Assembly: GCA_021786575.1 (NCBI GenBank)
Contig: JAJYMY010000002.1
Location: forward strand, 310,001-374,000
Direction: 5' to 3'
Length of the DNA stretch: 64,000 bases
Origin: an archaeon
GTDB lineage: Archaea > Thermoproteota > Nitrososphaeria > Nitrososphaerales > Gagatemarchaeaceae
This document shows positions 1 through 64,000 of this stretch, one piece after another. The translations under genes and the position numbers were made by a program. The first letter of the stretch is position 1; each line of letters begins with the position of its first letter. Below the pieces are notes generated by a model. The model had not been told where the DNA came from, made no database searches, and worked only from the letters and a program-made list of their open reading frames with translations.

Positions 1-1
1 G

Positions 2-1378
2 TCGTCTTACCTGGGCGAGTTCGTCGTAGGGCGGCTGCTCAACATCTACGAGCCCCTCTCGAACCCGGAGCTCTTCAGGGCCGTGGAGCACGAGTACAAG
101 AAGAGGGTGATAGTCGAAGCCCTCCTCGACCTCTCTTCGGATTATGGGGAGTTCGGCAGCCGCCTGGTCGTCCCATACGACTACTTCCTCTTCGAGAAGC
201 TCCACAGGCGCGCGGCCATCTACCCTCCGGCGCTCTACAGCTACGTCCACACCTACACCTCTCGCCTGGGTGACCAGAACCGGGCTGCGTCAGTGGACGG
301 GTTTCGCTCGGCAGCCGAGTCCCTCCAGCCGAGGGGGTTCCTCGTTGCCGAGCGCGACGGCGTGAGGCTCGTCCCCGAGCGGCTTAAGGGGGACGCGTTC
401 ACGAGGGTGCAGTCACTCTTCTCAGTCACAGCGAGGGGGGTCGCGCAGTATGCGGTCCACGGCTACGCCGGGAGGGTCGGGCCTTCGGTCTTCAGCAGAG
501 AGGCGCTGTCGAAGCTCAGGCGGATGAGGGAGGCACCCCCGAAGTTCGCGCCTCTGGATGTACCACGCTCGCTGCTGAAGCTGGACGAAGGGGCCGTGAT
601 ACCTGACGCCTCCTTCCTCGTCAAGGAGTTGGCCCGCCTGCTCGGTTTCGACACCTACTCAACGACAGAGAAGGACATCGGTGAACCTTACTCTACCACC
701 AGGGTCCTCACGTTCAGGAGCGGCCACGCGGAGAGGTCGGTCGTTGTGAAGAACTACACTGACGTGAGGTCACTGAAGTGGGCGCTCCTCGGGATCTGGG
801 CTTCTACCGCGAACAAGTTCAGCGCGGGTCCGCTCATCAGGATGGACCGAGAGTACGGTGCCACCCTGGCCCTAAGAGCGAAGGGCGTCCTCGTCCCCAG
901 GATCCTGGCCGTCGCGCCGGCCGAAAGGGTCCTGGTGAAGGATTTCGTCCCCGGGCCCACACTCGCTTCAGAGATCAACACCTTCCTGAAGGGTGACGAC
1001 GTCCCTCTCTCCGCGGTGGGGTCATACGGGTCTCTGATGGCCCGGGTCCACGGCTGGGGGATGGCGCTGGGGGACGCCAAGCCGAGCAACGTGATCGTCT
1101 CCAGGGAAGGGCTCTACCTCACCGACTTGGAGCAAGCCTACAAGGGCGGGGACCAGGCTTGGGACGTGGCGGAGTTCCTTTACTACACGGCGAAGCTGTC
1201 CAACAAAGAGGGCGCCATGAAAAAGGTCGCCGTCTCCTTCCTTGACTCCTACGTCGGCGAGGGGGACAGGTCGTGCGTGGCGAAGGCGAAGGGTTCGAAG
1301 TACTTCGGGCCGTTCAGACCCTTCCTCACCCCGGGGATGGCTAAGATGCTCAGAGAGCTGATGTCTGTCTACGCCTAA
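2..1378 (+). CDS. Bud32/RIO-like atypical protein kinase (5'-truncated by window edge)
   Basis: The reading frame is open from base 2 with protein-like sequence (SSYLGEFVVGRLLN...), so the true start lies outside the window; the GTG at 83 is only an internal codon. The C-terminal third carries a kinase catalytic loop GDAKPSNV followed by LYLTDLEQA, where DLE takes the place of DFG, as in the Bud32/Kae1-associated and RIO-like group. KDFVPGPTLASEI resembles their hinge. About 250 residues precede the kinase core and I do not recognise them. It converges on the eS27 gene with a 4-bp overlap. Archaeal Bud32 often lies near eS27, which makes a role in tRNA t6A modification or ribosome assembly possible, but this is inference. 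Confidence 0.75.
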   Translation, partial: SSYLGEFVVGRLLNIYEPLSNPELFRAVEHEYKKRVIVEALLDLSSDYGEFGSRLVVPYDYFLFEKLHRRAAIYPPALYSYVHTYTSRLGDQNRAASVDGFRSAAESLQPRGFLVAERDGVRLVPERLKGDAFTRVQSLFSVTARGVAQYAVHGYAGRVGPSVFSREALSKLRRMREAPPKFAPLDVPRSLLKLDEGAVIPDASFLVKELARLLGFDTYSTTEKDIGEPYSTTRVLTFRSGHAERSVVVKNYTDVRSLKWALLGIWASTANKFSAGPLIRMDREYGATLALRAKGVLVPRILAVAPAERVLVKDFVPGPTLASEINTFLKGDDVPLSAVGSYGSLMARVHGWGMALGDAKPSNVIVSREGLYLTDLEQAYKGGDQAWDVAEFLYYTAKLSNKEGAMKKVAVSFLDSYVGEGDRSCVAKAKGSKYFGPFRPFLTPGMAKMLRELMSVYA

Positions 1379-1644
1379 CCCTTCTGCGTGTATGTGGTAT
1401 ACCCACAGTGGCCGCAGGTGAGCCTGTCGCCGTGCTGGGCCATGAAGTAACCTTTTCCACACCGCGGGCACTCCTTCCTGAGCCTGGTCAGCGAGCCATC
1501 TCCGACCTTGTAGAGCTTGTGCACCTGTATCCTCCTCTTCGGGGCCTTTGGCTTCTCCTTCTTCTCCGGCTTCTCCTCCGCCGGAGCCGCTGCTTCGGCG
1601 GGGGGAGGCGCTGGAGCTGGGGGAGGGGTCTGCTGCTTTGACAT
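1375..1644 (-). CDS. rps27ae: 30S ribosomal protein eS27 (S27ae family)
   Basis: An 89-residue protein whose C-terminal half is the S27ae zinc ribbon: CPRCG, then CGHCG 17 residues later, ending YTTYTQKG. The first ~35 residues are a low-complexity Pro/Ala/Glu/Lys tail not present in typical 50-70 residue archaeal homologues. It is the last gene of the Rpo7-Spt4-DPCK-eS24-eS27 run, 2 bp after eS24. It is a structural small-subunit ribosomal protein; the tail has no assigned role. Confidence 0.93.
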   Translation of the reverse strand: MSKQQTPPPAPAPPPAEAAAPAEEKPEKKEKPKAPKRRIQVHKLYKVGDGSLTRLRKECPRCGKGYFMAQHGDRLTCGHCGYTTYTQKG

Positions 1645-1646
1645 CT

Positions 1647-1988
1647 CTACTTCTTAGCCCCTGCTGCCGCTGGAGCGGCGGCCTTCTTCCTCTCCTGCTT
1701 CAGCTTCTCGCGCTCCTCCTTGGAGAGGGCTCTCTCGCCCAGATGGCGGAGGTGTATTCGCTTCTTGGACTCAGGGGAGCCGTAGACGTAGAACTTGCCT
1801 AGCACCTTGGTCGTACCTGACTGGCCGTCCATCCTGATGAGGGCCACGTTCTCGGATGGGACCCCCATCTCCTGGGCCACGGCCGCGATTGCCTCTTTCC
1901 TCGTTATCTTCCCCGCCCTGTCCTCCAAGGCCAACTCCACGTATGCCCTGTCAAGGACCTTGGACTGGGACTTCTTCTCCACCTGCAA
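1647..1988 (-). CDS. rps24e: 30S ribosomal protein eS24
   Basis: 113 residues matching S24e: GKITRKEAIAAVAQEMG, then GKFYVYGSPESKKRIH, the family's KFxxYxS...KKxxxR core. The start is a TTG at 1986-1988, chosen because a TATA-like element on the minus strand (2010-2020) is centred 27 nt upstream, which predicts a leaderless message; GTG two codons downstream is the alternative. The C-terminus ends in a Lys/Ala-rich tail. It probably shares a transcript with eS27. Confidence 0.93.
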   Translation of the reverse strand: MQVEKKSQSKVLDRAYVELALEDRAGKITRKEAIAAVAQEMGVPSENVALIRMDGQSGTTKVLGKFYVYGSPESKKRIHLRHLGERALSKEEREKLKQERKKAAAPAAAGAKK

Positions 1989-2009
1989 ACCGGAGCACCC
2001 GAATTTAGC

Positions 2010-2020
2010 GAGGATATTAA
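2010..2020 (-). promoter_or_regulatory. TATA-like element of eS24
   Basis: On the minus strand this reads CTTAATATCC. Its centre is 27 nt upstream of the TTG start of eS24, implying an internal promoter within the ribosomal/RNA polymerase gene run and little or no 5' leader. Confidence 0.5.
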
Positions 2021-2030
2021 GTTGAGGCCT

Positions 2031-2549
2031 CTACAGCCTCTCGATGCCCATCTCTGAGAGTATCGCCCTGTTCCTCGCCTTCGTCATCCCGTTGACTTTG
2101 ACTGCGACTACCCCCGCACCAGGCTGCCCGTAGAACACGATCGCAGAGACCGGGGCCATGGCTATTGCGAGCATGGCCATGAGGTCCTCCTCGCCGTCTA
2201 CCAGCACGCGGACCGGCTTTCTCCCGGTGAAAGCCTCCCTCATCCCGTCTATGGCGTCCTGGGTCAGTGTCCCGGCCGGGTTGCTCACCTTCACAAGCCT
2301 GGCGTAGGGGACTTCGGGGGGATCTCTCCTGGACCGCCGCTCCACGCCGTCGACCACATGCACAGCGGGGGTCATCCCGATGGAGTGCAGGGTCTCTGTG
2401 ACCCTGTCTCCGACCGTCACGACCATCGACGCCTCCCTGGCCAGCTTAACGAACCTCTCTCCCGCTGCCTCCCTGGAGTCGAACACTTCCCCAAGGGGCT
2501 CCGCCAGCTTCGGCCTCAGAGCCTCAGGGAGCCTGAACACCCCGGTCAA
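2031..2549 (-). CDS. GTP-dependent dephospho-CoA kinase (DUF359)
   Basis: 172 residues of the DUF359/COG1909 family, shown in Thermococcus to phosphorylate dephospho-CoA with GTP in the last step of CoA synthesis. Family hallmarks are visible: VVTVGDRVTETL near the N-terminus, VSNPAGTLT in the middle, and VDGEEDLMAMLAI followed by VFYGQPGAGVVAV. It lies between Spt4 and eS24, the classical archaeal position, 4 bp from Spt4. Length is typical. Cytosolic. Confidence 0.88.
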   Translation of the reverse strand: MTGVFRLPEALRPKLAEPLGEVFDSREAAGERFVKLAREASMVVTVGDRVTETLHSIGMTPAVHVVDGVERRSRRDPPEVPYARLVKVSNPAGTLTQDAIDGMREAFTGRKPVRVLVDGEEDLMAMLAIAMAPVSAIVFYGQPGAGVVAVKVNGMTKARNRAILSEMGIERL

Positions 2550-2553
2550 TTGG

Positions 2554-2739
2554 CTAGCTTACCTTGAGGGCGTAGCGACCTGGCTTCACGATGCCTAAGG
2601 TCTTGGCGACCTGGGACTTCTCGGCGTTGATTATTATGATGAGCCCGGACCACTCATTGCTCAGCTCCGTCGACCCATCGTTGGGGCAAGCCTTCTCGGA
2701 GGTCAGCATCCTGCACTTGCGGCAGGCCAGCTCTTTCAT
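2554..2739 (-). CDS. spt4: Transcription elongation factor Spt4 (RpoE2)
   Basis: A 61-residue zinc-ribbon protein with CRKC near the N-terminus (ACRKCRMLT) and a single distal Cys in CPNDGS, then WSGLIIIINAEKSQVAKTLGI and GRYALKV, the conserved Spt4 core. It partners with Spt5/NusG on RNA polymerase. The second zinc half keeps only C...CPND, as in several archaeal Spt4 proteins. It follows Rpo7 with a 5-bp gap. Confidence 0.93.
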   Translation of the reverse strand: MKELACRKCRMLTSEKACPNDGSTELSNEWSGLIIIINAEKSQVAKTLGIVKPGRYALKVS

Positions 2740-2744
2740 CGCGC

Positions 2745-3329
2745 TTACTTCTCCGCCCGTCCCTCAACCTTGCGAGCCTTGACCGCCTTCGCCACATCTT
2801 CATCGATCCACTCGAGGGCTCCCATGAAAGGCTGTCTACAGGTCACCCCTATCTTCCCCATGGATATGCCGTGCCCTAGGCTCACGGCAGTGATCCTGAC
2901 CCTCACCTTGCTCCCAACACGGAGCGTCCTCTTGCTCTGTGAGGCTGTGATGATCCCGGATTTCACGTCGCTGGTCAGATAATCGTCCATTATCTGGCTG
3001 AGATGAAGGAGAGCGTCGGCGGGGCCCACCCTCACGAAGGCGCCGAAGTCGGTCACTTCGACTATCTCGCCTTCGACTATCTCCTGCTTCATGGGGTAGA
3101 AGGAGAGGACCTCGAACCTCACCCGATGGTACGTCGCGCCGTCTCCAGCTATGATCTTCCCGACCTTATCAACATCCACTTTGGTGACGAGGACCAGGTA
3201 ACCGTGGTCGGGGTTGATCGTACTCTCATACTTCAGTTTCAGCAGGTCCATTGCCACATTCTCCAGTGGGGAGCCGAACCGGTCGGGGGGGACCCTCACC
3301 ACATCTTCAAGGTTCACGAGCTCGAACAT
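2745..3329 (-). CDS. rpo7: DNA-directed RNA polymerase subunit Rpo7 (RpoE1)
   Basis: 194 residues: N-terminal tip domain (MFELVNLEDVVRVPPDRFG) followed by an S1/OB domain (EGEIVEVTDFGAFVRVGP, then LLHLSQIMDD). This is the stalk subunit that pairs with Rpo4 and helps open complex formation. Length matches the family. It heads the Rpo7-Spt4-DPCK run. A TATA-like element lies at 3367-3381, giving a predicted leader of about 18 nt. Confidence 0.95.
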   Translation of the reverse strand: MFELVNLEDVVRVPPDRFGSPLENVAMDLLKLKYESTINPDHGYLVLVTKVDVDKVGKIIAGDGATYHRVRFEVLSFYPMKQEIVEGEIVEVTDFGAFVRVGPADALLHLSQIMDDYLTSDVKSGIITASQSKRTLRVGSKVRVRITAVSLGHGISMGKIGVTCRQPFMGALEWIDEDVAKAVKARKVEGRAEK

Positions 3330-3366
3330 GAATTACTCAGAAACTTGGGCACCCCTTCGGCTCAGC

Positions 3367-3381
3367 GATTTTAATCTTTGG
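3367..3381 (-). promoter_or_regulatory. TATA-like promoter of rpo7 operon
   Basis: Minus-strand CCAAAGATTAAAATC centred 45 nt upstream of the rpo7 ATG, in the 79-bp gap after nadE. It suggests the polymerase genes can be transcribed independently of nadE. Confidence 0.45.
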
Positions 3382-3408
3382 TGGGGACGAGGGGCGTATG
3401 AGACGTTC

Positions 3409-4188
3409 TTACTCCAGCGAAGGGGGGAGGGCCCTCTTGTGCGCTGTCCTCCTGTGCATCTCAAGGGCCTTCTCGACAGCGCTAACCGGGAGCCCCGCCT
3501 CGGCGGCGGCTTCTTCGACCCCAGATTTCAAGTCGAACAGGCGGTGGAGGGCTATGTCCAGCTTGTCATAGTCCGCGGGGAGCTCGTCAGTCGCTTTGTG
3601 GCCAGGCCATAGCTGGGGGGACGCGGGCTTCTCGACCACGCCACTGGGAAGACCCAAGTAGGCCCCCAAAAGGCGGACCTGCGTCTTGTAGAGGTGGGCT
3701 ATGGGGAGGAAGTCGGCGAGCCCGTCGCCGCCCTTGGTGAAGAACCCTAGCGTCTCCTCGCTCTTGTCCCCGGTCCCTGCCACCAGGAGCTGGAGGGTGT
3801 TGGCGAAGTAGTATGCTATGGTCATCCTGACCCTCGCCTGGACGTTCGCACTTGCTACCCTGGTCCCTTCGAGCCTTGACGACTCTAGGACCGTTTTTAC
3901 TGTCTTGGTGATCTGAATCGTCTCAGTCCGTATCCCCCATGCGCTCGCCAGCCCCCTGGCGTCCTCAGCGTCCTCAGGAGGGGTGTGCTCGGACGGGAGG
4001 AGGAGCCCCACGACCTTATCCTTCCCCAGCGCCCTGACACAGAGCGCCCCTACGACGCTGCTGTCGATCCCTCCGCTCAGGGACACCTCGACACCTTCTG
4101 CCCCCGCTCCTCCGACTGTGCTCCTGATGAAGGCGACGATTCTGTCTGTCTCTCGTGCCGCGTCTATCCGGAGCCCTCCCGAGGTCAT
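3409..4188 (-). CDS. nadE: NH3-dependent NAD+ synthetase
   Basis: 259 residues of the ATP-pyrophosphatase (N-type) family. The PP-loop is VSLSGGIDSSVVGALC, followed by NVQARVRMTIAYYFAN and GTGDKSEETLGFFTKGGDG, which bind ATP and deamido-NAD. There is no glutaminase domain, so it should use free ammonia. A minus-strand TATA-like CGGTTAAAGCGG (around 4215) is 27 nt upstream of the ATG. It separates the PIN gene from rpo7, which are usually neighbours in archaea. Confidence 0.95.
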   Translation of the reverse strand: MTSGGLRIDAARETDRIVAFIRSTVGGAGAEGVEVSLSGGIDSSVVGALCVRALGKDKVVGLLLPSEHTPPEDAEDARGLASAWGIRTETIQITKTVKTVLESSRLEGTRVASANVQARVRMTIAYYFANTLQLLVAGTGDKSEETLGFFTKGGDGLADFLPIAHLYKTQVRLLGAYLGLPSGVVEKPASPQLWPGHKATDELPADYDKLDIALHRLFDLKSGVEEAAAEAGLPVSAVEKALEMHRRTAHKRALPPSLE

Positions 4189-4240
4189 ACGCCCCGCGCC
4201 CTTAGCCCCCGCTTTAACCGCTTCCCGAGACCAGCCTGCC

Positions 4241-4609
4241 TCAGACGAGCCGTATCCTGCCAGAGCTGAGGGTGACCGCTCTTATTCGTGCAGCCTTCAG
4301 GGTGGTGAGAAGTCCGGAGTCCATCGTTGCTACATACGCCCCAGACGTCCTGGCCGCGGAGACTATCTCGTCGTCGACACTGGCCCCGCCGCAGGATTCG
4401 GGGGCGAATCTCGACGCCAGGTCGAGGGCCACCCTGGCGGTCCGGGACCTTCCTCCTCCCCCTAACGCGAGCTTCTGAAGCTCGGCCTTCACGCAATCCA
4501 GGAGGATAGGCTGGACGGTCCCGAGAGCCTCGACTATGTCCTCGAACCATGTGGTGGGCTTCTCCACCACAGTCATGAGGAAGCTGCTGTCGAAGACTAC
4601 TTTCTGCAA
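4241..4609 (-). CDS. PIN-domain protein, Fcf1/COG1412-like
   Basis: 122 residues with the PIN fold pattern: VVFDSSFLM (first Asp), a central ILLDCVKAELQKLA (Glu), DDEIVSAAR (Asp) and YVATMDSGLLTTLK (last Asp). COG1412 proteins related to eukaryotic Fcf1/Utp24 are conserved just after aIF2-gamma in archaea and are thought to act as nucleases in rRNA processing. The start is TTG at 4607-4609; CCATATGG in the upstream dyad is centred 27 nt before it. Here it is separated from aIF2-gamma by a broken VapBC module. Confidence 0.82.
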   Translation of the reverse strand: MQKVVFDSSFLMTVVEKPTTWFEDIVEALGTVQPILLDCVKAELQKLALGGGGRSRTARVALDLASRFAPESCGGASVDDEIVSAARTSGAYVATMDSGLLTTLKAARIRAVTLSSGRIRLV

Positions 4610-4630
4610 CGTCCTACTTTTTCCTGACGC

Positions 4631-4660
4631 ATACCATATGGAGACTTCAATATATGGTAT
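4631..4660. promoter_or_regulatory. Perfect dyad over divergent promoters (PIN gene / vapBC remnant)
   Basis: ATACCATAT (4631-4639) and ATATGGTAT (4652-4660) are perfect 9-bp inverted arms with a 12-bp spacer. The left arm contains a TATA-like CATATGG 27 nt upstream of the PIN TTG start (minus strand). The right arm contains AATATATGG about 20-25 nt upstream of the vapB-like ATG at 4673 (plus strand). Such a layout fits an autoregulatory VapBC operator shared by a divergent gene. Confidence 0.6.
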
Positions 4661-4672
4661 CTATCGTTTTGT

Positions 4673-4924
4673 ATGGCGGTGGTTGAGACTTTACGAGCAA
4701 GAGCACGTCAACATCCCTGCATCTCCCCGAAAGAAGTATGGCGTCCATAAAGGTGACAAGCTCGCATCCTGGAGACTGGACGCCGCCTCACCCTCATCCA
4801 CGTTCCTCCATTGACAAGGACTTACTGCAGTGGGGGACATCAGCGGGACAACATAATCCAGGTTTCGCGAGTCGGAGGCGGAGCACCGCAGGGAGGGCTC
4901 TGGGATGGCGCGCTCTGCCTTTGA
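4673..4924 (+). pseudogene. AbrB-type vapB antitoxin remnant (frameshifted)
   Basis: Three frames together spell an AbrB/SpoVT-like antitoxin of about 83 codons. ATG 4673 gives MAVVETLRARARQ; a frame change gives VNIPASPRKKYGVHKGDKLA (the AbrB swapped-hairpin core, compare q-VTIPxxIRKKYGVKEGDKL); a return to the first frame near 4778 gives DGRRLTLIHVPPL and runs to TGA 4922-4924. The net frame is preserved, so two compensating indels are implied. The end overlaps the start of the toxin remnant by 20 bp, as in intact vapBC pairs. Confidence 0.7.
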
Positions 4925-5280
4925 CGCCGGCACGCTGTCGCTCATCTATGCCAAGGACGGACGACTTCATCGTGGAAGGAAACGAGTCTGGCGAAGCTGG
5001 AGGCCTGATCTCTCCCGTCTCATCAGCCGAATTCAACTACAAGACATGCAGATCGTCAGGGAAGTTCCCTCCTAACGTCCCAGCAACTCGCCGAACGCTT
5101 GACGGTGATGGAGAGGAACGTGTGTCAATCCATGGCAGCTGGGATGCAGAAATGTTGGAACGGCAGGCTTTCGCTCGCCGACTCTTTCGTCCTGCCGATC
5201 GCGAAAAGACAGGGATGACCCTCACTACATACGGCGCGTTTGCAGAGCGTGACGTGGGTTTGAGACGCTTTCAGCCGTAG
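4905..5280 (+). pseudogene. vapC PIN toxin remnant (three frame breaks)
   Basis: ATG 4905 opens MARSAFDAGTLSLIYAKDGR (PIN N-terminus with its first Asp). The frame then shifts to ESGEAGGLISPVSSAEFNYK (second acidic residue), again to SQQLAERLTVMERN and GRLSLADSFVLPIAKRQG (third acidic residue), which ends in TGA 5216-5218, and back to MTLTTYGAFAERDVGLRRF ending at 5280. Total length of about 125 codons equals a normal VapC. Three of the four catalytic acids are still recognisable although no single frame encodes them, so it is a young pseudogene or, less likely, carries sequence errors. Confidence 0.75.
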
Positions 5281-5321
5281 AACTGGAGCGGATTCCCTTC
5301 CAGTCGTGCAGGTGGGACTTC

Positions 5322-8300
5322 TTACTTCAGGACGCCCGACCCGATGAGTCGCCATCTCTCGGCTATCCTCCTGCTGATGGCCGCGCGCATGCCGCTTTCG
5401 ATCGCCACGGGCTTCTTGAGGTCCAGCTCAGCCACCTCGCCTCTCACCGAGGTGGCGACCGCCAGGGTAGATGCCGTGCCAAGGTTGAGCCTGACGGTCT
5501 CCGAGAGCTTTAGCTTCTCGACCTTCACTTGCTCCGTTGCGCCTACGGCCGTCTCGAGCAGTGTCACATCGAGCGTGACGTGCTCGAGGGTCTCCGGGAG
5601 GGTCCCTGGCTTGCCTATGACGCTCCCCACCATCTGGTCCCCTTTGACGAACGTGGGATCGAGATGTGTCCCTACGGCGATCAACCCACCGGGCCCGACC
5701 CGGTCTGACGGGCCAGCGCTTGTCTGGAGGCTAGACACCTTGGTTATCACAGGGACGAACTTCCCGCTCCTTTCGTCCACCATCCCGGGTCTGAGCTCTA
5801 TCTCTTCACCCACCCTGAGCTCCCCCCGGGTCAGGCTCCCTCCCAGTACCCCCCCTGAGAGCCCTTGTACGGCCGCGCCTGGCTTGTTCACGTCGAAGCT
5901 CCTCAGTATGTACATGAGAGGGCTGGCGCCCGCGTCTCTCTTCGGCGTGGGGACCACGCTTTCGAGGGATTCGATGAGGGCGTCGATGTTCAGCTTTTGC
6001 TGGGCCGATATGGGTATTATTGGCGCGCTTTCAGCGACAGTCCCTTTGGTGAACTTCTGAATCTGGGAGTAGTTCTTCTCTGCCTCCGCGTCTGTGACGA
6101 GGTCGACCTTGTTCTGCGCTATCACTATCTTCTTCATCCCGAGCATCTGGAGAGCCTGGAGGTGCTCCCGAGTCTGGGGCTTCGGGACAGGCTCGTTGGC
6201 AGCCACTACCAAAAGGGCTCCGTCCATAAGGAACGCCCCGGCGAGCATGTTGGTCATGAGGCTCTCGTGCCCCGGGCAGTCTACGAAGCTGATCGCCCGC
6301 AGGAACACCGTCTTCCTCCCGCACACCGGGCAGACGGGGCTAGTCGAGTAGGAAGCTGCGCCGTGGTCCTGGGTGCATTTGTAGACCGCGGCGTCGGCGT
6401 AGCCGACTTTGATTGTGATTCCGCGCCTGAGCTCTTCGCTGTGGGCGCTGGCCCACACGCCGGTGAGTGCCTGGGTAAGGGTCGTGTTGTGACAGACGAT
6501 GGACGTGGTTCCTCCGATGAAGTTCATGGGCCCCGGAACGCTGAGGTCGAACACCATCCCATCGTATGTCTCGCGATCAATCCTGTCGATCCTGTCAAAC
6601 TCCATCGGGGTTGTCGCCAGTCGCCGCAGCTGTACCAACCAAGATTCAATCGACTTTATGTTCTTGCGGGTCTTTTCTTCGACGTGGACTGCGAGAGACT
6701 CCAGTTCAGTTGCCGTTCCTTTCTTCAGGATTCTCATCAGTTTTCTGCGACTGAAACCGAGCTCGTTTGCGATCGTTCCCTGCGGGAATCCAGCGAGGGA
6801 CATGTGCGCGAGAATGCCTGAGGGTGACGAACGTAGCCTGGAGAGTGATCCTTGTAGCCTTTGCACCTGCGAGTCAATCTCGCGGATGACGAGAAGGAGC
6901 CTTGTTCGGGAGAGGCGCCCGCTCGTCCCTGCCATCTCGTATGCCTTGTACCATTCCGAGCTCCCCATGAATGGGGGTGCTGTTCCCCCAAACCCCTCTC
7001 GCACGAGCCCAGATATTCGGAGATGCTCCTTGAAGGTGTCAAAGTCGATTGGAATTGAGAAATCTGTTTCCTTTGATTCCTTCTTGATTCTCTCGAGGTA
7101 TCGCGTCAGCTTCTCTTGGATTCTCAAGTCCTCGAAACCAATCTCGCGTGCGAAGGTCCCAAGGTCGCTCCTGCCGGAGATGGAAAGTTTGAAGTATTCC
7201 TTCATGCCTCTCTTAAGTTTCCGGGTTCGGACACCGAGTCGAGGGACAATTCCAAAGGAATGGAGAAGGTATGCAAGTATCACGATGTTCTTCTCGTTGG
7301 CTTGGGTGACTATGATCTGGCCGGAATGCTTATCGAATTCACCGTCCAGAGTCAGAAACCACCTTAGGAACGCCTTCTTCTGGGCCTTGGGGAGCTTGCA
7401 GACCCACGGTTGTATGTGGCGCACCGACTCGTTTCCCGGAACGAAACCGAACTTCTTCCGCAGGTACCAGACGAATGGAAAATTGTTGATTCTATAGCTA
7501 CCGTCCTTGTAAGCTCTGATTTCGACTCCAAGTTTCCGCCTTGTGATTTCTCGCCACTCCAGAAGCATTTCCATCTGGACTGTCTGCGTTACGCCAACGG
7601 AGTTAGCGCGGCTGGTCCCCCCGGACCAGACAAAGGCGAACCACTTGGCTAGGTCGACGTCCATGGTTAATGAAGTGAGTTTGCGCGTTGGGTACCTCCC
7701 GCGCTTCATCCCAATCAGGAATTGCCCTGGCGTCAGCCGTTGCATCCCGCTTCTTTCGAGGGCTGTAAGCAGTCTCACCCTCGAATCAATGCGAATTGGT
7801 TTGCCCCGGAGAAGCTTCCGGTAGCTGTTCTCGCTAACTTTCGCACGCCTGCACAGCTTGCTGACCGGCAGCCCAGCGACGATTCGAATCTGGTCAATCT
7901 GCCTTTCGTCCAAACCATGCAAGTTGGAGAACTCGTTGGATGCCACGCGCAACTGTTCGTACTCCTCCCACGTGACCAAGTCAAACATCTGCCGCATTTC
8001 ATTCACAGGCTCGTAGAATGCCGCGTCCTCAGGGAGCGGAACGGTCCTCAGAATGGAAACGTGGTCTCCCTGAGCAAGGGCTTCTGATGGAATCCAAAGG
8101 ATTGTACCGCCTCGGTTGACTAGGAGAGGGTGTGAGGGTGTGACTGAAATTTTTCTGCCCGTCGACGTCTCGATGTTCACCATTACTCCTCGATAGTGTT
8201 CCTTGTAGAACCTCGCTTTGCCGATGACGGGCTGAAATTTTTCATCCATGGATATTACAGAGTTATCCTCGAACGAGTAGTATTCTCCCTCGTCAATTCT

Positions 8301-8498
8301 TGCAATGAGCTTGCCTTGTTGCGACATCAAATTGTCAATCTCTTGACCTGTCATTGGCTGGCCATTCACTAAAGCGTAATCAAAATAACCGACGCACTTC
8401 CCATGGTCGACGTGCCCGGAGGTGCCGATGTTCACCTCGGGTTGCTTCGGGAGCGGGGTCTGCAGCTGCGATGCCTCCGAGGCCTTCTGTTCAGACAC
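5322..8498 (-). CDS. eif2g: Translation initiation factor aIF2 subunit gamma with in-frame intein
   Basis: A 1058-codon frame in which a 421-residue aIF2-gamma host is interrupted by a 637-residue intein. The GTPase G1 motif GHVDHGK ends at residue 34 and TTLTQALTG resumes at residue 672. Other host landmarks are ITIKVGYADA (switch I), VDCPGH (G3), AQNKVDL (G4) and SAQ (G5), plus a zinc knuckle with CTQDHG and CPVCG. aIF2-gamma brings Met-tRNAi to the ribosome. The start is GTG; a minus-strand TTTAAAAAG at 8520-8528 is centred 27 nt upstream, predicting a leaderless message. Protein splicing is needed to rebuild the P-loop, so unspliced precursor should not bind GTP. Confidence 0.96.
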   Translation of the reverse strand: MSEQKASEASQLQTPLPKQPEVNIGTSGHVDHGKCVGYFDYALVNGQPMTGQEIDNLMSQQGKLIARIDEGEYYSFEDNSVISMDEKFQPVIGKARFYKEHYRGVMVNIETSTGRKISVTPSHPLLVNRGGTILWIPSEALAQGDHVSILRTVPLPEDAAFYEPVNEMRQMFDLVTWEEYEQLRVASNEFSNLHGLDERQIDQIRIVAGLPVSKLCRRAKVSENSYRKLLRGKPIRIDSRVRLLTALERSGMQRLTPGQFLIGMKRGRYPTRKLTSLTMDVDLAKWFAFVWSGGTSRANSVGVTQTVQMEMLLEWREITRRKLGVEIRAYKDGSYRINNFPFVWYLRKKFGFVPGNESVRHIQPWVCKLPKAQKKAFLRWFLTLDGEFDKHSGQIIVTQANEKNIVILAYLLHSFGIVPRLGVRTRKLKRGMKEYFKLSISGRSDLGTFAREIGFEDLRIQEKLTRYLERIKKESKETDFSIPIDFDTFKEHLRISGLVREGFGGTAPPFMGSSEWYKAYEMAGTSGRLSRTRLLLVIREIDSQVQRLQGSLSRLRSSPSGILAHMSLAGFPQGTIANELGFSRRKLMRILKKGTATELESLAVHVEEKTRKNIKSIESWLVQLRRLATTPMEFDRIDRIDRETYDGMVFDLSVPGPMNFIGGTTSIVCHNTTLTQALTGVWASAHSEELRRGITIKVGYADAAVYKCTQDHGAASYSTSPVCPVCGRKTVFLRAISFVDCPGHESLMTNMLAGAFLMDGALLVVAANEPVPKPQTREHLQALQMLGMKKIVIAQNKVDLVTDAEAEKNYSQIQKFTKGTVAESAPIIPISAQQKLNIDALIESLESVVPTPKRDAGASPLMYILRSFDVNKPGAAVQGLSGGVLGGSLTRGELRVGEEIELRPGMVDERSGKFVPVITKVSSLQTSAGPSDRVGPGGLIAVGTHLDPTFVKGDQMVGSVIGKPGTLPETLEHVTLDVTLLETAVGATEQVKVEKLKLSETVRLNLGTASTLAVATSVRGEVAELDLKKPVAIESGMRAAISRRIAERWRLIGSGVLK
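6486..8396 (-). mobile_element. Intein inserted in aIF2-gamma P-loop, with degenerate LAGLIDADG endonuclease
   Basis: The intein spans residues 35-671 of the precursor. It begins with Cys (CVGYFDYALVNG), has block B with TPSH (intein residues 86-89), and ends FIGGTTSIVCHN before Thr+1. LAGLIDADG-like helices lie at intein residues 249-260 (LAKWFAFVWSGG) and 343-354 (FLRWFLTLDGEF); the first lacks its acidic residue. Two helix-turn-helix-like stretches lie at about 172-200 and 533-560. Hand counts of sampled lines give 47% and 42% G+C inside (7081-7140, 7441-7500) against 63% in the host (5641-5700), consistent with horizontal arrival. Confidence 0.95.
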
Positions 8499-8518
8499 AA
8501 AGTCAGCTGCCTCTCGGG

Positions 8519-8534
8519 CCTTTTTAAACTACCA
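8519..8534 (-). promoter_or_regulatory. TATA-box promoter of eif2g
   Basis: Minus-strand GTAGTTTAAAAAGGCC, with the TATA core centred at about 8524, 27 nt upstream of the GTG start, so transcription should begin at or within a base or two of the start codon. Confidence 0.6.
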
Positions 8535-9053
8535 AGGAGGTCCGTGCTTCGGCCTGAGCTTCTGCCTCCCCGCAACGTTTCTGGGTGACTTTCGTCCATG
8601 GAGCTTCCAGCATCCCACGCATTCATCATTCCGCGCTATGGGTCACTGAAGTGCTCCAGAGCCAGGCGTCAACCCTTGTACGCTCTTAACCCGACGCTCG
8701 TCGGCTCAGTGACGGGACCAAAGCGGTTCCCCCCTGCGGGTCGGTGAGGTTCGACCCATGACTGGCATGGATCGTGTTCTCAGTCCTGTTGACGTCACAG
8801 GTCAACTCATATTCAGGATTGATAGCCTTCCATTTGTCCATCCCAGACGCCGAATCAAGCGAAGCGCGACGGTTGGCCCAACGCCTGGCACTTTCGATGG
8901 CCTCCCGTCAAGGACGCACACGCGAATCTCCGGACCGCTGTCTGGAATTTGTCTGGCCCGGCCAGCTCTTTTCTGGCAGGGAACACTACCCTCGCTCAAA
9001 TCTCTTTTTAGACGCACGCGTATCAGGCACTTCATGACCCGTTCTCGGCCATT
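8535..9053. other. Intergenic region between eif2g and GT4 gene, no gene seen
   Basis: About 520 bp with no frame that resembles a protein and no complete tRNA. A short GGGTC...GACCC hairpin with a TTCGACC loop-like motif occurs around 8738-8757 but does not complete a tRNA fold. A T-rich TATA-like element CTCTTTTTAGA near 9002-9012 may serve the downstream glycosyltransferase gene, leaving a leader of about 35 nt. Confidence 0.5.
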
Positions 9054-9062
9054 GGAGGAGGT
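9054..9062 (+). promoter_or_regulatory. Strong Shine-Dalgarno before a TTG start
   Basis: GGAGGAGGT ends 6 nt before TTG 9069. It decides the start of the GT4 gene and contrasts with the leaderless starts that dominate the window. Confidence 0.65.
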
Positions 9063-9068
9063 CAGCCT

Positions 9069-10277
9069 TTGAGCAGGGGAAGAGGGAAAACAAGGGTCAT
9101 CTACTTCACGCAGTTCTTCTATCCGCTGACGTATGGAGGGGGGGAATACCTCATCTACATGTTGGCAAGGGAGATGGTAAGGCGCGGGCATGAGGTGCAC
9201 GTCATCACCCAGAGGGTTCACGGGGCACCATCATCGGAAGGGGTGGATGGGATTAGTGTGCACAGAGTTGGACTCAAAATGCCCTACGGCGGCGCGCTTC
9301 CTTCTGGCCTCCTCTCAAACCTGAGTTTCTTCGTATCTTCACTTATAGCTGGGGTCAGGCTGATGGCTGGGTATCGAACGCTGGGTCGCACGCTCGTCCA
9401 CTCTAACACGTATGTCCCATCGCTCAGCGGAGCCGCATGTGCCCGTATATTCAGGTCACCCCACGTGATAACCTTCCATGACGTCTATAGGAGGTCCTCC
9501 GCCGCGTTTTGGGAGGCCTGGAAGCGAGAGTCAGGCTCCCGCTTCCCTTCGTTTTCGGCTGTCGTCGCCAGGTTTCTAGAGGCCACGGTCCTCAACTTGA
9601 AGCCGTCCGTCTTCCACGCCGTCAGCGAATCGACAAGAGACGATCTGATTGGATGCGGAGTCGAACCAAGGTGCTTGGCTGTTGTTCCTAACGGCATAGA
9701 CGAGCTGGACTACCCCGCCGCCCCGCCCCCTCCTCCTGGTCGCCCTGAGGTGGTCTTCGTGGGCAGGCTGGTCTTCTACAAGAACCTGGAAACAATCCTG
9801 GCGGCCATGGCGAAGCTTTCCCACGAGGTTCCCGAAGTCCGACTCTACGTGGTGGGGGACGGGCCCCACCGCCGGGCGCTCGAGGGATTGGCGGCTTCGC
9901 TCCACGTCAACGTCATATTTGCGGGTTGGGTTCGGCAGGAGGATAAGCTGAGGCTGATTTCAAGATCCCTGTTCATGGTCTTTCCGAGCCTGATGGAGGG
10001 CTTTGGGATCTCCATGATAGAGGGGTTTGCCTCTGCGCGGTCGGTCCTCGCCTCAGATGTCAGGCCCATGTCAGACATCATCACCGACGGGAGGGAAGGC
10101 TTTCTCGTCTCGCCCTTTGACGCGGGGGCGTGGGCGGCCAAGATGGCGAGCCTCTTCAGGGACCCGCTGAAGGCGGCAGAAATGGGGAGGGACGCCTACA
10201 CCACATATCGATCAACATACACAATGGGCGCAGTTGCGAACAGAATGGAGGCGCTTTACGAAAGCATGCTGACTTGA
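9069..10277 (+). CDS. GT4-family glycosyltransferase
   Basis: 402 residues with a GT-B fold of the GT4 type. The N-terminal domain starts VIYFTQFFYPLTYGGGEYL, the usual acceptor-binding glycine-rich loop, and the donor domain has VVFVGRLVFYKNLETIL and VFPSLMEGFGISMIEGFA, the ExGFGxxxxE motif that binds the nucleotide sugar. Start TTG with GGAGGAGGT. No signal or membrane helix, so it probably works at the cytosolic membrane face. It heads the 9-22 kb surface/transport region, suggesting a role in S-layer or lipid-linked glycan assembly. The sugar specificity cannot be read. Confidence 0.88.
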   Translation: MSRGRGKTRVIYFTQFFYPLTYGGGEYLIYMLAREMVRRGHEVHVITQRVHGAPSSEGVDGISVHRVGLKMPYGGALPSGLLSNLSFFVSSLIAGVRLMAGYRTLGRTLVHSNTYVPSLSGAACARIFRSPHVITFHDVYRRSSAAFWEAWKRESGSRFPSFSAVVARFLEATVLNLKPSVFHAVSESTRDDLIGCGVEPRCLAVVPNGIDELDYPAAPPPPPGRPEVVFVGRLVFYKNLETILAAMAKLSHEVPEVRLYVVGDGPHRRALEGLAASLHVNVIFAGWVRQEDKLRLISRSLFMVFPSLMEGFGISMIEGFASARSVLASDVRPMSDIITDGREGFLVSPFDAGAWAAKMASLFRDPLKAAEMGRDAYTTYRSTYTMGAVANRMEALYESMLT

Positions 10278-10647
10278 CCACCCTATGGTTAGAGATGCTT
10301 CGCTGGTTGGCGGGGGTGTTGCCGGGCCCTTCGTGGCCTCGCAGGACTTGTTGGACAACGTGGCACAGCGAGGCCCGGCCGACTCCTTTCCATGGCAGGG
10401 CGATTCTCCGCCGGTCCCCTCCGGACTTCCAGTTCAACGCGCCTCCAATCCTGTCATTTGCCCCTCTTCCCTTTCGTGCAGTCGGGGTGTCAAGGCGCGC
10501 TCATCAAGCGGGATGACGACAAGGTTTCCATGAACATATGGCTCCCAGCGCTGTGCAAAGTGGGCCCGCCTCCAGTCGGGTGCCTCTGCCTCACGGTGCA
10601 CCTTAACTAGGAACCTACGGAGTGAGGGGCGAGTTGGGAGACAGCGT
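10278..10647. other. Intergenic region, no gene seen
   Basis: 370 bp between the GT4 and first PaaK-like genes. I see no convincing protein or RNA gene. A CCTTAACTA element near 10601-10609 could be the TATA box for the following gene (predicted start near 10633). Confidence 0.5.
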
Positions 10648-12003
10648 TTGAAGCTCGACTTTCCGAAGAGCTGGGCGCACTACGCCGGAGTAACTGTCGG
10701 CTTAGCGTCCGCGATGCGGTCGTACCGATTCTCCGTGCAGGACCTCAGGAAGCTCCAGGACGAGAAGTTGAGGCGTCTGGTCAGGCACGTGAACCTCTTT
10801 GTGCCTTATTACAAGTCTGCCTTCAAGCGCTCGGGGCTTGTTCCCGAAGACATCAAAGGAGTAGCAGACTTGAAGAAGCTGCCGTTCCTGACTAAGGAAG
10901 ACATACGCCGAGACGTCAACGGCGATCTCCGGTCGAGGGGAGCCCTGCCAGAGTTCGCGAAGGTCACTAGCGGCACTACTGGTGCCTCCGTCGGCATCGC
11001 CTATTCGAGAGAGTTCATCACTGTGAGGGACTGTCTCTACCTGAGAAGGCTCATGAACTTCGGCCTTAAGCCATGGGATAAGGTCGTAACAGTATGGGAT
11101 CCTCCGCGAGGATGGCGGACCAGGATTGACAAGGACGGGTCAGTGCGGAGTACCACGCAGCTGGCTGAAGTGCCATTTGCGACGTTCCTTGGTAGGCCCA
11201 TACCGCAGGTCAAGGTGCTCCGAAGCATCCCTTCTGACGTGGAGATGGAAGCCGCGAGGCTTGCGGCTCTCAATCCAAGTTTCATCTTTTGCAGGCCGAG
11301 CCACTTGAGGAGAATAGGGGTGGCGATGCGCTCAGGCGGACAGGAGATAGCCGCCAAGGGCCTGATTTGCACCAACGAAATCCTGACTGACTCTTGCGCC
11401 AAGGAATTGGAGGTGGGATTCAAAGCTAAGACGCTCCGCATGTATGGATCCACTGAGGCTGGAAGCATAGGGGCGGACTGCAGATTCAAGACGGGGATAC
11501 ACCTTAACGAAGACTACACAATCTTCGAGGTCATCAGAGACGGGGAACAAGTGGCGCCAGGTGAGTCTGGGGAGTTGGTGGTGACTCAGCTTCACAATCC
11601 TTCGATGCCGCTGATCAGATACCCTGTTGGGGACCTGGTCGAACTCGCGGAGGAAGGTACCTGCCCCTGCGGGTCAAACCTCAGGCGCCTGAGGTCGGTA
11701 CACGGGAAAGCTGTCGACTGCCTGCTCGGATACGATGGAGCGCGTGTTTCGCCTCTTCAGGTGGCTGATGCCATCGAGTCAGGGTTCGGCCTTCGTGACT
11801 TCCAAATTATCCAGACCGAACCGACAAGGTTCAGGCTGAGGGTCTCGCCTGGGTCCGCGTTACCAAAGGATGCCTTGGAGGGTATAGTGGAGTATCTCGC
11901 TTCAGTCGTGGGGGCTCACGTCTATTTGACAGTAGAGGCGCGTCCGGAGGGGGAACTTTGGTCCAAGGCTAGGCCTCTTGTCATACTGACCAATCACGCC
12001 TAG
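10648..12003 (+). CDS. PaaK/CapK-like adenylate-forming enzyme, paralogue 1
   Basis: 451 residues of the phenylacetate-CoA ligase family. It shows the phosphate-binding loop VTSGTTGASVGIAYS, GSTEAGSIGADC (A5-like), YPVGDLVELAEEGTCPCGSNL (A7/A8 with the CPCG typical of PaaK) and a C-terminal WSKARP carrying the candidate catalytic Lys. PaaK makes aryl-CoA, but CapK-type relatives occur in surface-polysaccharide clusters without a known substrate. Start TTG. The C-terminal mini-domain is complete. It is a diverged paralogue of the gene at 14916 and the two bracket an ABC importer. Confidence 0.82.
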   Translation: MKLDFPKSWAHYAGVTVGLASAMRSYRFSVQDLRKLQDEKLRRLVRHVNLFVPYYKSAFKRSGLVPEDIKGVADLKKLPFLTKEDIRRDVNGDLRSRGALPEFAKVTSGTTGASVGIAYSREFITVRDCLYLRRLMNFGLKPWDKVVTVWDPPRGWRTRIDKDGSVRSTTQLAEVPFATFLGRPIPQVKVLRSIPSDVEMEAARLAALNPSFIFCRPSHLRRIGVAMRSGGQEIAAKGLICTNEILTDSCAKELEVGFKAKTLRMYGSTEAGSIGADCRFKTGIHLNEDYTIFEVIRDGEQVAPGESGELVVTQLHNPSMPLIRYPVGDLVELAEEGTCPCGSNLRRLRSVHGKAVDCLLGYDGARVSPLQVADAIESGFGLRDFQIIQTEPTRFRLRVSPGSALPKDALEGIVEYLASVVGAHVYLTVEARPEGELWSKARPLVILTNHA

Positions 12004-12090
12004 ACCTCCGCCCTACGCCCCCCGTAGGTCCCTCCGCGTGGCAGTTGGGGGGCGAAGGTTGAAATCACGCCTTACCAACCGTCCCAGCTA

Positions 12091-13140
12091 TTGCACATCG
12101 CCGCGCCATACGGCATCGGCCGGACGACGGCCGTCGTATCTGTCATTCTGATTCTGGTCGTCGCTGCAGGGGGGTTGTACGTCTACGCGGGGTCGAGCGT
12201 TGCCCCCGACAAAGTGACCCTCCTCCTCGATTTCACTCCCACATACAACCACTTCCCTTACTATTACGGCCTAGATCACGGGATCTACAAGTCTAACGGG
12301 ATTGACCTTACGATACAACCTGGGACAGGAGCGTCAGCCTCCATATCGGCGCTAGCGGCGGGAAAAGTCGACTTCGCGCTGGCAGACGTCCCCGGACTCG
12401 TGCTCGCCGAGTTGTCTTCGAACATAACCAACGTCAGGGTAGTGGCGGCCGTGTATCAGAAGACGTTCTACAGCATCTACTACAACAAAGCTACCATCAG
12501 CTCCCTCGCGGACCTAGAAGGACAGGCCGGGGGTGCGAACAGCCCCTCCACGAGCGTCCAGACTGACATGTTCTACGTCCTCGCGAAGCTCAACGGCATC
12601 AACTCGAGCTCCCTGAAGTTGAGTTACGGGAGCCAGTCTGTGATAACTCCCCTCTTCGTTTCCGGAAAGCTGCAATACATCCTGAAGCCCTTGGATTCCT
12701 ATGGAGATGTTCAGGCAGCAGCATCCGCGAATGGAATTCAGGTGGGTCTATTCCCGTTCGAAGCTTACGGGATAGACGCATACGGGTCAGCTCTGCTGAC
12801 CACCACCCAGGTGATTTCTAAAGACCCGTCACTAGTCCAGAGGATGGTCCTGGCAACCATGCAGAGCGTCGTAGCCGCCTCGAAAGATCCCGCTGGAGCG
12901 GCGGCCTCGTTGGTGAAGTACGAGCCCCAGCTCAACGAGACTTCTGCCATCGAAGGCATCAATCTCCTCCTCTCCTGCTGCATGGTGGGAGCCAACACCA
13001 CTTCGAACCCGCTTACCTATGGCTGGCTCAGTCCTGCCAGGATGCAGTCGACTCTAAACCTCGTCTTGGAAGGGACAGGCTCACAAAGCTCCCTGAACGT
13101 TTCTTCGCTCTACACGGACCAGTTCGTTCGTGCGCCCTGA
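12091..13140 (+). CDS. ABC transporter substrate-binding protein, ThiY/NMT1-SsuA type
   Basis: 349 residues. Residues ~12-32 (TTAVVSVILILVVAAGGLYV) form an N-terminal membrane anchor, followed by VTLLLDFTPTYNHFPYYYGL and GIYKSNGIDLTIQPGTG, close to the ThiY/NMT1 pattern for a pyrimidine-precursor binder, then LAAGKVDFALADVP as in SsuA/TauA. It should be the extracellular binding lobe for the permease and ATPase that follow. Start TTG is tentative; no clear SD is present. The ligand is not determined: thiamine precursor, sulfonate or an aromatic acid are all open. Confidence 0.85.
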   Translation: MHIAAPYGIGRTTAVVSVILILVVAAGGLYVYAGSSVAPDKVTLLLDFTPTYNHFPYYYGLDHGIYKSNGIDLTIQPGTGASASISALAAGKVDFALADVPGLVLAELSSNITNVRVVAAVYQKTFYSIYYNKATISSLADLEGQAGGANSPSTSVQTDMFYVLAKLNGINSSSLKLSYGSQSVITPLFVSGKLQYILKPLDSYGDVQAAASANGIQVGLFPFEAYGIDAYGSALLTTTQVISKDPSLVQRMVLATMQSVVAASKDPAGAAASLVKYEPQLNETSAIEGINLLLSCCMVGANTTSNPLTYGWLSPARMQSTLNLVLEGTGSQSSLNVSSLYTDQFVRAP

Positions 13141-13177
13141 CGCGATGTTCTTTTAGATTGAAATCCGAAGTTCGGCC

Positions 13178-13951
13178 ATGAGTCAGAGCCTCAGGCGTGC
13201 GATTAGCTCCCTCCTGCCGCCTCTCGCAGCCATCGCGCTGGTCCTGTTGGCACTTCAACTGATTATCCCTCTACTGCACATCCCGAGCTACATACTGCCT
13301 GTTCCAACTTCCGTCTTTGCTCAGTTCACCACAGGGAGAATCCCGTGGGTTGAGCACACCGTGGCGACCCTCGAGGAAGTGCTCGCCGGCTTCTTGCTCG
13401 CGGTGGTGGGAGGAATAGCCCTCGCAGTTGGAATGGTGCTTTCACGGCCGCTGCGCGCGGTCATAGAGCCTCTCGTAGTAGCTGCTCAGGTGATGCCGAA
13501 GGTCGCTTTCGCGCCTATCCTCTTTCTCTGGCTTGGGTTGAACATCATGCCACGGATACTGACGGTCTTCCTGGTCTGTTTCTTCCCCATCGTGGTGGAT
13601 GCCGTAGCTGGCTTCGAATCTTCGGAACGGGAGATGCTCGACCTCGTCACATCCTTCGACTCGAGCAAGCTCGTCCTGCTGAGGAAGGTCCAGTTCCCTA
13701 GCGCGTTGCCCAGCATCTTCGCAGGGCTCAGAGTCGCCGCCGGGCTCGCCCTCGTCGGGGCCGTGGTGGCCGAGTTCATCTCGTCAAGCTCAGGGCTGGG
13801 CTTCTTGATCCTCTCTTCCCAGGTCAGCCTGAACACCCCGCTCATGTTCGCGGCAGCGGCGGAGCTCGTCCTGATGGGGTTCTTGTTCTATGGCTCTGTT
13901 GCGCTTCTAGAGCGGCTCTTGGTACCGTGGAGGGAGCCCCAGCACGCTTGA
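13178..13951 (+). CDS. ABC transporter permease, SsuC/ThiX type
   Basis: 257 residues with six or so membrane helices and the BPD-transporter inner-membrane loop with its EAA-like stretch around EREMLDLVTSFDSSKLVLLRKVQFPSALP split over two helices, followed by GLRVAAGLALVGAVVAEF. It pairs with the binding protein upstream (37 bp gap) and ATPase downstream (22 bp gap). CTTTTAGATT at 13150-13159 lies about 24 nt before the ATG, so a secondary promoter is possible. Confidence 0.9.
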   Translation: MSQSLRRAISSLLPPLAAIALVLLALQLIIPLLHIPSYILPVPTSVFAQFTTGRIPWVEHTVATLEEVLAGFLLAVVGGIALAVGMVLSRPLRAVIEPLVVAAQVMPKVAFAPILFLWLGLNIMPRILTVFLVCFFPIVVDAVAGFESSEREMLDLVTSFDSSKLVLLRKVQFPSALPSIFAGLRVAAGLALVGAVVAEFISSSSGLGFLILSSQVSLNTPLMFAAAAELVLMGFLFYGSVALLERLLVPWREPQHA

Positions 13952-13973
13952 CGGTCCCCGCCCCCTGGTTTCA

Positions 13974-14741
13974 GTGAGGTCTGTCTCGAAGACCTACACG
14001 ACCAGCAAAAAGGGGGTCGTCAGGGCGATAGATTCAGTCTCATTCGACGTCAAGGCAGGAGAGTTCGTGTCCATCGTGGGGCACTCAGGGTGTGGCAAGA
14101 CCACCCTGCTGAGGATCATCACAGGCCTGACCGAACCGACCACTGGGAGCGTGACAATCTCCGGCAAGGCCGTCGCGTTGCCCATGCGAGGGGTGGGACA
14201 TGTCTATCAAAAGCCTGCGTTGATGCCCTGGAGAAGCGCCATCGAGAACGTCCTCCTTCCCATTGAACTGCTCCATGGTGATAAGGAATCCGCCCGGAAG
14301 AAAGCCTCGGCCCTTCTGGCCAGCGTAGGGCTGAAGGGCTTCGAGTCGTTGTATCCTCGAGAACTCTCGGTCGGGATGCAACATCGGGTAAGCCTGGCCC
14401 GTGCGCTGATTCACGACCCACAGATACTCGTAATGGACGAGCCGTTCGGGTCGCTTGACGAACTCACGAGGGAAGAGATGGCCACCGAGCTGTTGAAGAT
14501 CACGGAGAGCCTGAATAAGACCGTGTTCTTCGTCACCCATAGCGTTTCAGAGGCGGTCATGCTTGGGGATCGGGTGCTGGTGCTGTCTCCAAGACCTTCA
14601 AAGCTCGTCAGCGATGTGGCTATCAACGTCCCCCGGCCGAGAACCGAGAAGGTGAGAACGCAATCGTCCTTCATCGCCTACTGCGAGGAGATACGTAGCC
14701 GTCTCGGTTCTAACCTCGAAGGTCAACGTCCGGTTCAGTAG
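13974..14741 (+). CDS. ABC transporter ATPase, SsuB/TauB type
   Basis: 255 residues: Walker A GHSGCGKTT, Q-loop YQKPALMPW, signature ELSVGMQHRVSLARAL, Walker B ILVMDEPFGSLD, and switch His in FFVTHSVSEAV. The signature reads LSVGM where LSGGM is usual; the first Gly is replaced by Val. Start GTG at 13974 gives an N-terminus a few residues short of typical homologues, and no better start is in frame. It energises the importer of the two preceding genes. Confidence 0.9.
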   Translation: MRSVSKTYTTSKKGVVRAIDSVSFDVKAGEFVSIVGHSGCGKTTLLRIITGLTEPTTGSVTISGKAVALPMRGVGHVYQKPALMPWRSAIENVLLPIELLHGDKESARKKASALLASVGLKGFESLYPRELSVGMQHRVSLARALIHDPQILVMDEPFGSLDELTREEMATELLKITESLNKTVFFVTHSVSEAVMLGDRVLVLSPRPSKLVSDVAINVPRPRTEKVRTQSSFIAYCEEIRSRLGSNLEGQRPVQ

Positions 14742-14881
14742 GATCTCCATTGTGTGCGCAGATTGAGCCACGCCTAGCAGGGCGATCGTCGCATCTGAAG
14801 CCGAGGGCTTTCCCCGACGTGATGCCCTCTCCAGCGTCGAGGGTATCTCATGGTGGTCATGGAGCAGGGCGTTAACCGATT

Positions 14882-14890
14882 GATTTAATG
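14882..14890 (+). promoter_or_regulatory. TATA box of second PaaK-like gene
   Basis: GATTTAATG centred 30 nt upstream of TTG 14916, in the 174-bp gap after the ABC genes; predicts a near-leaderless transcript separate from the transporter. Confidence 0.5.
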
Positions 14891-14915
14891 GGGCAGGTCA
14901 ACCCCTTCATCTCCT

Positions 14916-16247
14916 TTGTTAGTGGAAGACGCGAAGACCTACATCGAAGCGTTCAGAAACTCGAGAATCTCCAGAGAAGAGCTGAGGGAGCTCCAGTACA
15001 AGAAGCTGAGGCGAGTAATCGCCTTGGCTTACCAAAATGTACCTTTCTACAGGCGTAGGTTCGCTCGCGCCTCGACCCTTGAGGGCTTCGGCTTCAGGTC
15101 CCTCGAAGACCTCAGGACGCTACCAATCCTCGAAAGGAGCGATGTGGAACGCAATGGAGAGGCGATGATATCGCAGAACCTCATCAACACTTTAGGATCT
15201 TACTCGTCGACCACCGGCACCAGCGGGGCCAGGATTAGGCTTGCTTTCTCTCGGGAGTACCATGCAGTGACTACAGCGATGACGGTGAGGCACCTGCTCC
15301 ACTATGGAGCGAGGCCGTGGCATCGAATAGTATCAATCTGGCCCCCGACCTCCTATTGGCGCCCTGGACAAGACAGGGATGGGCGGCTGAAGCGAGATAC
15401 GTTCTCACTCTCCTTCCCGCTCGGAGTGCTTGGGCGGCCCCTTCCCTTTCTGAAGCCGTTGTTGAGTTCAAATTGGGATGTCGAGCGGGACGCCGAAGTC
15501 CTGAGGAGCATGAACCCAGATTTCGTGATATGCAGGCCGTCAAACCTCAGGCGGATTGGGCGATTTCTAAAGGCCAGAGGCGAAAGCATCCATCCCAGAG
15601 GGCTCGTCCTAACGAACGAAGTATTCACCCAAACCTGCGCCAGAGAGTTAGAAGGGCTATATGGTTCAGAGATCTTCTGGGGGTATGGCGCAGCCGAAGT
15701 CGGTCCGATGGGTGCAGTCTGCACGGCTCACAGGGGACTCCACTTCAATGAGGACTTCATCTTCCCCGAAGTCCTCAAGGACGACGAGCCAGTCGGACCA
15801 GGCGAAACGGGCGAGCTCGTGGTAACCTCGCTCCATAACCCCCTGATGCCGTTCATCAGGTACCGGCTGGGAGATGTCGTGGAAATGGCAGACGGAGAAG
15901 CTTGCCCTTGTGGCTCGAACCTGATGAGGATCAGGAAGGTGCTGGGGCGGAAGGCAGACTGGCTTATGAACAGTCGCCGGGAGCAGGTTTCGCCCTTGAC
16001 GGTTGCTGACTGGGCTGAATCCAGTCTTGGGCTGGCAGACTATCAGCTGATACAGCTCGATGTAGGCAGGTTCCTGCTCAAGACTTCCCCCGACGAAGCG
16101 CCGAGCCCTTCTGCGCTCCAGCGCCTGAAGCAATACCTAGAATCGACAATGGAGACCGACGTGGTGGTCGAGACTTCCTATAGGACTCCGGACGAGTTTT
16201 GGTCCAAGTCCAGACCCGTGTTGAGCAGGGTGACCCTGTCGCGATGA
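14916..16247 (+). CDS. PaaK/CapK-like adenylate-forming enzyme, paralogue 2
   Basis: 443 residues, same family as the gene at 10648. Matching blocks are SSTTGTSGARIRLAFSREY, GYGAAEVGPMGAVC, GLHFNEDFIFPEVL, YRLGDVVEMADGEACPCGSNL and terminal FWSKSRPVLS. Both have HFNED/HLNED after the A5 region and ICRPSNLRRIG/FCRPSHLRRIG, so they share a recent subfamily and perhaps a substrate class. Start TTG, or GTG two codons on. Its role is inferred only from family: acyl adenylation and CoA or carrier loading, with unknown acid. Confidence 0.82.
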   Translation: MLVEDAKTYIEAFRNSRISREELRELQYKKLRRVIALAYQNVPFYRRRFARASTLEGFGFRSLEDLRTLPILERSDVERNGEAMISQNLINTLGSYSSTTGTSGARIRLAFSREYHAVTTAMTVRHLLHYGARPWHRIVSIWPPTSYWRPGQDRDGRLKRDTFSLSFPLGVLGRPLPFLKPLLSSNWDVERDAEVLRSMNPDFVICRPSNLRRIGRFLKARGESIHPRGLVLTNEVFTQTCARELEGLYGSEIFWGYGAAEVGPMGAVCTAHRGLHFNEDFIFPEVLKDDEPVGPGETGELVVTSLHNPLMPFIRYRLGDVVEMADGEACPCGSNLMRIRKVLGRKADWLMNSRREQVSPLTVADWAESSLGLADYQLIQLDVGRFLLKTSPDEAPSPSALQRLKQYLESTMETDVVVETSYRTPDEFWSKSRPVLSRVTLSR

Positions 16248-16299
16248 GTCCCCAGTGATCGCCGACAGGCGGACGCTCTCAGCGTGGCCATCCTTGGCG

Positions 16300-17604
16300 T
16301 CAGTGCATATCGGCGGTCCTCGTTTCGTGCACTACCAGTCCTGCCACGATGGAGACTGCGGTGATCCCGAATATAGTGATTGCCACATAATTGGCGGCGC
16401 CAACTGCGCCCCCAAAAGCGGCGATGTAAAGTGGTATGACGAGGGTCGTCAGCGACCCCGTCACCAGAACCGGGATGTTGTAGGCGAGCCCGACCCCTGA
16501 GAACCTATGGCTTGTCGGAAAGGACTCCGCGAAGAGGGCGGGCGCGCTCGCATAGCCAAACGATGAGCTGATCCCGAGGAGGGCGAATCCTAGCACTACC
16601 GGCCCCACTGAAGATGTGTGAAGGAGAGGATAGAACAGTAGGATGGGAATAAGACATGCTACCCCTCCTGCGATGAGGGTGGCCTTTCTCCCAAATCTGT
16701 CCGCGAGGAGCGTGGCCGCAGGAGTTACGACAAGCTCAGGCGTCCTCCCCAACACCAAGAGTTCGGCAGCGAAGGTGACGCCGACCCCCACCTTCGTCAG
16801 ATAGTTCAGAGAGAAGGACTGGAGCATCACGAGGATGATGGACAGGAACCCAGTGGTGGACACCCCCAGGGCAAGTATGGTCCCCCAGTCCTTCTTCGCT
16901 GCGGAGATGACAGGCGCCTTCACCAGTGCGTTCCTGGCCTTCGCCTCCAAGTACAAAATGTCCCTCGTAAATCTGTACCTTACGACGACGCCCACAAGGA
17001 GCGCCGCCGCCCCCCCTATGAAGAGGAGCCTCCACCCGGACCCGAGAAACTCTGCCCGAGGCAGTACAGCCGAGACAGCGTAGAACATACTGAAGGAGAG
17101 CAGGGCACCAGCGGTGCGCGACACAGAAAGGAACCCGGTCCAGAACGACCTCCTATTGGTGTCAGCGGCAGCTTCGGCCACCCAAGTCGCGGACCCAGAC
17201 AGCTCTCCTCCGAATCCGATTCCCTGAAGGACGCGCATGGCCACCACGAGCAGCGGCGCGAGCGCCCCAATAGCCTCATAGCTGGGGACCAGTCCGAGCC
17301 CGAGGGACCCTATACCCATCAGGGAGAGGGTCAGGACAAGCGACGGCTTCCTTCCTCGCCGGTCCCCCAGGTGGCCGAACAATGCGGCGCCAACTGGTTG
17401 GAAGAGCAAGGCGGAGCCGTAGGTCCCGAAGGAGAGAGCGAAGCCTGCCGCGGAGCTAGACGAGGGGAAGAAAACGAATGGCCAGACAAGCGCTGCGCAG
17501 GCACCCGCGAGCGCGAAGTCATAATACTCGGCGACGGTTCCAATGGTGGCGAGGAGCGTGACGCTCTTGACGTGCGAGCCTGGCTCGGGGTCGGTCGCAC
17601 GCAC
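16300..17604 (-). CDS. MFS transporter, metabolite:H+ symporter (MHS) family
   Basis: 434 residues, 12 predicted helices. The start TIGTVAEYYDFALAGACA and loop GHLGDRRGRKPSL between helices 2 and 3 are typical of the MHS family (ProP, ShiA, KgtP, PcaT types), with a second copy LADRFGRKATL in the C-terminal half. These proteins carry organic acids or osmolytes with protons. It converges with the PaaK-like gene, so uptake of an organic acid for that enzyme is plausible but unproven. Start GTG with TATA-like AAAATTATTATC centred 29 nt upstream. Confidence 0.88.
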   Translation of the reverse strand: MRATDPEPGSHVKSVTLLATIGTVAEYYDFALAGACAALVWPFVFFPSSSSAAGFALSFGTYGSALLFQPVGAALFGHLGDRRGRKPSLVLTLSLMGIGSLGLGLVPSYEAIGALAPLLVVAMRVLQGIGFGGELSGSATWVAEAAADTNRRSFWTGFLSVSRTAGALLSFSMFYAVSAVLPRAEFLGSGWRLLFIGGAAALLVGVVVRYRFTRDILYLEAKARNALVKAPVISAAKKDWGTILALGVSTTGFLSIILVMLQSFSLNYLTKVGVGVTFAAELLVLGRTPELVVTPAATLLADRFGRKATLIAGGVACLIPILLFYPLLHTSSVGPVVLGFALLGISSSFGYASAPALFAESFPTSHRFSGVGLAYNIPVLVTGSLTTLVIPLYIAAFGGAVGAANYVAITIFGITAVSIVAGLVVHETRTADMH

Positions 17605-17627
17605 TCAGGACGCAGTCAGCCTTGCTG

Positions 17628-17639
17628 ATAATAATTTTG
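17628..17639 (-). promoter_or_regulatory. TATA box of MFS gene
   Basis: Minus-strand AAAATTATTATC, strongly A/T in a GC-rich gap, centred about 29 nt before the GTG start. Confidence 0.55.
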
Positions 17640-17957
17640 CGCCGCTCGCCGGGCCAGCCTGACTGTCCCACGGCTCCCATCTTACAGCGTCGTGATCAAA
17701 CCCGCCCTTGAACTTTCGATTCTTGGTCCAATGGGACCTCGTAGAGTCCGTTTTCATCGACGCCCAGAAGAGGAGCGGTACCACTCATGCTTCAGGCCCA
17801 CCTTGGCGATACGCGGTCGGCCCTGGCCGAGACCGGGCAGGTCTTCCAGGGGCCCGGTTACCGCTCGGCCAGCGATGACGCGTCTTCCTCGCGAAAAGGT
17901 TGGCGTAAGTCCGGGTCGCTCGGTGTGAGTGGAGGACCATGCGCCCCTGATGTGACC
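17640..17957. other. Intergenic region, no gene seen
   Basis: About 320 bp between the MFS promoter and the end of the GT2 gene. No frame looks coding, and no repeat or tRNA was recognised. It contains the 5' flank of one transcript and the 3' end of another. Confidence 0.5.
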
Positions 17958-18860
17958 CTAAGCAGGCGTCGTGCGCCCGGCTTGATACAGGGGGCTCCGC
18001 ACCACTGATATCATGATCCAGATTATCAGCGCTGTAATGGCCAATATGAGCCCGACCAGGATGGCTCCCATCGAAATTAGCGTTGTGCCGATTATCACCT
18101 TGTGGACGTCTTCGTAGATACGTAGAGCGTTCGATCCTAGATACAACCCGTACAACATGAACGCGAACCCTGGGATACCATAGACGATCAGCGGATGGAG
18201 TATCGATACGTGCTTGATGGTCGCAAAGACGACTTCAACCCCGTGATAGACAGGGTTCCTGCTTGCCCCTTTCTCGTATGACACGTTGATGGGGACCTCG
18301 ACAATCCTTAAGCTTGCCCGGCTTGCTTTAAGAAGGATCTCGGTGCTCGCGCCCATGCCGAGCTCAGTAGGTAAGACCGATGAGATTGCGTCGAGGGCGT
18401 ACGCCCTGAACCCCGACTGTGCGTCTGACACCTTGAGGTCTCCCACACTGTTGGAGAGGCCTGTGATCGCCTTTATCCCCACGGTCCTATACCTCGGCAT
18501 CTTGCGGTCACCGGCCAGAAACCGCGAGCCTATCACTATGTCTGCCTCTCCTTTGAGCAAAGGCTCTATCACTATGGGGATCTCGTCGGGGTCGTGCTGC
18601 CCGTCTCCGTCGAGCGTCACCACGACGCCCGCTCCTATTTCCTTGGCCCTTGTCAAAAGGGTCGAAAGTGCGGCTCCGTAGCCAAGGTTGTGCGAGGTTC
18701 TGATTACTTCGGCTCCCAGAGACTCAGCGATCCTCCCGGTCATGTCGGTGGACCCGTCGTCACAGACTACCACTCGGTTCGAGTGCTCCTTGGCCTTTAC
18801 GATGACCTTCGCTATCGTGCCCTCCTCATTGTGAGCTGGTATGAGCACTGTGACGTCCAT
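17958..18860 (-). CDS. GT2 glycosyltransferase, dolichyl-phosphate sugar synthase-like, with two C-terminal TM helices
   Basis: 300 residues from ATG 18860. N-terminal GT-A domain: VTVLIPAHNEEGTIAKV, CDDGSTD, LDGDGQHDPDEIP (DxD-type metal site) and GSRFLAG. Two hydrophobic segments follow (YGIPGFAFMLYGLYLG, and a longer one ending IIWIMISVV). It should charge a polyprenyl phosphate with a sugar for surface glycan assembly. The start was chosen because GATATATGG on the minus strand is centred 27 nt upstream; longer starts at 18884 (ATG) and 18914 (TTG) exist but would place that TATA box inside the gene. Confidence 0.88.
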   Translation of the reverse strand: MDVTVLIPAHNEEGTIAKVIVKAKEHSNRVVVCDDGSTDMTGRIAESLGAEVIRTSHNLGYGAALSTLLTRAKEIGAGVVVTLDGDGQHDPDEIPIVIEPLLKGEADIVIGSRFLAGDRKMPRYRTVGIKAITGLSNSVGDLKVSDAQSGFRAYALDAISSVLPTELGMGASTEILLKASRASLRIVEVPINVSYEKGASRNPVYHGVEVVFATIKHVSILHPLIVYGIPGFAFMLYGLYLGSNALRIYEDVHKVIIGTTLISMGAILVGLILAITALIIWIMISVVRSPLYQAGRTTPA

Positions 18861-18881
18861 GAAGGGGCGCTCTCCTCTGCC

Positions 18882-18892
18882 CATATATCTCC
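18882..18892 (-). promoter_or_regulatory. TATA box deciding the GT2 start
   Basis: Minus-strand GGAGATATATGG; core centred 27 nt from ATG 18860. Supports the shorter GT2 protein that begins MDVTVLIPAHNEE. Confidence 0.55.
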
Positions 18893-19488
18893 CTTGGCCG
18901 GGAACTGCAGACAAGCGTCACAAGAGGTCCGCTACCAAGGCGGTTGAGTTCCGTCCCCGCTCCTAATCTTGTGCTCGCATTGGAGGTTACACCGAAGGGC
19001 GGCGTACGCGGCAACTGGATGCAAAACGAAGAGCGTTGAATCGTCCAGCAGTATCCCCGACACCGCATTGGGAGGGTAGCTCTACCCCAGATACCTCGCC
19101 CAGATACCAGATGGAAGTCGCGTTCCCAAGCGCCTGTCTGCGACAGCCGAAGAAGCATATGTTGTTCTGCCATCGAAACTGAGTCAATTCCTAAGGCAGC
19201 AGACAACGCGACCTGGTCCAACTGACCTGCGGGCGCGTCCAGAATGCCGCGACTACATACGGCTCAGTGCTCGGCAGAGAACCGCCGGAGGGCATCTGCC
19301 TTCTGAGCTATGCCGCTCACGGTGATTCTTCGCCCCTTCGAACCTCTACAGCCGCGCAAAAGACCCAGCATGTCGGGTGACCCCGAAGGACCACCCTCTT
19401 CGATAACGTTTTTCTGGCGTTCGGGAAGGGTATCTGGAAAGCTGCTTACCATGTTCCAAAGGGGACGTCTCGCGAGGCCGAATTCCAT
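18893..19488. other. Intergenic region with one structured hairpin
   Basis: About 600 bp without a recognisable gene. At 19262-19308 a nested hairpin can form: outer GCTCAG/CTGAGC and inner GGCAGA/TCTGCC around a 16-nt loop. A short stretch near 18925-18945 (minus strand) resembles the D-arm part of a tRNA but no full tRNA can be completed. Nothing else was recognised. Confidence 0.45.
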
Positions 19489-20076
19489 TTGAAAGGTGCA
19501 TCACGCCGCCGAAGGATCGGGACGATTCTCTTCATGGTGCCTATTGTCATAGTAGGAGCCGCCGTGTTCTACGCATTGGTCACCTCTGTGGGTCCGGGCA
19601 CCGGGACCCTCGTGGTGAACGCGTACCTGGAGAACGGGAGCGGTGGGACGTCCGAAATCCGAGTCCAGGCCACTGTGGATGGAAACAGCGTCCTTACTCC
19701 CTACAACGCTACTATGACCCAAGGCCCGTATACTGTCACCTTCCCCCAGGTCAAATGGTACGTCACCCCCCCTGAGCACAGCCTGGTGCTCGAGTCAGGT
19801 AAGACAGCCTACGCCGTAGGGATTTACACGCCGATCAAAGTCGTCATAGGGGTCTCGCAGCAAGGATTCAATGATACCGAGGCCGCAGCCCTCCATTCGG
19901 TCACCCCGGTGGAGTGGGTCAACACCGGGACAACAAGCGTGACGCTGAGCGTAGGGGGGGTCGGGGACTTCGCGCTTGCTCCTGGGCAGGGGTTCACTTG
20001 GGTCTTCCAGACCGCCGGCACATCCACCTTTTCTATAATTGGTACGCAGATTTCAGGGAAGATCACCATCTCGTAG
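19489..20076 (+). CDS. Membrane-anchored extracellular protein with cupredoxin-like C-terminal domain lacking copper ligands
   Basis: 195 residues. The N-terminus has four basic residues (SRRRRIG) then one hydrophobic helix (TILFMVPIVIVGAAVFYALV), so it should be anchored with the rest outside. The last ~65 residues (SVTPVEWVNTGTTSVTLSV ... PGQGFTWVFQTAGTSTFSI) follow the strand order of a cupredoxin, but the usual Cys and C-terminal His ligands are missing. A middle beta-rich domain (GTLVVNAYLENGSGGTSEI) is not recognised. Start TTG. Role unknown; a structural or sensing surface protein is one guess. Confidence 0.65.
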   Translation: MKGASRRRRIGTILFMVPIVIVGAAVFYALVTSVGPGTGTLVVNAYLENGSGGTSEIRVQATVDGNSVLTPYNATMTQGPYTVTFPQVKWYVTPPEHSLVLESGKTAYAVGIYTPIKVVIGVSQQGFNDTEAAALHSVTPVEWVNTGTTSVTLSVGGVGDFALAPGQGFTWVFQTAGTSTFSIIGTQISGKITIS

Positions 20077-20244
20077 ACAGGACTCGGGCCAAGGAGCACC
20101 GACGAAGAGAATGTCTTGGCAAAGAGGTCATTCGATGTCGCTTGCCTCTTCCGCATCAATCATCCATGCTCCCAAACAAGCGCTCCCCAGATGCCCCGGG
20201 GGCTTGCGGCGTACGTGCGGAGGCACCGCCCCATCGTGCGGGGT

Positions 20245-22032
20245 TCAGGACACTTGGAACACCCGGACGTTAGGATTGTAATAGACCAAAGTCACGCCAG
20301 CGGTAGGTTTGTACGTGAACCATGGGAGATACGGGGCTGAGTCGTTGGCCGGCTGCAAGACCTGGCTGAAGAACACATCGTGCTTGGTGACGATGATGTA
20401 GGAGAGGCCGTTGGACCTGGCATAGGAGATAGCCTGGGTCTCGTTCCCCATGTACTCATAGGTGCAGTTATGCCCTATCTGAAGCGCCGAGTACAAGAAA
20501 GTCGGGTCTGTGACCGAAAGAAAAGACGAGGAAGGGGGTGTGTTCTCCTCGAGCCAGGTCATGGTCGCGTTGACCTGTGACTGTACCGTCGCTTGTTTGC
20601 CAGACTCTAGCGCGAGGCTCTGCGTGAACGATGACGCCCATCCAGTAGCAACTATCGGGGTCAGGAAGAGGAGTACGAACATCACGGCGGCGAACTTGTA
20701 GGGGTCGCCTTTCCTCAATCTCGCCTGTTTGCGAGCCCTTGTGCTCGGTATCATCGAGTTCAGCCCGTACCCGGCTAGTATCGTCAAGGGCATTATCGCT
20801 TCGAGCTCGAACCTCCAAGCAGCGTAGTCCTGTGGGGAGGCGATCAGCAAAGCGAAGAACCAGATGGCGAAGGGGAGAATGGCGTAATCCTTGCGCTTGT
20901 ACCCTCTGTACAACGAGAAGGCCAACAACGTAATGGCGGCCAGAAACCCGATGTCATTCCTCACGTCAAATGCAAGGTAGGCTATAGACGGCAGAAAGCT
21001 GAGCGCTTTCGAAAGATAGGTGGTCAGCGGCTGCGGGGCGCCGCTGGTGTAAGAGATGACCAGCGCCAAGTCGAGCTGCCTTCTGAACGCCAGGGCGCCA
21101 AGAGCTCCGGGGATAAGGAATGCGATGGTTGCGACAGCCGTCCCTTTGAATTGCGGGCTCCTCATCATCGCAAGGGCCAACGACAGGATCGCGAATGTAC
21201 CGAAGACAGAGAGAACCGAATAGTGCGAAAAGTATGCGGCTAGGACGACTGGCGCCGAAAGCAGCCAGAGCGAACGGCTGCGGGGGTTCTTGGCGAGGTC
21301 GATGAACGTGACCAAGAGGACGAGCTCGAGCAGAGTCCCGACGAAGTTCGGATAAAGGCCATCCACGAACACCATCTGCGTCCAGATGCTCCCTGACAGG
21401 GAGTAGATCGCCGTGACCAACAACCCGCTTCGCTTGTCGCCAGTGAGACTGAGCGTCGTCGCATACACCAAGGTGGGGGACAGGGTTGCCAGGATGGACA
21501 TCGAGACCTGGGCTGTCTGAATCCCCGTAGAGCCGACGGCTAGGAACGCAGCGGCGGTCTGGTAGTATCCCGCGCCGTAAAGCACTAACCTGGGGATGGA
21601 GGTCAGGGTGCCACTGATCAGCTCGCGAGGGGAGCCCACCAAGGCTATGAAGTCGGGGTTGTAGTCCCGAGGAAAGATCGGATAGGACACGAAATAGAGC
21701 CAAGCGATGGCGCCGATCACCGCCACGCATCCAAGGACGCCTATCGACTCCTTGTCGACCCTAGGCAACCCTGCGACCCTCCGCCTTCGCACGACCGCCA
21801 CCAGGTACATGACGGCTCCGAGGGCGACGAGGAAATAGAGAGAGTAGACGTCCAGCCCCACGAGGGCGATTCCACCAAATCTGAAACCGGTGGTCTCTAT
21901 GACCAAGACCGCCGTGTCGACAGCTAGCCCGTAGCCGAGTGAATGCCCGATCCGGTGGATGAGGTCGTCCCCTCCCTTCCATCTTCCGGCGAGTTCCCCA
22001 ATGCCGTACCCAGGAACAAGAACCGAGGCCAA
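20245..22032 (-). CDS. Large polytopic membrane protein, possible GT-C-type glycosyltransferase
   Basis: 595 residues, about 11-12 hydrophobic helices in the first ~440 residues and a soluble C-terminal domain of ~120 residues containing TMTWLEENTPPSSSFLSVTDP. An early loop with YNPDFIALVGSP and the overall layout resemble GT-C enzymes that use lipid-linked sugars, but no motif proves it. The TTG at 22030-22032 cuts a membrane helix: upstream codons in frame read SPFYAGYILYL before a TAG at 22069-22071, so the N-terminus is probably longer with a non-standard start or has decayed. Neighbouring GT genes support a surface glycan role. Confidence 0.65.
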   Translation of the reverse strand: MASVLVPGYGIGELAGRWKGGDDLIHRIGHSLGYGLAVDTAVLVIETTGFRFGGIALVGLDVYSLYFLVALGAVMYLVAVVRRRRVAGLPRVDKESIGVLGCVAVIGAIAWLYFVSYPIFPRDYNPDFIALVGSPRELISGTLTSIPRLVLYGAGYYQTAAAFLAVGSTGIQTAQVSMSILATLSPTLVYATTLSLTGDKRSGLLVTAIYSLSGSIWTQMVFVDGLYPNFVGTLLELVLLVTFIDLAKNPRSRSLWLLSAPVVLAAYFSHYSVLSVFGTFAILSLALAMMRSPQFKGTAVATIAFLIPGALGALAFRRQLDLALVISYTSGAPQPLTTYLSKALSFLPSIAYLAFDVRNDIGFLAAITLLAFSLYRGYKRKDYAILPFAIWFFALLIASPQDYAAWRFELEAIMPLTILAGYGLNSMIPSTRARKQARLRKGDPYKFAAVMFVLLFLTPIVATGWASSFTQSLALESGKQATVQSQVNATMTWLEENTPPSSSFLSVTDPTFLYSALQIGHNCTYEYMGNETQAISYARSNGLSYIIVTKHDVFFSQVLQPANDSAPYLPWFTYKPTAGVTLVYYNPNVRVFQVS

Positions 22033-22071
22033 GTAGAGGATGTAGCCCGCGTAGAATGGCGAAGCCGTCTA

Positions 22072-22477
22072 GCTCACCTTGAGGCTGGCCCGCCGAGGGG
22101 GTTCAGGGCGCCCTCTCTCAAGTAGCGGCGTCCTGCCCGCGGCACCGATTCCCTTCCCGCCTGCAATCCGGGTGAATTCACCTTCGCTCCTGAGCAGATT
22201 CGCGGCCAGCAATATGCCTGCCATCCTGATGTTGGATGTGTTTTAACCTGATTGGGTGCTGGCTCTAGTGCCCATCTTCCGGGGATCGGTCAAAGGCAAG
22301 CCGGGGACCCCATGTTCCGCATAAAACGGCGAACCTGGCGAACCGCAGCAGCCAGGCGGTCGGCCGGCAGCGGCCAATACCGGCGTTCCTCTCTTCTGGC
22401 CGCTCGATTCGTTCGGTTCTGCCTCCTATTCCTCGAAAGAGCGTAGGGCGGCGCTTTTCTCCTATAGTCTGCGCGAA
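22072..22477. other. Intergenic region upstream of S-layer gene
   Basis: About 400 bp between divergent transcripts. GTGTTTTAACC near 22231-22241 could be a TATA element on either strand. No protein or RNA gene was recognised. Confidence 0.45.
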
Positions 22478-22510
22478 AGTAGACCATTTGTCCACTACGG
22501 TTATATATAG
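22478..22510 (+). promoter_or_regulatory. S-layer gene promoter with upstream dyad
   Basis: TTATATATAG at 22501-22510 is the best TATA box in the window, centred about 32 nt before ATG 22537, so the leader is ~5 nt. Just upstream, AGTAGAC (22478-22484) and GTCCACT (22490-22496) form an imperfect dyad with one mismatch, placed where a BRE or operator would sit. Confidence 0.6.
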
Positions 22511-22536
22511 AATCCTGGCCGCAACCCTGAAAATAA

Positions 22537-25515
22537 ATGTATACGCCTACGAATGCGTATCAAAGAAAATTTAGCTCAGGACTTCTACTCTCACTCCTAG
22601 CGTTTTCGGCTCTACTCATCCTGGTGCCCTTGGTGACGCCGGTGAGCGCCGCGAACGCCTCTCCCCCAACTGTCACACTTAGTCAGAACGTAGTGTCTGG
22701 CTCTGCCTCGGAGGCGATAACGGTGTCGAACCCGAGCAGCAACGCCTACGCTCTCACGGCCTTGACGATCACAGCGCCGTCGGGATGGACATTCTCGACA
22801 GCTAACTACGAAACTTCAGACTATGGCTGCCACTCGACCTCGTCTAGCGTGTCTTGCACGCTTGCGCTCTCGCCGGGGGCATCCGTCACCACATTTGACT
22901 TCTTCAGCATCGCGACAGCCCCCGCTCCGTCTACCGCCAACGCGATAACCGGGACGGTGACGACGACGGTTCAGGACGGCTCTTCGGCCGCGTACTACGC
23001 AGGACCGACCCAGAAGCTGTACTCCGTCGGCGCTTCAGCGGCTCTCGCAATCTCATACGGTGCCACCGACTCTTGCGTGACCGGGACCTACACAGCAGGT
23101 ACGCCCGCATGCAACCCAACGGTGACCCTCACCACAACGAACAACCTCGGCAACGCTGGCGTGCCGATTGAGTGGGCGGTGACGTCCACCTACGGCACAG
23201 TCTCTCCCACAACGGGGGTGACTGCAGCTAGCGCGAACGGAGGTGTCGCAAGCACGACATTCCAGCCGACTGACACGGTAGCCGATGGCCCCTCAGCCAT
23301 AAAGGCGTCAGCCGGGACCAGCACCGCAATCACGCCAGCCCCGAGCAGTATAGCTACAGGACCTGGTGCGCCCTCAGAGGTAACATTCCTCATAAGCGGC
23401 GAATCCAGCAACTACCTCAGCACCCAAGGGACTACCACAAACACCTCGCCAACGACCCACACTACCTTCACCGGTGCTGAACTCGCAGCCGCGAGCGGCA
23501 CCTATTCGATCGCCGACAAGTTCGGCAACTCGATTGCTTTCAACACAGCCAACCTCGTCGTCAGCTCGGTCTCCTTGACCGCCCTCTCGGCAAGCGGCGT
23601 CTTCGACACCACCAACCTCCCCTCAACCGTCAGCTGCACAACGAACGCCGCGTGCATCGCCACGCCATACGGCACCGGCAGCGCGGTCAGCGGGGACCTC
23701 CCGTACAACTACTTCCAGTCCGGCGTCTATGGTTCTGTCGGTCAGTTCAGCGCCACCATAAGCGGAACTTATGGGGCGGGAGCTACCGCCTTTACAATAG
23801 CCGGTAACAGCGGGACAGCGACTACAGGGACCTTCTCAGCGACGTCGCCCACCCCGGCCGTCAGCAACGCCGCTCCAACGGCGGGCTCTTCAATCAGCGT
23901 CTACGCCACGCTCCCTACAGTCCAGCAGGGTGTTCCAGTGAACATCGCCCTGGACTTGCCAGGAACCGGCGCAGTGACGCTGGGTGACGGTGCCTACGTG
24001 GGTACCTTCTCCAACGGACTCCAATACATCACCCTAGACACCAACAGCTCAGGGATGGTCCAAACCTCCTTCAAGGTCGACACGCTGGAAGGCGCCGAAG
24101 TCACGTTCACGATGAACGCGACCGCGCCCACCTACGCCGCGCCGACCCACGACCTAGCCAACGTAACCGGGACAGTACCGCAGGCAACAACAGCAGCAGG
24201 CCCCGCGGCCTCGTTCAAGGTTAACGCCTACTACTACGCGTCAGGGAACCCGCCGGTCTTCAGCGGCCCAGCGACCAACACCGTCTCCTCAGGGACGCTC
24301 TACCTCGACGTAACCCTGGTAGATGCCTACGGGAACGATGTGACGCTCGCCGCGAATGCCAACACGCTCCAGGTGAACCTGGCGGCGTCTACGGGTCTCC
24401 TCTCAGCGACAAACGTCTACATCACTGCAGGCCACTCCACCACAGGGTCGTCCTTCGGTGCGGTAATCTACACCGCTCCGTCGACACTAGGGACCGCCAA
24501 GATCACCGCTACTGGCGTGGTCGCAGGGCAGGCAGTCTCCGGTGAAACGACCATCGGCGTGGTCAGCGCGAATCCAACAATAGGTGTCAGCTCACCGCTT
24601 CCAATGTCCGGCGTGATCTATGCAAATAGCACGCCTGTCGTATTCCACGGCAGCGCGAACGCCTCGATCGGTTATCCGACCACCGGCGTGGCAGCAGCGA
24701 CCATCGCGTCGGTCTGCTACACTGCAGGGACTCTGTCGAGTTGCTCGTCAGAGACGGCGAACCAGGTCACTTGGGCAATCGCGGTCAACATTGGCGCGGG
24801 TCTGCACACCATATCGTTCAACGCCACCGACAGCAATGGGAACACCGCACAGACAGGGACTTACTCGGTGCTCGTCGACACGAGCGCTCCGAGCGTCAAC
24901 TTCGTGACGGTCCCCAACGCTAACATCTCCTCGCCAGCGACGGTAACCGCCACGATCACCGACAGTCTGGGTGACCTCAACTCATCCAGCGTCAGCGCAG
25001 TGGCGACCAACATCCAGACCTCAGCCACGCAGACCCTGTCGGTCAGCGTGTCCGGCACCAATAACGTCGGGCACAGCGTGACGTACGGTGTCACCATCTC
25101 CGGTCTCACGACCGGGAACTGGAGCATCGCACTGAGCGCGGCAGACCTAGCGGGCAACGTGAACAGCAGCCAAACGCTGACCGTCCACGTGACCGTCCCG
25201 TTCGCACAGTCCTTCGTGGTCTCAGGCACCCCACAATCAGCGACGATAGGTTCGTTCTCAGGCATCAGCGCGTCGTACACCAACCTGAACCCGACCGCTC
25301 AGAGCGTCGTGGTCTTCGCCGTCTATAAGAACGGCGCCGGCCAGACGGTGGGCATCGGGACAGGGAGCCTCACAGTCGGGGCAGGTGTGACGCAGTCGGT
25401 GTTCATCGCGGAGCCGGTAGGCCTCGCGAGCGGCACCTACTCTGTGAGCATCTTCGTCTTCACCACGGGTAACCTGCCCGTATCAGTATCTACATCAATC
25501 TCCGTCACCGTCTAA
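22537..25515 (+). CDS. Secreted SlaA-like S-layer protein
   Basis: 992 residues. A Sec signal peptide (GLLLSLLAFSALLILVPLVTPVSA) is followed by a Ser/Thr/Ala/Gly-rich, beta-strand-rich protein with many NxS/T sequons and Ig-like or cadherin-like segments (TISFNATDSNGNTAQTGTYSVLVDTSAPSV split across two strands). There is no C-terminal membrane helix. It ends in a ~100-residue domain (FVVSGTPQSATIGSFSGISA ... SVSTSISVTV) that recurs in the gene at 26451. It has a strong near-leaderless promoter. With the coiled-coil membrane protein 13 bp downstream it fits a SlaA/SlaB two-component S-layer. Confidence 0.82.
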   Translation: MYTPTNAYQRKFSSGLLLSLLAFSALLILVPLVTPVSAANASPPTVTLSQNVVSGSASEAITVSNPSSNAYALTALTITAPSGWTFSTANYETSDYGCHSTSSSVSCTLALSPGASVTTFDFFSIATAPAPSTANAITGTVTTTVQDGSSAAYYAGPTQKLYSVGASAALAISYGATDSCVTGTYTAGTPACNPTVTLTTTNNLGNAGVPIEWAVTSTYGTVSPTTGVTAASANGGVASTTFQPTDTVADGPSAIKASAGTSTAITPAPSSIATGPGAPSEVTFLISGESSNYLSTQGTTTNTSPTTHTTFTGAELAAASGTYSIADKFGNSIAFNTANLVVSSVSLTALSASGVFDTTNLPSTVSCTTNAACIATPYGTGSAVSGDLPYNYFQSGVYGSVGQFSATISGTYGAGATAFTIAGNSGTATTGTFSATSPTPAVSNAAPTAGSSISVYATLPTVQQGVPVNIALDLPGTGAVTLGDGAYVGTFSNGLQYITLDTNSSGMVQTSFKVDTLEGAEVTFTMNATAPTYAAPTHDLANVTGTVPQATTAAGPAASFKVNAYYYASGNPPVFSGPATNTVSSGTLYLDVTLVDAYGNDVTLAANANTLQVNLAASTGLLSATNVYITAGHSTTGSSFGAVIYTAPSTLGTAKITATGVVAGQAVSGETTIGVVSANPTIGVSSPLPMSGVIYANSTPVVFHGSANASIGYPTTGVAAATIASVCYTAGTLSSCSSETANQVTWAIAVNIGAGLHTISFNATDSNGNTAQTGTYSVLVDTSAPSVNFVTVPNANISSPATVTATITDSLGDLNSSSVSAVATNIQTSATQTLSVSVSGTNNVGHSVTYGVTISGLTTGNWSIALSAADLAGNVNSSQTLTVHVTVPFAQSFVVSGTPQSATIGSFSGISASYTNLNPTAQSVVVFAVYKNGAGQTVGIGTGSLTVGAGVTQSVFIAEPVGLASGTYSVSIFVFTTGNLPVSVSTSISVTV

Positions 25516-25528
25516 TCGGGTGGCCACC

Positions 25529-26275
25529 ATGAAGACACTCCCAGCAATCGCCGCAGTCTCGATCGCGCTGGTCCTTGCGCTTTCGCCTATGATCGCCACC
25601 GCTGCTGGTAGCATAACGTTCACCAGCCCAGCGGCCGGCGCCTCATACAGCGGCTCGCAGGCCTACACGATCTCCGGCACCATAAGCCCCGCACCGACCC
25701 AACCCGACCAGGTGGGTCTCACCGTAAAGAACCCATCAGGCCAGACAGTCGACATTGCGAGCGTGACCGTCTCAAGCGGCTCGTTCACCTATTCGACGGC
25801 TGTCGGCGGAACGTCGGCCTGGATCAGCGGGACTTACACAATCACGGCCCTCGATTCATACGGAGCGACGGGTACAACCACCTTCACATACACTGCACCG
25901 GCGTCATCATCGTTCAACGAGACCGCAGCGCTCCTGCAGGTCAACGCCACCCTGAACAAGGTGCTGGCGAACCAGCAGACGATAATGAACGACCTTGCCG
26001 CCATCACATCGACGTTGGGCACCGTCTCCTCTGCGGTGGGGACAATCTCCTCTACTGTGGGGACAATCAGCACCAACGTTGGCACCATCCTCAGCAACAT
26101 CAACGGCCTTACCTCCACGGTGGGGAGCATCCAGACAACGGTCAACAGCATCCAGTCTTCGTTGCCCTCGGGCAGCGCCATCTCGGCTACCCAGACGTAT
26201 GTCTTGGTAGTCGCCGTACTCGCAGCGATAACCCTAGTCCTAGAGCTAGCAATTTTAGTCAGGAAGATCTCGTAA
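25529..26275 (+). CDS. SlaB-like S-layer anchor: signal peptide, beta domain, coiled coil, C-terminal TM helix
   Basis: 248 residues from ATG 25529, preceded by GGTGG with a 5-nt spacer (GTG 25520 is an alternative). Signal peptide AIAAVSIALVLALSPMIATAA; one Ig-like beta domain (ITFTSPAAGASYSGSQAYTI); then ~90 residues of heptad-like T/S-V-G-x-I repeats (STLGTVSSAVGTISSTVGTI and onward) that should form a parallel coiled coil; and a terminal helix YVLVVAVLAAITLVLELAIL with a short basic tail. This order is that of Sulfolobales SlaB, the trimeric stalk that holds SlaA. Sequence identity to SlaB is not claimed. Confidence 0.8.
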   Translation: MKTLPAIAAVSIALVLALSPMIATAAGSITFTSPAAGASYSGSQAYTISGTISPAPTQPDQVGLTVKNPSGQTVDIASVTVSSGSFTYSTAVGGTSAWISGTYTITALDSYGATGTTTFTYTAPASSSFNETAALLQVNATLNKVLANQQTIMNDLAAITSTLGTVSSAVGTISSTVGTISTNVGTILSNINGLTSTVGSIQTTVNSIQSSLPSGSAISATQTYVLVVAVLAAITLVLELAILVRKIS

Positions 26276-26290
26276 GAGACTCTCCTGACC

Positions 26291-26305
26291 CTTTCTTTAT
26301 TTTAG
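26291..26305 (+). terminator. T-rich termination stretch after slaB-like gene
   Basis: CTTTCTTTATTTTAG lies 15 nt after the slaB-like stop codon, in an otherwise GC-rich region; archaeal terminators are simple T-runs. Confidence 0.5.
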
Positions 26306-26416
26306 CAACCCTAGCGTAAGCTCTGGTGCAAGTCCTGGTGGGACGCAGCCCTTCCAAGCTAGGTCGCCTCGCCTTCGTCCGCTTGGCCGTCAAGCTGAGC
26401 ACTTTCACATTGTTAG

Positions 26417-26427
26417 GATTATATACT
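26417..26427 (+). promoter_or_regulatory. TATA box of small secreted protein
   Basis: GATTATATACT centred 29 nt upstream of TTG 26451; predicts a leaderless transcript from a TTG start. Confidence 0.6.
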
Positions 26428-26450
26428 GAAACTGCAACGCGACTCTTGGA

Positions 26451-26855
26451 TTGAGGTCGCACCTGCCCGGTTTGTTCCTGCTGGCTGTCTGCTTGCTCCT
26501 GGTCTCAATGGCGCCTCTCAGCAGCGCGGCGGCCCCAGACTACCTCACCAACGCGATTTCACAGTCAGGGATGAAGCAGGTCACAATCGGCAGCTACCAG
26601 GGGGTGATGGTGAACTACACCAGCACCTACGCCACGTCCTTCACCTCGTTCGTCTACCTTGGCTTGACCAACCATGCCGGCCAGGTCGTCTATTGGAACG
26701 TAGCCTCTTGTTCATTCTCGGCAGGCCAGGAGGTGCAGTGTTTCGTGGCCGTGTCCCCCACGGTGCCGTCGGGGGCATACACCGCCACTGTCTTCACGAC
26801 CACCGCTACGGACGTCCCTGTCTCTCTCGTCGGCTCCCTCAACGTGACGTTGTAG
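26451..26855 (+). CDS. Small secreted protein homologous to the C-terminal domain of the SlaA-like protein
   Basis: 134 residues: signal peptide GLFLLAVCLLLVSMAPLSSAA, then one domain whose blocks match the last ~100 residues of the 992-residue S-layer protein: QVTIGSYQGVMVNYT against SATIGSFSGISASYT, VPSGAYTATVFTTTATDVPVS against LASGTYSVSIFVFTTGNLPVS, and final SLNVTL against SISVTV. It adds two Cys (ASCSFSAGQEVQCF) that may form a disulfide. Start TTG supported by the TATA distance. It may cap or fill the lattice, or be a minor S-layer subunit. Confidence 0.72.
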   Translation: MRSHLPGLFLLAVCLLLVSMAPLSSAAAPDYLTNAISQSGMKQVTIGSYQGVMVNYTSTYATSFTSFVYLGLTNHAGQVVYWNVASCSFSAGQEVQCFVAVSPTVPSGAYTATVFTTTATDVPVSLVGSLNVTL

Positions 26856-26923
26856 CCTCACGCGCCGCAAAACGCCAGGGAAGCATTTATCGAGCGGTCT
26901 CCCCGAGGGATGTCCGCTCGACG

Positions 26924-27631
26924 ATGAGGGCGATCATTCTCAGCGGCGGCCTGGGGATGCGACTGCGACCCCTGACAGACGACAAGCCTAAGGCCCTGAT
27001 ACCTGTCAACGGCAAGCCGATCGCCGAGTACCAAATCCAGTGGCTGGTCAAGGAGGGAGGCGTCGACGCTGTGACCTTCGCCTGCGGCTACAAGTGGGAG
27101 AGGCTGAGGGAGCACTTCGGGGCGAGCTTCGAAGGGGTCGCCGTGGACTACTCCGTGGAGGCCGAGCCACTCGGGACAGGCGGCGGGATCAAGAAAGCTA
27201 TAGCGAAGTACCCGTCCGAAGAGACCTTCGTGGTCACCAACGGGGACATCGTCACCGACCTCCCGTTGAAGAGGATGATCGACGACTACGGCGGGGCCGG
27301 CGGGGTTTCAGCCTCCATGCTCGTGGTCCCTTACCGGTCAAGATTCGGCGTGGTGAAGATAGACAAGCTCAAGATGATCAGAGGGTTCGACGAGAAGCCG
27401 GCCTTCCCTGACGTATGGATCAACGGCGGGGTCTATGTCCTCAACGGGCCAAGGATCGCGAAGAACCTGCCTGACAAGGGGGACATAGAGAGGGAGACCT
27501 TCCCCAAACTAGTCACCTACGGGGCGCTACTCTCCTACCCATATTATGGTGAGTGGACGTTCGTCGACTCGCTGAAGGACCTGAAGGAGCTCGAAGAAGC
27601 CATGACCGCCCCCGCCCCAAGGCCAGACTGA
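26924..27631 (+). CDS. Sugar-1-phosphate nucleotidyltransferase
   Basis: 235 residues starting at ATG 26924, where the family's N-terminal motif begins: IILSGGLGMRLRPLTDDKPKAL, broken here as the nucleotide-binding loop, then PLGTGGGIKKA, VTNGDIVTDL and EWTFVDSLKDL. The frame stays open upstream to 26693 but overlaps the previous gene and lacks family sequence. GCATTTATCG (26883-26892) is a likely TATA box. It resembles the short mannose-1-P guanylyl / heptose-1-P (HddC-like) transferases with no C-terminal beta-helix. Together with the HldE-like kinase at 28935 it may feed nucleotide-sugar synthesis for surface glycans. Confidence 0.85.
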   Translation: MRAIILSGGLGMRLRPLTDDKPKALIPVNGKPIAEYQIQWLVKEGGVDAVTFACGYKWERLREHFGASFEGVAVDYSVEAEPLGTGGGIKKAIAKYPSEETFVVTNGDIVTDLPLKRMIDDYGGAGGVSASMLVVPYRSRFGVVKIDKLKMIRGFDEKPAFPDVWINGGVYVLNGPRIAKNLPDKGDIERETFPKLVTYGALLSYPYYGEWTFVDSLKDLKELEEAMTAPAPRPD

Positions 27632-27818
27632 TTCATCCGAGCTCAGGGCAGGCCCGGCCAGCCCTGCGAGTCGGGGGCTTCGGCCAGGGGTCCCTAGTGC
27701 CTGACACATTCTCGCGCCTGGCGATCGTCCCGACGACACCGAACGGACGACGTGCTACGGCAGGCGGATAGGGGGTGATTGGGTAAAGATTTTAGCGCCC
27801 GGCCGGGGTGCGCCTGCC

Positions 27819-28130
27819 ATGGCTGACTTCGCGAAAGCCGTCGAAGCCTCGAAGGTCCCGCCTGATTCGATGCTGACCGTAGAGGTCGGGGGGGAGTCTA
27901 TCCTCATCGCCAACGTCGACGGGAAGTACTATGGGATTGGGGCCTACTGCACGCATGAAGAGTGGGACCTCTCTGAGGGGACCCTGGTGGACACGGAGGT
28001 CACCTGCGCCGGGCATGGGACGGTTTGGGACCTCAAGACGGGGAAGGGGATATTCGACGAGCCCCTCCCTGACGAGCCCCTTTACGACGTAAGGGAGGAG
28101 GGAGGTTATCTGTATGTCAAGAAGCGCTGA
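27819..28130 (+). CDS. Rieske-type [2Fe-2S] ferredoxin
   Basis: 103 residues with the Rieske cluster ligands CTH (in GAYCTHEEWDL) and CAGH (in VTCAGHGTVWDLKTG), followed by GKGIFDEPLPDEPLYDV. It has no membrane anchor, so it is a soluble electron-transfer protein of the NirD / biphenyl-dioxygenase ferredoxin type. CAGH replaces the more common CPxH. TATA-like AAGATTTTAGC (27786-27796) is about 28 nt upstream of the ATG. The partner enzyme is not in this window. Confidence 0.9.
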   Translation: MADFAKAVEASKVPPDSMLTVEVGGESILIANVDGKYYGIGAYCTHEEWDLSEGTLVDTEVTCAGHGTVWDLKTGKGIFDEPLPDEPLYDVREEGGYLYVKKR

Positions 28131-28391
28131 CCGCCGGGCCGCCCCGTCCCTGGCGCGGCGGCTACTTGCTAAAGGGAAGGGGCATGACTCCAGCGCATCT
28201 GCCGGTCCACCCCGTGTGTTCTGGGTTTCCAGTCGTCCTAATCTAAAAGACAGCAGCCACGTCCTCTTCGTACTTCCGCCCTCGTGTTGAACGGATTCAG
28301 CCCCTCGGACTTCTATGGACGTTCGAGGCCGGGGTCAGACCAGGCACCCCAATCACTGCATGGGCACCGCGACTGCAGGGAGGGTGCGCAC
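28131..28391. other. Intergenic region, no gene seen
   Basis: About 260 bp. It opens with a GC-rich imperfect inverted repeat (CCGCCGGGCC ... GGCGCGGCGG) just after the Rieske stop, possibly a structured 3' end. A TATA-like CTAATCTAAAAG occurs at 28237-28248 but no gene follows at the right distance. Confidence 0.4.
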
Positions 28392-28423
28392 ATCTTAAAG
28401 CCGAGCTGGAGCCAGCCGAACTG

Positions 28424-28930
28424 TTGCCTCCATCAGACAGTGAAATCAGCGAGGAGGTACTGGAAGAAGGGTCCTACCACCTGAAGGGGCTCGGCCTCAC
28501 GGAAGCGCAGATTGCGGCGCACTTCGAGATACCCGCAGAAGCGGTTCCGGCTCTTATCAGCTCCTATGAGTCTAAGCTCAAGTCTGGGAAGGTCGGGTCC
28601 AGCGAGTTCGACAGAGTCTTCTGGGCGGACGTGAAGAAGGAGGCAGAAGGGGACGTCAAGCTCACCTTCCTTTCAGATAAGGGGTTCCACCACGCCTGGA
28701 AGTCAGAGCTAAGGAAGCTGGACGGGCCCGCGCTCATGGCCATATACGAGGCCAGCAAGGACTTCGTCGGGGCAGACCCCAACCAGAAGTTCCTCGACTA
28801 CCCGCCCCCTAAGGGGTACGACCCGCTCGCCATGGACAGGGAGCTGAGGAGGGCCGTCGAGGTCGTCGGCGAGCTGCTCGCGGAGAAGTGGGAGGAGGCG
28901 TCGGATGAGCAGAGACCTCCCAAGCTTTAA
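28424..28930 (+). CDS. Conserved-looking hypothetical protein
   Basis: 168 residues, mostly helical and acidic, not recognised. Residues ~19-50 (LKGLGLTEAQIAAHFEIPAE) look like a helix-turn-helix. The middle holds FDRVFWADVKKEAEGDVKLTF and the C-terminal part FLDYPPPKGYDPLAM. Start TTG is supported by ATCTTAAAG (28392-28400) centred 28 nt upstream. Its stop lies 4 bp before the HldE-like kinase start, so it is probably the first gene of the sugar-phosphate operon; a regulatory role there is a guess. Confidence 0.6.
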   Translation: MPPSDSEISEEVLEEGSYHLKGLGLTEAQIAAHFEIPAEAVPALISSYESKLKSGKVGSSEFDRVFWADVKKEAEGDVKLTFLSDKGFHHAWKSELRKLDGPALMAIYEASKDFVGADPNQKFLDYPPPKGYDPLAMDRELRRAVEVVGELLAEKWEEASDEQRPPKL

Positions 28931-28934
28931 CTAG

Positions 28935-30005
28935 GTGCCTGGCCGAGTAATTTCCGAAAAAAGGTTGCCGCTGGACTCGGTCGACGGGGAACGACTGGCC
29001 TCGGTCCTCCGCCAGTTCCAGGGGCGTAGGGTTCTTGTAGTGGGCGACCTTCTCGTAAGCCGTTTCGTCGAAATCGCGGCGCGCAAGCTCGCTCGAGAGG
29101 CTCCGGTGCCAGCGGGTGACTTCGTGGGGCAGACGCTCCTGCCCGGGGGCGCTGCCAACCTCTCAAGGGAGCTGGTCTCCCTGGGTGCGTCGGTAAAGCT
29201 GGTGGGACTGGTCGGGTCAGACGAGTACGGGACCTGGCTGAAGTCAGAGTTCACGAAGTACGGGCTTTCCTTCAGTGGGGTGATCACCGACTCTTCCAGG
29301 CCGACCTCGCTCAGGACATGGTACCTCGTGAACAACTTCCACGCCCTGAGGGTAGACAAGGAGGACAGGAGGGACGCGCCGGCGCCCCTGTCGAAGAGAC
29401 TCCTAGCCGAGGCCGAGCCCCAGATAGCAGACGTCGACTGCGTGATAATCTCTGACTACGACCGGGGTGCCGTGACAAGCTACCTGATCGGAGGGATGGT
29501 GACGGCCGCGCACTCTTTGGGGAAGATAATCGTGGGGCAGCCGAAAATGAGGCACTACCTTGACTTCTCCGGGGTCACCTACGTAAAGTCGAACCTCGAA
29601 GAGGCGGAGCACGCCACCGGGATGGCCATGGTCAATGAGACAAGCCTCAGGAACATGGGCGTCAACCTCCTGAGCCGCCTGGAGTCCAAAGCGATACTCG
29701 TCACCCGGGGCGAGCAAGGGGTCACGCTCTTCGACAAGGAGAACGTCACCCTCTTCCCGCCCATCGAGGGGAAGAAGAACCTCTTCAGCAAGGTGGGGGT
29801 AAGGGACGCCATGACCGGGGTCTTCAGCCTCGCGGTGGCCTCAGGAGGGAACCCCTACCAAGCCGCCATCCTCAGCAACATAGCGGGGCAAGCGAAGAGC
29901 GAGCTCCCCAGGATCGCGTCTCTGTCGCCGCACAACCTCGAAGAGAAGGCGCTCGGCGCGGGTGACTTTGTGAGCAGGATAGTGCAGGTGCCGGTGAGGA
30001 GATAG
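28935..30005 (+). CDS. PfkB-family kinase, HldE/RfaE-like
   Basis: 356 residues of the ribokinase fold. Near the N-terminus RRVLVVGDLLVSRFVE is followed by REAPVPAGDF, the pair that marks the ADP-heptose/RfaE subfamily, then LPGGAANLSRELVSLGA and VTRGEQGVTLFD. The catalytic region reads GVRDAMTGVFSLAVA in place of GAGDTxxxA, keeping the Asp base. The usual GDxxxD is changed to GDLLVS, losing the second Asp. Start GTG 28935; it overlaps the transketolase start (TAGTG). The substrate could be heptose-7-phosphate, since transketolase makes sedoheptulose-7-phosphate, or another sugar. Confidence 0.82.
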   Translation: MPGRVISEKRLPLDSVDGERLASVLRQFQGRRVLVVGDLLVSRFVEIAARKLAREAPVPAGDFVGQTLLPGGAANLSRELVSLGASVKLVGLVGSDEYGTWLKSEFTKYGLSFSGVITDSSRPTSLRTWYLVNNFHALRVDKEDRRDAPAPLSKRLLAEAEPQIADVDCVIISDYDRGAVTSYLIGGMVTAAHSLGKIIVGQPKMRHYLDFSGVTYVKSNLEEAEHATGMAMVNETSLRNMGVNLLSRLESKAILVTRGEQGVTLFDKENVTLFPPIEGKKNLFSKVGVRDAMTGVFSLAVASGGNPYQAAILSNIAGQAKSELPRIASLSPHNLEEKALGAGDFVSRIVQVPVRR

Positions 30006-30823
30006 TGGAGACAGCCCAGGAGGTCGTCAGGCTAAAGGAGACGGCGAGGAACACCCGGAAGCTGATACTCGAGGCACTGGCGGAGGCTGGATCAGGACAC
30101 CCCGGGGGGTCGTTGTCCGCGGTCGAACTGCTCGTCACCCTATACTTCCGCGTGATGCGCCACGACCCCAAGAACCCGAAGTGGCCAGACAGGGACAGGT
30201 TCTTCCTGAGCAAGGGGCACGCGGCCCCGCTCCTCTATTCGATTCTGGCGCAGGCCGGCTATTTCCCGGTCGAAGAGCTGATGACCCTCCGGAAGATTGG
30301 CTCCCGGCTCCAGGGGCACCCTTCGATGGGGATCCCTGGCGTAGAGGCGCCGGCGGGGTCGGAGGGGATCGGACTATCACTCGCGGTGGGGACATCCCTG
30401 GTGGCCAAGCTTGACGCAAGGCCGTTCCGGACGTACGTGCTCATGGGGGACGGCGAGCAACAGGAGGGGCAGGTGTGGGAGGCAGCCATGGCGGCGTCGA
30501 AGTTCCGCCTCGACAACCTCACTGCGATAATCGATAGGAACGGCATCCAGCAGGACGGTCTGACAGAGCAGGTGATGCCTCTGGAGCCCCTGGCTGCGAA
30601 GTGGCGTGCATTCAACTGGAACGTGATCGAGGTGGACGGCTACGACCTCCCACAGCTGATGGACGGCTTTGACCTTGCGATCAGCACAAGAAACAGGCCG
30701 ACCGTGATCATAGCCCACACGGTGAAGGGTAAAGGGATCTCGTTCATGGAGTGGTCTCCACATTACCACGGAACCCCGCCGGCCAAGGACAAGCTCCGTG
30801 ACGTGCTGAGCGAACTAGGGTGA
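30005..30823 (+). CDS. Transketolase, N-terminal (TPP-binding) subunit
   Basis: 272 residues equal to the first half of transketolase, as in archaeal split enzymes. Visible are GSGHPGGSLSAVELL, DRFFLSKGHAAPLLY, and the TPP motif GDGEQQEGQVWEAAM ending in IDRNGIQQDG. It forms a heterotetramer with the C-terminal subunit encoded at 31514. It transfers two-carbon units between sugar phosphates. The two halves are separated here by the epimerase gene, an unusual but co-transcribed order. Confidence 0.95.
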   Translation: METAQEVVRLKETARNTRKLILEALAEAGSGHPGGSLSAVELLVTLYFRVMRHDPKNPKWPDRDRFFLSKGHAAPLLYSILAQAGYFPVEELMTLRKIGSRLQGHPSMGIPGVEAPAGSEGIGLSLAVGTSLVAKLDARPFRTYVLMGDGEQQEGQVWEAAMAASKFRLDNLTAIIDRNGIQQDGLTEQVMPLEPLAAKWRAFNWNVIEVDGYDLPQLMDGFDLAISTRNRPTVIIAHTVKGKGISFMEWSPHYHGTPPAKDKLRDVLSELG

Positions 30824-30827
30824 TGTG

Positions 30828-31514
30828 ATGAACGGGATTAGGATTGCGCCGTCTGTTATCGCGTGGGACCTGGGGGACCTGAGAGGTGCTGTGGAGATCG
30901 CCGTGCGGGGCCGCGCCGACCAGGTGCACCTAGACATCATAGACGGTCACTTCGCCCCCAACATCACCTTCGGGCCGGGGACCGTGAAGGCCCTGAGGCA
31001 GAGGACCGACCTGAAGTTCGATACTCATCTTATGGTGGAGAACCCGCAGGCCTACGTGGACAAGTTCTTGGACGCCGGGTCAGACATCGTCACCTTCCAT
31101 GCCGAGGTCCTGAACGAGAGGAGGTTCGACGAACTTTTTCGAGCCGTGAGGGCCAGGGGGCGGGAGGTGGGGTTGGCAGTGAAGCCGGAGACCGAGGTCC
31201 CAGGGTGGGCCCTGGCGCGCCTTGACAAGATCTCGACGCTGGTCATCATGACGGTGAGCCCCGGTTTCAGCGGGCAGAGGATGGACACCGCCGTCCTCCC
31301 TAAGCTCCAGAAGGCGAGGGAGTACGTCGACGAGAAAGGCCTTGAGACTGACATCGAGGTCGACGGGGGGGTGGAGCCGGAGAACGTGCGGGAGGTCGTT
31401 AGGCGGGGAGGCAACGTCATGGTCGCAGGGGCAGGCGTCTATGGGACGAAGGACCCGGTGAGGGCGATAGCGGCGCTGAGGGAGATCGCCGAGAGCGCGG
31501 GGAGGCGGCGTTGA
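30828..31514 (+). CDS. rpe: Ribulose-phosphate 3-epimerase
   Basis: 228 residues (TIM barrel): IRIAPSVIAWDLGDL, HLDIIDGHFAPNITFGP, DTHLMVENP, MTVSPGFSGQ and VDGGV, all family signatures with metal-binding His and Asp in place. Starts ATG 30828 immediately after GTG 30825, 1-4 bp past the previous stop. It interconverts ribulose-5-phosphate and xylulose-5-phosphate, the substrate of the flanking transketolase. Confidence 0.95.
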   Translation: MNGIRIAPSVIAWDLGDLRGAVEIAVRGRADQVHLDIIDGHFAPNITFGPGTVKALRQRTDLKFDTHLMVENPQAYVDKFLDAGSDIVTFHAEVLNERRFDELFRAVRARGREVGLAVKPETEVPGWALARLDKISTLVIMTVSPGFSGQRMDTAVLPKLQKAREYVDEKGLETDIEVDGGVEPENVREVVRRGGNVMVAGAGVYGTKDPVRAIAALREIAESAGRRR

Positions 31515-32452
31515 TGCTCTCCAAGACGGCCGCCATGAGGGACGCGTACGGCGACGCGCTGCTGGAATTGGGCGCGGAGAACAAGGACGTGGTAGTCGTG
31601 GGGGCAGATACCACGGGCTCGCTGAAGTCGGGGGTCTTCGCGACTAAGTTCCCTGAGCGGTTCTTCAACGTGGGTATAGCCGAGCAGAACCTCGTCTCCA
31701 TCGCCGCTGGGATGGCCCTGGCAGGGAAGATCGCCTATGCCGGGACTTACGCCATATTCGTCCCAGGCAAGTCGGTGGACCAGATACGCAACAACATCGC
31801 CTATCCGAACCTTGACGTGAAGATCGTCTGCTCGCACGGAGGTATCTCCGTGGGTCCAGACGGGGCGTCCCACCAGCAGGTCGAAGACATAGCGATAATG
31901 AGGGCGGTGCCGAAGATGAAGGTCATAGTCCCTTCAGACGCCGTCTCCACCAAGGCCTCCATCAAGGCGATAGCGACGATCCCGGGACCCTTCTACGTCC
32001 GGCTCACGAGGTCGTCCACCCCCGTCGTCTACGACGCCGGCTTCCAGTACGAGCTCGGCAGGGCCAACGTCCTGAGGGAAGGGGGGGACGTGGCGATCGT
32101 CGCCTGTGGCATCATGGTCCCGGAAGCGCTCAAGGCTGCAGAGTCCCTTAGCTCGAAGGGGGTCTCTGCGTCGGTGGTGGACCTGCACACCATCAAGCCA
32201 ATAGACTCGGAGACCCTTGTGAAGCTCGCCCGGAAGTGCGGGCGCGTGGTTACCGCCGAGGAGCACAACATCATGGGAGGGATGGGTTCGGCCGTGGCAG
32301 AGGTCCTCGGCGAGCGTTACCCGGTCCCCATGCGCCGCGTCGGCGTAATGGATACCTTCGGGGAGAGCGGCGAGGCGGGGGAGCTTCTCCGCAAGTACGG
32401 GCTGACGGCCGCTAACATCGAGCAGGCCTCCCTCGGGCTGAAGGGACAGTAG
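31514..32452 (+). CDS. Transketolase, C-terminal subunit
   Basis: 312 residues: MRDAYGDALLELGAE, then VGIAEQNLVSIAAGMALAG with the catalytic Glu that activates TPP, GGISVGPDGASHQQVEDIA, and a terminal lobe with VVTAEEHNIMGGMGSAVAE. The ATG overlaps the TGA of rpe. It completes the split transketolase begun at 30005. Confidence 0.95.
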   Translation: MLSKTAAMRDAYGDALLELGAENKDVVVVGADTTGSLKSGVFATKFPERFFNVGIAEQNLVSIAAGMALAGKIAYAGTYAIFVPGKSVDQIRNNIAYPNLDVKIVCSHGGISVGPDGASHQQVEDIAIMRAVPKMKVIVPSDAVSTKASIKAIATIPGPFYVRLTRSSTPVVYDAGFQYELGRANVLREGGDVAIVACGIMVPEALKAAESLSSKGVSASVVDLHTIKPIDSETLVKLARKCGRVVTAEEHNIMGGMGSAVAEVLGERYPVPMRRVGVMDTFGESGEAGELLRKYGLTAANIEQASLGLKGQ

Positions 32453-32485
32453 GCTTAACTATCAAAGCCAGGAAACTCCGCTACG

Positions 32486-33139
32486 ATGAAGCTCTTCCTC
32501 GACACGGCCAACCTCGCGCAGATAAGGAAGCTCAACCAGATGGGGGTGGTAGACGGGGTCACCACCAACCCCACCCTTGTCTCCAAGGAGCCTGGAGACT
32601 TTGAGGATATCATAACGGGGATTTGCAAGGAGGTCAGGGGGGACGTCAGCGTCGAGGTGGTGGCCACGGACTTCGACGGGATGGTGACCGAGGCTAAGAG
32701 AATCTCAGCCATGGCCCCCAACGTCGTAGTGAAGATACCGATTATCCCGGAGGGCCTTAGAGCCACGAAGACCATTTGTGGAATGGGGATGAGGGTCAAC
32801 ATGACCCTCGTCTTCTCAGCCAACCAGGGTCTCCTGGCGGCGAAGGCGGGGGCGTCATTCATAAGCCCCTTCATAGGTAGGCTGGATGACATAGGGCAGC
32901 GCGGGATGGATCTCGTTGAAGACCTGGTCAAGATCAGGGACAACTACCAGCTGAAGGCAGAGGTCCTCGTCGGGAGCATAAGGCACCCCCAGCACGTCCT
33001 AGAAGCTGCCAAGGCGGGGGCGGACATTGCAACGATGCCCCCCGAGGTCATGGAGAAGATGATGCAACATCCCCTGACAGACTCGGGTTTGAAGCGCTTC
33101 CTCGACGACTGGGAGAAGGCCAAGAAGTCGAAGCAGTAG
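32486..33139 (+). CDS. tal: Transaldolase (TalC/MipB type)
   Basis: 217 residues of the short transaldolase / fructose-6-phosphate aldolase group. MKLFLDTANLAQIRKL and GVTTNPTLVSKE at the front, Schiff-base Lys in NVVVKIPI, then VNMTLVFSANQ and ISPFIGRLDD. GCTTAACTA (32453-32461) is 29 nt upstream, so it may have its own leaderless promoter besides read-through from the transketolase genes. It completes a non-oxidative pentose phosphate set. Confidence 0.94.
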   Translation: MKLFLDTANLAQIRKLNQMGVVDGVTTNPTLVSKEPGDFEDIITGICKEVRGDVSVEVVATDFDGMVTEAKRISAMAPNVVVKIPIIPEGLRATKTICGMGMRVNMTLVFSANQGLLAAKAGASFISPFIGRLDDIGQRGMDLVEDLVKIRDNYQLKAEVLVGSIRHPQHVLEAAKAGADIATMPPEVMEKMMQHPLTDSGLKRFLDDWEKAKKSKQ

Positions 33140-33242
33140 AGGACCTGGCGGACGAGGGGGACGTCCGGGGGTCGGAGCCCACGTAAAGCGGGTCTGGGTG
33201 GGCAATATGGCAACATTTTTACGCGATGGTCTTGGGCTTTCC

Positions 33243-33851
33243 ATGATGAAGACATACACACTTCCACCACTGCCTTACGCGTACGACGCGCTCGAACCGC
33301 ACGTTTCCAAGCAGATCATGACGCTGCACCACGACAAGCACCACCAAGGTTACGTCACGGGGGCAAATGCCGCCATGGAGAAGCTGGAGAAGGCCAGGAA
33401 GGGCGAACTCCAGATTGACATCAAAGGCGTCCTCCGAGACTTCGGCTTCAACGCGGACGGACACATACTCCACTCACTATTCTGGCCGAACATGGCCCCT
33501 GCGGGCAAGGGCGGAGGTGCGCCCGGAGGAAAGCTCGCGGACCAGATCAACAGGGACTTCGGCGGGTTCGACAAGTTCAAGGCTCAGTTCTCGGACGCTT
33601 CGAAGACCGTAGAGGGGAGCGGTTGGGCGATGCTGATCTACGAGCCAGTCAGCGACCAGCTAATCATATCACAGGTAGAGAAACACAATCTGAACCACAT
33701 CGCTCAGGCGCACGTCATCGTGTGCTCGGACCTCTGGGAACATGCGTTTTACGCCCAGTACCTCAACGACAAGGCGAAGTATGTCGAGGCTTGGTGGAAC
33801 GTAGTCAACTGGTCGGAAGCAGACGCAAGATTTGGGAAAGTCTCAAAGTGA
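33243..33851 (+). CDS. sod: Fe/Mn superoxide dismutase
   Basis: 202 residues: TLPPLPYAYDALEPHVSKQI, HHDKHHQGYV, HILHSLFWPNM and DLWEHAFYAQYLNDKAKYVE carry the three His and one Asp metal ligands. The open frame extends to 33198, but TTTTTACG (33216-33223) is centred ~25 nt upstream of the double ATG 33243/33246, which sets the start. Metal choice cannot be settled. It supports an oxygen-exposed lifestyle. Confidence 0.95.
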   Translation: MMKTYTLPPLPYAYDALEPHVSKQIMTLHHDKHHQGYVTGANAAMEKLEKARKGELQIDIKGVLRDFGFNADGHILHSLFWPNMAPAGKGGGAPGGKLADQINRDFGGFDKFKAQFSDASKTVEGSGWAMLIYEPVSDQLIISQVEKHNLNHIAQAHVIVCSDLWEHAFYAQYLNDKAKYVEAWWNVVNWSEADARFGKVSK

Positions 33852-33968
33852 GCACTTTCCCTACGCCTTTTTTGAACCAAGCTCCTTCAGGGCGTTCTTT
33901 CAGCGATGAACCTGGCATTGCCGCCTTTCGGAGGGGGTCCGGGCCTACGATGCAAAGGGTTTCTTGCC
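33852..33968. terminator. Convergent 3' ends with T-run
   Basis: CCTTTTTTG at about 33867-33875, 16 nt past the SOD stop, is a plausible plus-strand terminator between convergent SOD and aminomutase genes. Confidence 0.45.
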
Positions 33969-35273
33969 CTATCTTTTCTTTGCCAGCCTAGCGGCGAATT
34001 TACCGCTCTGCTCAGCGAGCTCCTTCAAGTCCTGGGGAGTGTGGCACGTCGAGATCCCTCCAGGGTGTCCCGGGAGTATGAAGATGCCCTTGGACATCAG
34101 TTCAAGGCAATAGTCCAGCCTCGCCTTCTTGTCCCCTCCCGCTGACTCTTCGGCGTTCTTGGGATCCACTCCGAAGTGGGTGAGGAAGAGCGAGCCAAGC
34201 CCTGTTGTGTGCGCGACGACGCCTTCTTCCGCAAAGGCCCTGTCCACGGCCTCCCTCGCATCCCGTCCCGCCTTGTCGAGTTCGGGGTAGACGCTCCCTG
34301 CGTGCCTCCTAAGGTGCCTTACCGTCGCGAGCCCCGCGGCCATGCTAAGGGGGTTCTCTGAGAACGTCCCTCCGCCGATTGACACGAATCTCTCTTTCCT
34401 GTTCGGGTCCGCCAGCGAGACGATCTCCTTCCTCCCCGCCACCAGGCCGAGGGGGAGCCCGCCGCCAGCGACCTTCCCGAAGGATGCCAGGTCAGGGGTC
34501 ACGCCGTAGAACCCCTGCGCCCCTCCAAGCGAGACGCGGAACCCGGTGATGATTTCGTCGAACGCCAGGAGGACTCCGTGCTTGTCCGCCAGCTCCCTCA
34601 GGCCCCTCAGATAGTCCGGCTCGGCCGGGACGCACCCCCCTGCCCCGAGCACCGGCTCGAGGAAGATAAGGGCCGTGTCCTCGGCGGCCTCCCTGACCGC
34701 CCGCTCCGCAGCTTCGAGGTCGTTGAACCTCACGTTCTTTACGAAAGCCTGCTCCTCTTCGAGGATGCCGGCGCTCTCCGACTTGTCGAAGGGCCTGTGG
34801 ACCCCTTTGTTCAGCTCCGTGTTGTAGCCGTGCCACCCCCCCGCCATCTTGATGACCGTCCTCTTTCCGGTGTACCCCCTGGCGAGCCTCACGAGGTACA
34901 TCGTCGCCTCAGCGCCCGTGTTGCAGAATCGCATCATCTCGGCGCAGGGGACAGACTTCTGTACCTCCTCCGCGAGCTCGACGGAGAGGCTGCTCCCCAT
35001 CCCATAGTGGGTCCCGTGGCTGATCTGCCCGCGGAGCGCGTCCACCACAGGCTTCGGCGAGTGTCCGAGGATCAGGGCCATGTGCCCCATCCAGTAGTCC
35101 GTGTACCTGTTTCCGTCGGCGTCCCAAATGTGCTGTGCCTTGGCCTTGTTCACGAACAGGGGATAGGGCTGGTAGAACCTGGCGTTGTGATTGACTCCTC
35201 CTGCGAACACCTTCTTCGCCCGCTCGAATAGCTTACCCGAGCGCCGAGTCGCCTCAAGATAGGAGCCAGACAT
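33969..35273 (-). CDS. Class III aminotransferase, glutamate-1-semialdehyde 2,1-aminomutase-like
   Basis: 434 residues from ATG 35273. Family landmarks: FAGGVNHNARF (for PGGVNSPVR), YWMGHMALILGH, FCNTGAEATMYLVRLARGYTG, FDEIITGFRVSLGG and the PLP Lys in SFGKVAGGGLPLGLVAGRKE. An open frame continues upstream to 35624 but that part overlaps the OGG gene and is not family sequence. GTTGAAATAGAC on the minus strand is centred exactly 27 nt before the ATG. It would make 5-aminolevulinate for heme, which fits CtaA/CtaB nearby; divergence in the N-terminal motif leaves room for another class III activity. Confidence 0.75.
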   Translation of the reverse strand: MSGSYLEATRRSGKLFERAKKVFAGGVNHNARFYQPYPLFVNKAKAQHIWDADGNRYTDYWMGHMALILGHSPKPVVDALRGQISHGTHYGMGSSLSVELAEEVQKSVPCAEMMRFCNTGAEATMYLVRLARGYTGKRTVIKMAGGWHGYNTELNKGVHRPFDKSESAGILEEEQAFVKNVRFNDLEAAERAVREAAEDTALIFLEPVLGAGGCVPAEPDYLRGLRELADKHGVLLAFDEIITGFRVSLGGAQGFYGVTPDLASFGKVAGGGLPLGLVAGRKEIVSLADPNRKERFVSIGGGTFSENPLSMAAGLATVRHLRRHAGSVYPELDKAGRDAREAVDRAFAEEGVVAHTTGLGSLFLTHFGVDPKNAEESAGGDKKARLDYCLELMSKGIFILPGHPGGISTCHTPQDLKELAEQSGKFAARLAKKR

Positions 35274-35294
35274 GGGCGTCCCTGGCGTCCGGGC

Positions 35295-35334
35295 GTCTAT
35301 TTCAACTGCATTCCGCCCGCAAGGATATATCTTC
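35295..35334. promoter_or_regulatory. Divergent promoter pair, aminomutase / OGG
   Basis: Two TATA elements share 40 bp: minus-strand TTGAAATAGAC (35295-35305) for the aminomutase and plus-strand AGGATATATCTTC (35322-35334) for the glycosylase, each about 27-34 nt from its start. Confidence 0.55.
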
Positions 35335-35361
35335 GCGGGGGCGCCGAACCACCACCCGCGA

Positions 35362-36294
35362 ATGGAGTTCGTCGTACCGCTCACCTCGCCTTTCAGTCTG
35401 GAGTACACCCTGGTCAGCGGGCAGACGTTCAGGTGGGCCAAGAGAGGGGACTGGTGGTACGGGGTCGTCGGTGGGGGGGTGGTCAAGATGATGCAGGAGG
35501 GGGACGTCCTGAAGTGTGTCTCCAGCTCAGACGCCCTCGGCGCCCCCTGGGTGTCGGAATACTTCCAGCTGGACGTGGACCTGGAGCACGTACTCGCTTC
35601 CATCTCCAAGGACGAACCCATCACCCGGGCCGTCGAACGGTTCTACGGCCTGAGGCTGGTCAGGCAAGACAGGTGGGAGTGCCTCGCCTCCTTCGCCCTC
35701 GCGACCAACGCCAACATCCCCCGGATAGTGAAGATGGTAGACAACGTCTGCGCGAGGTACGGCGGGGCCATCGAGTTCGAGGGGGACGTCTACCGAAGAT
35801 TCCCAAGCCCGCAGGCTTTGGCGGGCCCGACGGTCTCTGCCCTCAGGGGTTGCGGCCTGGGTTACAGGGCGCCATTCCTCAAAAGGGTCGCGGCCTCGGT
35901 CGCGAGGGGGGACGTCGACTTCGACGCTGTCTCGTCTCTCCCCTACGAGGAGGCGCGGAGGCTGCTCCTCAGGGAGTTGTCGGGGGAGAAGGTGCTCCTG
36001 GGGGTCGGGCCCAAGGTTGCAGATTGCGTCCTCCTTTACTCGTGCGGGAAAGACGAGGCCTTTCCCATAGACGTGTGGATCGCGAGGGCTGTGGCGAGGT
36101 CGTACCCATGGCTGATGGACCGGTCCCTGAGGGCGCGGCTGGAGCGCGATGGGAAGGTCAAAATGGCGGCCAGCGAATACGCGAAGCTGTCAGCCTCCCT
36201 GAGGGAATACTTCGGCGAGTACGCAGGCTACGCCCAGCAGTACTTGTACATGGCGGTGCGCTCGGAGAAGTCAGCTACGATTCGGACTTCTTAG
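35362..36294 (+). CDS. ogg: 8-oxoguanine DNA glycosylase/AP lyase (OGG1-like)
   Basis: 310 residues from ATG 35362. N-terminal OGG domain with SGQTFRWAKRGDWWYGVV, then the helix-hairpin-helix GPD-type core LLGVGPKVADCVLLYSCG followed by AFPIDVWIARAV, providing the catalytic Lys (GPKVADC) and Asp (PIDVW). It excises oxidised guanine. The frame upstream to 35272 overlaps the divergent promoter and is not coding. Its 3' end overlaps the eL13-like gene by 20 bp. Confidence 0.9.
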   Translation: MEFVVPLTSPFSLEYTLVSGQTFRWAKRGDWWYGVVGGGVVKMMQEGDVLKCVSSSDALGAPWVSEYFQLDVDLEHVLASISKDEPITRAVERFYGLRLVRQDRWECLASFALATNANIPRIVKMVDNVCARYGGAIEFEGDVYRRFPSPQALAGPTVSALRGCGLGYRAPFLKRVAASVARGDVDFDAVSSLPYEEARRLLLRELSGEKVLLGVGPKVADCVLLYSCGKDEAFPIDVWIARAVARSYPWLMDRSLRARLERDGKVKMAASEYAKLSASLREYFGEYAGYAQQYLYMAVRSEKSATIRTS

Positions 36295-36841
36295 CACGGG
36301 GCTTCTTCCCGAGCTTCTGCTCGGCCCCCTTCTCGACCCTCTTGGCTTCCTTCTTCACCGCCTTCCCGGCCTTTTCAGCTTCTCTGGCTACTTCCTCTCC
36401 GGCCCTCTCCAGGGCTCGCCCCGCCTTCTCGGGCTCTCCCTCAGATTTAGGAGCCGCGGCAGGTGATGCGGCCCACCCCTTTAGGGCACTCACGTTCGAT
36501 TCGATAACGCTCCTTCTTCTGTAGTCAACCCTCGCCCCCCACCGGGCCGCCTCTCCGGGGGCAAGCCCTGCGCTGGACAGCTCTCCGACCGAGAAGCCCT
36601 TCCCTTCCCTCTTGATCATCTCGGTCCCGTGCCTGGACAAGACCGAGGGGACGGGGGCTTTCCCAGCCGGAGCCTTAGCTTGAGGCTTCGCCTTGGGTCT
36701 CCTCGCCGACTCGGCCCCCATTCTCTCAGCCCTTTTTACCTCCCTCTTGACCGCCTTCCCGGCCTTCTCCACCTCCTCCACGACCTCGGCCTTGACCCCT
36801 TCCTTCTTGGACTTCCTGCTCTTGGGAGAAGCTGAACTCAA
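36275..36841 (-). CDS. Ribosomal protein eL13-like with long Lys/Ala/Glu tails
   Basis: 188 residues. Only the middle is conserved: KREGKGFSVGELSSAGL, then GARVDYRRRSVIESNVSALK, matching the L13e pattern GRGFSxxELxxAG...VDxRRR...NVxxLK. It is flanked by ~75 residues and ~70 residues of Lys/Glu/Ala repeats (KAGKAVKREVKRAE and EKAGKAVKKEAKRVEKG are near-copies of each other). eL13 occurs in TACK archaea and eukaryotes. TATA-like CCGTTTTATCC centred 31 nt upstream. The tails are probably rRNA-binding or disordered. Confidence 0.75.
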   Translation of the reverse strand: MSSASPKSRKSKKEGVKAEVVEEVEKAGKAVKREVKRAERMGAESARRPKAKPQAKAPAGKAPVPSVLSRHGTEMIKREGKGFSVGELSSAGLAPGEAARWGARVDYRRRSVIESNVSALKGWAASPAAAPKSEGEPEKAGRALERAGEEVAREAEKAGKAVKKEAKRVEKGAEQKLGKKPRAKKSES

Positions 36842-37254
36842 CGCTGTTTCAACCCGTTCTGGTGGGGGATAAAACGGTTCCTCGAGTCGCCTGCCGAGCC
36901 CCCTTCGAGGAAGACGCTTGTACAGAATGGTGCGCCCGGGGCGCCGGAGCGGTCGTTCTAGCGGTAATGTGTCCCGCGGGCAGGATTGTCAGGTGCCTAG
37001 GCACCTTTTGAGCCTGCGACACTCCGGTCACTGTGGCCTGAGTAGGCTGGACGGGTCAGCCGATGGCCGACCTCTACAGCCGGAAGCTGTTGGCCCCTTC
37101 CGGGACTACCAGGCTGAGCTACCGCGGGACGGGCGCCCGGAACTCAGAGATTTCTTAAGGGTTTCAACGAAGCTCACCGCAGGGCCCTCCTGAATCCCCT
37201 GAGCAAGACCAAAATACGCAGCGCGGAGGCCCAGCCACAGATGGAACCCCCGAT
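36842..37254. other. Intergenic region rich in inverted repeats; candidate structured RNA
   Basis: 413 bp with no protein gene. It holds a 16-bp perfect palindrome AGGTGCCTAGGCACCT (36991-37006) followed by TTT, and on the minus strand several stems between 37046 and 37139, among them CCGGAAG/CTTCCGG and GGTCGGCC/GGCTGACC, plus the tRNA A-box-like string GTAGCTCAGCCTGGTAG. A minus-strand CCCTTAAGAAATC (about 37152-37164) sits about 25 nt before the first stem. No T-loop was found, so it is not called a tRNA. Confidence 0.4.
36991..37009 (+). repeat. 16-bp perfect palindrome followed by T-run
   Basis: AGGTGCCTAGGCACCT then TTT. It could be a dimeric regulator site or, less well because it has no loop, a terminator-like hairpin. 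Confidence 0.7.
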
Positions 37255-38121
37255 TTGAGCCTCTCAGACTATCTCGCGCTAACGAAGCCTAAGATCACCC
37301 CGCTTCTTCTCATGGCCGCGCTGGGCTCGGCCGTCGTGGCCGAGAGGGGGTTGCCGCCACTCGTAACCTTGGCCGGGGTGTTGGTGGGGGGAGCGTTGGC
37401 CTCCAGCGGCGCCCTTGCGCTGAACAGCTACCTGGAGATGGGGATGGACGCGAAGATGAAGCGGACCATGGGGAGGCCCCTCCCGGCCGGTAGGATAGTG
37501 CGGCCCTCGCACGCCCTGATCATGGGTCTCGGTCTCCTCGCCGCCGGTGTGGTCGTGGCTGCCTTCACACTGGACATACTTGCAACCTTCTTCATCGCCC
37601 TGGGCGCCTTCGTCTACGTCCCTGTTTACACGCTCTTCCTGAAGCCTCGTACCAGCTGGAACATAGTCCTCGGGGGGTTCGCCGGGAGCTGCGCCGCTCT
37701 GGCCGGCTGGTACGCCGTCACTTACAGCGACGCCGCCGTGGGATGGCTCCTCGGCGCGCTTGTTTTTGTATGGACGCCGAGCCACTTCTGGTCCCTCGCG
37801 GTCATCACAGAGGAGGACTACACGGCAGTCAACGTCCCGATGCTCCCATCGGTGGTGGGGCCTGCTGCCGCCTCAAGGTACATCGTCTTCAACACACTAC
37901 TCCTCATCCCGGTGAGCCTGACGTACGTATCCTACTTCCTCGGACCCGGCTTCTATGTTTACCTGGGGGTTTCGCTCGTTTTCGACTTCCTCCTGCTCGC
38001 GACCAACATCAAGCTATTCAGGGCCCCCACCAAGGACAACGCATGGCTGGCCTTCAAATTCTCAAGCCCCTATCTTGCGATCATATTCCTGGTCGCGATG
38101 GTTGCCGCCGTCCTGCGTTGA
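37255..38121 (+). CDS. ctaB: Protoheme IX farnesyltransferase (heme O synthase)
   Basis: 288 residues, about nine hydrophobic helices of the UbiA family. The prenyl-diphosphate site is LNSYLEMGMDAKMKRT followed by RPLPAGRI, and YTLFLKPRTSWNIVLGGFAG plus VWTPSHFWSLAV are CtaB-type. Start TTG 37255; CAAAATACG around 37210 may be the TATA box with a ~15 nt leader. It makes heme O for conversion by CtaA (39866). Confidence 0.92.
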   Translation: MSLSDYLALTKPKITPLLLMAALGSAVVAERGLPPLVTLAGVLVGGALASSGALALNSYLEMGMDAKMKRTMGRPLPAGRIVRPSHALIMGLGLLAAGVVVAAFTLDILATFFIALGAFVYVPVYTLFLKPRTSWNIVLGGFAGSCAALAGWYAVTYSDAAVGWLLGALVFVWTPSHFWSLAVITEEDYTAVNVPMLPSVVGPAAASRYIVFNTLLLIPVSLTYVSYFLGPGFYVYLGVSLVFDFLLLATNIKLFRAPTKDNAWLAFKFSSPYLAIIFLVAMVAAVLR

Positions 38122-38174
38122 CCCGCCGGGGCCGAACGGCTTAATCTACGCCTGCCAAGAGGCTGAATCCGCCA

Positions 38175-39455
38175 ATGCCCCTCACCTATGTGGTACACTA
38201 TTCGGAAGTAGCTTTGAAGGGGAAGAACAGGCCGGAGTTCGTCCGCGCGCTCCGCCGGAACATAGCGCGGTCGTTGAGCGGCCTCGCTCCAGTCGTCGAG
38301 CTCAGGGAGGGGAGGTTCTTGGTCACCGCCGAGGGAGGGGCCGAAGCGGTCGGGGGCCGACTCAGCAGGACCTTCGGGGTCGCCTGGTTCTCGGAGGTCG
38401 TCCCGGTGGGGCTCGACTTCGGGGAGATCCGGGCGGCGGTGCTTGACGCTGCCAGGAGGTCGCAGGGGAAGTCCTTCAAGGTCGAGCCGAGGCGATCCGA
38501 CAAAGGCTACCCGCTTACCTCGCGAGAGCTCGCTCTTAGGCTCGGGGCGGCCGTCCAGGAGGAGACCGGGATGAAGGTGGACCTGACCCACCCCGACGTC
38601 GTGCTCAGGGTAGACGTGACGAGGTTCAATGCCCTCGTCTATTCCAACAAGACCGCGGGGCCCGGCGGCCTCCCTGTAGGGACGGCAGGGCGGGTGATGC
38701 ACCTCTTCTCTGGCGGCATCGACTCCCCTGTTGCGGCGTGGTTGCTGATGAAGAGGGGGTGCGTCCCGGTCTACCTTCACTTCTACCTCGCCCCGACGGC
38801 CAGGTACGCTCTGGAGAGCAAGGTCATGAAGGAGGTGAAGGTCCTCTCGTCCTACGGAGGGAAGAGCACCCTGGTCCTCGTCCCCTTCGCCGAGTACCAA
38901 CTCGCCACCGCAGGGGGGTCAGCGGACCTGGAGCCGTCTCTGTTCCGGAGGTTCATGCGTATGACCGCGGAGGCGCTCGCCCCTGCCTTCGGGGCGATAG
39001 CGATCTCGACCGGGGACTCGCTCTCACAGGCGGCCTCCCAGACCTTGTGGAACGTGGGGTCATTCGACCACGGCTCCTCGCTGCCGATCCTAAGGCCCCT
39101 TCTGGCCTACGACAAGGAAGAGATAATCGGAATGGCCCGACGCGTCTCCACCTACGACCTCTCCCTCGAGGAGTACAAGGACTGTTGTGCGATCATAACC
39201 CGCCACCCGAGGACGCGGGTGAAGTCTGACCTCGTAGACGAGTATGTCACCAAGCTGGGTCTGCACGACCTCGTGTGGAAGGCAATCGACGGGGCTACCC
39301 TGGCGTCCTACAACCCTGTCGGGGATGTGCTCAGGAGCTCGCCCTTAGCCGACTCCATGCCCAGGCCGCAGGCGGCCGACCCAAGGCAGATTTATGAACA
39401 GGGAGCTGGGACCCGGTCTTTGTATGACCGACAACGTGATTCCCCTCCGGCCTAA
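38175..39455 (+). CDS. thiI: tRNA 4-thiouridine synthase ThiI
   Basis: 426 residues. N-terminal ferredoxin-like/THUMP part begins VVHYSEVALKGKNRPEFVRAL; the PP-loop is HLFSGGIDSPVAAWLLMKRG; a downstream AISTGDSLSQAASQTLWN is the ThiI core. There is no rhodanese domain with catalytic Cys, as usual in archaea; CC in EYKDCCAII may take the sulfur. GGCTTAATCTA (38138-38148) precedes the ATG by ~32 nt. The C-terminal ~25 residues overlap the thioredoxin start by 32 bp and look non-conserved. A second THUMP/PP-loop gene lies at 43798. Confidence 0.92.
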   Translation: MPLTYVVHYSEVALKGKNRPEFVRALRRNIARSLSGLAPVVELREGRFLVTAEGGAEAVGGRLSRTFGVAWFSEVVPVGLDFGEIRAAVLDAARRSQGKSFKVEPRRSDKGYPLTSRELALRLGAAVQEETGMKVDLTHPDVVLRVDVTRFNALVYSNKTAGPGGLPVGTAGRVMHLFSGGIDSPVAAWLLMKRGCVPVYLHFYLAPTARYALESKVMKEVKVLSSYGGKSTLVLVPFAEYQLATAGGSADLEPSLFRRFMRMTAEALAPAFGAIAISTGDSLSQAASQTLWNVGSFDHGSSLPILRPLLAYDKEEIIGMARRVSTYDLSLEEYKDCCAIITRHPRTRVKSDLVDEYVTKLGLHDLVWKAIDGATLASYNPVGDVLRSSPLADSMPRPQAADPRQIYEQGAGTRSLYDRQRDSPPA

Positions 39456-39759
39456 TGGGTTCCAGGACGAGGTCGTGAAGTCCTCCCAGCCAGTCGTAGT
39501 CGATTTCTACGCCGACTGGTGCGGCCCCTGCAAGATGATTGAACCGGTGATTCATGAGCTCTCAAAGGAGTACGAAGGGAGGGTCAAGTTCGTGAAGGTG
39601 GACACCGACGCCAATCAGGAACTTGCTTCGCAGTTCGGGATCATGAGCATCCCCACAGTGATGTTCTTCTCGAAGGGGAAGGTAGAGGACATCGTCGTCG
39701 GCGCGGTCCCCTCCAACGTGATAAAGTCAAAAATCGAGACCCTCGTCAACCACGCGTAG
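39424..39759 (+). CDS. trxA: Thioredoxin
   Basis: 111 residues with VVVDFYADWCGPCKMIEPV (redox WCGPC) and the cis-Pro loop MSIPTVMFF. GATTTATGA (39389-39397) is 31 nt upstream of ATG 39424; the open frame to 39394 is inside thiI. The promoter lies inside the end of thiI, whose stop is 32 bp into this gene. It may reduce ThiI or other partners, though thioredoxins are generalists. Confidence 0.95.
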   Translation: MTDNVIPLRPNGFQDEVVKSSQPVVVDFYADWCGPCKMIEPVIHELSKEYEGRVKFVKVDTDANQELASQFGIMSIPTVMFFSKGKVEDIVVGAVPSNVIKSKIETLVNHA

Positions 39760-39865
39760 GCGGGACCTCTTTTCCGCCTGGCCGGATTGAGTAGGCTCTG
39801 ACTGTTCCCCGGCTCGGGGCGTTGACGACTCGGTCGCGGCGTACTACGTCCACAGCACGAAAGGC

Positions 39866-40333
39866 TCAGCCTGTCTGGCTCTTGGCCCTGGCTTCGACGA
39901 ACATCAACGCTGCGGCGAAGACTATTATCCCGAAGATGACCAGGGCGAAGGCAAAGTGCGTGGTAGCTACGATCGGTGCGAGCCCTGAGGCGATTACCCC
40001 GCCTCCGATTCCGATCTGAATCGGTATCAGGATTATCGCTAGGAGCATCAGCTTGGACGGTAGGGAAGGCCTCGGCTTCACCATCCAGACCTTGACGGTA
40101 GCGTAGAGTATGATCAGCCCTATGACGACGCTCAGCAGCCTGTGCACGTACTCTATCAGGGTCGCGTAATGGGCGAACGAAGGGAAGAGGGTGCCGTTGC
40201 AGAGCGGCCAGCTGGCGCCGAGCCCAGTCCCACACCCCGCCCCGAAGTCCCCCACCGTGACGTAGGCCCCCCAGACGCTGAGGATGTAGGTCGCGACGGC
40301 GGCGGCGTACACCCAGTGCCTCGCATTGGGCAA
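39866..40333 (-). CDS. ctaA: Heme A synthase, half-size archaeal type
   Basis: 155 residues, four helices, equal to one half of the bacterial eight-helix CtaA/Cox15. EYVHRLLSV in helix 2 and TTHFAFALVIFG in helix 4 give the heme-ligand His residues, and GAGCGTGLGASWPLC carries the conserved loop Cys pair. It converts heme O to heme A and implies a heme-A oxidase. Start TTG; minus-strand GTCTTAACTACG lies ~35 nt upstream, back to back with the TyrRS promoter. Confidence 0.88.
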   Translation of the reverse strand: MPNARHWVYAAAVATYILSVWGAYVTVGDFGAGCGTGLGASWPLCNGTLFPSFAHYATLIEYVHRLLSVVIGLIILYATVKVWMVKPRPSLPSKLMLLAIILIPIQIGIGGGVIASGLAPIVATTHFAFALVIFGIIVFAAALMFVEARAKSQTG

Positions 40334-40419
40334 TAGAACTCAAACCCGGCGCAACCTCCGAGCGTAGTTAAGACTTTCTGGGAGGATGTTGCCCTCCAAC
40401 ACCGGGCCCCTTGTCAACG

Positions 40420-40428
40420 GTTTTAATT
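40420..40428 (+). promoter_or_regulatory. TATA box of TyrRS gene
   Basis: GTTTTAATT centred 28 nt before ATG 40452; selects that start over the upstream open frame to 40386. Confidence 0.6.
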
Positions 40429-40451
40429 GGCGCGCATGGGGCCGGAGGCAG

Positions 40452-41540
40452 ATGGACCTGGAAGAGAGGTACGCCCTGATCAAGGGGGTCGGAGAGGAGA
40501 TAATCACCGGGGAAGAGCTGATGGCTCTCCTCCAGGCAAAGGAGCATCCGACTGCATACGACGGTTTCGAGCCGAGCGGGCTCGCCCACCTCCCCTTCGG
40601 CGTCCTCCGGCCGATACTCGTCGAAGACATGTTGAGGGCAGGGGTCCGGATGAAGCTCTGGATCGCGGACTGGTTCGCCTGGGTCAACAACAAGATGGGG
40701 GGTGACTTGGGGCGCATCCAGGATGTCGGCCGGTATTTCGTCGAGGTCTGGAAGGCTGCGGGGGTCGACATGGACAAGGTCGAAATCCTCTGGACCAGCG
40801 ACGCGGCCAGGAACGAGGAGTATTGGAAGAAGGTGGTCGCCGTCGCCCAGAACTTCACCCTGGCCCGGGCTCAGAGGGCCCTCACCATCGCAGGGAGGAC
40901 GTCCAAGGAAGCAGTGCAGGCAGCTCAGCTCCTCTACCCTATGATGCAGGTAGCCGACATCTTCTGGCTCGACGTGGACATCTGCCAGCTGGGCCTCGAC
41001 CAGCGGCGCGCCAACATACTGGCCAGGGAGATAGCGGTGAAGCTGAAATGGAAGAAGCCTGTCGCGGTCCACCATCACATGCTCATAGGGCTCCAGGGGA
41101 AGAAGGAACCCGAAGGGTTCGACGAAAACGGGGCCCTGGACTCCGAGATAGCCAGCAAGATGAGCAAGAGCAAGCCAGAGAGTTCGATCTTCGTCCACGA
41201 CGGGCCAGAGTTGATACGCAGCAAGGTGAACTCGGCCTACTGTCCCCCCAAGGTGGTGGCCGGGAACGCCCTGATGGACTACTCCAAGTACATAATCTTC
41301 CGGAAGAGGAAGACCTTCAGGGTCGAGAGGCCCGAGAAGTACGGCGGGGCGGTAGAATTCGCGTCCTACAAGGAGCTGGAGGACGCCTACATCGGCGGCC
41401 TGCTGCACCCGGCTGACCTCAAGAAGGGCGTCGCCGAGGCCCTCGACGCGATCATCGCGCCCATCAGGGTCCACTTCGAGAAGGACCCTGCCGCCCGGAG
41501 GCTCTACGAGTCGGTCAGGTCTGGGGAGACCACCAGATAG
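40452..41540 (+). CDS. tyrS: Tyrosyl-tRNA synthetase, archaeal type
   Basis: 362 residues. Class I signatures: TAYDGFEPSGLAHLPFG (HIGH counterpart is LAHLPFG), MQVADIFWLDVDICQLGLDQR (the VDxxxxGxDQR helix of TyrRS) and SKMSKSKPES (KMSKS). No S4 domain, as in archaeal enzymes. VDxCQLG rather than the common VDxAxGG is a mild divergence. It is divergent from ctaA and followed 12 bp later by the Mut7-C gene. Confidence 0.92.
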   Translation: MDLEERYALIKGVGEEIITGEELMALLQAKEHPTAYDGFEPSGLAHLPFGVLRPILVEDMLRAGVRMKLWIADWFAWVNNKMGGDLGRIQDVGRYFVEVWKAAGVDMDKVEILWTSDAARNEEYWKKVVAVAQNFTLARAQRALTIAGRTSKEAVQAAQLLYPMMQVADIFWLDVDICQLGLDQRRANILAREIAVKLKWKKPVAVHHHMLIGLQGKKEPEGFDENGALDSEIASKMSKSKPESSIFVHDGPELIRSKVNSAYCPPKVVAGNALMDYSKYIIFRKRKTFRVERPEKYGGAVEFASYKELEDAYIGGLLHPADLKKGVAEALDAIIAPIRVHFEKDPAARRLYESVRSGETTR

Positions 41541-41552
41541 GCGCGCCCGGCC

Positions 41553-42239
41553 ATGGCACCGAGCCGCGCGAGGACAGCCTTCATCGCCGACGCCATGCTC
41601 GGGTCCCTGGCAAGGAAGCTCAGGGCGCTCGGCTTTGACACGTCGTACTTCAGGAACGGAGGGGACGACCAGCTGGTGAGGCTCGCGGCAAGGGAGGGGA
41701 GGGTGATCTTGACCTCCGACCGCAGGCTGGCGGCTCTGGCACGGAAGAAGGGCGCCACGTCTATGCTCATCGCAGGAAAGAGCGACATCGTTAGGCTGTC
41801 AGAGGTGTCGGCCGCGGCGCGGCTGCTGCGGATATCGCTGGCGAGGGGCGAACCCCTCTGCTCCCTGTGCGGGGGCGAGCTGGCGGCGGTGAATAAGGGG
41901 GAGGTGTCGGGGCGGGTACCTCCAGGCGTGCAGGAGAGCCACAGGATGTTCTTCAGGTGCTCCGCCTGCGGCAAGTACTACTGGAAGGGGAGCCACTGGA
42001 AAAAGTTAAGGTCGCTCGCGGGCCGCCTCGACCAGGAACACCATGCCCCTTACGCTGGAAGAAGGGAGAAGGGCGGTCGCGCTGGCAAGGGACACACTGG
42101 TCGCGCACGTCAGGCGGGCCCCCGCCCCCCGAGGGTTCCCAGACACGGGGGTCTTCCGCGAAAAGCGCGGGGTGTTCGTCACCCTCAGCGCCGTGCACGG
42201 GGGGGCGAAGGCACTCCGAGGGTGCATAGGATACCCTGA
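41553..42239 (+). CDS. Mut7-C (DUF82) PIN-like RNase domain protein with zinc ribbon
   Basis: 228 codons. The first ~155 residues are a Mut7-C protein: FIADAMLGSLARKLRALGFDT (Asp), GRVILTSDRRLAALA (Asp), then a zinc ribbon LCSLCGG ... FRCSACGKYYWKGSHWKKL. The remaining ~70 residues (EHHAPYAGRREKGGRAGKG onward) are Arg/Gly-rich and lie out of frame over the AMMECR1 gene for 197 bp, so they are probably read-through after loss of the normal stop. It likely acts on RNA. Confidence 0.82.
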   Translation: MAPSRARTAFIADAMLGSLARKLRALGFDTSYFRNGGDDQLVRLAAREGRVILTSDRRLAALARKKGATSMLIAGKSDIVRLSEVSAAARLLRISLARGEPLCSLCGGELAAVNKGEVSGRVPPGVQESHRMFFRCSACGKYYWKGSHWKKLRSLAGRLDQEHHAPYAGRREKGGRAGKGHTGRARQAGPRPPRVPRHGGLPRKARGVRHPQRRARGGEGTPRVHRIP

Positions 42240-42663
42240 GCCGGTCAAGCCGTTGGGTCAGGCCATCAGGGAAGTGGCCGTCTACGCCTCAGAAGACCCG
42301 CGCTTCCCGTTTCCTGTCGCGGCTGAGGAGGTGGATCGCATCGTGGTGGAAGTCAGCGTGCTGACCGTCCCCAGCGAAGTGTCGACCCCAGTCCGCGCGG
42401 ACCTCCCCTCAAGGGTCAGGGTGGGCGAAGACGGCCTGGTGGTCTCCAACGGCTACGCCAGCGGGCTCCTGCTGCCACAGGTCGCCACCGAGCAGGGCTG
42501 GGACGCAGAGACTTTCCTCTCCGAGGCGTGCGCAAAGGCAGGACTCTCCATGGACGCCTGGCTAGACGAAGGGACCAAGGTCAGGGTCTTCCAGGCTGAG
42601 GTATTCGAAGAGACATCGCCGGGCGGGGAGGTCGTAAAGTTGGAATCAGCGACCCAGGGATGA
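42043..42663 (+). CDS. AMMECR1 family protein
   Basis: 206 residues of the AMMECR1 domain: FVTLSAVHGGAKALRGCIGYPEP (the near-invariant LRGCIG), YASEDPRFPFPVAAEEVDRI and VSNGYASGLLLPQVATEQGWD. Function in archaea is unsettled; it is often found with Mut7-C or MEMO1. AAAAAGTTAAGG (41999-42010) supplies a TATA box inside the upstream gene, 36 nt before ATG 42043. Its stop overlaps the next ATG (ATGA). Confidence 0.92.
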   Translation: MPLTLEEGRRAVALARDTLVAHVRRAPAPRGFPDTGVFREKRGVFVTLSAVHGGAKALRGCIGYPEPVKPLGQAIREVAVYASEDPRFPFPVAAEEVDRIVVEVSVLTVPSEVSTPVRADLPSRVRVGEDGLVVSNGYASGLLLPQVATEQGWDAETFLSEACAKAGLSMDAWLDEGTKVRVFQAEVFEETSPGGEVVKLESATQG

Positions 42664-43817
42664 AGGTCTACATAGGCTGCTTCGGCTCAGGTCTAGGCCA
42701 CGCCAGCAGGATGCTCGAGGTGGCCGGGGAGCTCTCAGCCCGGGGCGCGACCATCGAGTTCTCGTCGTCGGGGGAGGTGGCGTCACTGATCGCGGCCAGA
42801 GGGTATAGGTGCAACAGGCTCCCGTTGGCCGATGTGCGCTACTCCGAGGACGGCGAGTTCCTCGTGAAGGAGACCCTCCTCGACTCCTTCTCCATCATGG
42901 CGAAGTCCTACAGGCAGTTTTCGGCCGAGCTCGAGAACATCGGGAGGTTCACCCCAGATGTCGTCCTCAGCGACTCTGCCCTGCCGACGGTCCTCGCCGG
43001 CAAGGCGCTCCGCCTCCCCGCCTTCACGGTCCTGAACCAGCTCAACCTGACGAGCTCCCACACGAGGATTGGGGCCCTGTCCAGGCTGCTTTCGGTCGGG
43101 ACGTCCGCTGGAATGGGAAGACTCTGGAGGTTCAGCGACGGGGTGTTCCTTCCCGACCTCCCACCTCCGTATACCATCAGCGAGAAGAACTTGTGGGGGA
43201 GCAGCGTCGCGAAGGCACGCTATGTGGGGTTCATCTCTCCTACGGGGGGCCTGACTCCAGATGGCCCCGCGCTTGAGTTCGCCCAGGACAGCAGGACAAG
43301 AGTGTTCTGGCAGGTGTCCGGGCCCCCGAGAACGCGGACCCCGCTCTTACGCAAGGCCCTCGAGCTGTCCAAGGAGCTGAACGCTAAGTTCGTCTTCGCG
43401 GTCTCAGGGGGCGACCCCTCCGGGAGCACGCGCGCGGTCCGTACCCCGGGGGGATGGTTCTACGAATGGTGCGAAATCGCAGGCTTCTACTTCAGGAACT
43501 GCGACGTCGTCGTGTCGAGGGCGGGACACGGGACCGTGGCCCAGGCGATTATCTCGAAGAAGCCGTCCCTCCTCGTCCCGATTCCGAAGCAGCCTGAGCA
43601 GGAAGGGAACGCGGACAAGGCCGCCAGGCTGGGCGTCTCCATCGTCGTGAGACAGGACCGCCTTAACCTCGCCACCTTCGAGGAGTCGCTCGGGAGGCTC
43701 GCTGGTGAGGGGTTCAGAGCGCGGGCGGCCGATCTGGGTGAGGTGGCGGGAGGGTACGACGCACGGGCATCCATAGTTGACGCGCTTGAAGGTGCGGCTA
43801 GGAGAGGCCGTCGATGA
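42660..43817 (+). CDS. GT-B glycosyltransferase, MurG/GT28-GT1-like
   Basis: 385 residues. VYIGCFGSGLGHASRMLEVAGEL is the glycine-rich N-terminal loop of MurG-like enzymes; the donor half has RTRVFWQVSGPP, FRNCDVVVSRAGHGTVAQAI (compare SRAGxxTxxE) and KKPSLLVPIPKQPEQEGNA. Translationally coupled to AMMECR1 (4-bp overlap). No membrane helix. It probably uses a UDP-sugar on a lipid or glycan acceptor. Its 3' end overlaps the convergent THUMP/PP-loop gene by 20 bp. Confidence 0.82.
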   Translation: MKVYIGCFGSGLGHASRMLEVAGELSARGATIEFSSSGEVASLIAARGYRCNRLPLADVRYSEDGEFLVKETLLDSFSIMAKSYRQFSAELENIGRFTPDVVLSDSALPTVLAGKALRLPAFTVLNQLNLTSSHTRIGALSRLLSVGTSAGMGRLWRFSDGVFLPDLPPPYTISEKNLWGSSVAKARYVGFISPTGGLTPDGPALEFAQDSRTRVFWQVSGPPRTRTPLLRKALELSKELNAKFVFAVSGGDPSGSTRAVRTPGGWFYEWCEIAGFYFRNCDVVVSRAGHGTVAQAIISKKPSLLVPIPKQPEQEGNADKAARLGVSIVVRQDRLNLATFEESLGRLAGEGFRARAADLGEVAGGYDARASIVDALEGAARRGRR

Positions 43818-44763
43818 CCTCGCTGACGTCGGCCCTTCTACCTCCGAACGACCTCGACTTTGACTTCACGGCTCCTGCCTTGCCCCAGCCCAGGGCCGAC
43901 TCCTTTCCCGCGAATCCGAGGGCCCTGAACTCCGCGTCGAACCATTCCTCCGGGAGAAGGTATAGGGGGCTTACGACGTTCTCCAGGGGCGCGTCCGCCC
44001 GCGTTCTCGTGGCCGTGCATCCGCAGAAGACAGGGCCGTCAGCCTCGGACGCGAATTCGCGTATGAGCTGGGCCGCCGGTCCTCCCTCGATTGCCGTCAG
44101 GCTCAGACCCCGGGGGTCCGAGCGGAATGAGAGTTCCGAATAAAGCCTGGCAGAGGCGAGGAGCCCGTCGTCGTCTTCCACGGCGTGTACGAGGCGGACC
44201 CTGTATCCCATCAGCACGGCCTGCCATGCCAAGACGGAGCTGTGTTTTCCTCCTGATACGAGGCAAGATGCCTCGTATCGCCCGGTCGGGATCCCTCCGG
44301 GGCCGCGTGAAAGCTCAACCCCGGCCGCGCCCCCTGATGCGTCCATGGCGACCCTGAACCTCCTGTCAGGTGGGTTGGACACCCGCACCCCCTTCACGGC
44401 GTCCAGGATATGAGAAGTGACCGCCCCCGCTAGGTCAGAAGCCGCCTGGCCTCCTGCAGACTCTGCCTCGACGCTGAACCTCCCCCCGCGTCTCAGATAT
44501 TTCTTCGCCAGCTCTTCCGCGACACCGGCTAGCTCGGAAGCCCCCCCGACGGCATACCCCGCAGCGAGCCAGCTGACCCCTGGGAGGTACCTGAAGACTG
44601 TGCACGTCCGGGCGGGCTCGGGCCCCGCGAGGACGAGGGAGTTACCAGACCTCCTTAACTCGCCTTTGAGCCCCTCCAGCCTCATCACGTGCCCCACAGA
44701 GGAAAGCAGGTCGACGACGCTTCCGCTCCCGGCCCATCTGATTATCGTCGCCCTGCGAGGCAA
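43798..44763 (-). CDS. THUMP / PP-loop protein, ThiI-like paralogue with SGGKHS
   Basis: 321 residues. The N-terminal ~150 residues follow the THUMP layout (VEELAKKYLRRGGRFSVEAE ... SHILDAVKGVRVSNPPDRRF). Then ASCLVSGGKHSSVLAWQAVLMGYRV resembles a PP-loop, but SGGxDS is replaced by SGGKHS. GPVFCGCTATRTRADAPLE stands where ThiI has its second conserved block, with CGC as possible sulfur or metal ligands. Start TTG; minus-strand CGTTATAGATAACC is centred ~28 nt upstream, divergent from AsnRS. A tRNA-modifying role is inferred from domains; chemistry is unclear. Confidence 0.7.
   Translation of the reverse strand: MPRRATIIRWAGSGSVVDLLSSVGHVMRLEGLKGELRRSGNSLVLAGPEPARTCTVFRYLPGVSWLAAGYAVGGASELAGVAEELAKKYLRRGGRFSVEAESAGGQAASDLAGAVTSHILDAVKGVRVSNPPDRRFRVAMDASGGAAGVELSRGPGGIPTGRYEASCLVSGGKHSSVLAWQAVLMGYRVRLVHAVEDDDGLLASARLYSELSFRSDPRGLSLTAIEGGPAAQLIREFASEADGPVFCGCTATRTRADAPLENVVSPLYLLPEEWFDAEFRALGFAGKESALGWGKAGAVKSKSRSFGGRRADVSEVIDGLS
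44255..44279. repeat. Perfect 11-bp inverted repeat with 3-nt loop inside the ThiI-like gene
   Basis: GATACGAGGCA, AGA, TGCCTCGTATC. It lies just 5' (in gene direction) of the codons for SGGKHS and encodes YEASCL. A hairpin this tight inside a coding sequence is uncommon by chance. Confidence 0.9.
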
Positions 44764-44784
44764 TGGTGTCCTTCGGTCAGCTGG

Positions 44785-44826
44785 GGTTATCTATAACGTT
44801 GAGTCTCCGCGCATCACGCTTTTAGC
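44785..44826. promoter_or_regulatory. Divergent TATA pair, THUMP/PP-loop gene and AsnRS
   Basis: Minus-strand CGTTATAGATAAC (44786-44798) serves the gene starting at 44763; plus-strand GCTTTTAGC (44818-44826) is centred exactly 27 nt before GTG 44849. Confidence 0.6.
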
Positions 44827-44848
44827 ATGAACAGACCGAGCCCGCACC

Positions 44849-46144
44849 GTGGATGCCTTCGCGCGCTCGAGCGCATCTGAAATCCTTGCAGGACGGTCTC
44901 CCAGGGCCGTTGAGATACGTGGCTGGGTAGCCAGGAAGCACGTCATAGGTGGGCTCGCATTCGTCCAGGTCAGGGACGGCACCGGGTACGTCCAGGTTTC
45001 CGCCCGCAAGGGGTCCTCCGACGCCGCCTACGACGCGGCGAAGCGCGCCACCAAAGAGTCGGCGGTGGTGGTCAGGGGAGAGGTGCGCGACGACCGGCGT
45101 GCGCCGGGAGGGAAGGAGGTCTCGGCCGCCGAGTTCGCTGTCCTCGCGACGGCGGACAGCTGGCCAATCACGCGGACCGCGGCGAAGTCGGCTTCGTTCC
45201 TCTTCGACAAGAGGCACCTGAGCATCCGAGGGCCAAAGGCCATCGCCACGATGAGGATCAGGGCCGAGGTGATCGGGGCCGCGTTCGACTACTTCAGGGA
45301 GAACGGTTTCCAGCTGATAAGCGCTCCGTCCTTCGTCCAGGCCGCCGTAGAAGGGGGGGCGACACTCTTCTCGGTGGACTACTTCGGGAAGAAGGCGAGC
45401 CTGAGCCAGAGCGCCCAGTTCTATGAAGAGGCGGCCCTCCCCGCGCTGCAGAAAGTGTGGATCTTCCAACCGGCTTTCAGGGCGGAGAAGTCCAAGACGG
45501 CGAAACACCTGACCGAATTCTGGATGATAGAGGCCGAGCAGGCGTTCGCAGAGCAGTCGGACAACATGAAGGTCCAGGAGGGACTCCTATCCAAGATGGT
45601 GGAGAGGGTGCTGGCGAACAGGCAGACGGACCTGAAGACGCTCGGCAGGGTCCTCCGGCAGCCCGAAGTCCCCTTCCCCAGGTTGTCGTATGACGAGGCC
45701 AGGTCTATCGCGGAGAGCAAAGGATTCGGGTTCGAGTGGGGGGACGACCTCCCCACTGAGGCGGAGAAGGCGGTCAGCCTGACTCAGGAGTCTCCCTTCT
45801 TCATCACCGACTATCCTCTAAGCGCGAGGTCGTTCTACCACATGACCTACCCCGACAGGCCGAAGGTGACGAAGTCAGCGGACCTCATCGCCCCCGAGGG
45901 GGTCGGGGAGCTCGCCACAGGCGGGCAGAGGATACACGACTACCACGAGCTCATGGAGAGGATTTCGAGCCAAGACCTCCCGACCGAGTCCTTCTCGTGG
46001 TACTTGGAGCTGAGGAAGTTCGGCATGCCTCCACATTCGGGCTTCGGAATAGGCGTCGAGAGGACGACGAGGTGGATCGCGGGGTTGAAGCACATCCGCT
46101 CGGCCAGCTTGTTCCCTAGAACACTTACACGCATCTCTCCCTGA
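44849..46144 (+). CDS. asnS: Asparaginyl-tRNA synthetase
   Basis: 431 residues. N-terminal OB fold (EIRGWVARKHVIGGLAFVQV) and class II core: motif 2 IFQPAFRAEKSKTAKHLTEF, then SFYHMTYPDRPKVTKSADLI, ELATGGQRIHDY and motif 3 GFGIGVERTTRWIAG. The KVTKSADLIAPEG region is AsnRS-like rather than AspRS-like. Motif 2 has EKSKTAKHLTEF where AsnRS/AspRS have a RAExxxTxRHLxEF pattern. Start GTG, leaderless by TATA spacing. Confidence 0.88.
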   Translation: MDAFARSSASEILAGRSPRAVEIRGWVARKHVIGGLAFVQVRDGTGYVQVSARKGSSDAAYDAAKRATKESAVVVRGEVRDDRRAPGGKEVSAAEFAVLATADSWPITRTAAKSASFLFDKRHLSIRGPKAIATMRIRAEVIGAAFDYFRENGFQLISAPSFVQAAVEGGATLFSVDYFGKKASLSQSAQFYEEAALPALQKVWIFQPAFRAEKSKTAKHLTEFWMIEAEQAFAEQSDNMKVQEGLLSKMVERVLANRQTDLKTLGRVLRQPEVPFPRLSYDEARSIAESKGFGFEWGDDLPTEAEKAVSLTQESPFFITDYPLSARSFYHMTYPDRPKVTKSADLIAPEGVGELATGGQRIHDYHELMERISSQDLPTESFSWYLELRKFGMPPHSGFGIGVERTTRWIAGLKHIRSASLFPRTLTRISP

Positions 46145-46178
46145 GGCATACTTATCTACCAGAAGGCGCTCGCGGTAC

Positions 46179-47180
46179 ATGTTGCCTGCGACTGAAGTCG
46201 AGGAGGAACTCGAGCTCGACACGCTCCCTGGCGTCGGGCCGGCCACAAAGGCCAAGCTGAAGGACGCAGGAATCGAAACGATACTGGACCTCGCCACCTC
46301 CGGGCCCATGGACATCGCCGAAGCGGTCGACATCGACGTCTCCAAGGCGGTCGAGCTGAACAACAAGGCCAGGAAGAAGCTGGTGGAGCTGAACCGCCTA
46401 GAGCCGGACTTCATCAACGCCGCCGACCTCCTCGCGAAGAGGAAGGCCATAGACAGGATATCCACGGGGTCCAAGAACCTTGACGAACTCCTAGGCGGAG
46501 GCATCGAAACCTGGGCAATGACCGAGTTCTTCGGCGAGTTCGGGAGCGGAAAGTCGCAGATATGCCACACCTTGTGCGTCATGGCGCAGCAGCCCAGGGA
46601 GGAAGGGGGGCTCGACGCAAGTTCGGTCTACGTCGACACAGAAGGAACGTTCAGGCCTGAGAGGATACAGGAGATAGCCGAGGCAAGGGGGATGGACGCT
46701 GAGAAGGCGCTCTCTCGCATCACGGTAGCCAGGGCTTACAACAGCGCCCACCAGGAGTTGATTGTGAAGGACCTGGGGCACATCATCGAGCCAAACAAGG
46801 TGAAACTGGTCATCCTAGACAGCGCCGTCGCCCACTACAGGGCCGAGTTCTTGGGGAGGGGGACCCTCGCCGAGAGGCAGCAGAGGCTCAACAGGTTCAT
46901 GCATCAGCTCCTGAGGACCGCCGAGATCTATAACATAGCCGTGGTAGTCACAAATCAGGTGCAGGCTGCCCCTGACTCGTTCTTCGGCGACCCCACGAGG
47001 CCCGTCGGTGGGCACGTTGTCGCCCACACAAGCACCTACAGGCTCTACCTCAGGAAGGCGGCGAAGAACCGCATCGCGAGGATGGTGGACAGCCCCTACC
47101 ATCCGGAGAGGGACACGGTCTTCATCCTCAACGACAGGGGCGTGGACGACCCCTCCGAGGAGCCGACCCGAAAGAAGTAG
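46179..47180 (+). CDS. radA: DNA repair and recombination protein RadA
   Basis: 333 residues: helix-hairpin-helix N-domain (LDTLPGVGPATKAKLKDAG), Walker A FGEFGSGKSQ, Walker B KLVILDSAV, and VVTNQVQAAPDSFFGDP (L2 region), ending with the ATP-cap NDRGVDDP. It is the archaeal Rad51-type strand-exchange recombinase. CATACTTATCTA (46147-46158) lies 26 nt before the ATG, so the message is leaderless. Confidence 0.97.
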   Translation: MLPATEVEEELELDTLPGVGPATKAKLKDAGIETILDLATSGPMDIAEAVDIDVSKAVELNNKARKKLVELNRLEPDFINAADLLAKRKAIDRISTGSKNLDELLGGGIETWAMTEFFGEFGSGKSQICHTLCVMAQQPREEGGLDASSVYVDTEGTFRPERIQEIAEARGMDAEKALSRITVARAYNSAHQELIVKDLGHIIEPNKVKLVILDSAVAHYRAEFLGRGTLAERQQRLNRFMHQLLRTAEIYNIAVVVTNQVQAAPDSFFGDPTRPVGGHVVAHTSTYRLYLRKAAKNRIARMVDSPYHPERDTVFILNDRGVDDPSEEPTRKK

Positions 47181-47195
47181 CTGACCTCTCAAACG

Positions 47196-47206
47196 GTTTT
47201 ATATGG
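47196..47206 (+). promoter_or_regulatory. TATA box of surface glycoprotein gene
   Basis: GTTTTATATGG centred 33 nt before TTG 47234. Confidence 0.6.
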
Positions 47207-47233
47207 TGAACCGGGCGCCCTCCAACGTCTCGC

Positions 47234-49960
47234 TTGAAGCACTACCGGTTGCTAGCGTTCGCGGTCGTTGCCCTCATGCTCTTCTCGGCGGTCCCGATGC
47301 AGATGGCGCACGCCCAGACTTCCTCATACTCTGAGAAGCTGAACGTGTATGTAGCAGGATCGAACGCCCTGTGGTTCTTCACATTCGACGGGGTGAACGG
47401 GTCCAGCCACCTCTCAGCGCTGGAGTCCACACCTGGGCTCAGCTGGTACAACATCACAGCGGTCAGCACCCTAGGATGGAACCCAGACTTTCAGGTATTC
47501 GGTCCGAATGGATACAACCTCCTCCCGGTCCCCTCACTGGTCCCGCAGGGGATTTTCCTGACCGTGGGTGCCAGCTCCTTCTCTCAAGCCTCCGCAGCGG
47601 CGGCAGCCCTCGACCCGTACCTCCTCACAGACTTCATGTCCACAACAAACAGCACCGGGGTCTATACGTTCCTTAGTCCGGTCGCCTTCTCAAGCCTTGT
47701 CCCCGCGACGCTTCTCAAGAACTTCCTTCCGACGGCCGAGGGGGGGTTTGCGAGGGCTGTGTCAGGGCCTGCGTTCGCGGGCTCAGAGTCCCCGTTCGTC
47801 GTGCTGGAAGGGGTGAAGGGCTCGTCGGGGTCCGGGTTCGTTCACAACCTGGTGGTCGGCTCCATCACCCCATCGGCCCTCACGTCAGCAGGGGAGCTTA
47901 ACGCGGTGGGCCTCTTCGGTGGCTCGGTGACCTCGTTGACAGCGTCCGCCGCGAGCAATTCGTCTGAGATCCACATAGAGGCATTGAGCGGCATGATCAG
48001 CTCCAACGACAGCGCCGTCGTGAAGGACAACGGCGCAGCCTTCACTGGGTCCTACACCCTGAAGCTCGCTCCGCGCCAGACCATCTATGGCACGAACGCG
48101 ACCATCGTAGAGCAGCCTGCCCCGCTCCTCGCCACGAGGGCCGTCGATGTCGGGGTCCTTCACACCAACGGAGACCTCGCCGTCACGCTCACTTTCACCA
48201 ACCTCTCGCCGACGACATCCATCTTCGGCCTCTCGTTCTCTGACTCATGGTGGAAGACCACAGGCGTATTCACCTTCCTTGGCGGCAACGATTCTGTCAA
48301 GTCCGCCTCCCTGGGCCCATCGGCTACCCTCACGCCGGTCTACAGGCTAGAGTACACCGGGACCACAAACGGCTCGATCACCATCCCCGCTTCCGTCGTG
48401 AGTTACCAGTACGAATTCGGGGGCGCGGCCTTCAACGCGACCACTGTGATCAACCCCATCAGGCTGTCCCTCGGGGCAGACGACGCGGTGGTGTATGCTA
48501 CCATGGTCCCATCCCCGGCCGACAGCCTTGGGAAGGCCGTGGGGACTCCGCAGACTCTCAACATAACGCTGGTCAACGTTGGGACCCTCCCAGCTTCTTC
48601 CGTGGTCGTGGCAGGCAAGTCAGTGCCTGGCTTGGCTGCCGGCGGAGGGACCGCGACCGTCACGGTGACGCAGTCAGCGCCGAGCATCACTGCCATAAAC
48701 GTCACGAGGTCCTACAGCGTGACGTACCAGGACCCTCAGGGGGCTGCCCTCAACGCTACCACGAACACGATCTCCGACGTCTTTTCGCAGAACGGGATGC
48801 AAGTCTCGTTCCCTGTTCTCCAAGTGACCTCCTCCTTCGCGGCGCTCTCGACGAGCGAGACCAACGTCACACTCAACTTCGCCGCCTCGGACATAGCGCC
48901 AGTCGGCGTGACCGACTACGTAGCGACAGGTGTCCTCCCTGCAGGCCTTGGCTGCGGCCACGTGAGCGGCCTGGGAATCAGCTGCGCGTCAGGCACGGTC
49001 ACCCTCTCCTACAAGACCCTCAACGCCTCAACCACCGTCAGGACGTCGATGAGCTACAACGTTACCGACGGTTCCAATTACATGATACAGCCCTTCACGT
49101 TCACCGGCGAGGCGGCCGGGGAGTCAGTGTCAGGCTCTTCGGGCCCGGTCCCTGTCCCCGCCGGCCTTGTCCTGTCCAAGGGGTACTCGCCTCAGGAGCT
49201 CTTCGGCGGCATGACTTCGTCTGTCACGGTCATGGCTGAGAACCTGGGGCCGACCCCGATCTACAACGTTACGGTGAGCACCACCAACGACGCCTTCGAC
49301 TCCATCGTCAATTCTAGCGTGCTCCACCAGACGGTCGGGTCAATCGGTAAAGGAGGGAACGTCACGTTCTCCTACAAGGTGTCGACCGCGCAGATATACG
49401 GGAACCTTTCGGCCGCCCCTGTCTCGGCCTCCTTCTACTTCGGCGGAACCACGTTCGCAGTCAAAGGGGGGAGCCCTACCGTCCAGATATACCAGCCGCT
49501 CTCTGTCGCCATGACAACCACGCCCGCGACCCCCGAGGAGGGGAAGGCCTTCACCCTCTCGCTGCAGGTGACCAACCCGTCGGCGGTCCCTGTCTCAGAT
49601 GTGACCTTCACGCTCCCGATACCCCCGGGATTGACCTTCTCCAACCTCCAGGGCTTGCAGGCCAATTCGAAAGAGATCATGGTGTACTTCTCGAACCTGG
49701 GGGCGCACGAGACCGGCGTGGCCAACGCAAGCGTGGTGGCCAACTCAGGCCAGACTATTTCCATGAGCGGGGCCAAGCTGACGTTCGCCTACGCGGGTGT
49801 CACAATCAGCGGGACCGTGCCGACCTCCGTCTCCGTCACGATAGCAGAGAACATATTGCTCCGGTACGCGATTCCGTCGGCGTTCGTCCTGATTGTCGCG
49901 CTGGGCGTGGCCTTCTACATCAGAAGGTCGGCCGCTATCGCTCCCTCTTCCCCGAGGTGA
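47234..49960 (+). CDS. Membrane-anchored extracellular glycoprotein with CARDB/DUF11-like repeats
   Basis: 908 residues. Signal peptide (LLAFAVVALMLFSAVPMQMAHA), many NxS/T sequons, and from residue ~430 a set of beta-sandwich repeats of the CARDB/DUF11 sort (TLNITLVNVGTLPASSVVV; SSVTVMAENLGPTPIYNVTV; TLSLQVTNPSAVPVSDVTF). A single helix near the end (YAIPSAFVLIVALGVAFYI) with RRS after it anchors it. It differs from the SlaA-like protein by this anchor. Start TTG. Role unknown; a surface stalk or adhesin is likely. It overlaps the convergent Ino1 gene by 26 bp. Confidence 0.75.
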   Translation: MKHYRLLAFAVVALMLFSAVPMQMAHAQTSSYSEKLNVYVAGSNALWFFTFDGVNGSSHLSALESTPGLSWYNITAVSTLGWNPDFQVFGPNGYNLLPVPSLVPQGIFLTVGASSFSQASAAAAALDPYLLTDFMSTTNSTGVYTFLSPVAFSSLVPATLLKNFLPTAEGGFARAVSGPAFAGSESPFVVLEGVKGSSGSGFVHNLVVGSITPSALTSAGELNAVGLFGGSVTSLTASAASNSSEIHIEALSGMISSNDSAVVKDNGAAFTGSYTLKLAPRQTIYGTNATIVEQPAPLLATRAVDVGVLHTNGDLAVTLTFTNLSPTTSIFGLSFSDSWWKTTGVFTFLGGNDSVKSASLGPSATLTPVYRLEYTGTTNGSITIPASVVSYQYEFGGAAFNATTVINPIRLSLGADDAVVYATMVPSPADSLGKAVGTPQTLNITLVNVGTLPASSVVVAGKSVPGLAAGGGTATVTVTQSAPSITAINVTRSYSVTYQDPQGAALNATTNTISDVFSQNGMQVSFPVLQVTSSFAALSTSETNVTLNFAASDIAPVGVTDYVATGVLPAGLGCGHVSGLGISCASGTVTLSYKTLNASTTVRTSMSYNVTDGSNYMIQPFTFTGEAAGESVSGSSGPVPVPAGLVLSKGYSPQELFGGMTSSVTVMAENLGPTPIYNVTVSTTNDAFDSIVNSSVLHQTVGSIGKGGNVTFSYKVSTAQIYGNLSAAPVSASFYFGGTTFAVKGGSPTVQIYQPLSVAMTTTPATPEEGKAFTLSLQVTNPSAVPVSDVTFTLPIPPGLTFSNLQGLQANSKEIMVYFSNLGAHETGVANASVVANSGQTISMSGAKLTFAYAGVTISGTVPTSVSVTIAENILLRYAIPSAFVLIVALGVAFYIRRSAAIAPSSPR

Positions 49961-50996
49961 ACTCTTCGAACGCCGTCTTCGCGGCGGGGTATGGCATCTG
50001 TTTCGGGGGATGCTTGAAACAGAAGGCAGACAGGCTCTCCAGCTCTCCCGAGACACCTCGGTCCAGCGCGAGCTTGGTCCCCCGTATAGCGTCGACGATC
50101 ACGCCCCCGCTGTCGTAGGCGTCGACCACATGCAGCTTCACGTCCACCTTGACGACGCTCCCTCCGAAGTACCTCCCCTTCAGCCATATGTAGCACACCT
50201 TGTCGTTGTCGAGGAAGGGGACGTAGTCGCTGGGGCCGATCCGCGTCGGCACTTCGTATGGTGACATGGCCCTCACGGCACTGGTCTTGCTCTCCCTCTT
50301 GTCCTTCAGCCTGCTCTCCTCAAGCATGTTGAGGAAGTCGGTGTCCCCCCCTATGTTCAACTGGTATGTCTCGTCAACCTTGACCCCCCTGTCGACGGCC
50401 ATCTTGACCAACGTCTTATGAAGCACTGTCGCCCCCACCTGGCTCATCACGTCGTCCCCGGCGACAGGGAGCCCCGCCGCCGCGAACCTGTCCGCCCATC
50501 GTTTCTCGGAAGCCACGAACACTGGGATCGCATTCACGAACGCGACTTCAGCCCTCAGCGCTGCTTCGGCATAAGCTTGAGTCGCGGCGGTGCTCCCTAC
50601 AGGTAGGTAGTTCACCAGGATGTCCGCGCCGCTGTCTTTGAGCTCCTGCACAACGTCCTGGGGAGCCAGAGGCGAGATCGACACCACATCCTTGAGATAC
50701 TTCCCGATGCCGTCCAGCACCGGGCCCTTCTTCACCTTGACCCCCATACTAGGGACGTCAGAAATCTTCACCGTGTTGTTCGGGGGTTGGAATATGGCCT
50801 GCGAGAGATCCTTCCCCACCTTCTTGGCGTTGACGTCGAACGCGGCGACGAACTCTATGTCCTTGGGGGTGTATCCTCCGACGCTCCAGTAGGTGAGCCC
50901 TTCGTCTGGGCCCTTCTTTGAGTAATAATGGAGCCCCTGAATCAGCGCCGAGGCGCAGTTCCCCACCCCGGCCACGGCTACCTTGATTTTCGCCAA
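49935..50996 (-). CDS. ino1: Inositol-1-phosphate synthase
   Basis: 353 residues of the archaeal/actinobacterial Ino1 type. IKVAVAGVGNCASALIQGL is the NAD loop; DILVNYLPVGSTAATQAY and DDVMSQVGATVLHKTLVKMA with NIGGDTDFLNM are active-site regions. It makes L-myo-inositol-1-phosphate from glucose-6-phosphate for inositol-headed archaeal lipids. Start TTG; GGTATATCA reversed (51020-51028) is 27 nt upstream, while GGGAGG at 51003-51008 would act as SD if a more distal TATA (around 51038) is used. Confidence 0.93.
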   Translation of the reverse strand: MAKIKVAVAGVGNCASALIQGLHYYSKKGPDEGLTYWSVGGYTPKDIEFVAAFDVNAKKVGKDLSQAIFQPPNNTVKISDVPSMGVKVKKGPVLDGIGKYLKDVVSISPLAPQDVVQELKDSGADILVNYLPVGSTAATQAYAEAALRAEVAFVNAIPVFVASEKRWADRFAAAGLPVAGDDVMSQVGATVLHKTLVKMAVDRGVKVDETYQLNIGGDTDFLNMLEESRLKDKRESKTSAVRAMSPYEVPTRIGPSDYVPFLDNDKVCYIWLKGRYFGGSVVKVDVKLHVVDAYDSGGVIVDAIRGTKLALDRGVSGELESLSAFCFKHPPKQMPYPAAKTAFEEFTSGKRER

Positions 50997-51052
50997 CTTC
51001 TCTTCCTCCCTGCCCCGAGGGTATATCAGCCACTATTTTACTGTTGTAAAGG

Positions 51053-51364
51053 TCATTGGGGCGCCCCCTGGCCCTGAAGAAGCGCCTGCAGGAATGCCCT
51101 TGCAGCCTGCAGCTCCTGGCGGCCGAGCTCAGTGATGTGGTAGTACTTCCGTCTGTCTCTAATCTCCACCTGCACCATGCCTGACCTTTGGAGGTTATAG
51201 AGCACGCGGTACGCGGTCACGTTCCCGCTCCAGAATCCGAACTTTTCGTTTATGAGCTCCCTGAGCTCAAAGCCGTACCTTTCCTCGGTCGACAGGAGGA
51301 TGAGGATGAAGAACCAAAGATTCTCCCGTTGCACCTTCTGTTTCAACCTATCAACGAAACGCAT
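51053..51364 (-). CDS. PadR-like winged-helix transcriptional regulator
   Basis: 103 residues: LWFFILILLSTEERYGFELREL, VTAYRVLYNLQRSGMVQVE, and RRKYYHITELGRQELQAARA, the PadR winged helix with its wing and C-terminal dimer helix. Ends in Gln/Gly-rich QALLQGQGAPQ. The gene precedes ino1 on the same strand by 56 bp with separate promoters visible. A target near here (ino1 or itself) is possible but no operator was identified. Confidence 0.88.
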   Translation of the reverse strand: MRFVDRLKQKVQRENLWFFILILLSTEERYGFELRELINEKFGFWSGNVTAYRVLYNLQRSGMVQVEIRDRRKYYHITELGRQELQAARAFLQALLQGQGAPQ

Positions 51365-51477
51365 TCAGACCGCTTCCATTTCCGTCCCCCCGAGGCGGTA
51401 AGAATCCTCCACCGGGGGCATCGTCATGCCGACGCCCGGTGAATCATATTAATCCGTCGCCTCTGTCATGGCGGGCG

Positions 51478-51909
51478 ATGGAAGAGAAGTCTGCCGGTGC
51501 GGTGGTCTTCAGGGAGACCCCTGGGGGACGGATGTACCTGCTCCTGCTCAACGCCGGACGCTGGGACTTCCCCAAGGGGGGCGTCGAGGAGGGAGAGAGC
51601 GAACTCCAGACCGTCCTGAGGGAGGTGGAGGAGGAGACCGGACTGAAAGGCATCAGCATAATCCCCGGGTTCAGGAAGGTGATAGAGTACTACTATCGCA
51701 GGGACGGCAAGAACGTGCACAAGCAGGTCGTGTACATGCTCGCGTCCACCGACTCGGAGAAGGTGAGGATATCATTCGAGCACCAGGGCTTCGGCTGGTT
51801 CAAATACAGCGAAGCGGTCCACAAAGCTTCCTACAACAACTCGAAGTTCACGCTGACCGACGCCGAGAAGTTCGTGAGGAGGGTGGCTCAGAACTCCACC
51901 AGTGGATGA
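51478..51909 (+). CDS. Nudix hydrolase, archaeal Ap4A/dinucleotide polyphosphatase type
   Basis: 143 residues from ATG 51478. AGAVVFRETPGGRMYLLLL leads to the Nudix box GGVEEGESELQTVLREVEEETGL, whose REVEEETG catalytic helix is intact; the box is given here in two overlapping parts of GX5EX7REUXEEXGU. CATATTAAT (51445-51453) is centred 29 nt upstream. Likely cleans dinucleoside polyphosphates. The 3' end overlaps the convergent unknown gene by 22 bp. Confidence 0.9.
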   Translation: MEEKSAGAVVFRETPGGRMYLLLLNAGRWDFPKGGVEEGESELQTVLREVEEETGLKGISIIPGFRKVIEYYYRRDGKNVHKQVVYMLASTDSEKVRISFEHQGFGWFKYSEAVHKASYNNSKFTLTDAEKFVRRVAQNSTSG

Positions 51910-52565
51910 GCCCCGGTGAGCTTGACGACCTTGATGTAGTGGAACCCAGGTTCGTCCGTCCGCCTGACATAGGTGGTTTCGGTGATCCTATCGTACGTGT
52001 ATCTCAGGAAGCTCGACGGTTCCTCCTTCACCATCGCGTAGAAGAATATGGACGCCTCTTCATAGTCGTCGATGCGGGCAAAGGTCCCCAGGACCCACCC
52101 GCCTCCATGCTTGAAAGCGAAGAGAGGCAGCGGAGGCTCCTCGAAGAGGGTCTTGTACGCGCCCACCTTGACGAGGCTCGGGACGTTCTCCACCTCCACG
52201 GACATGAACTTGTCCTGGAAACCGAGCTTCCCCTCGAGGGGTTTGGGCATCTTCATGACCCTTATCACAGGAGCATAGAGGTAAGACGCGTTGCTCGCCG
52301 AGCTCACGAACTGCACCTCCTCCCCTTCACCGGTGATCCTGTAAGCGAGGAACTCGTCGACCGCCCCGTTGTCGAAGTAGTAGAAGATCGGGGTCCCCAT
52401 GAAGAGGTCCGCCTGTGCAGCGATCCTGGTCGACTTCCCCTCTTTGAACGCGAAGAGCGGGAACGGAGCCCTCTCGAGGGCGCACGAAAGCCTGCCGAGG
52501 TCGAGGAGCGAATCCAGGCCGATGTAGCACGCGCCCCCTATCCTCTGTTCTTCCTTCTTCGGCAA
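51888..52565 (-). CDS. Hypothetical protein, beta-rich, unrecognised
   Basis: 225 residues with no motif I know. It looks internally repeated: FPLFAFKEGKSTRIAAQADL and GTPIFYYFDNG in the first half, LPLFAFKHGGGWVLGTFARI and EASIFFYAMVK in the second, suggesting two copies of a ~110-residue fold. Start TTG; the A/T-rich GGTTATAAATAATC (52589-52602) is centred 30 nt upstream and also serves the divergent gene. Cytosolic. Confidence 0.65.
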   Translation of the reverse strand: MPKKEEQRIGGACYIGLDSLLDLGRLSCALERAPFPLFAFKEGKSTRIAAQADLFMGTPIFYYFDNGAVDEFLAYRITGEGEEVQFVSSASNASYLYAPVIRVMKMPKPLEGKLGFQDKFMSVEVENVPSLVKVGAYKTLFEEPPLPLFAFKHGGGWVLGTFARIDDYEEASIFFYAMVKEEPSSFLRYTYDRITETTYVRRTDEPGFHYIKVVKLTGAHPLVEF

Positions 52566-52588
52566 TCGAAGCGGGGCGCTCCTGTCTT

Positions 52589-52602
52589 GGTTATAAATAA
52601 TC
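52589..52602. promoter_or_regulatory. Bidirectional TATA element
   Basis: GGTTATAAATAATC, centred ~27-30 nt from TTG 52565 on the minus strand and 27 nt from ATG 52622 on the plus strand. Confidence 0.6.
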
Positions 52603-52621
52603 AGAGGCGGAAACTCCCCCG

Positions 52622-53046
52622 ATGCGGTTCCTCAATGGAGGCGGGCCGGGGACCTGAGCGGTTGGAGGGACGAGACAGCGCGGGACCTCGCGGAAGCGGC
52701 GGGGAGGCTCGAATCCGCCCTCGCCTCCGTCTCGGGCGAGCCCAGCGAAGAGCAGATCCGGTCCGTATGGATGGCGTACCTGAATCTGGAGAAGAGCATC
52801 GCGTTCATCAGGCTCGACTTGGATGAGGAGAATCCAGGCCGTTTCGTGAAGCTGAAGCGGTACGCCGTCCCTGACGAAAGGCAGGCACTCAAGTTCGCCC
52901 TGGACAATCTCAGGAAGGGGGCCGACAGCTTCGCCTTAGGTGACTTCCGCCAATCCTTGAAGTGGTTGCGCGAGTCGAGGAACTACTTGCGGGCTCTGCT
53001 GAGAGCTAAGAGGCTTCGGCGGGCTCGCTTGACCAGGGCGCTCTAG
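52622..53046 (+). pseudogene. Small helical hypothetical protein with an apparent 1-nt frameshift near its start
   Basis: The clear coding part (from ATG 52771, 91 residues: YLNLEKSIAFIRLDLDEENP ... WLRESRNYLRALLRAKRL) extends upstream in frame as DLSGWRDETARDLAEAAGRL to ~52651 without any ATG, GTG or TTG. The TATA box predicts a leaderless ATG at 52622, which is one frame off and stops at 52655-52657. One extra G in the GGGG run at 52648-52651 would join them. So it is a real gene with a sequence error, a programmed shift, a CTG start at 52654, or a fresh pseudogene. Function unknown. Confidence 0.6.
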
Positions 53047-53489
53047 GATTCTTCTCCCTTCTTCTTCTTGCTCGCCCGGGGCTTCTTGGCGGGGGCCTTC
53101 TTCGGCTTCTCTTCAGGCCCTTCGGCCGCCTCGGATTCAGTAGCCTTGGGCTCCTCCTCCTTCTTCTCCTCTGCCTCTACCTCAGGTTCCGGCTTCTTCG
53201 CCTGGGCCTTCTTCTCCTTCTCCTCTTCCGCCTCTTCTCCGACCACTATCTCTTGAACCGTGAGCTCTTTCCCAGAGACGAACACCCTGTACTTCTTCCT
53301 GACCCCGTTCATGAAGAGGAAGCGCTTGATGTACGTCTTCACCTGCCTGGGCTTGACCCCCTCTCTGACGCTCTCGTCGTCGAATTCCATCGAGTCGCCC
53401 GAGACGGAAGGCTTCGAGCCTACACGAGGCTCCAGGAAGGCTGCCAGCTCGTCCCCCTTGTCTTTGAGCGTCCCGAGGGTTACCTTCAA
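53043..53489 (-). CDS. Possible ribosomal protein eL22 homologue with acidic/basic tail
   Basis: 148 residues. The first ~85 align by eye to eukaryotic eL22: LAAFLEPRV against FEQFLQERI, then VKTYIKRFLFMNGVRKKYRV against [20 protein letters not shown] with LRV next, and KELTVQEI against ESYELRYF, followed by an acidic run (EEAEEEKEKK) where eL22 has DEEEEE. The last ~60 residues are Lys/Glu/Ala/Pro-rich, ending KKPRASKKKKGEES. Start TTG; AAAACATATAGCC reversed at 53515-53527 is ~30 nt upstream, and GGAGAG precedes it. The assignment is tentative. Confidence 0.5.
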   Translation of the reverse strand: MKVTLGTLKDKGDELAAFLEPRVGSKPSVSGDSMEFDDESVREGVKPRQVKTYIKRFLFMNGVRKKYRVFVSGKELTVQEIVVGEEAEEEKEKKAQAKKPEPEVEAEEKKEEEPKATESEAAEGPEEKPKKAPAKKPRASKKKKGEES

Positions 53490-53527
53490 CTTGCTCTCCC
53501 TCTCCTCAGGTCAGGCTATATGTTTTC

Positions 53528-54310
53528 TCATCGCCCGTACCTTCGCCTGCGCTTCTGGTATGTCCTGATACCCCTGAGGAGGTCGATGTAACGGAAGGCC
53601 GGCCAGAAGACGTCCACGAACACCAGCTCAGAGTAGGCGCCCTGCCAGAGGAGGAACCCGCTCATCCTCTCCTCCCCCGAAGTCCTGATTATGAGGTCCG
53701 GCTCTTGGTTAGGGAGGTAAGCTGTGTACAGCCTCTTCGAGACCGTGTCTTCGGTTATCGCATCGGGGCTGAGTTTGCCGCTCTTCACGTCCTGGGCCAC
53801 CGACCTCACCACGTCAGTTATCTCCGCGCGCCCTCCGTAAGCGACTGCGATGTTGAGGTAGTGGTCGCTGTACCCCGCCGTCTTCTCCTCTATGGCGGTC
53901 AGGAGCCCCACTATCGACTTGGGGAGGAGGTCAAGGTGGCCGATGGCCCTGACTTTCACTCTGTACCTGGCTATCCTGGCGTCGCTGAGCAGTCTGTTGA
54001 GCCTCGCCTCGATGAGTCCGAAGAGGGCCGCCAGCTCCTCGGGGGTCCTGTCTAGGTTCTCCGTCGAAAGCACATAGAGTGTCACCGTCTTGATCCCAAG
54101 GTCGTGGCACCAGTCGAGGAGTTCCTCCGCCCTGTTCGCCCCCTCTTCGTGGCCGAGACCATCCGAGACCCCCTGAATCTGGGCCCAGCGCCTGTTCCCG
54201 TCGAGTATTATCCCGATATGGCTCGGTATCTCCTCGCGCTCGACCTGCGCCTTAAGTCTCCCCTCGTAGAACTTGTAGGCGCCAAGATATCTCAGCACTG
54301 ATTCTAACAT
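53528..54310 (-). CDS. uppS: cis-Prenyltransferase (undecaprenyl/dolichyl diphosphate synthase)
   Basis: 260 residues: HIGIILDGNRRWAQIQG (catalytic Asp and diphosphate loop), GHEEGANRAEELLDWC, LYVLSTENLDRTPEEL, AVAYGGRAEITDVVR and PDLIIRTSGEERMSGFLLWQ. It builds the polyprenyl carrier used for N-glycans and S-layer glycosylation, linking it to the GT genes of this window. It starts 4 bp after the DUF373 stop, so the two are co-transcribed. Confidence 0.95.
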   Translation of the reverse strand: MLESVLRYLGAYKFYEGRLKAQVEREEIPSHIGIILDGNRRWAQIQGVSDGLGHEEGANRAEELLDWCHDLGIKTVTLYVLSTENLDRTPEELAALFGLIEARLNRLLSDARIARYRVKVRAIGHLDLLPKSIVGLLTAIEEKTAGYSDHYLNIAVAYGGRAEITDVVRSVAQDVKSGKLSPDAITEDTVSKRLYTAYLPNQEPDLIIRTSGEERMSGFLLWQGAYSELVFVDVFWPAFRYIDLLRGIRTYQKRRRRYGR

Positions 54311-54313
54311 GTG

Positions 54314-55468
54314 TCACTCGTTTTCTGCGGGGCCCCTGCTCCGCACCCGCGGATAAATCACAGTGGTCAGAGCGAAGATCGCCGCCAGGCCTATGAGGAT
54401 GGCGGAGACCAGCAGGAACGTCGCCTGGGCGTTGCCGCTCACTAGATAGACCGAGAAGGTCTGAAGCGGGAGATACAGTATGGCAAGCATCACAAGCACG
54501 AAGAGGTCTCTGTTCCAGCGGGCGCTCTCCCTGGCCAAATGAGAGAGGAGGGCACCAGCGGCGTAGATGGCGATCCCACCCCACACGAAGTTCAAGCTCC
54601 CGCCGATGAAGTCCCCTGCAAGGGCTCCCCCGTAGATCAGGAGGTTCGTGGGGTTTGCGACCACCGCGTTGACTGCCAGCGTATCCCCTACCATGGCGCC
54701 GTACCCGGTAAGGATCCCTACGATGCCCATGATCAGCCCGGCAACGAGGGAGAAGAACCTGAGGAACCCGGTAGGGCCCCTATGGAGGAGGCCTGTCACG
54801 TTCCTGTCTATGCTAAACCCCCTGACTAGGAACGCCCCGCCTATGATGAGGAGGGTGGCAATACCGGCTTCGAACGTCCTGTTGACGACTATCAGGATCC
54901 CAGCGAGTACAAGGATCAGGCCCGGGACCCCAAGCGCGTACTTCGAATAGTGCGGGTCGAACACCAGCATCCTAAGGTATCTCCCGAGGACCTCGTACGT
55001 CTCCTCCACGGTCTGGCTGTGCTTCACCGTCACCCGCTGCACGGAGACGATTGGCTTCTGGCTCTGGATTATCGGCATCACCTGTTCGTCTTCTCCTCCG
55101 TCTGACACGAGCACCACCCCTGTGTAGCTCCCTCCGTGGAGCACGGCGGCGACCTGCCTCCCGACCCTCCTGTCTGCCTCGAACCCCCTGTCAGGGTCGC
55201 CGCACACCACCGCGATCTCGCAAGGCGTCTTCGACGTGGTGAGCTCGTCATACTTCTTGATCGCCGCGAAGATGGCGTTGGCGTCCGCCTCCTCGGGGTC
55301 CGCGAGCGCAAGTTTCGTCGCCGCCTCGATGGCCGCCGCTCTCCCCACCACCGGGGACTCCACCTTTGCTTTGGACTTCAAGTCGTCGTCCCGGTCGACG
55401 CAGAGGATGAGAAACTTCTCCCCGGCCTGAGACATGTTCGGGTCCGATATGACGCCGCTCTCGTCCAT
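54314..55468 (-). CDS. DUF373 membrane protein
   Basis: 384 residues. A soluble N-terminal domain (FLILCVDRDDDLKSKAKVES, with DPEEADANAIFAAIKKYDEL and AVVCGDPDRGFEADRRV) is followed by about seven membrane helices from residue ~178. This is the archaea-wide COG2237 family of unknown function. ATG 55468 is used; ATG 55435 (MSQAGEKF) is equally possible because GGCTTAAGT just upstream of the first ATG would be the TATA box for it. Operon with uppS suggests a role in polyprenyl carrier handling. Confidence 0.9.
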   Translation of the reverse strand: MDESGVISDPNMSQAGEKFLILCVDRDDDLKSKAKVESPVVGRAAAIEAATKLALADPEEADANAIFAAIKKYDELTTSKTPCEIAVVCGDPDRGFEADRRVGRQVAAVLHGGSYTGVVLVSDGGEDEQVMPIIQSQKPIVSVQRVTVKHSQTVEETYEVLGRYLRMLVFDPHYSKYALGVPGLILVLAGILIVVNRTFEAGIATLLIIGGAFLVRGFSIDRNVTGLLHRGPTGFLRFFSLVAGLIMGIVGILTGYGAMVGDTLAVNAVVANPTNLLIYGGALAGDFIGGSLNFVWGGIAIYAAGALLSHLARESARWNRDLFVLVMLAILYLPLQTFSVYLVSGNAQATFLLVSAILIGLAAIFALTTVIYPRVRSRGPAENE

Positions 55469-55503
55469 ACTTAAGCCTAGACCGCCCCCTTGCTCCTAAG
55501 GGA

Positions 55504-55514
55504 TACCCTTAAGG
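55504..55514. promoter_or_regulatory. Shared CCTTAAGG promoter between DUF373-uppS and acyl-CoA synthetase
   Basis: The palindromic CCTTAAGG (55507-55514) lies 28 nt before ATG 55539 on the plus strand and 42 nt before ATG 55468 on the minus strand, so it can act as the TATA element in both directions. Confidence 0.5.
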
Positions 55515-55538
55515 CAAGTTTGAGGTTATCCTCGACCC

Positions 55539-57221
55539 ATGCAGGAGCTCCTCGAACGTCCATGGCTCAAGGCGCAGGTCGGGGAGAGATACTCGGTCCC
55601 CAGGCCAAAGGTCAGGCCGCTCTATGCCCTGCTGAGCGACTCTGCGGCGCTACATCCTGGGAACCGTTGCCTCCATTACCAGGGCCGCGACTTCACCTAC
55701 GCCGAAGTGGATGACCTGAGTTCGAGGTTCGCGTCAGCTCTGGTGGGGCTCGGAGTGAAGAAGGGGGACAGGGTCGCGGTCTTCCTCCCCAACATCCCGC
55801 AGCTCGTCGTATCCTACTTCGGCATCCTGAAAGCAGGAGGGATTGTCGTCATGTGCAACCCGGTGTACAAGGAGAGGGAGTTGGAGCACCAGCTCAGGGA
55901 CTCAGGCGCAGAGGTTGTGGTCGCGAGCCGCACCGTGGCGAGAGGGATGGACCTCTTCAGCAGCCTAGGTGGCTGCAGGGGAAGGCTCCCCCTAAGACAC
56001 GTCATAGCGACGGGGCTCGGCGACTACCTGCCGGGCCTGAAGAGGCGCCTCGCCGGCCTCGCCGGGATCCGAGACGTCCCCCGGGAAAACACGATCGACT
56101 TCGTGACCCTGATTCGGTCCAACCCCCCCATGGCCGCCTACGCTGCCGTCGACCCGGTCAATGACGTGGCGGTCCTGCAGTACACAGGGGGGACCACCGG
56201 GGTGTCGAAGGGGGCGATGCTCACTCATTACAACCTCGTGTCCAACGCGGAGTACGGCGTCAGCCTCTTCCCCATCACGGAGCGAGACATCTCATTGTGC
56301 GTGCTACCTCTCTACCACATCTACGGACTCACGGTGACCATGAACGCACCCCTCGCGGCCGGAGCGGCGATGGTTCTCCTCCCCAGCTTCCACGTAGAAG
56401 AGGTGATGAAGACGATACAGAGCCAGAAGGTAACTATCTTCTCGGGGGCGCCAGCGATGTACATAGCCATCAACAGCAAGCCCGAGGCGAGGAGGTACAA
56501 CCTCAGGTCCGTCCGGGCCTGCCTCTCGGGAGGCTCTGCGCTCCCGCCAGCAGTCAGGAAGAAGTTCATAGAGCTGACAGGGGGTAACCTCGTCGAGGGA
56601 TACGGGCTGTCTGAGACTAGCCCCGTGACCCACTGCAACCCGGTTACCGGAGGCGTGGTCAAGGACGGCTCCATAGGCCCCCCATTCAGCGAGACGGACG
56701 CCAAGATAGTGGACATATCCGACAGGGAGAAGACTCTCAAAGCGGGGGAGATCGGCGAGCTCGCCGTGAAGGGCCCTCAGGTCATGAAAGGCTATTGGAA
56801 CCAGGAGGAAGAGACCAAGGCTGTTCTAAAGGACGGCTGGTTCCTTACAGGGGACATAGCCAAGATGGACCCCGACGGTTACTTCTATATCGTCGACAGG
56901 AAGAAGGACATGATAAACGTCGGCGGCCTCAAGGTGTACCCGAGGGAGGTGGAGGACGTCCTCTTCGAGCACCCGGACGTGAAAGAGGCGGGGGTGATCG
57001 GCGTCCCGAACCAGTTCAGCGGCGAAGCGGTGAAGGCGTTCGTCGTACTGAAGGACCCCGCCAAAGGCACCAGCGCTCAGGAGTTGATTGAGTTCTGCCA
57101 GGAGCGGCTCGCGAAGTTCAAGGTCCCGAAGGAAGTGGAGTTCGTCCAAGAGCTGCCGAAGACCCTGATAGGGAAGGTCCTTCGGCGGAAGCTCAGGGAG
57201 ACCAAGACTCCACAACCATAG
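55539..57221 (+). CDS. Long-chain acyl-CoA synthetase (AMP-forming)
   Basis: 560 residues of the adenylate-forming family: A3 loop YTGGTTGVSKGAMLTH, A5 GYGLSETSPVTH, A7 DGWFLTGDIAKMD, A8 VDRKKDMINVGGLKVYPREV and A10 Lys in TLIGKVLRRKL. FadD-like in length and motif order. It should activate fatty or branched acids with CoA. Leaderless ATG by TATA spacing. Convergent with the thiolase gene, overlapping 29 bp. Confidence 0.9.
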   Translation: MQELLERPWLKAQVGERYSVPRPKVRPLYALLSDSAALHPGNRCLHYQGRDFTYAEVDDLSSRFASALVGLGVKKGDRVAVFLPNIPQLVVSYFGILKAGGIVVMCNPVYKERELEHQLRDSGAEVVVASRTVARGMDLFSSLGGCRGRLPLRHVIATGLGDYLPGLKRRLAGLAGIRDVPRENTIDFVTLIRSNPPMAAYAAVDPVNDVAVLQYTGGTTGVSKGAMLTHYNLVSNAEYGVSLFPITERDISLCVLPLYHIYGLTVTMNAPLAAGAAMVLLPSFHVEEVMKTIQSQKVTIFSGAPAMYIAINSKPEARRYNLRSVRACLSGGSALPPAVRKKFIELTGGNLVEGYGLSETSPVTHCNPVTGGVVKDGSIGPPFSETDAKIVDISDREKTLKAGEIGELAVKGPQVMKGYWNQEEETKAVLKDGWFLTGDIAKMDPDGYFYIVDRKKDMINVGGLKVYPREVEDVLFEHPDVKEAGVIGVPNQFSGEAVKAFVVLKDPAKGTSAQELIEFCQERLAKFKVPKEVEFVQELPKTLIGKVLRRKLRETKTPQP

Positions 57222-58380
57222 AGACCGCGTTCCCGCCGCCCAGGCAGAGGGTCGCCAGCCCTGTCTTCTTCCCCTCCCTCTTCATCCCGTAGATCAAGGT
57301 GGTGAGCACCCGCGCCCCGCTGCACCCGATTGGATGGCCGAGGGCGACGGCTCCCCCCCAGACGTTGAACCTCGACTCGTCGACGCCGAGGGCTTTCCTC
57401 ACCGCTATGGACGCGGTAGAGTACGCTTCGTTGTGCTCGAAGAGGTCGACATCTCCCGCGTCCATCTTCAGCCTCCTGAGCAGGGCCTTCGTCGTAGGTA
57501 TAGGGGCCTCCATCACCCTCGCAGGCTCGATCCCCCCAGTCTGGTAGCCCACGATGCTCGCCAGTGGCTTGACCCCTAGGCTGTCAGCCGCCTCCTGCGA
57601 GGCGACGATAAGGGCCGAAGCCCCGTCGCTCAGCTGCGATGAATTGCCCGCCGTCAGCACGCCGTCGGGCTTGAAGACAGGCTTCAGCTTCGCCAGCTTC
57701 TCCACTGTGGTGTCCCCCCTAACGCACTCGTCGGCTGAGAACTCTGCGGTTTCGCCTCCTTCGCGTTTGACCTTCACCTTCACCTTCTCCAGTTCGAAAG
57801 TCCCATCCTCTGACGCTCTGGTCGCCTTCATATGGCTCTGATAGGCGTACTCGTCCGCTTCCCTCCTCGAGATGCGGAACCTCTTCGCCACGTTCTCGCC
57901 AGTGACTCCCATGTGGTAGTCGTGGTATGCGTCCCAGAGGCCGTCCACAATCATCCCATCCAAGAGCCTAGCGTCCCCGAATTTGGTCCCCCACCTGACC
58001 CCTTTGGCAAGATAGGGGACGTTGCTCATGCTCTCCATCCCCCCCGCCACCACGATATCGTTGTCCCCCGCCTTGACAGACTGCGCTGCCAGCATCACTG
58101 CTTTGAGCCCTGACCCGCAGACCTTGTTGACTGTGAAGGCGCCCACGCTGAAGGGGACGCCGGCGTGCACCGCCGCCTGCCTCGCTGGGTTCTGGCCGAG
58201 GCCGGCAGACACGACGTTCCCCATGATCACCTCGTCTACCTCTCCTGGTTCGACCCTGGCCCTCTTCATGGCCTCCTCTATCACGAGCGCGCCGAGCTCC
58301 GTCGCCGCGACGCCGACCAGGCTCTTGCCGAACTTCCCGATGGGCGTCCTGCAAGCGGATAGTATCACTGGGTCGGTCAT
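57193..58380 (-). CDS. Acetyl-CoA C-acetyltransferase (thiolase)
   Basis: 395 residues from ATG 58380: PVILSACRTPIGKFGKSLVG, nucleophile Cys in TVNKVCGSGLKAVMLA, GGMESMSN, NEAYSTASIAV, GGAVALGHPIGCSGAR and second Cys in ATLCLGGGNA. All catalytic residues are present. The frame runs to 58401, but CGTTTAAAACG on the minus strand is centred 30 nt before 58380. It either condenses acetyl-CoA (mevalonate pathway) or completes beta-oxidation; the neighbours favour acyl-CoA catabolism. Confidence 0.95.
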   Translation of the reverse strand: MTDPVILSACRTPIGKFGKSLVGVAATELGALVIEEAMKRARVEPGEVDEVIMGNVVSAGLGQNPARQAAVHAGVPFSVGAFTVNKVCGSGLKAVMLAAQSVKAGDNDIVVAGGMESMSNVPYLAKGVRWGTKFGDARLLDGMIVDGLWDAYHDYHMGVTGENVAKRFRISRREADEYAYQSHMKATRASEDGTFELEKVKVKVKREGGETAEFSADECVRGDTTVEKLAKLKPVFKPDGVLTAGNSSQLSDGASALIVASQEAADSLGVKPLASIVGYQTGGIEPARVMEAPIPTTKALLRRLKMDAGDVDLFEHNEAYSTASIAVRKALGVDESRFNVWGGAVALGHPIGCSGARVLTTLIYGMKREGKKTGLATLCLGGGNAVSMVVESWSP

Positions 58381-58402
58381 GGCACCTGGCTCCAACGCCA
58401 CT

Positions 58403-58450
58403 TCGTTTTAAACGGAGCAGATTAGGGAAAAGCGCTTTCCCTAAATATGG
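58403..58450. promoter_or_regulatory. Divergent TATA pair, thiolase and ilvE
   Basis: Minus-strand CTCCGTTTAAAACG (58404-58417) for the thiolase and plus-strand CCTAAATATGG (58440-58450) for ilvE, each about 27-30 nt from its ATG. Confidence 0.6.
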
Positions 58451-58472
58451 TTCCCCCGGCCCGAACTCAGGC

Positions 58473-59387
58473 ATGAAGCCGCAGAAGAAAATCTGGATGG
58501 ACGGAAAGTTCGTCCCCTGGGACGACGCGAAGATACACGTCCTCACTCACGGGCTCCACTACGGCATGGCGATATTCGAAGGGATAAGGGCCTTCGAAAC
58601 CCCCGAGGGGACGGCGATATTCAGGTTGTCTGAGCACATCGAGCGCTTGATGAACAGCGCTAAGATCTACCGGATGAACCTGGGGTTCTCCGCGAAGGAG
58701 ATAGCCCAGGCGTGCGTAGACCTCGTGAGGAACAACCCTGCCAAGGAGTGTTACATCAGGCCGATCGCGTTCACCGGTTACGGTGAGATGGGGCTTAACC
58801 CTCTGACCAGCAAGATATCTGTCGCAATCGGCTCCTGGGAGTGGGGCGCATACCTCGGTGACGCTTCCAACAGGGGGGTGAGGGCCACGATCACCAACTG
58901 GGTCAGGATAGACTCGAGGGCGATGCCAGTCCAGGCGAAGTGCGCGGCAAACTACGCCAACTCTGCCCTGGCAAAGATGCAGGCCGTCGCTGCGGGGTAT
59001 GACGAGGCCATACTCCTGAACTCCAACGGGATGGTCGCAGAGGGGCCGGGGGAGAACATCTTCAGGGTCAAAGACGGGATACTCAGCACCCCGCCGGCGA
59101 GTTCTGGGATACTCAGAGGCATAACCCGCGACACCATCATCCAATTCGCGCGCGACGAGAAGATCACCTTCTACAGGAACGACGCCACCAAGGAAGAGCT
59201 CTACACCTCGGACGAGGTGTTCTTCAGCGGCACCGCCGCCGGGATCGCCAAAGTGAGTGAGATCGACGGGAGGAAGATCGGGGATGACGGGACCCCGATC
59301 ACGGACAGGCTCGCGGAGCTCTACGACCGGACAATCCACGGGAAGGACAAGCGTTACGCGAAGTGGCTGACGCTGGCCAAGCCCTAG
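58473..59387 (+). CDS. ilvE: Branched-chain amino acid aminotransferase
   Basis: 304 residues, fold-type IV PLP enzyme: KIWMDGKFVPWDDAKIHVL, GLHYGMAIFEGIRAF, IRPIAFTGYGEMGLNP, PLP-binding QAKCAANYANSALAKMQA, EGPGENIF and FFSGTAAGIAKV. Start at ATG 58473 is leaderless. It interconverts branched amino and keto acids and may feed the acyl-CoA genes nearby. Confidence 0.95.
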   Translation: MKPQKKIWMDGKFVPWDDAKIHVLTHGLHYGMAIFEGIRAFETPEGTAIFRLSEHIERLMNSAKIYRMNLGFSAKEIAQACVDLVRNNPAKECYIRPIAFTGYGEMGLNPLTSKISVAIGSWEWGAYLGDASNRGVRATITNWVRIDSRAMPVQAKCAANYANSALAKMQAVAAGYDEAILLNSNGMVAEGPGENIFRVKDGILSTPPASSGILRGITRDTIIQFARDEKITFYRNDATKEELYTSDEVFFSGTAAGIAKVSEIDGRKIGDDGTPITDRLAELYDRTIHGKDKRYAKWLTLAKP

Positions 59388-59396
59388 GGAACTCGC

Positions 59397-59930
59397 TCAC
59401 TTCTTCCGTGCCTTGCCCGTCGGTACGAAGTGCACGTCAGAGACGAGGTACCTCGGAGAAGCGCGGAACACCGCCTCCACCTCCATCCCGATGAAGATGT
59501 CGGCCTCCTTCGCCTCCTTCAGCCTAGTCAGCAACAGCGTGTCCACCCCGTCGAACTCGACGAGCGCGAGGTTGAACGGTGTCTCCTTGAGGAACTCCTC
59601 CCCCCCATAGTAGCAGGTGGTCCAGGAGTGGACGCGTCCCACCTTCGGGAGGTTGAACCACTTGGTCTCGCCGCCGCAGTTCATGCAGTGGCTGCGCGGG
59701 GTGGCGTACTTGTAGTGGCAGCTCTCGCATTCGCTCCCCAGCAGCTTCCTCTTGGCCAGGCCAAGGAAAAAAGGCGAGTCCTCGGCGTAGCTGTGGATGT
59801 ATTTGATGGTGTACGGGGAGAGCACGACCAGGTCTTCTGTCCCTACAGGGTTCTTGTAGATCGCCGCGCCCTTCGCATTGACCTCCTTCATCACTTCCCT
59901 GAACTTCGAGAACTTCTTCGGTGGAGTCAA
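59397..59930 (-). CDS. DUF35 OB-fold zinc-ribbon acyl-CoA-associated protein
   Basis: 177 residues. LLGSECESCHYKYATPRSHC with MNCGG after it forms the rubredoxin-like zinc ribbon (CxxC...CxxC), then an OB fold GRVHSWTTCYYGGEEFLKET and FNLALVEFDGVDTLLLTRL. DUF35 proteins hold CoA channels in archaeal thiolase/HMG-CoA synthase complexes. It starts 2 bp after the partner thiolase stop (TTG start), so the two are coupled. An extra ~50-residue N-terminus precedes the ribbon. Confidence 0.9.
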   Translation of the reverse strand: MTPPKKFSKFREVMKEVNAKGAAIYKNPVGTEDLVVLSPYTIKYIHSYAEDSPFFLGLAKRKLLGSECESCHYKYATPRSHCMNCGGETKWFNLPKVGRVHSWTTCYYGGEEFLKETPFNLALVEFDGVDTLLLTRLKEAKEADIFIGMEVEAVFRASPRYLVSDVHFVPTGKARKK

Positions 59931-59932
59931 AT

Positions 59933-61285
59933 CTACGCCCTCTCCATTATAGTGACGGTCACAGAGCTCCCTGTCCCGGCATGGGAGTGGATGAGCCCGC
60001 GCTTCGCGTTCCTTATCTGCAGCCTTTCGTTCCCAAAGTGCTCCCCGATGCTCCCCTGCAGCTGCCAGAAAGCGAAGACCCCCTGCATTATCCCGGTCGC
60101 CCCAACCGGGTGCCCGCAGGCGATAAGCCCCCCCGAGGGGTTGACAGGGATGGTCCCTTTGTGGGGGAGGTCGAACCCGTAGTCCATCCCCTCTAGGAAT
60201 GGGTGCCCCTGGTCCACGAAGTCGTAGCCTTCGCCGTACTTGCAGAGTCCTATGTCTTCGTAAGTCTGTATCTCCGAGCTCGCATAGGCGTCGTGGAGCT
60301 CGACGAAGTCCAGCTCCTCTTTCGGATTCCTCACCCCTGCGTTCTTATACGCTTCGAGGGCGGCGGCCCTCCCGGCGCGGAATGAGTGGACCCCGGGGTA
60401 CTTCAGGTTGGCGTAGTCCTCTGCCTTCTCCCATGAGAACAGCGGCACGCTCCCATGCGGCCTGTCCGCGAGCCTCATTGTGTCGGTTCCGCACCCGACC
60501 CCCTTGATAAGGACCGGGTGGTCCGTGTACTTGAAAGCGACGTCTTCTGACGCGAGTATCGCCACAGCGGCCCCGTCGCTCATGGTGCATATCATAGGCC
60601 TGTTCAGAGGATAAGCGACCATCTCCCTCCCGAGGGCCGCCTTCATGGTCAGCCGCTCCGGGTATTGCGAATAGGGGTTGTGCTGCGCGTTGACGTGGTT
60701 CTTCACAGATACCATGGCCATGACCCTCTTCGCATCCTCCGTTGCCGCCCTCTGGGCCTTCCTTTCGTCTTTCACGTGGGCGTACTTCGTCTTCCGCAGG
60801 TACTCGTAGATGTGCCGCTGGACCATGAGCGCGTAGTATCCAGTGTAGAAACCTCCCACTGGATAGTCGAAGTTGGTGTCAGAAGCGAGGGCGATGAACT
60901 CGTTCCCCTTCCAGGTCTCGACGTGAGACATCGTCTCGAACCCGGCGACGAGGCACACCTCGTTCCTCCCGCTCGCTACCGTCTCCCATCCGGCCTGGAT
61001 GGCCTGGCCCCCGGTGGCTCCCCCCCACTCGATTCTCCTCGAGTCCCTCGGGTTCAGCCCCAGGTAGTCCTGCACCATCGAAGCCGCTTTCAGCTGCCGG
61101 GCGAAATGGTCCGAGAAGTAAGAAATCCTGCTGCTCTCAATGTCAGACGTCCGTAGGTCAGGGACGTCTTTCATGGCGTAGTCGAATGCACGCTTGACCA
61201 TCATGCGGAAGTCCATGTCGGGGTGGGCCTTCGCGAACTTCGTCACCCCGCCGGAGATCATGTATACCTTCCTTTGTCCTGGCAC
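59933..61285 (-). CDS. Thiolase-family protein lacking the nucleophilic Cys
   Basis: 450 residues, SCP-x/archaeal thiolase type. Where a thiolase has the nucleophile (VEAACASGG-like), this protein reads RIEWGGATGGQAIQAG, with no Cys nearby. CGHPVGATGIMQG near the end (second Cys and His) and FVELHDAYASSEIQ (NEAF-like) remain. Paired with DUF35 as in archaeal complexes, but the chemistry must differ or be lost. Start GTG; GAATTAATACAG reversed (61307-61318) is centred 28 nt upstream, inside the end of the next gene. ATG 61261 is an alternative start. Confidence 0.85.
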   Translation of the reverse strand: MPGQRKVYMISGGVTKFAKAHPDMDFRMMVKRAFDYAMKDVPDLRTSDIESSRISYFSDHFARQLKAASMVQDYLGLNPRDSRRIEWGGATGGQAIQAGWETVASGRNEVCLVAGFETMSHVETWKGNEFIALASDTNFDYPVGGFYTGYYALMVQRHIYEYLRKTKYAHVKDERKAQRAATEDAKRVMAMVSVKNHVNAQHNPYSQYPERLTMKAALGREMVAYPLNRPMICTMSDGAAVAILASEDVAFKYTDHPVLIKGVGCGTDTMRLADRPHGSVPLFSWEKAEDYANLKYPGVHSFRAGRAAALEAYKNAGVRNPKEELDFVELHDAYASSEIQTYEDIGLCKYGEGYDFVDQGHPFLEGMDYGFDLPHKGTIPVNPSGGLIACGHPVGATGIMQGVFAFWQLQGSIGEHFGNERLQIRNAKRGLIHSHAGTGSSVTVTIMERA

Positions 61286-61310
61286 AGCTTTTCCCGCCTG
61301 AGTGCCTGTA

Positions 61311-63284
61311 TTAATTCGCTTCCAAATCCCCCCGGCCGCCGGCGATGAGCCCCTTCGCGATCTTCACGAAGTGTTCCACCGATGCGGGGTCTGCCAGGGA
61401 TCCCTTATTCAGGACCTTCTCCGGGTCCGCCCCGGCGAGGATCCTCTTCACCGGCACTTCGAGCTTCTTCCCGTTCAACGTCCGAGGAATGGCTGGGACC
61501 GCGACGAGCCTGTCTGGGAGGTACCGCGAAGAGAGGTCGGCCCTGATTTGGGCCTTGATCTTGGCGGCAAGCTCTTCGTCCAGCGACGCCCCCTCGTTGA
61601 GCGAAACGAAGAGGACCATCTCCTCGCCCCCTTCCTTCGAAACCACGTCGACCGCCATGGAGTCGGAGACTTCGGGGACCTTCTCGACTGCCCTGTAGAT
61701 TTCACTCGTGCCTATCCTCACTCCTTGCCTCTTTATCGTGGCGTCTGAACGGCCGTAGATTACGCACGTCCCTCTGCTGGTCACTTTTATCCAGTCTCCA
61801 TGCCTCCAGACCCCGGGGAACATGTCGAAGTAGCTCTCCCTGTATCTGCTCCCATCCTCGTCCCCCCAGAAGAACACGGGCATGCTGGGCATGGGCTCTG
61901 TGATGACCAGCTCTCCGACCTTGCCGACGACTGCGCTGCCGTTCTCGTCGAACGCCTGGACGCTCGCCCCCAGCGCCCTGCACTGAAGCTCCCCCGAGTA
62001 CACAGGGAGCGTCGGCGACCCTGTGACGAATGCCGTGCAGACATCTGTCCCTCCGCTCAGTGACTCGAGCCAGACGCCATCCTTGACCTTCGCGTACACC
62101 CATTCGAATCCGTCAGTCGAGAGGGGCGACCCGGTCGAGCCTATCCCCCTCAAAGTGCTCAGGCTGAACGAACCTCGCGGTTCGACCCGCGCTTTCATGC
62201 AGGCGGAGATGTAGGCCGCGCTTGTCCCCATATACGTCGTCTCTGTCTCTTCCATCAAGGACCACAGAGAATCAGGGCGAGGCCAGGCGGGGTGGCCGTT
62301 GTATAGGACGAGGGTGGCTCCGTGCAGGAGCCCCCCCAAGAGGTAGTTCCACATCATCCACCCTGTCGTGGTGTACCAGAAGAAGCGGTCCCCCTCCCTT
62401 ATGTCGTTGTGCAGGGCGAGGGACTTCAGGAGCTCGACTAGTATCCCACCATGCGAGTGCACTATCGGCTTCGGGAGCCCGGTGGTCCCAGACGAGTACA
62501 GGATCCACAGCGGGTGCTCGAAGGGGACGAACTCGTGGTCGAGCTTCTCCTTGCCTCCCGTCGCCTCCTCCCAAGCATCTGAGCCAGCTAATCCTCTCCC
62601 CTTGCTTCCCCCAGACACGGAGATGACCTTCTTTATGCTTGGGATGGACTTCACGATGGAGGAGACATCGTCCGCTCTGTCGGTCCACTTCCCGCCGTAG
62701 CTGTAGCCGTCGGTGGCAATCAGAACCTTAGGTCCTATCTGCCCGAACCTGTCTACAACTGATTGGGTCCCGAACTCTGGAGGGCTCCCAGACCAGATGG
62801 CTCCGACGCTCGCGGCGGCCAGGACACCTACTATCGCTTCGGGCCCGTTCGGAAGGTATCCCGCAACCCTGTCTCCTCGCCCCACACCTGAATCCCTCAG
62901 GGTTCTGGCGAGGGCCGCCGTCTTCCGCTCGAGCTCCTGCCAGGCAACTACTTTCCCCTGCGCCCTCTCCCCTCTGCAGATGAGCGCCGGCCCATCCCTC
63001 CCCTTCGCGAACACTCGCTCTGCGAAGTTGAGCTCTGCCCCATCGAACCACTTCGCCCCCGGCATCTTGCGCTCTGCGAGCACCGGATAGTCCGCGCCTG
63101 CGACGTCAAAGTACTTCCAGATGGACCCCCAGAACCCTTCCAGGTCGTCCACGGACCATCGCCAGAGCTCGTCGTACCCTTCGAAGCTGGACCCCCTCTT
63201 TTCCAGCCATTTCATGTACGCCGACATGGCCGTCCGCCTGACGAGGCCCGGGTCGGGTTCCCAGAGCAGCCTTCCCTCGCGCAT
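61311..63284 (-). CDS. Acetoacetyl-CoA synthetase
   Basis: 657 residues from ATG 63284, the usual AACS length. GAELNFAERVFA at the N-terminus, A3 loop LYSSGTTGLPKPIVHSHGG, TTTGWMMWNYLLGGLL, LSGGTDVCTAF, GDWIKVTSRGTCVIYGRSD and NGKKLEVPVKRIL at the A10 Lys. The open frame continues to 63392 but GCTTATAACG on the minus strand (~63313-63321) is ~30 nt upstream of 63284/63293 (GTG), fixing a short start. It activates acetoacetate or related 3-oxoacids, fitting the thiolases next to it. Confidence 0.92.
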   Translation of the reverse strand: MREGRLLWEPDPGLVRRTAMSAYMKWLEKRGSSFEGYDELWRWSVDDLEGFWGSIWKYFDVAGADYPVLAERKMPGAKWFDGAELNFAERVFAKGRDGPALICRGERAQGKVVAWQELERKTAALARTLRDSGVGRGDRVAGYLPNGPEAIVGVLAAASVGAIWSGSPPEFGTQSVVDRFGQIGPKVLIATDGYSYGGKWTDRADDVSSIVKSIPSIKKVISVSGGSKGRGLAGSDAWEEATGGKEKLDHEFVPFEHPLWILYSSGTTGLPKPIVHSHGGILVELLKSLALHNDIREGDRFFWYTTTGWMMWNYLLGGLLHGATLVLYNGHPAWPRPDSLWSLMEETETTYMGTSAAYISACMKARVEPRGSFSLSTLRGIGSTGSPLSTDGFEWVYAKVKDGVWLESLSGGTDVCTAFVTGSPTLPVYSGELQCRALGASVQAFDENGSAVVGKVGELVITEPMPSMPVFFWGDEDGSRYRESYFDMFPGVWRHGDWIKVTSRGTCVIYGRSDATIKRQGVRIGTSEIYRAVEKVPEVSDSMAVDVVSKEGGEEMVLFVSLNEGASLDEELAAKIKAQIRADLSSRYLPDRLVAVPAIPRTLNGKKLEVPVKRILAGADPEKVLNKGSLADPASVEHFVKIAKGLIAGGRGDLEAN

Positions 63285-63352
63285 TGGCTTCACGCCCCCG
63301 CGCCTTCCGGTCGTTATAAGCGAGCGGAGGCAGGCGGCGTCTCCTTCGTAGC

Positions 63353-63970
63353 TCACCTTATCGGCGCGACCATGAATATAGCGATGTCCCACACGAAGTG
63401 GCTGAGCACGCTCGAGCTCAGGTCACCCGTCCGATAGTAGGTGAGCCCCCAGACAGAGTCGGCTAAGAAGGTCGCGACCACCCAGAGGATATTGAGGCTC
63501 GCGGCGTGTATCAGTGCGTCCACCGCCGCCACGGCGAAGGGGGCCGCCCCCCCGAGCCTCGGCGAGGCGTGCGCCTGCAGAGTCCCTCTGAAGTACGACT
63601 CGAAGCCGAGCGAGTCGCAGGCTAGCACGAGGACTTGGAGAGGGACCGGGTTCCCAGAGGAAGCTATCAGCGCGTAGATCGACGTCTCCGCCTGGGCTCC
63701 GACTCCAAGAGGATGGAACGCCGCGATAGCCAGGTTCCCTGCATAGAACAGCGCGTAGAGCCCGGCGGCAGAGGTCACCCCCAGAGCCAGGGTCCAGGCG
63801 CGGGGGGAGTAGAGCTTGCGGTACCCTCCCGAGGCGACGGCCACCGCTCCCATGCACCCCGTGGCCACGAACGTAGACAGGGCGAAGTCCCTCCCAGGGA
63901 GGACGAAGAGGGGGGCCATCCCGACCGCCACGATCGTCAGGCCAAGCGCGACCCTCCTGCTCTTCCTCAA
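63353..63970 (-). CDS. CPBP (CAAX protease / Abi) family membrane protein
   Basis: 205 residues, about six to seven helices. CDSLGFESYFRGTLQAH matches the EExxxR motif with the first Glu replaced by Phe; AVDALIHAASLN and LSHFVWDIAIF supply the His residues of motifs 2 and 3. It belongs to the intramembrane glutamic protease-like family, but loss of one Glu makes activity doubtful. Start TTG; ATTTAACAC reversed (63991-63999) is centred 27 nt upstream at the window edge. Confidence 0.78.
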   Translation of the reverse strand: MRKSRRVALGLTIVAVGMAPLFVLPGRDFALSTFVATGCMGAVAVASGGYRKLYSPRAWTLALGVTSAAGLYALFYAGNLAIAAFHPLGVGAQAETSIYALIASSGNPVPLQVLVLACDSLGFESYFRGTLQAHASPRLGGAAPFAVAAVDALIHAASLNILWVVATFLADSVWGLTYYRTGDLSSSVLSHFVWDIAIFMVAPIR

Positions 63971-64000
63971 CCTGCGCCGCCGGGGCTGACTGTGTTAAAT

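Follow-up and report, generated by a model that had tools for sequence, protein, structure and literature searches.

The S-layer of Sulfolobales is made from two proteins, SlaA and SlaB, of which SlaA is far more variable (PMC10903991). SlaB homologues have also been described in most Nitrososphaerota (von Kugelgen et al. 2024, PMC11153153), and in Nitrosopumilaceae a SlaB homologue is encoded downstream of the S-layer protein (SLP) NmSLP (8C8K). A one-gene design is known from Staphylothermus marinus, where tetrabrachion, with its 11-residue repeats, has a stalk 70 nm long (PMC5744192). The locus described here bears on transitions between one- and two-component S-layers, with both designs in one genus and at one genomic position. 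We analysed a 64,000-nucleotide stretch of archaeal DNA (the window) from a 755-kb bin of two contigs, estimated to be 49% complete. In named collections, its relatives are archaeal MAGs that carry the labels Thaumarchaeota or Nitrososphaerota; one of them, palsa_1368, has been placed in Gagatemarchaeaceae, Group I.1c (PMC10640624). The organism belongs to Nitrososphaeria, and probably to Group I.1c. The window carries a slaA-like and a slaB-like gene that very probably encode the S-layer unit, lattice plus membrane stalk, of a soil or mine-water archaeon.

The slaA-like gene (22537..25515, + strand; supported by the reading frame, conservation in relatives and an AlphaFold2 model) has 992 codons counted from its ATG. 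The first-pass annotation had described a protein of 992 residues with a signal peptide and no membrane anchor, and the reading frame and a hydrophobicity scan agree: the N-terminal signal peptide (22537..22653, +), which the fused proteins of sister species also have, is the sole hydrophobic stretch of a protein predicted to be secreted, anchor-free and beta-rich. There are 12 N-glycosylation sequons and very few charged residues, and AlphaFold2 modelled a chain of beta-sandwich domains, tandem and Ig-like, with a mean pLDDT of 70. Among relatives, mean identity was about 0.7 in the C-terminal Ig-like domain (25213..25512, +) and about 0.3 in residues 150–350. This domain, the best-conserved part of the protein, is the presumed dock for SlaB.

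We compared the SlaA-like family with known S-layer proteins, using an alignment in which one row (L085) begins with 45 extra residues owing to a miscalled start. The last 85–90 residues of the family matched the last domain of Nitrososphaeria SLPs, such as that of N. maritimus, in a profile-profile comparison (E 4.5e-7), and adding free-standing copies of the domain to the profile brought the match to E 2.1e-8. The family profile had no match to the NmSLP 8C8K chains up to E 1. Homology to Sulfolobales SlaA was not detected: the family profile did not match the solved SlaA, and the 50 best fold matches of the 992-residue protein, which were generic Ig arrays only, did not include SlaA. We conclude that its C-terminal domain links the SlaA-like protein to Nitrososphaeria SLPs, with no descent from Sulfolobales SlaA visible in its sequence.

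The slaB-like gene (25529..26275, +; 248 aa) lies directly downstream across a gap of 13 nt, an arrangement kept in relatives, and the conservation of both proteins there indicates that the pair is not a chance reading frame. Translation starts at the ATG at 25529, since most relatives keep this codon, as ATG or TTG, together with a G(G)GTGG ahead of it, ruling out a GTG at 25520; the GGGTGG itself (25518..25523, +), kept at most slaA-slaB junctions, is the probable slaB ribosome binding site. With this start, the protein has the signal peptide, beta domain, coiled coil and C-terminal helix that had been attributed to it. Coiled-coil and structure prediction, proposed in the first-pass annotation as a check, gave a single Ig-like sandwich at residues 28–122 (25610..25894, +), which also has a profile match to Nitrososphaeria SlaB homologues, an 81-residue heptad coil modelled as a helix at residues 131–211 (25919..26161, +), and a membrane helix at residues 220–247. 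The last of these is the C-terminal membrane anchor, TYVLVVAVLAAITLVLELAILVRKIS (26186..26269, +), which is kin to the anchors of SlaB homologues and shares identity with the fused proteins. The coil has mostly I/V at position a and V/L at position d, with a strict period of 3.5 residues that was reached by none of 5000 shuffles (periodicity power of 4.5 at 3.5 residues, versus 0.04 at 3.667). A beta-branched a/d core in general favours trimers over dimers.

All 11 SlaB-like members matched the NCBIfam SlaB model NF040788, a Metallosphaera SlaB model (best E 1.4e-10). The window protein matched directly at E 3e-8 and in register through the last residue of the model, with a score far under the curated cut-off of 700 bits, so that it does not qualify as an equivalog of the Metallosphaera protein. 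When the coil heptads or the anchor of the SlaB tail were shuffled, the score of 26.6 bits fell by at least 7 bits, to 19 at most. Sulfolobus acidocaldarius alone matched among 14 control genomes, and within the order the model found proteins mostly of 270–430 residues, via their N-terminal domain. Compared with the PDB, the coil drew mainly unrelated coiled coils (reovirus sigma-1, viral spikes); because these score equally, we did not take coil likeness as proof of SlaB kinship, and judged kinship instead by the shuffled controls and by the non-coil Ig and anchor segments. The window SlaB family matched ten Nitrososphaeria SlaB homologues at E 7e-18 over signal peptide and Ig domain, and at E 6e-12 with the anchor alone, and the ten homologues in turn matched the Sulfolobus SlaB of 8QOX (E 1.2e-11). 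The chain of evidence is thus complete without the coil, and we assign the 248-residue protein, via these intermediates, to the SlaB family as a true member. A profile match of the fused protein to the 8QOX SlaB (E 2e-13) rests mostly on low-complexity coil and was discounted. The window's genome also encodes a second SlaB-like paralogue of 226 aa (G000:C1:54073-54573), with counterparts of 220–235 aa in many relatives.

These comparisons bear on the possibility that the pair is a true Sulfolobales-type SlaA/SlaB, with SlaA homologous too, acquired from Sulfolobales in acidic habitats. A SlaB-family stalk protein fits such an origin, as do relatives that apparently come from acidic-habitat MAG projects, going by isolate names. 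However, the large protein finds only generic Ig folds and not the solved SlaA, its C-terminal domain is of the Nitrososphaeria type, and SlaB is closer to its relatives in the class than to Sulfolobales SlaB, making vertical descent simpler; we regard acquisition from Sulfolobales as highly implausible. The first-pass identification of the pair as SlaA lattice and SlaB stalk holds for the SlaB homology, the gene order and the division between the two proteins, but not for the large protein as a SlaA homologue. Sequence variability is divided as in Sulfolobales, with identities in G022, G008 and G009 of 66, 50 and 55% for SlaA versus 93, 91 and 88% for SlaB.

An SLP-slaB pair is common elsewhere in the class. 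In eight of the nine Nitrososphaeria SlaB-homologue loci that we read (L073 and L165 to L171, the exception being L164), slaB lies directly behind a gene for an S-layer-type secreted protein of 1150–1770 aa that ends in the SLP C-terminal domain, and one of these upstream genes is the NmSLP orthologue. We take the two-gene unit to be the usual state of the class on the basis of these loci. In G045, a genome of the same order, the surface protein matches NmSLP 8C8K over its full length, indicating that the order includes Nitrosopumilus-type archaea. Hence, contrary to the first-pass reading, the pair is not unusual outside Sulfolobales, with SlaB homologues already published (PMC11153153), and the contrast drawn with a "single main protein" in Nitrososphaeria fails for the loci read.

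We then compared the pair with its counterparts within the genus. Among 31 genomes, 13 have the split pair and 11 a single fused protein, seven have neither, and none has both full-length forms; the chance of zero overlap between 13 and 11 in 31 is about 4e-4 if genomes are taken as independent and relatedness is ignored. The fused protein has about 810–910 residues (one of the 11 is only partly assembled). Its first 37 residues match the SlaA signal peptide (hhalign, 37 columns, E 2.3e-8, 41% identity) and its last 42 are 67% identical to the SlaB anchor over 42 columns (E 4e-22). It carries a SlaB-type coil and anchor behind a slaA-type promoter and signal peptide, with an ectodomain that differs from that of SlaA, and no sign of the SLP C-terminal (docking) domain was found in the fused proteins. 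The same nucleotidyltransferase, Rieske, kinase and transketolase-like genes follow shortly downstream of split and fused loci alike; locus comparison identified the nucleotidyltransferase gene (26924..27631, +) as the marker of this conserved downstream flank in the window. Between Rieske and 168-aa genes, relatives have a membrane protein of ~984 aa, putatively MMPL-like as judged from its N-terminus, that the window lacks between 28130 and 28424.

The two forms also share a promoter. A palindrome, TAGAC-CATTT-GTCCA (22480..22494, +; family consensus TGGAC-N5-GTCCA), lies ahead of the TATA box. Of the 19 S-layer promoters compared, split and fused, 16 match with at most one mismatch and all 19 with at most two; among random 80-mers, 25 of 5580 match. 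In every one of the promoters the palindrome lies exactly 21 nt upstream of the TATA box. Neither a search within the window alone nor whole-genome counts made the palindrome stand out; its meaning comes from position and conservation only, on which grounds it is probably the operator of some regulator. The TATA box, TTATATA (22501..22507, +), lies at −36 with a predicted leader of a few nucleotides, features that all 19 promoters share, and the motif GAAAATAA (22529..22536, +), conserved in split and fused promoters, abuts the ATG, in line with the strong TATA box and near-leaderless start read in the first pass. The family layout is the palindrome, 21 nt, TTATATA or a close variant, and GAAAATA or similar at the start codon. 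Codon usage was not shifted towards that of EF-2, which lends no support to the high expression proposed in the first pass.

On a tree of the flanking genes, four changes between split and fused forms are required, and well supported branches leave no alternative for three of these. An EF-2 tree, which is less resolved, needs four too; the trees thus call for at least three to four switches. In their own tree, the fused proteins divide into the same two groups of species, and both forms therefore seem to be long established in the genus. Since the class has the split form, we take fusion to be derived, although this polarity is inferred. Among the seven genomes that have neither form, one that is 94% complete (G010) has the flank with no S-layer gene beside it; the unit is thus not universal in the genus. 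Paralogues of the fused ectodomain, in frames of about 580–630 aa that match the ectodomain model except over its last third, occur elsewhere in fused-type genomes (G015:C1:1621565-1622980, G013:C36:983-2308 and G021:C11:155818-157179), and are a possible source of the fused ectodomain. G015 also has two equal-scoring copies of the fused gene, 45 kb apart (C1:1243680-1245746 and 1289097-1291163). We lean towards the view that the S-layer locus of the genus is an exchangeable cassette with a fixed promoter/operator and signal peptide at one end and a fixed anchor and flank at the other, between which species would switch repeatedly from a two-component (lattice plus stalk) to a one-component (fused) coat or back, exchanging the whole outer protein as they do so, fusion making the SLP docking domain dispensable. 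With both designs at one locus, the effect of separating lattice from anchor becomes directly comparable.

A third gene (26451..26855, +), identified by sequence match and having its own TATA box and a TTG start, encodes a secreted protein of 134 aa that amounts to the SlaA C-terminal domain on its own (34% identity to SlaA 896–991). It is present in 12 of the 13 split genomes, beside slaB in 11, and was found as a small gene in none of the 11 fused genomes. That the fused form lacks the domain, and that the split form has a stand-alone copy of it alongside, suggests that the domain is the contact between lattice and stalk, an idea testable in Nitrosopumilus and relatives too. Upstream of slaA, a gene for a 195-aa N-terminally anchored beta protein (19489..20076, +) has homologues of about 40% identity in six split loci and no match seen in fused loci; it precedes slaA in most split loci, and in the window is separated from it by a gene for a 595-aa membrane protein without a Pfam match (20245-22032, −). 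Other S-layer loci have homologues of the latter at their flanks, L064 even three in tandem (12115-18022), and the protein is possibly an S-layer glycosyltransferase.

We propose that the 992-residue protein is exported and would form the outer lattice from its tandem Ig-like domains, and that the SlaB-family protein would form the stalk, probably as a trimer, with its coiled coil spanning the pseudo-periplasm and its C-terminal helix serving as membrane anchor. Contact to SlaB would probably be made by the conserved C-terminal domain of SlaA, and the 134-aa protein may share or cap the docking site. Sister species would make the unit as one chain that keeps promoter, signal peptide and anchor, lacks the docking domain, and needs neither dock nor third protein. 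The sequences show that SlaB, the SlaA C-terminal domain, the promoter, the signal peptide and the anchor are homologous, that the locus is the same and that the two forms exclude each other; lattice formation, trimerisation, docking and abundance of the pair are what we infer.

The same distribution weighs on a second alternative, that the two proteins make up a minor and variable structure at the cell surface, an adhesin or decoration on a stalk, with the true lattice protein encoded elsewhere. The bin is 49% complete, which leaves room for a further lattice gene in the part not recovered; codon usage is not adapted, Ig arrays are generic folds, and seven genomes of the genus have neither form. 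Against this stand the slaA-slaB order, which is that of the proven NmSLP locus, the homology of the C-terminal domain and the stalk to those encoded there, and the strict mutual exclusion with a fused form under a common promoter. We consider a minor structure improbable, and read the split of 13, 11 and none with both, behind the same promoter and before the same flank, as suggesting that lattice and stalk act as one unit.

Compared with described systems, the fused form of the sister species resembles tetrabrachion in layout, with beta arms, coiled-coil stalk and anchor from one gene, but the coil measured in the window protein is short and built of heptads, and not a right-handed coil of 11-residue repeats. 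The split form resembles SlaA/SlaB of Sulfolobales (8QOX) in having a soluble outer lattice and an anchored coiled-coil stalk, in gene order, and in pairing a conserved SlaB with a fast-evolving SlaA; it differs in that its large protein has no detectable homology to Sulfolobales SlaA and its SlaB has one beta-sandwich rather than two to three. The split form also resembles the pair of Nitrosopumilaceae, in which an SLP gene with a homologous C-terminal domain (NmSLP, 8C8K) is likewise followed on the same strand by slaB, whose product also has signal peptide, Ig, coil and C-terminal anchor. NmSLP, however, has about 1,730 aa and ten Ig domains versus 992 aa in the window, the rest of the chain being not detectably alike, and the Nitrosopumilaceae SlaB has 319 aa versus 248 aa with a single Ig domain. 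No third docking-domain gene has been described for the NmSLP system, and the window has one. The SLP and SlaB pair is thus ordinary for the class and already known; what is new here is the comparison of split and fused forms at one locus, and their alternation at the same promoter and anchor is its notable part.
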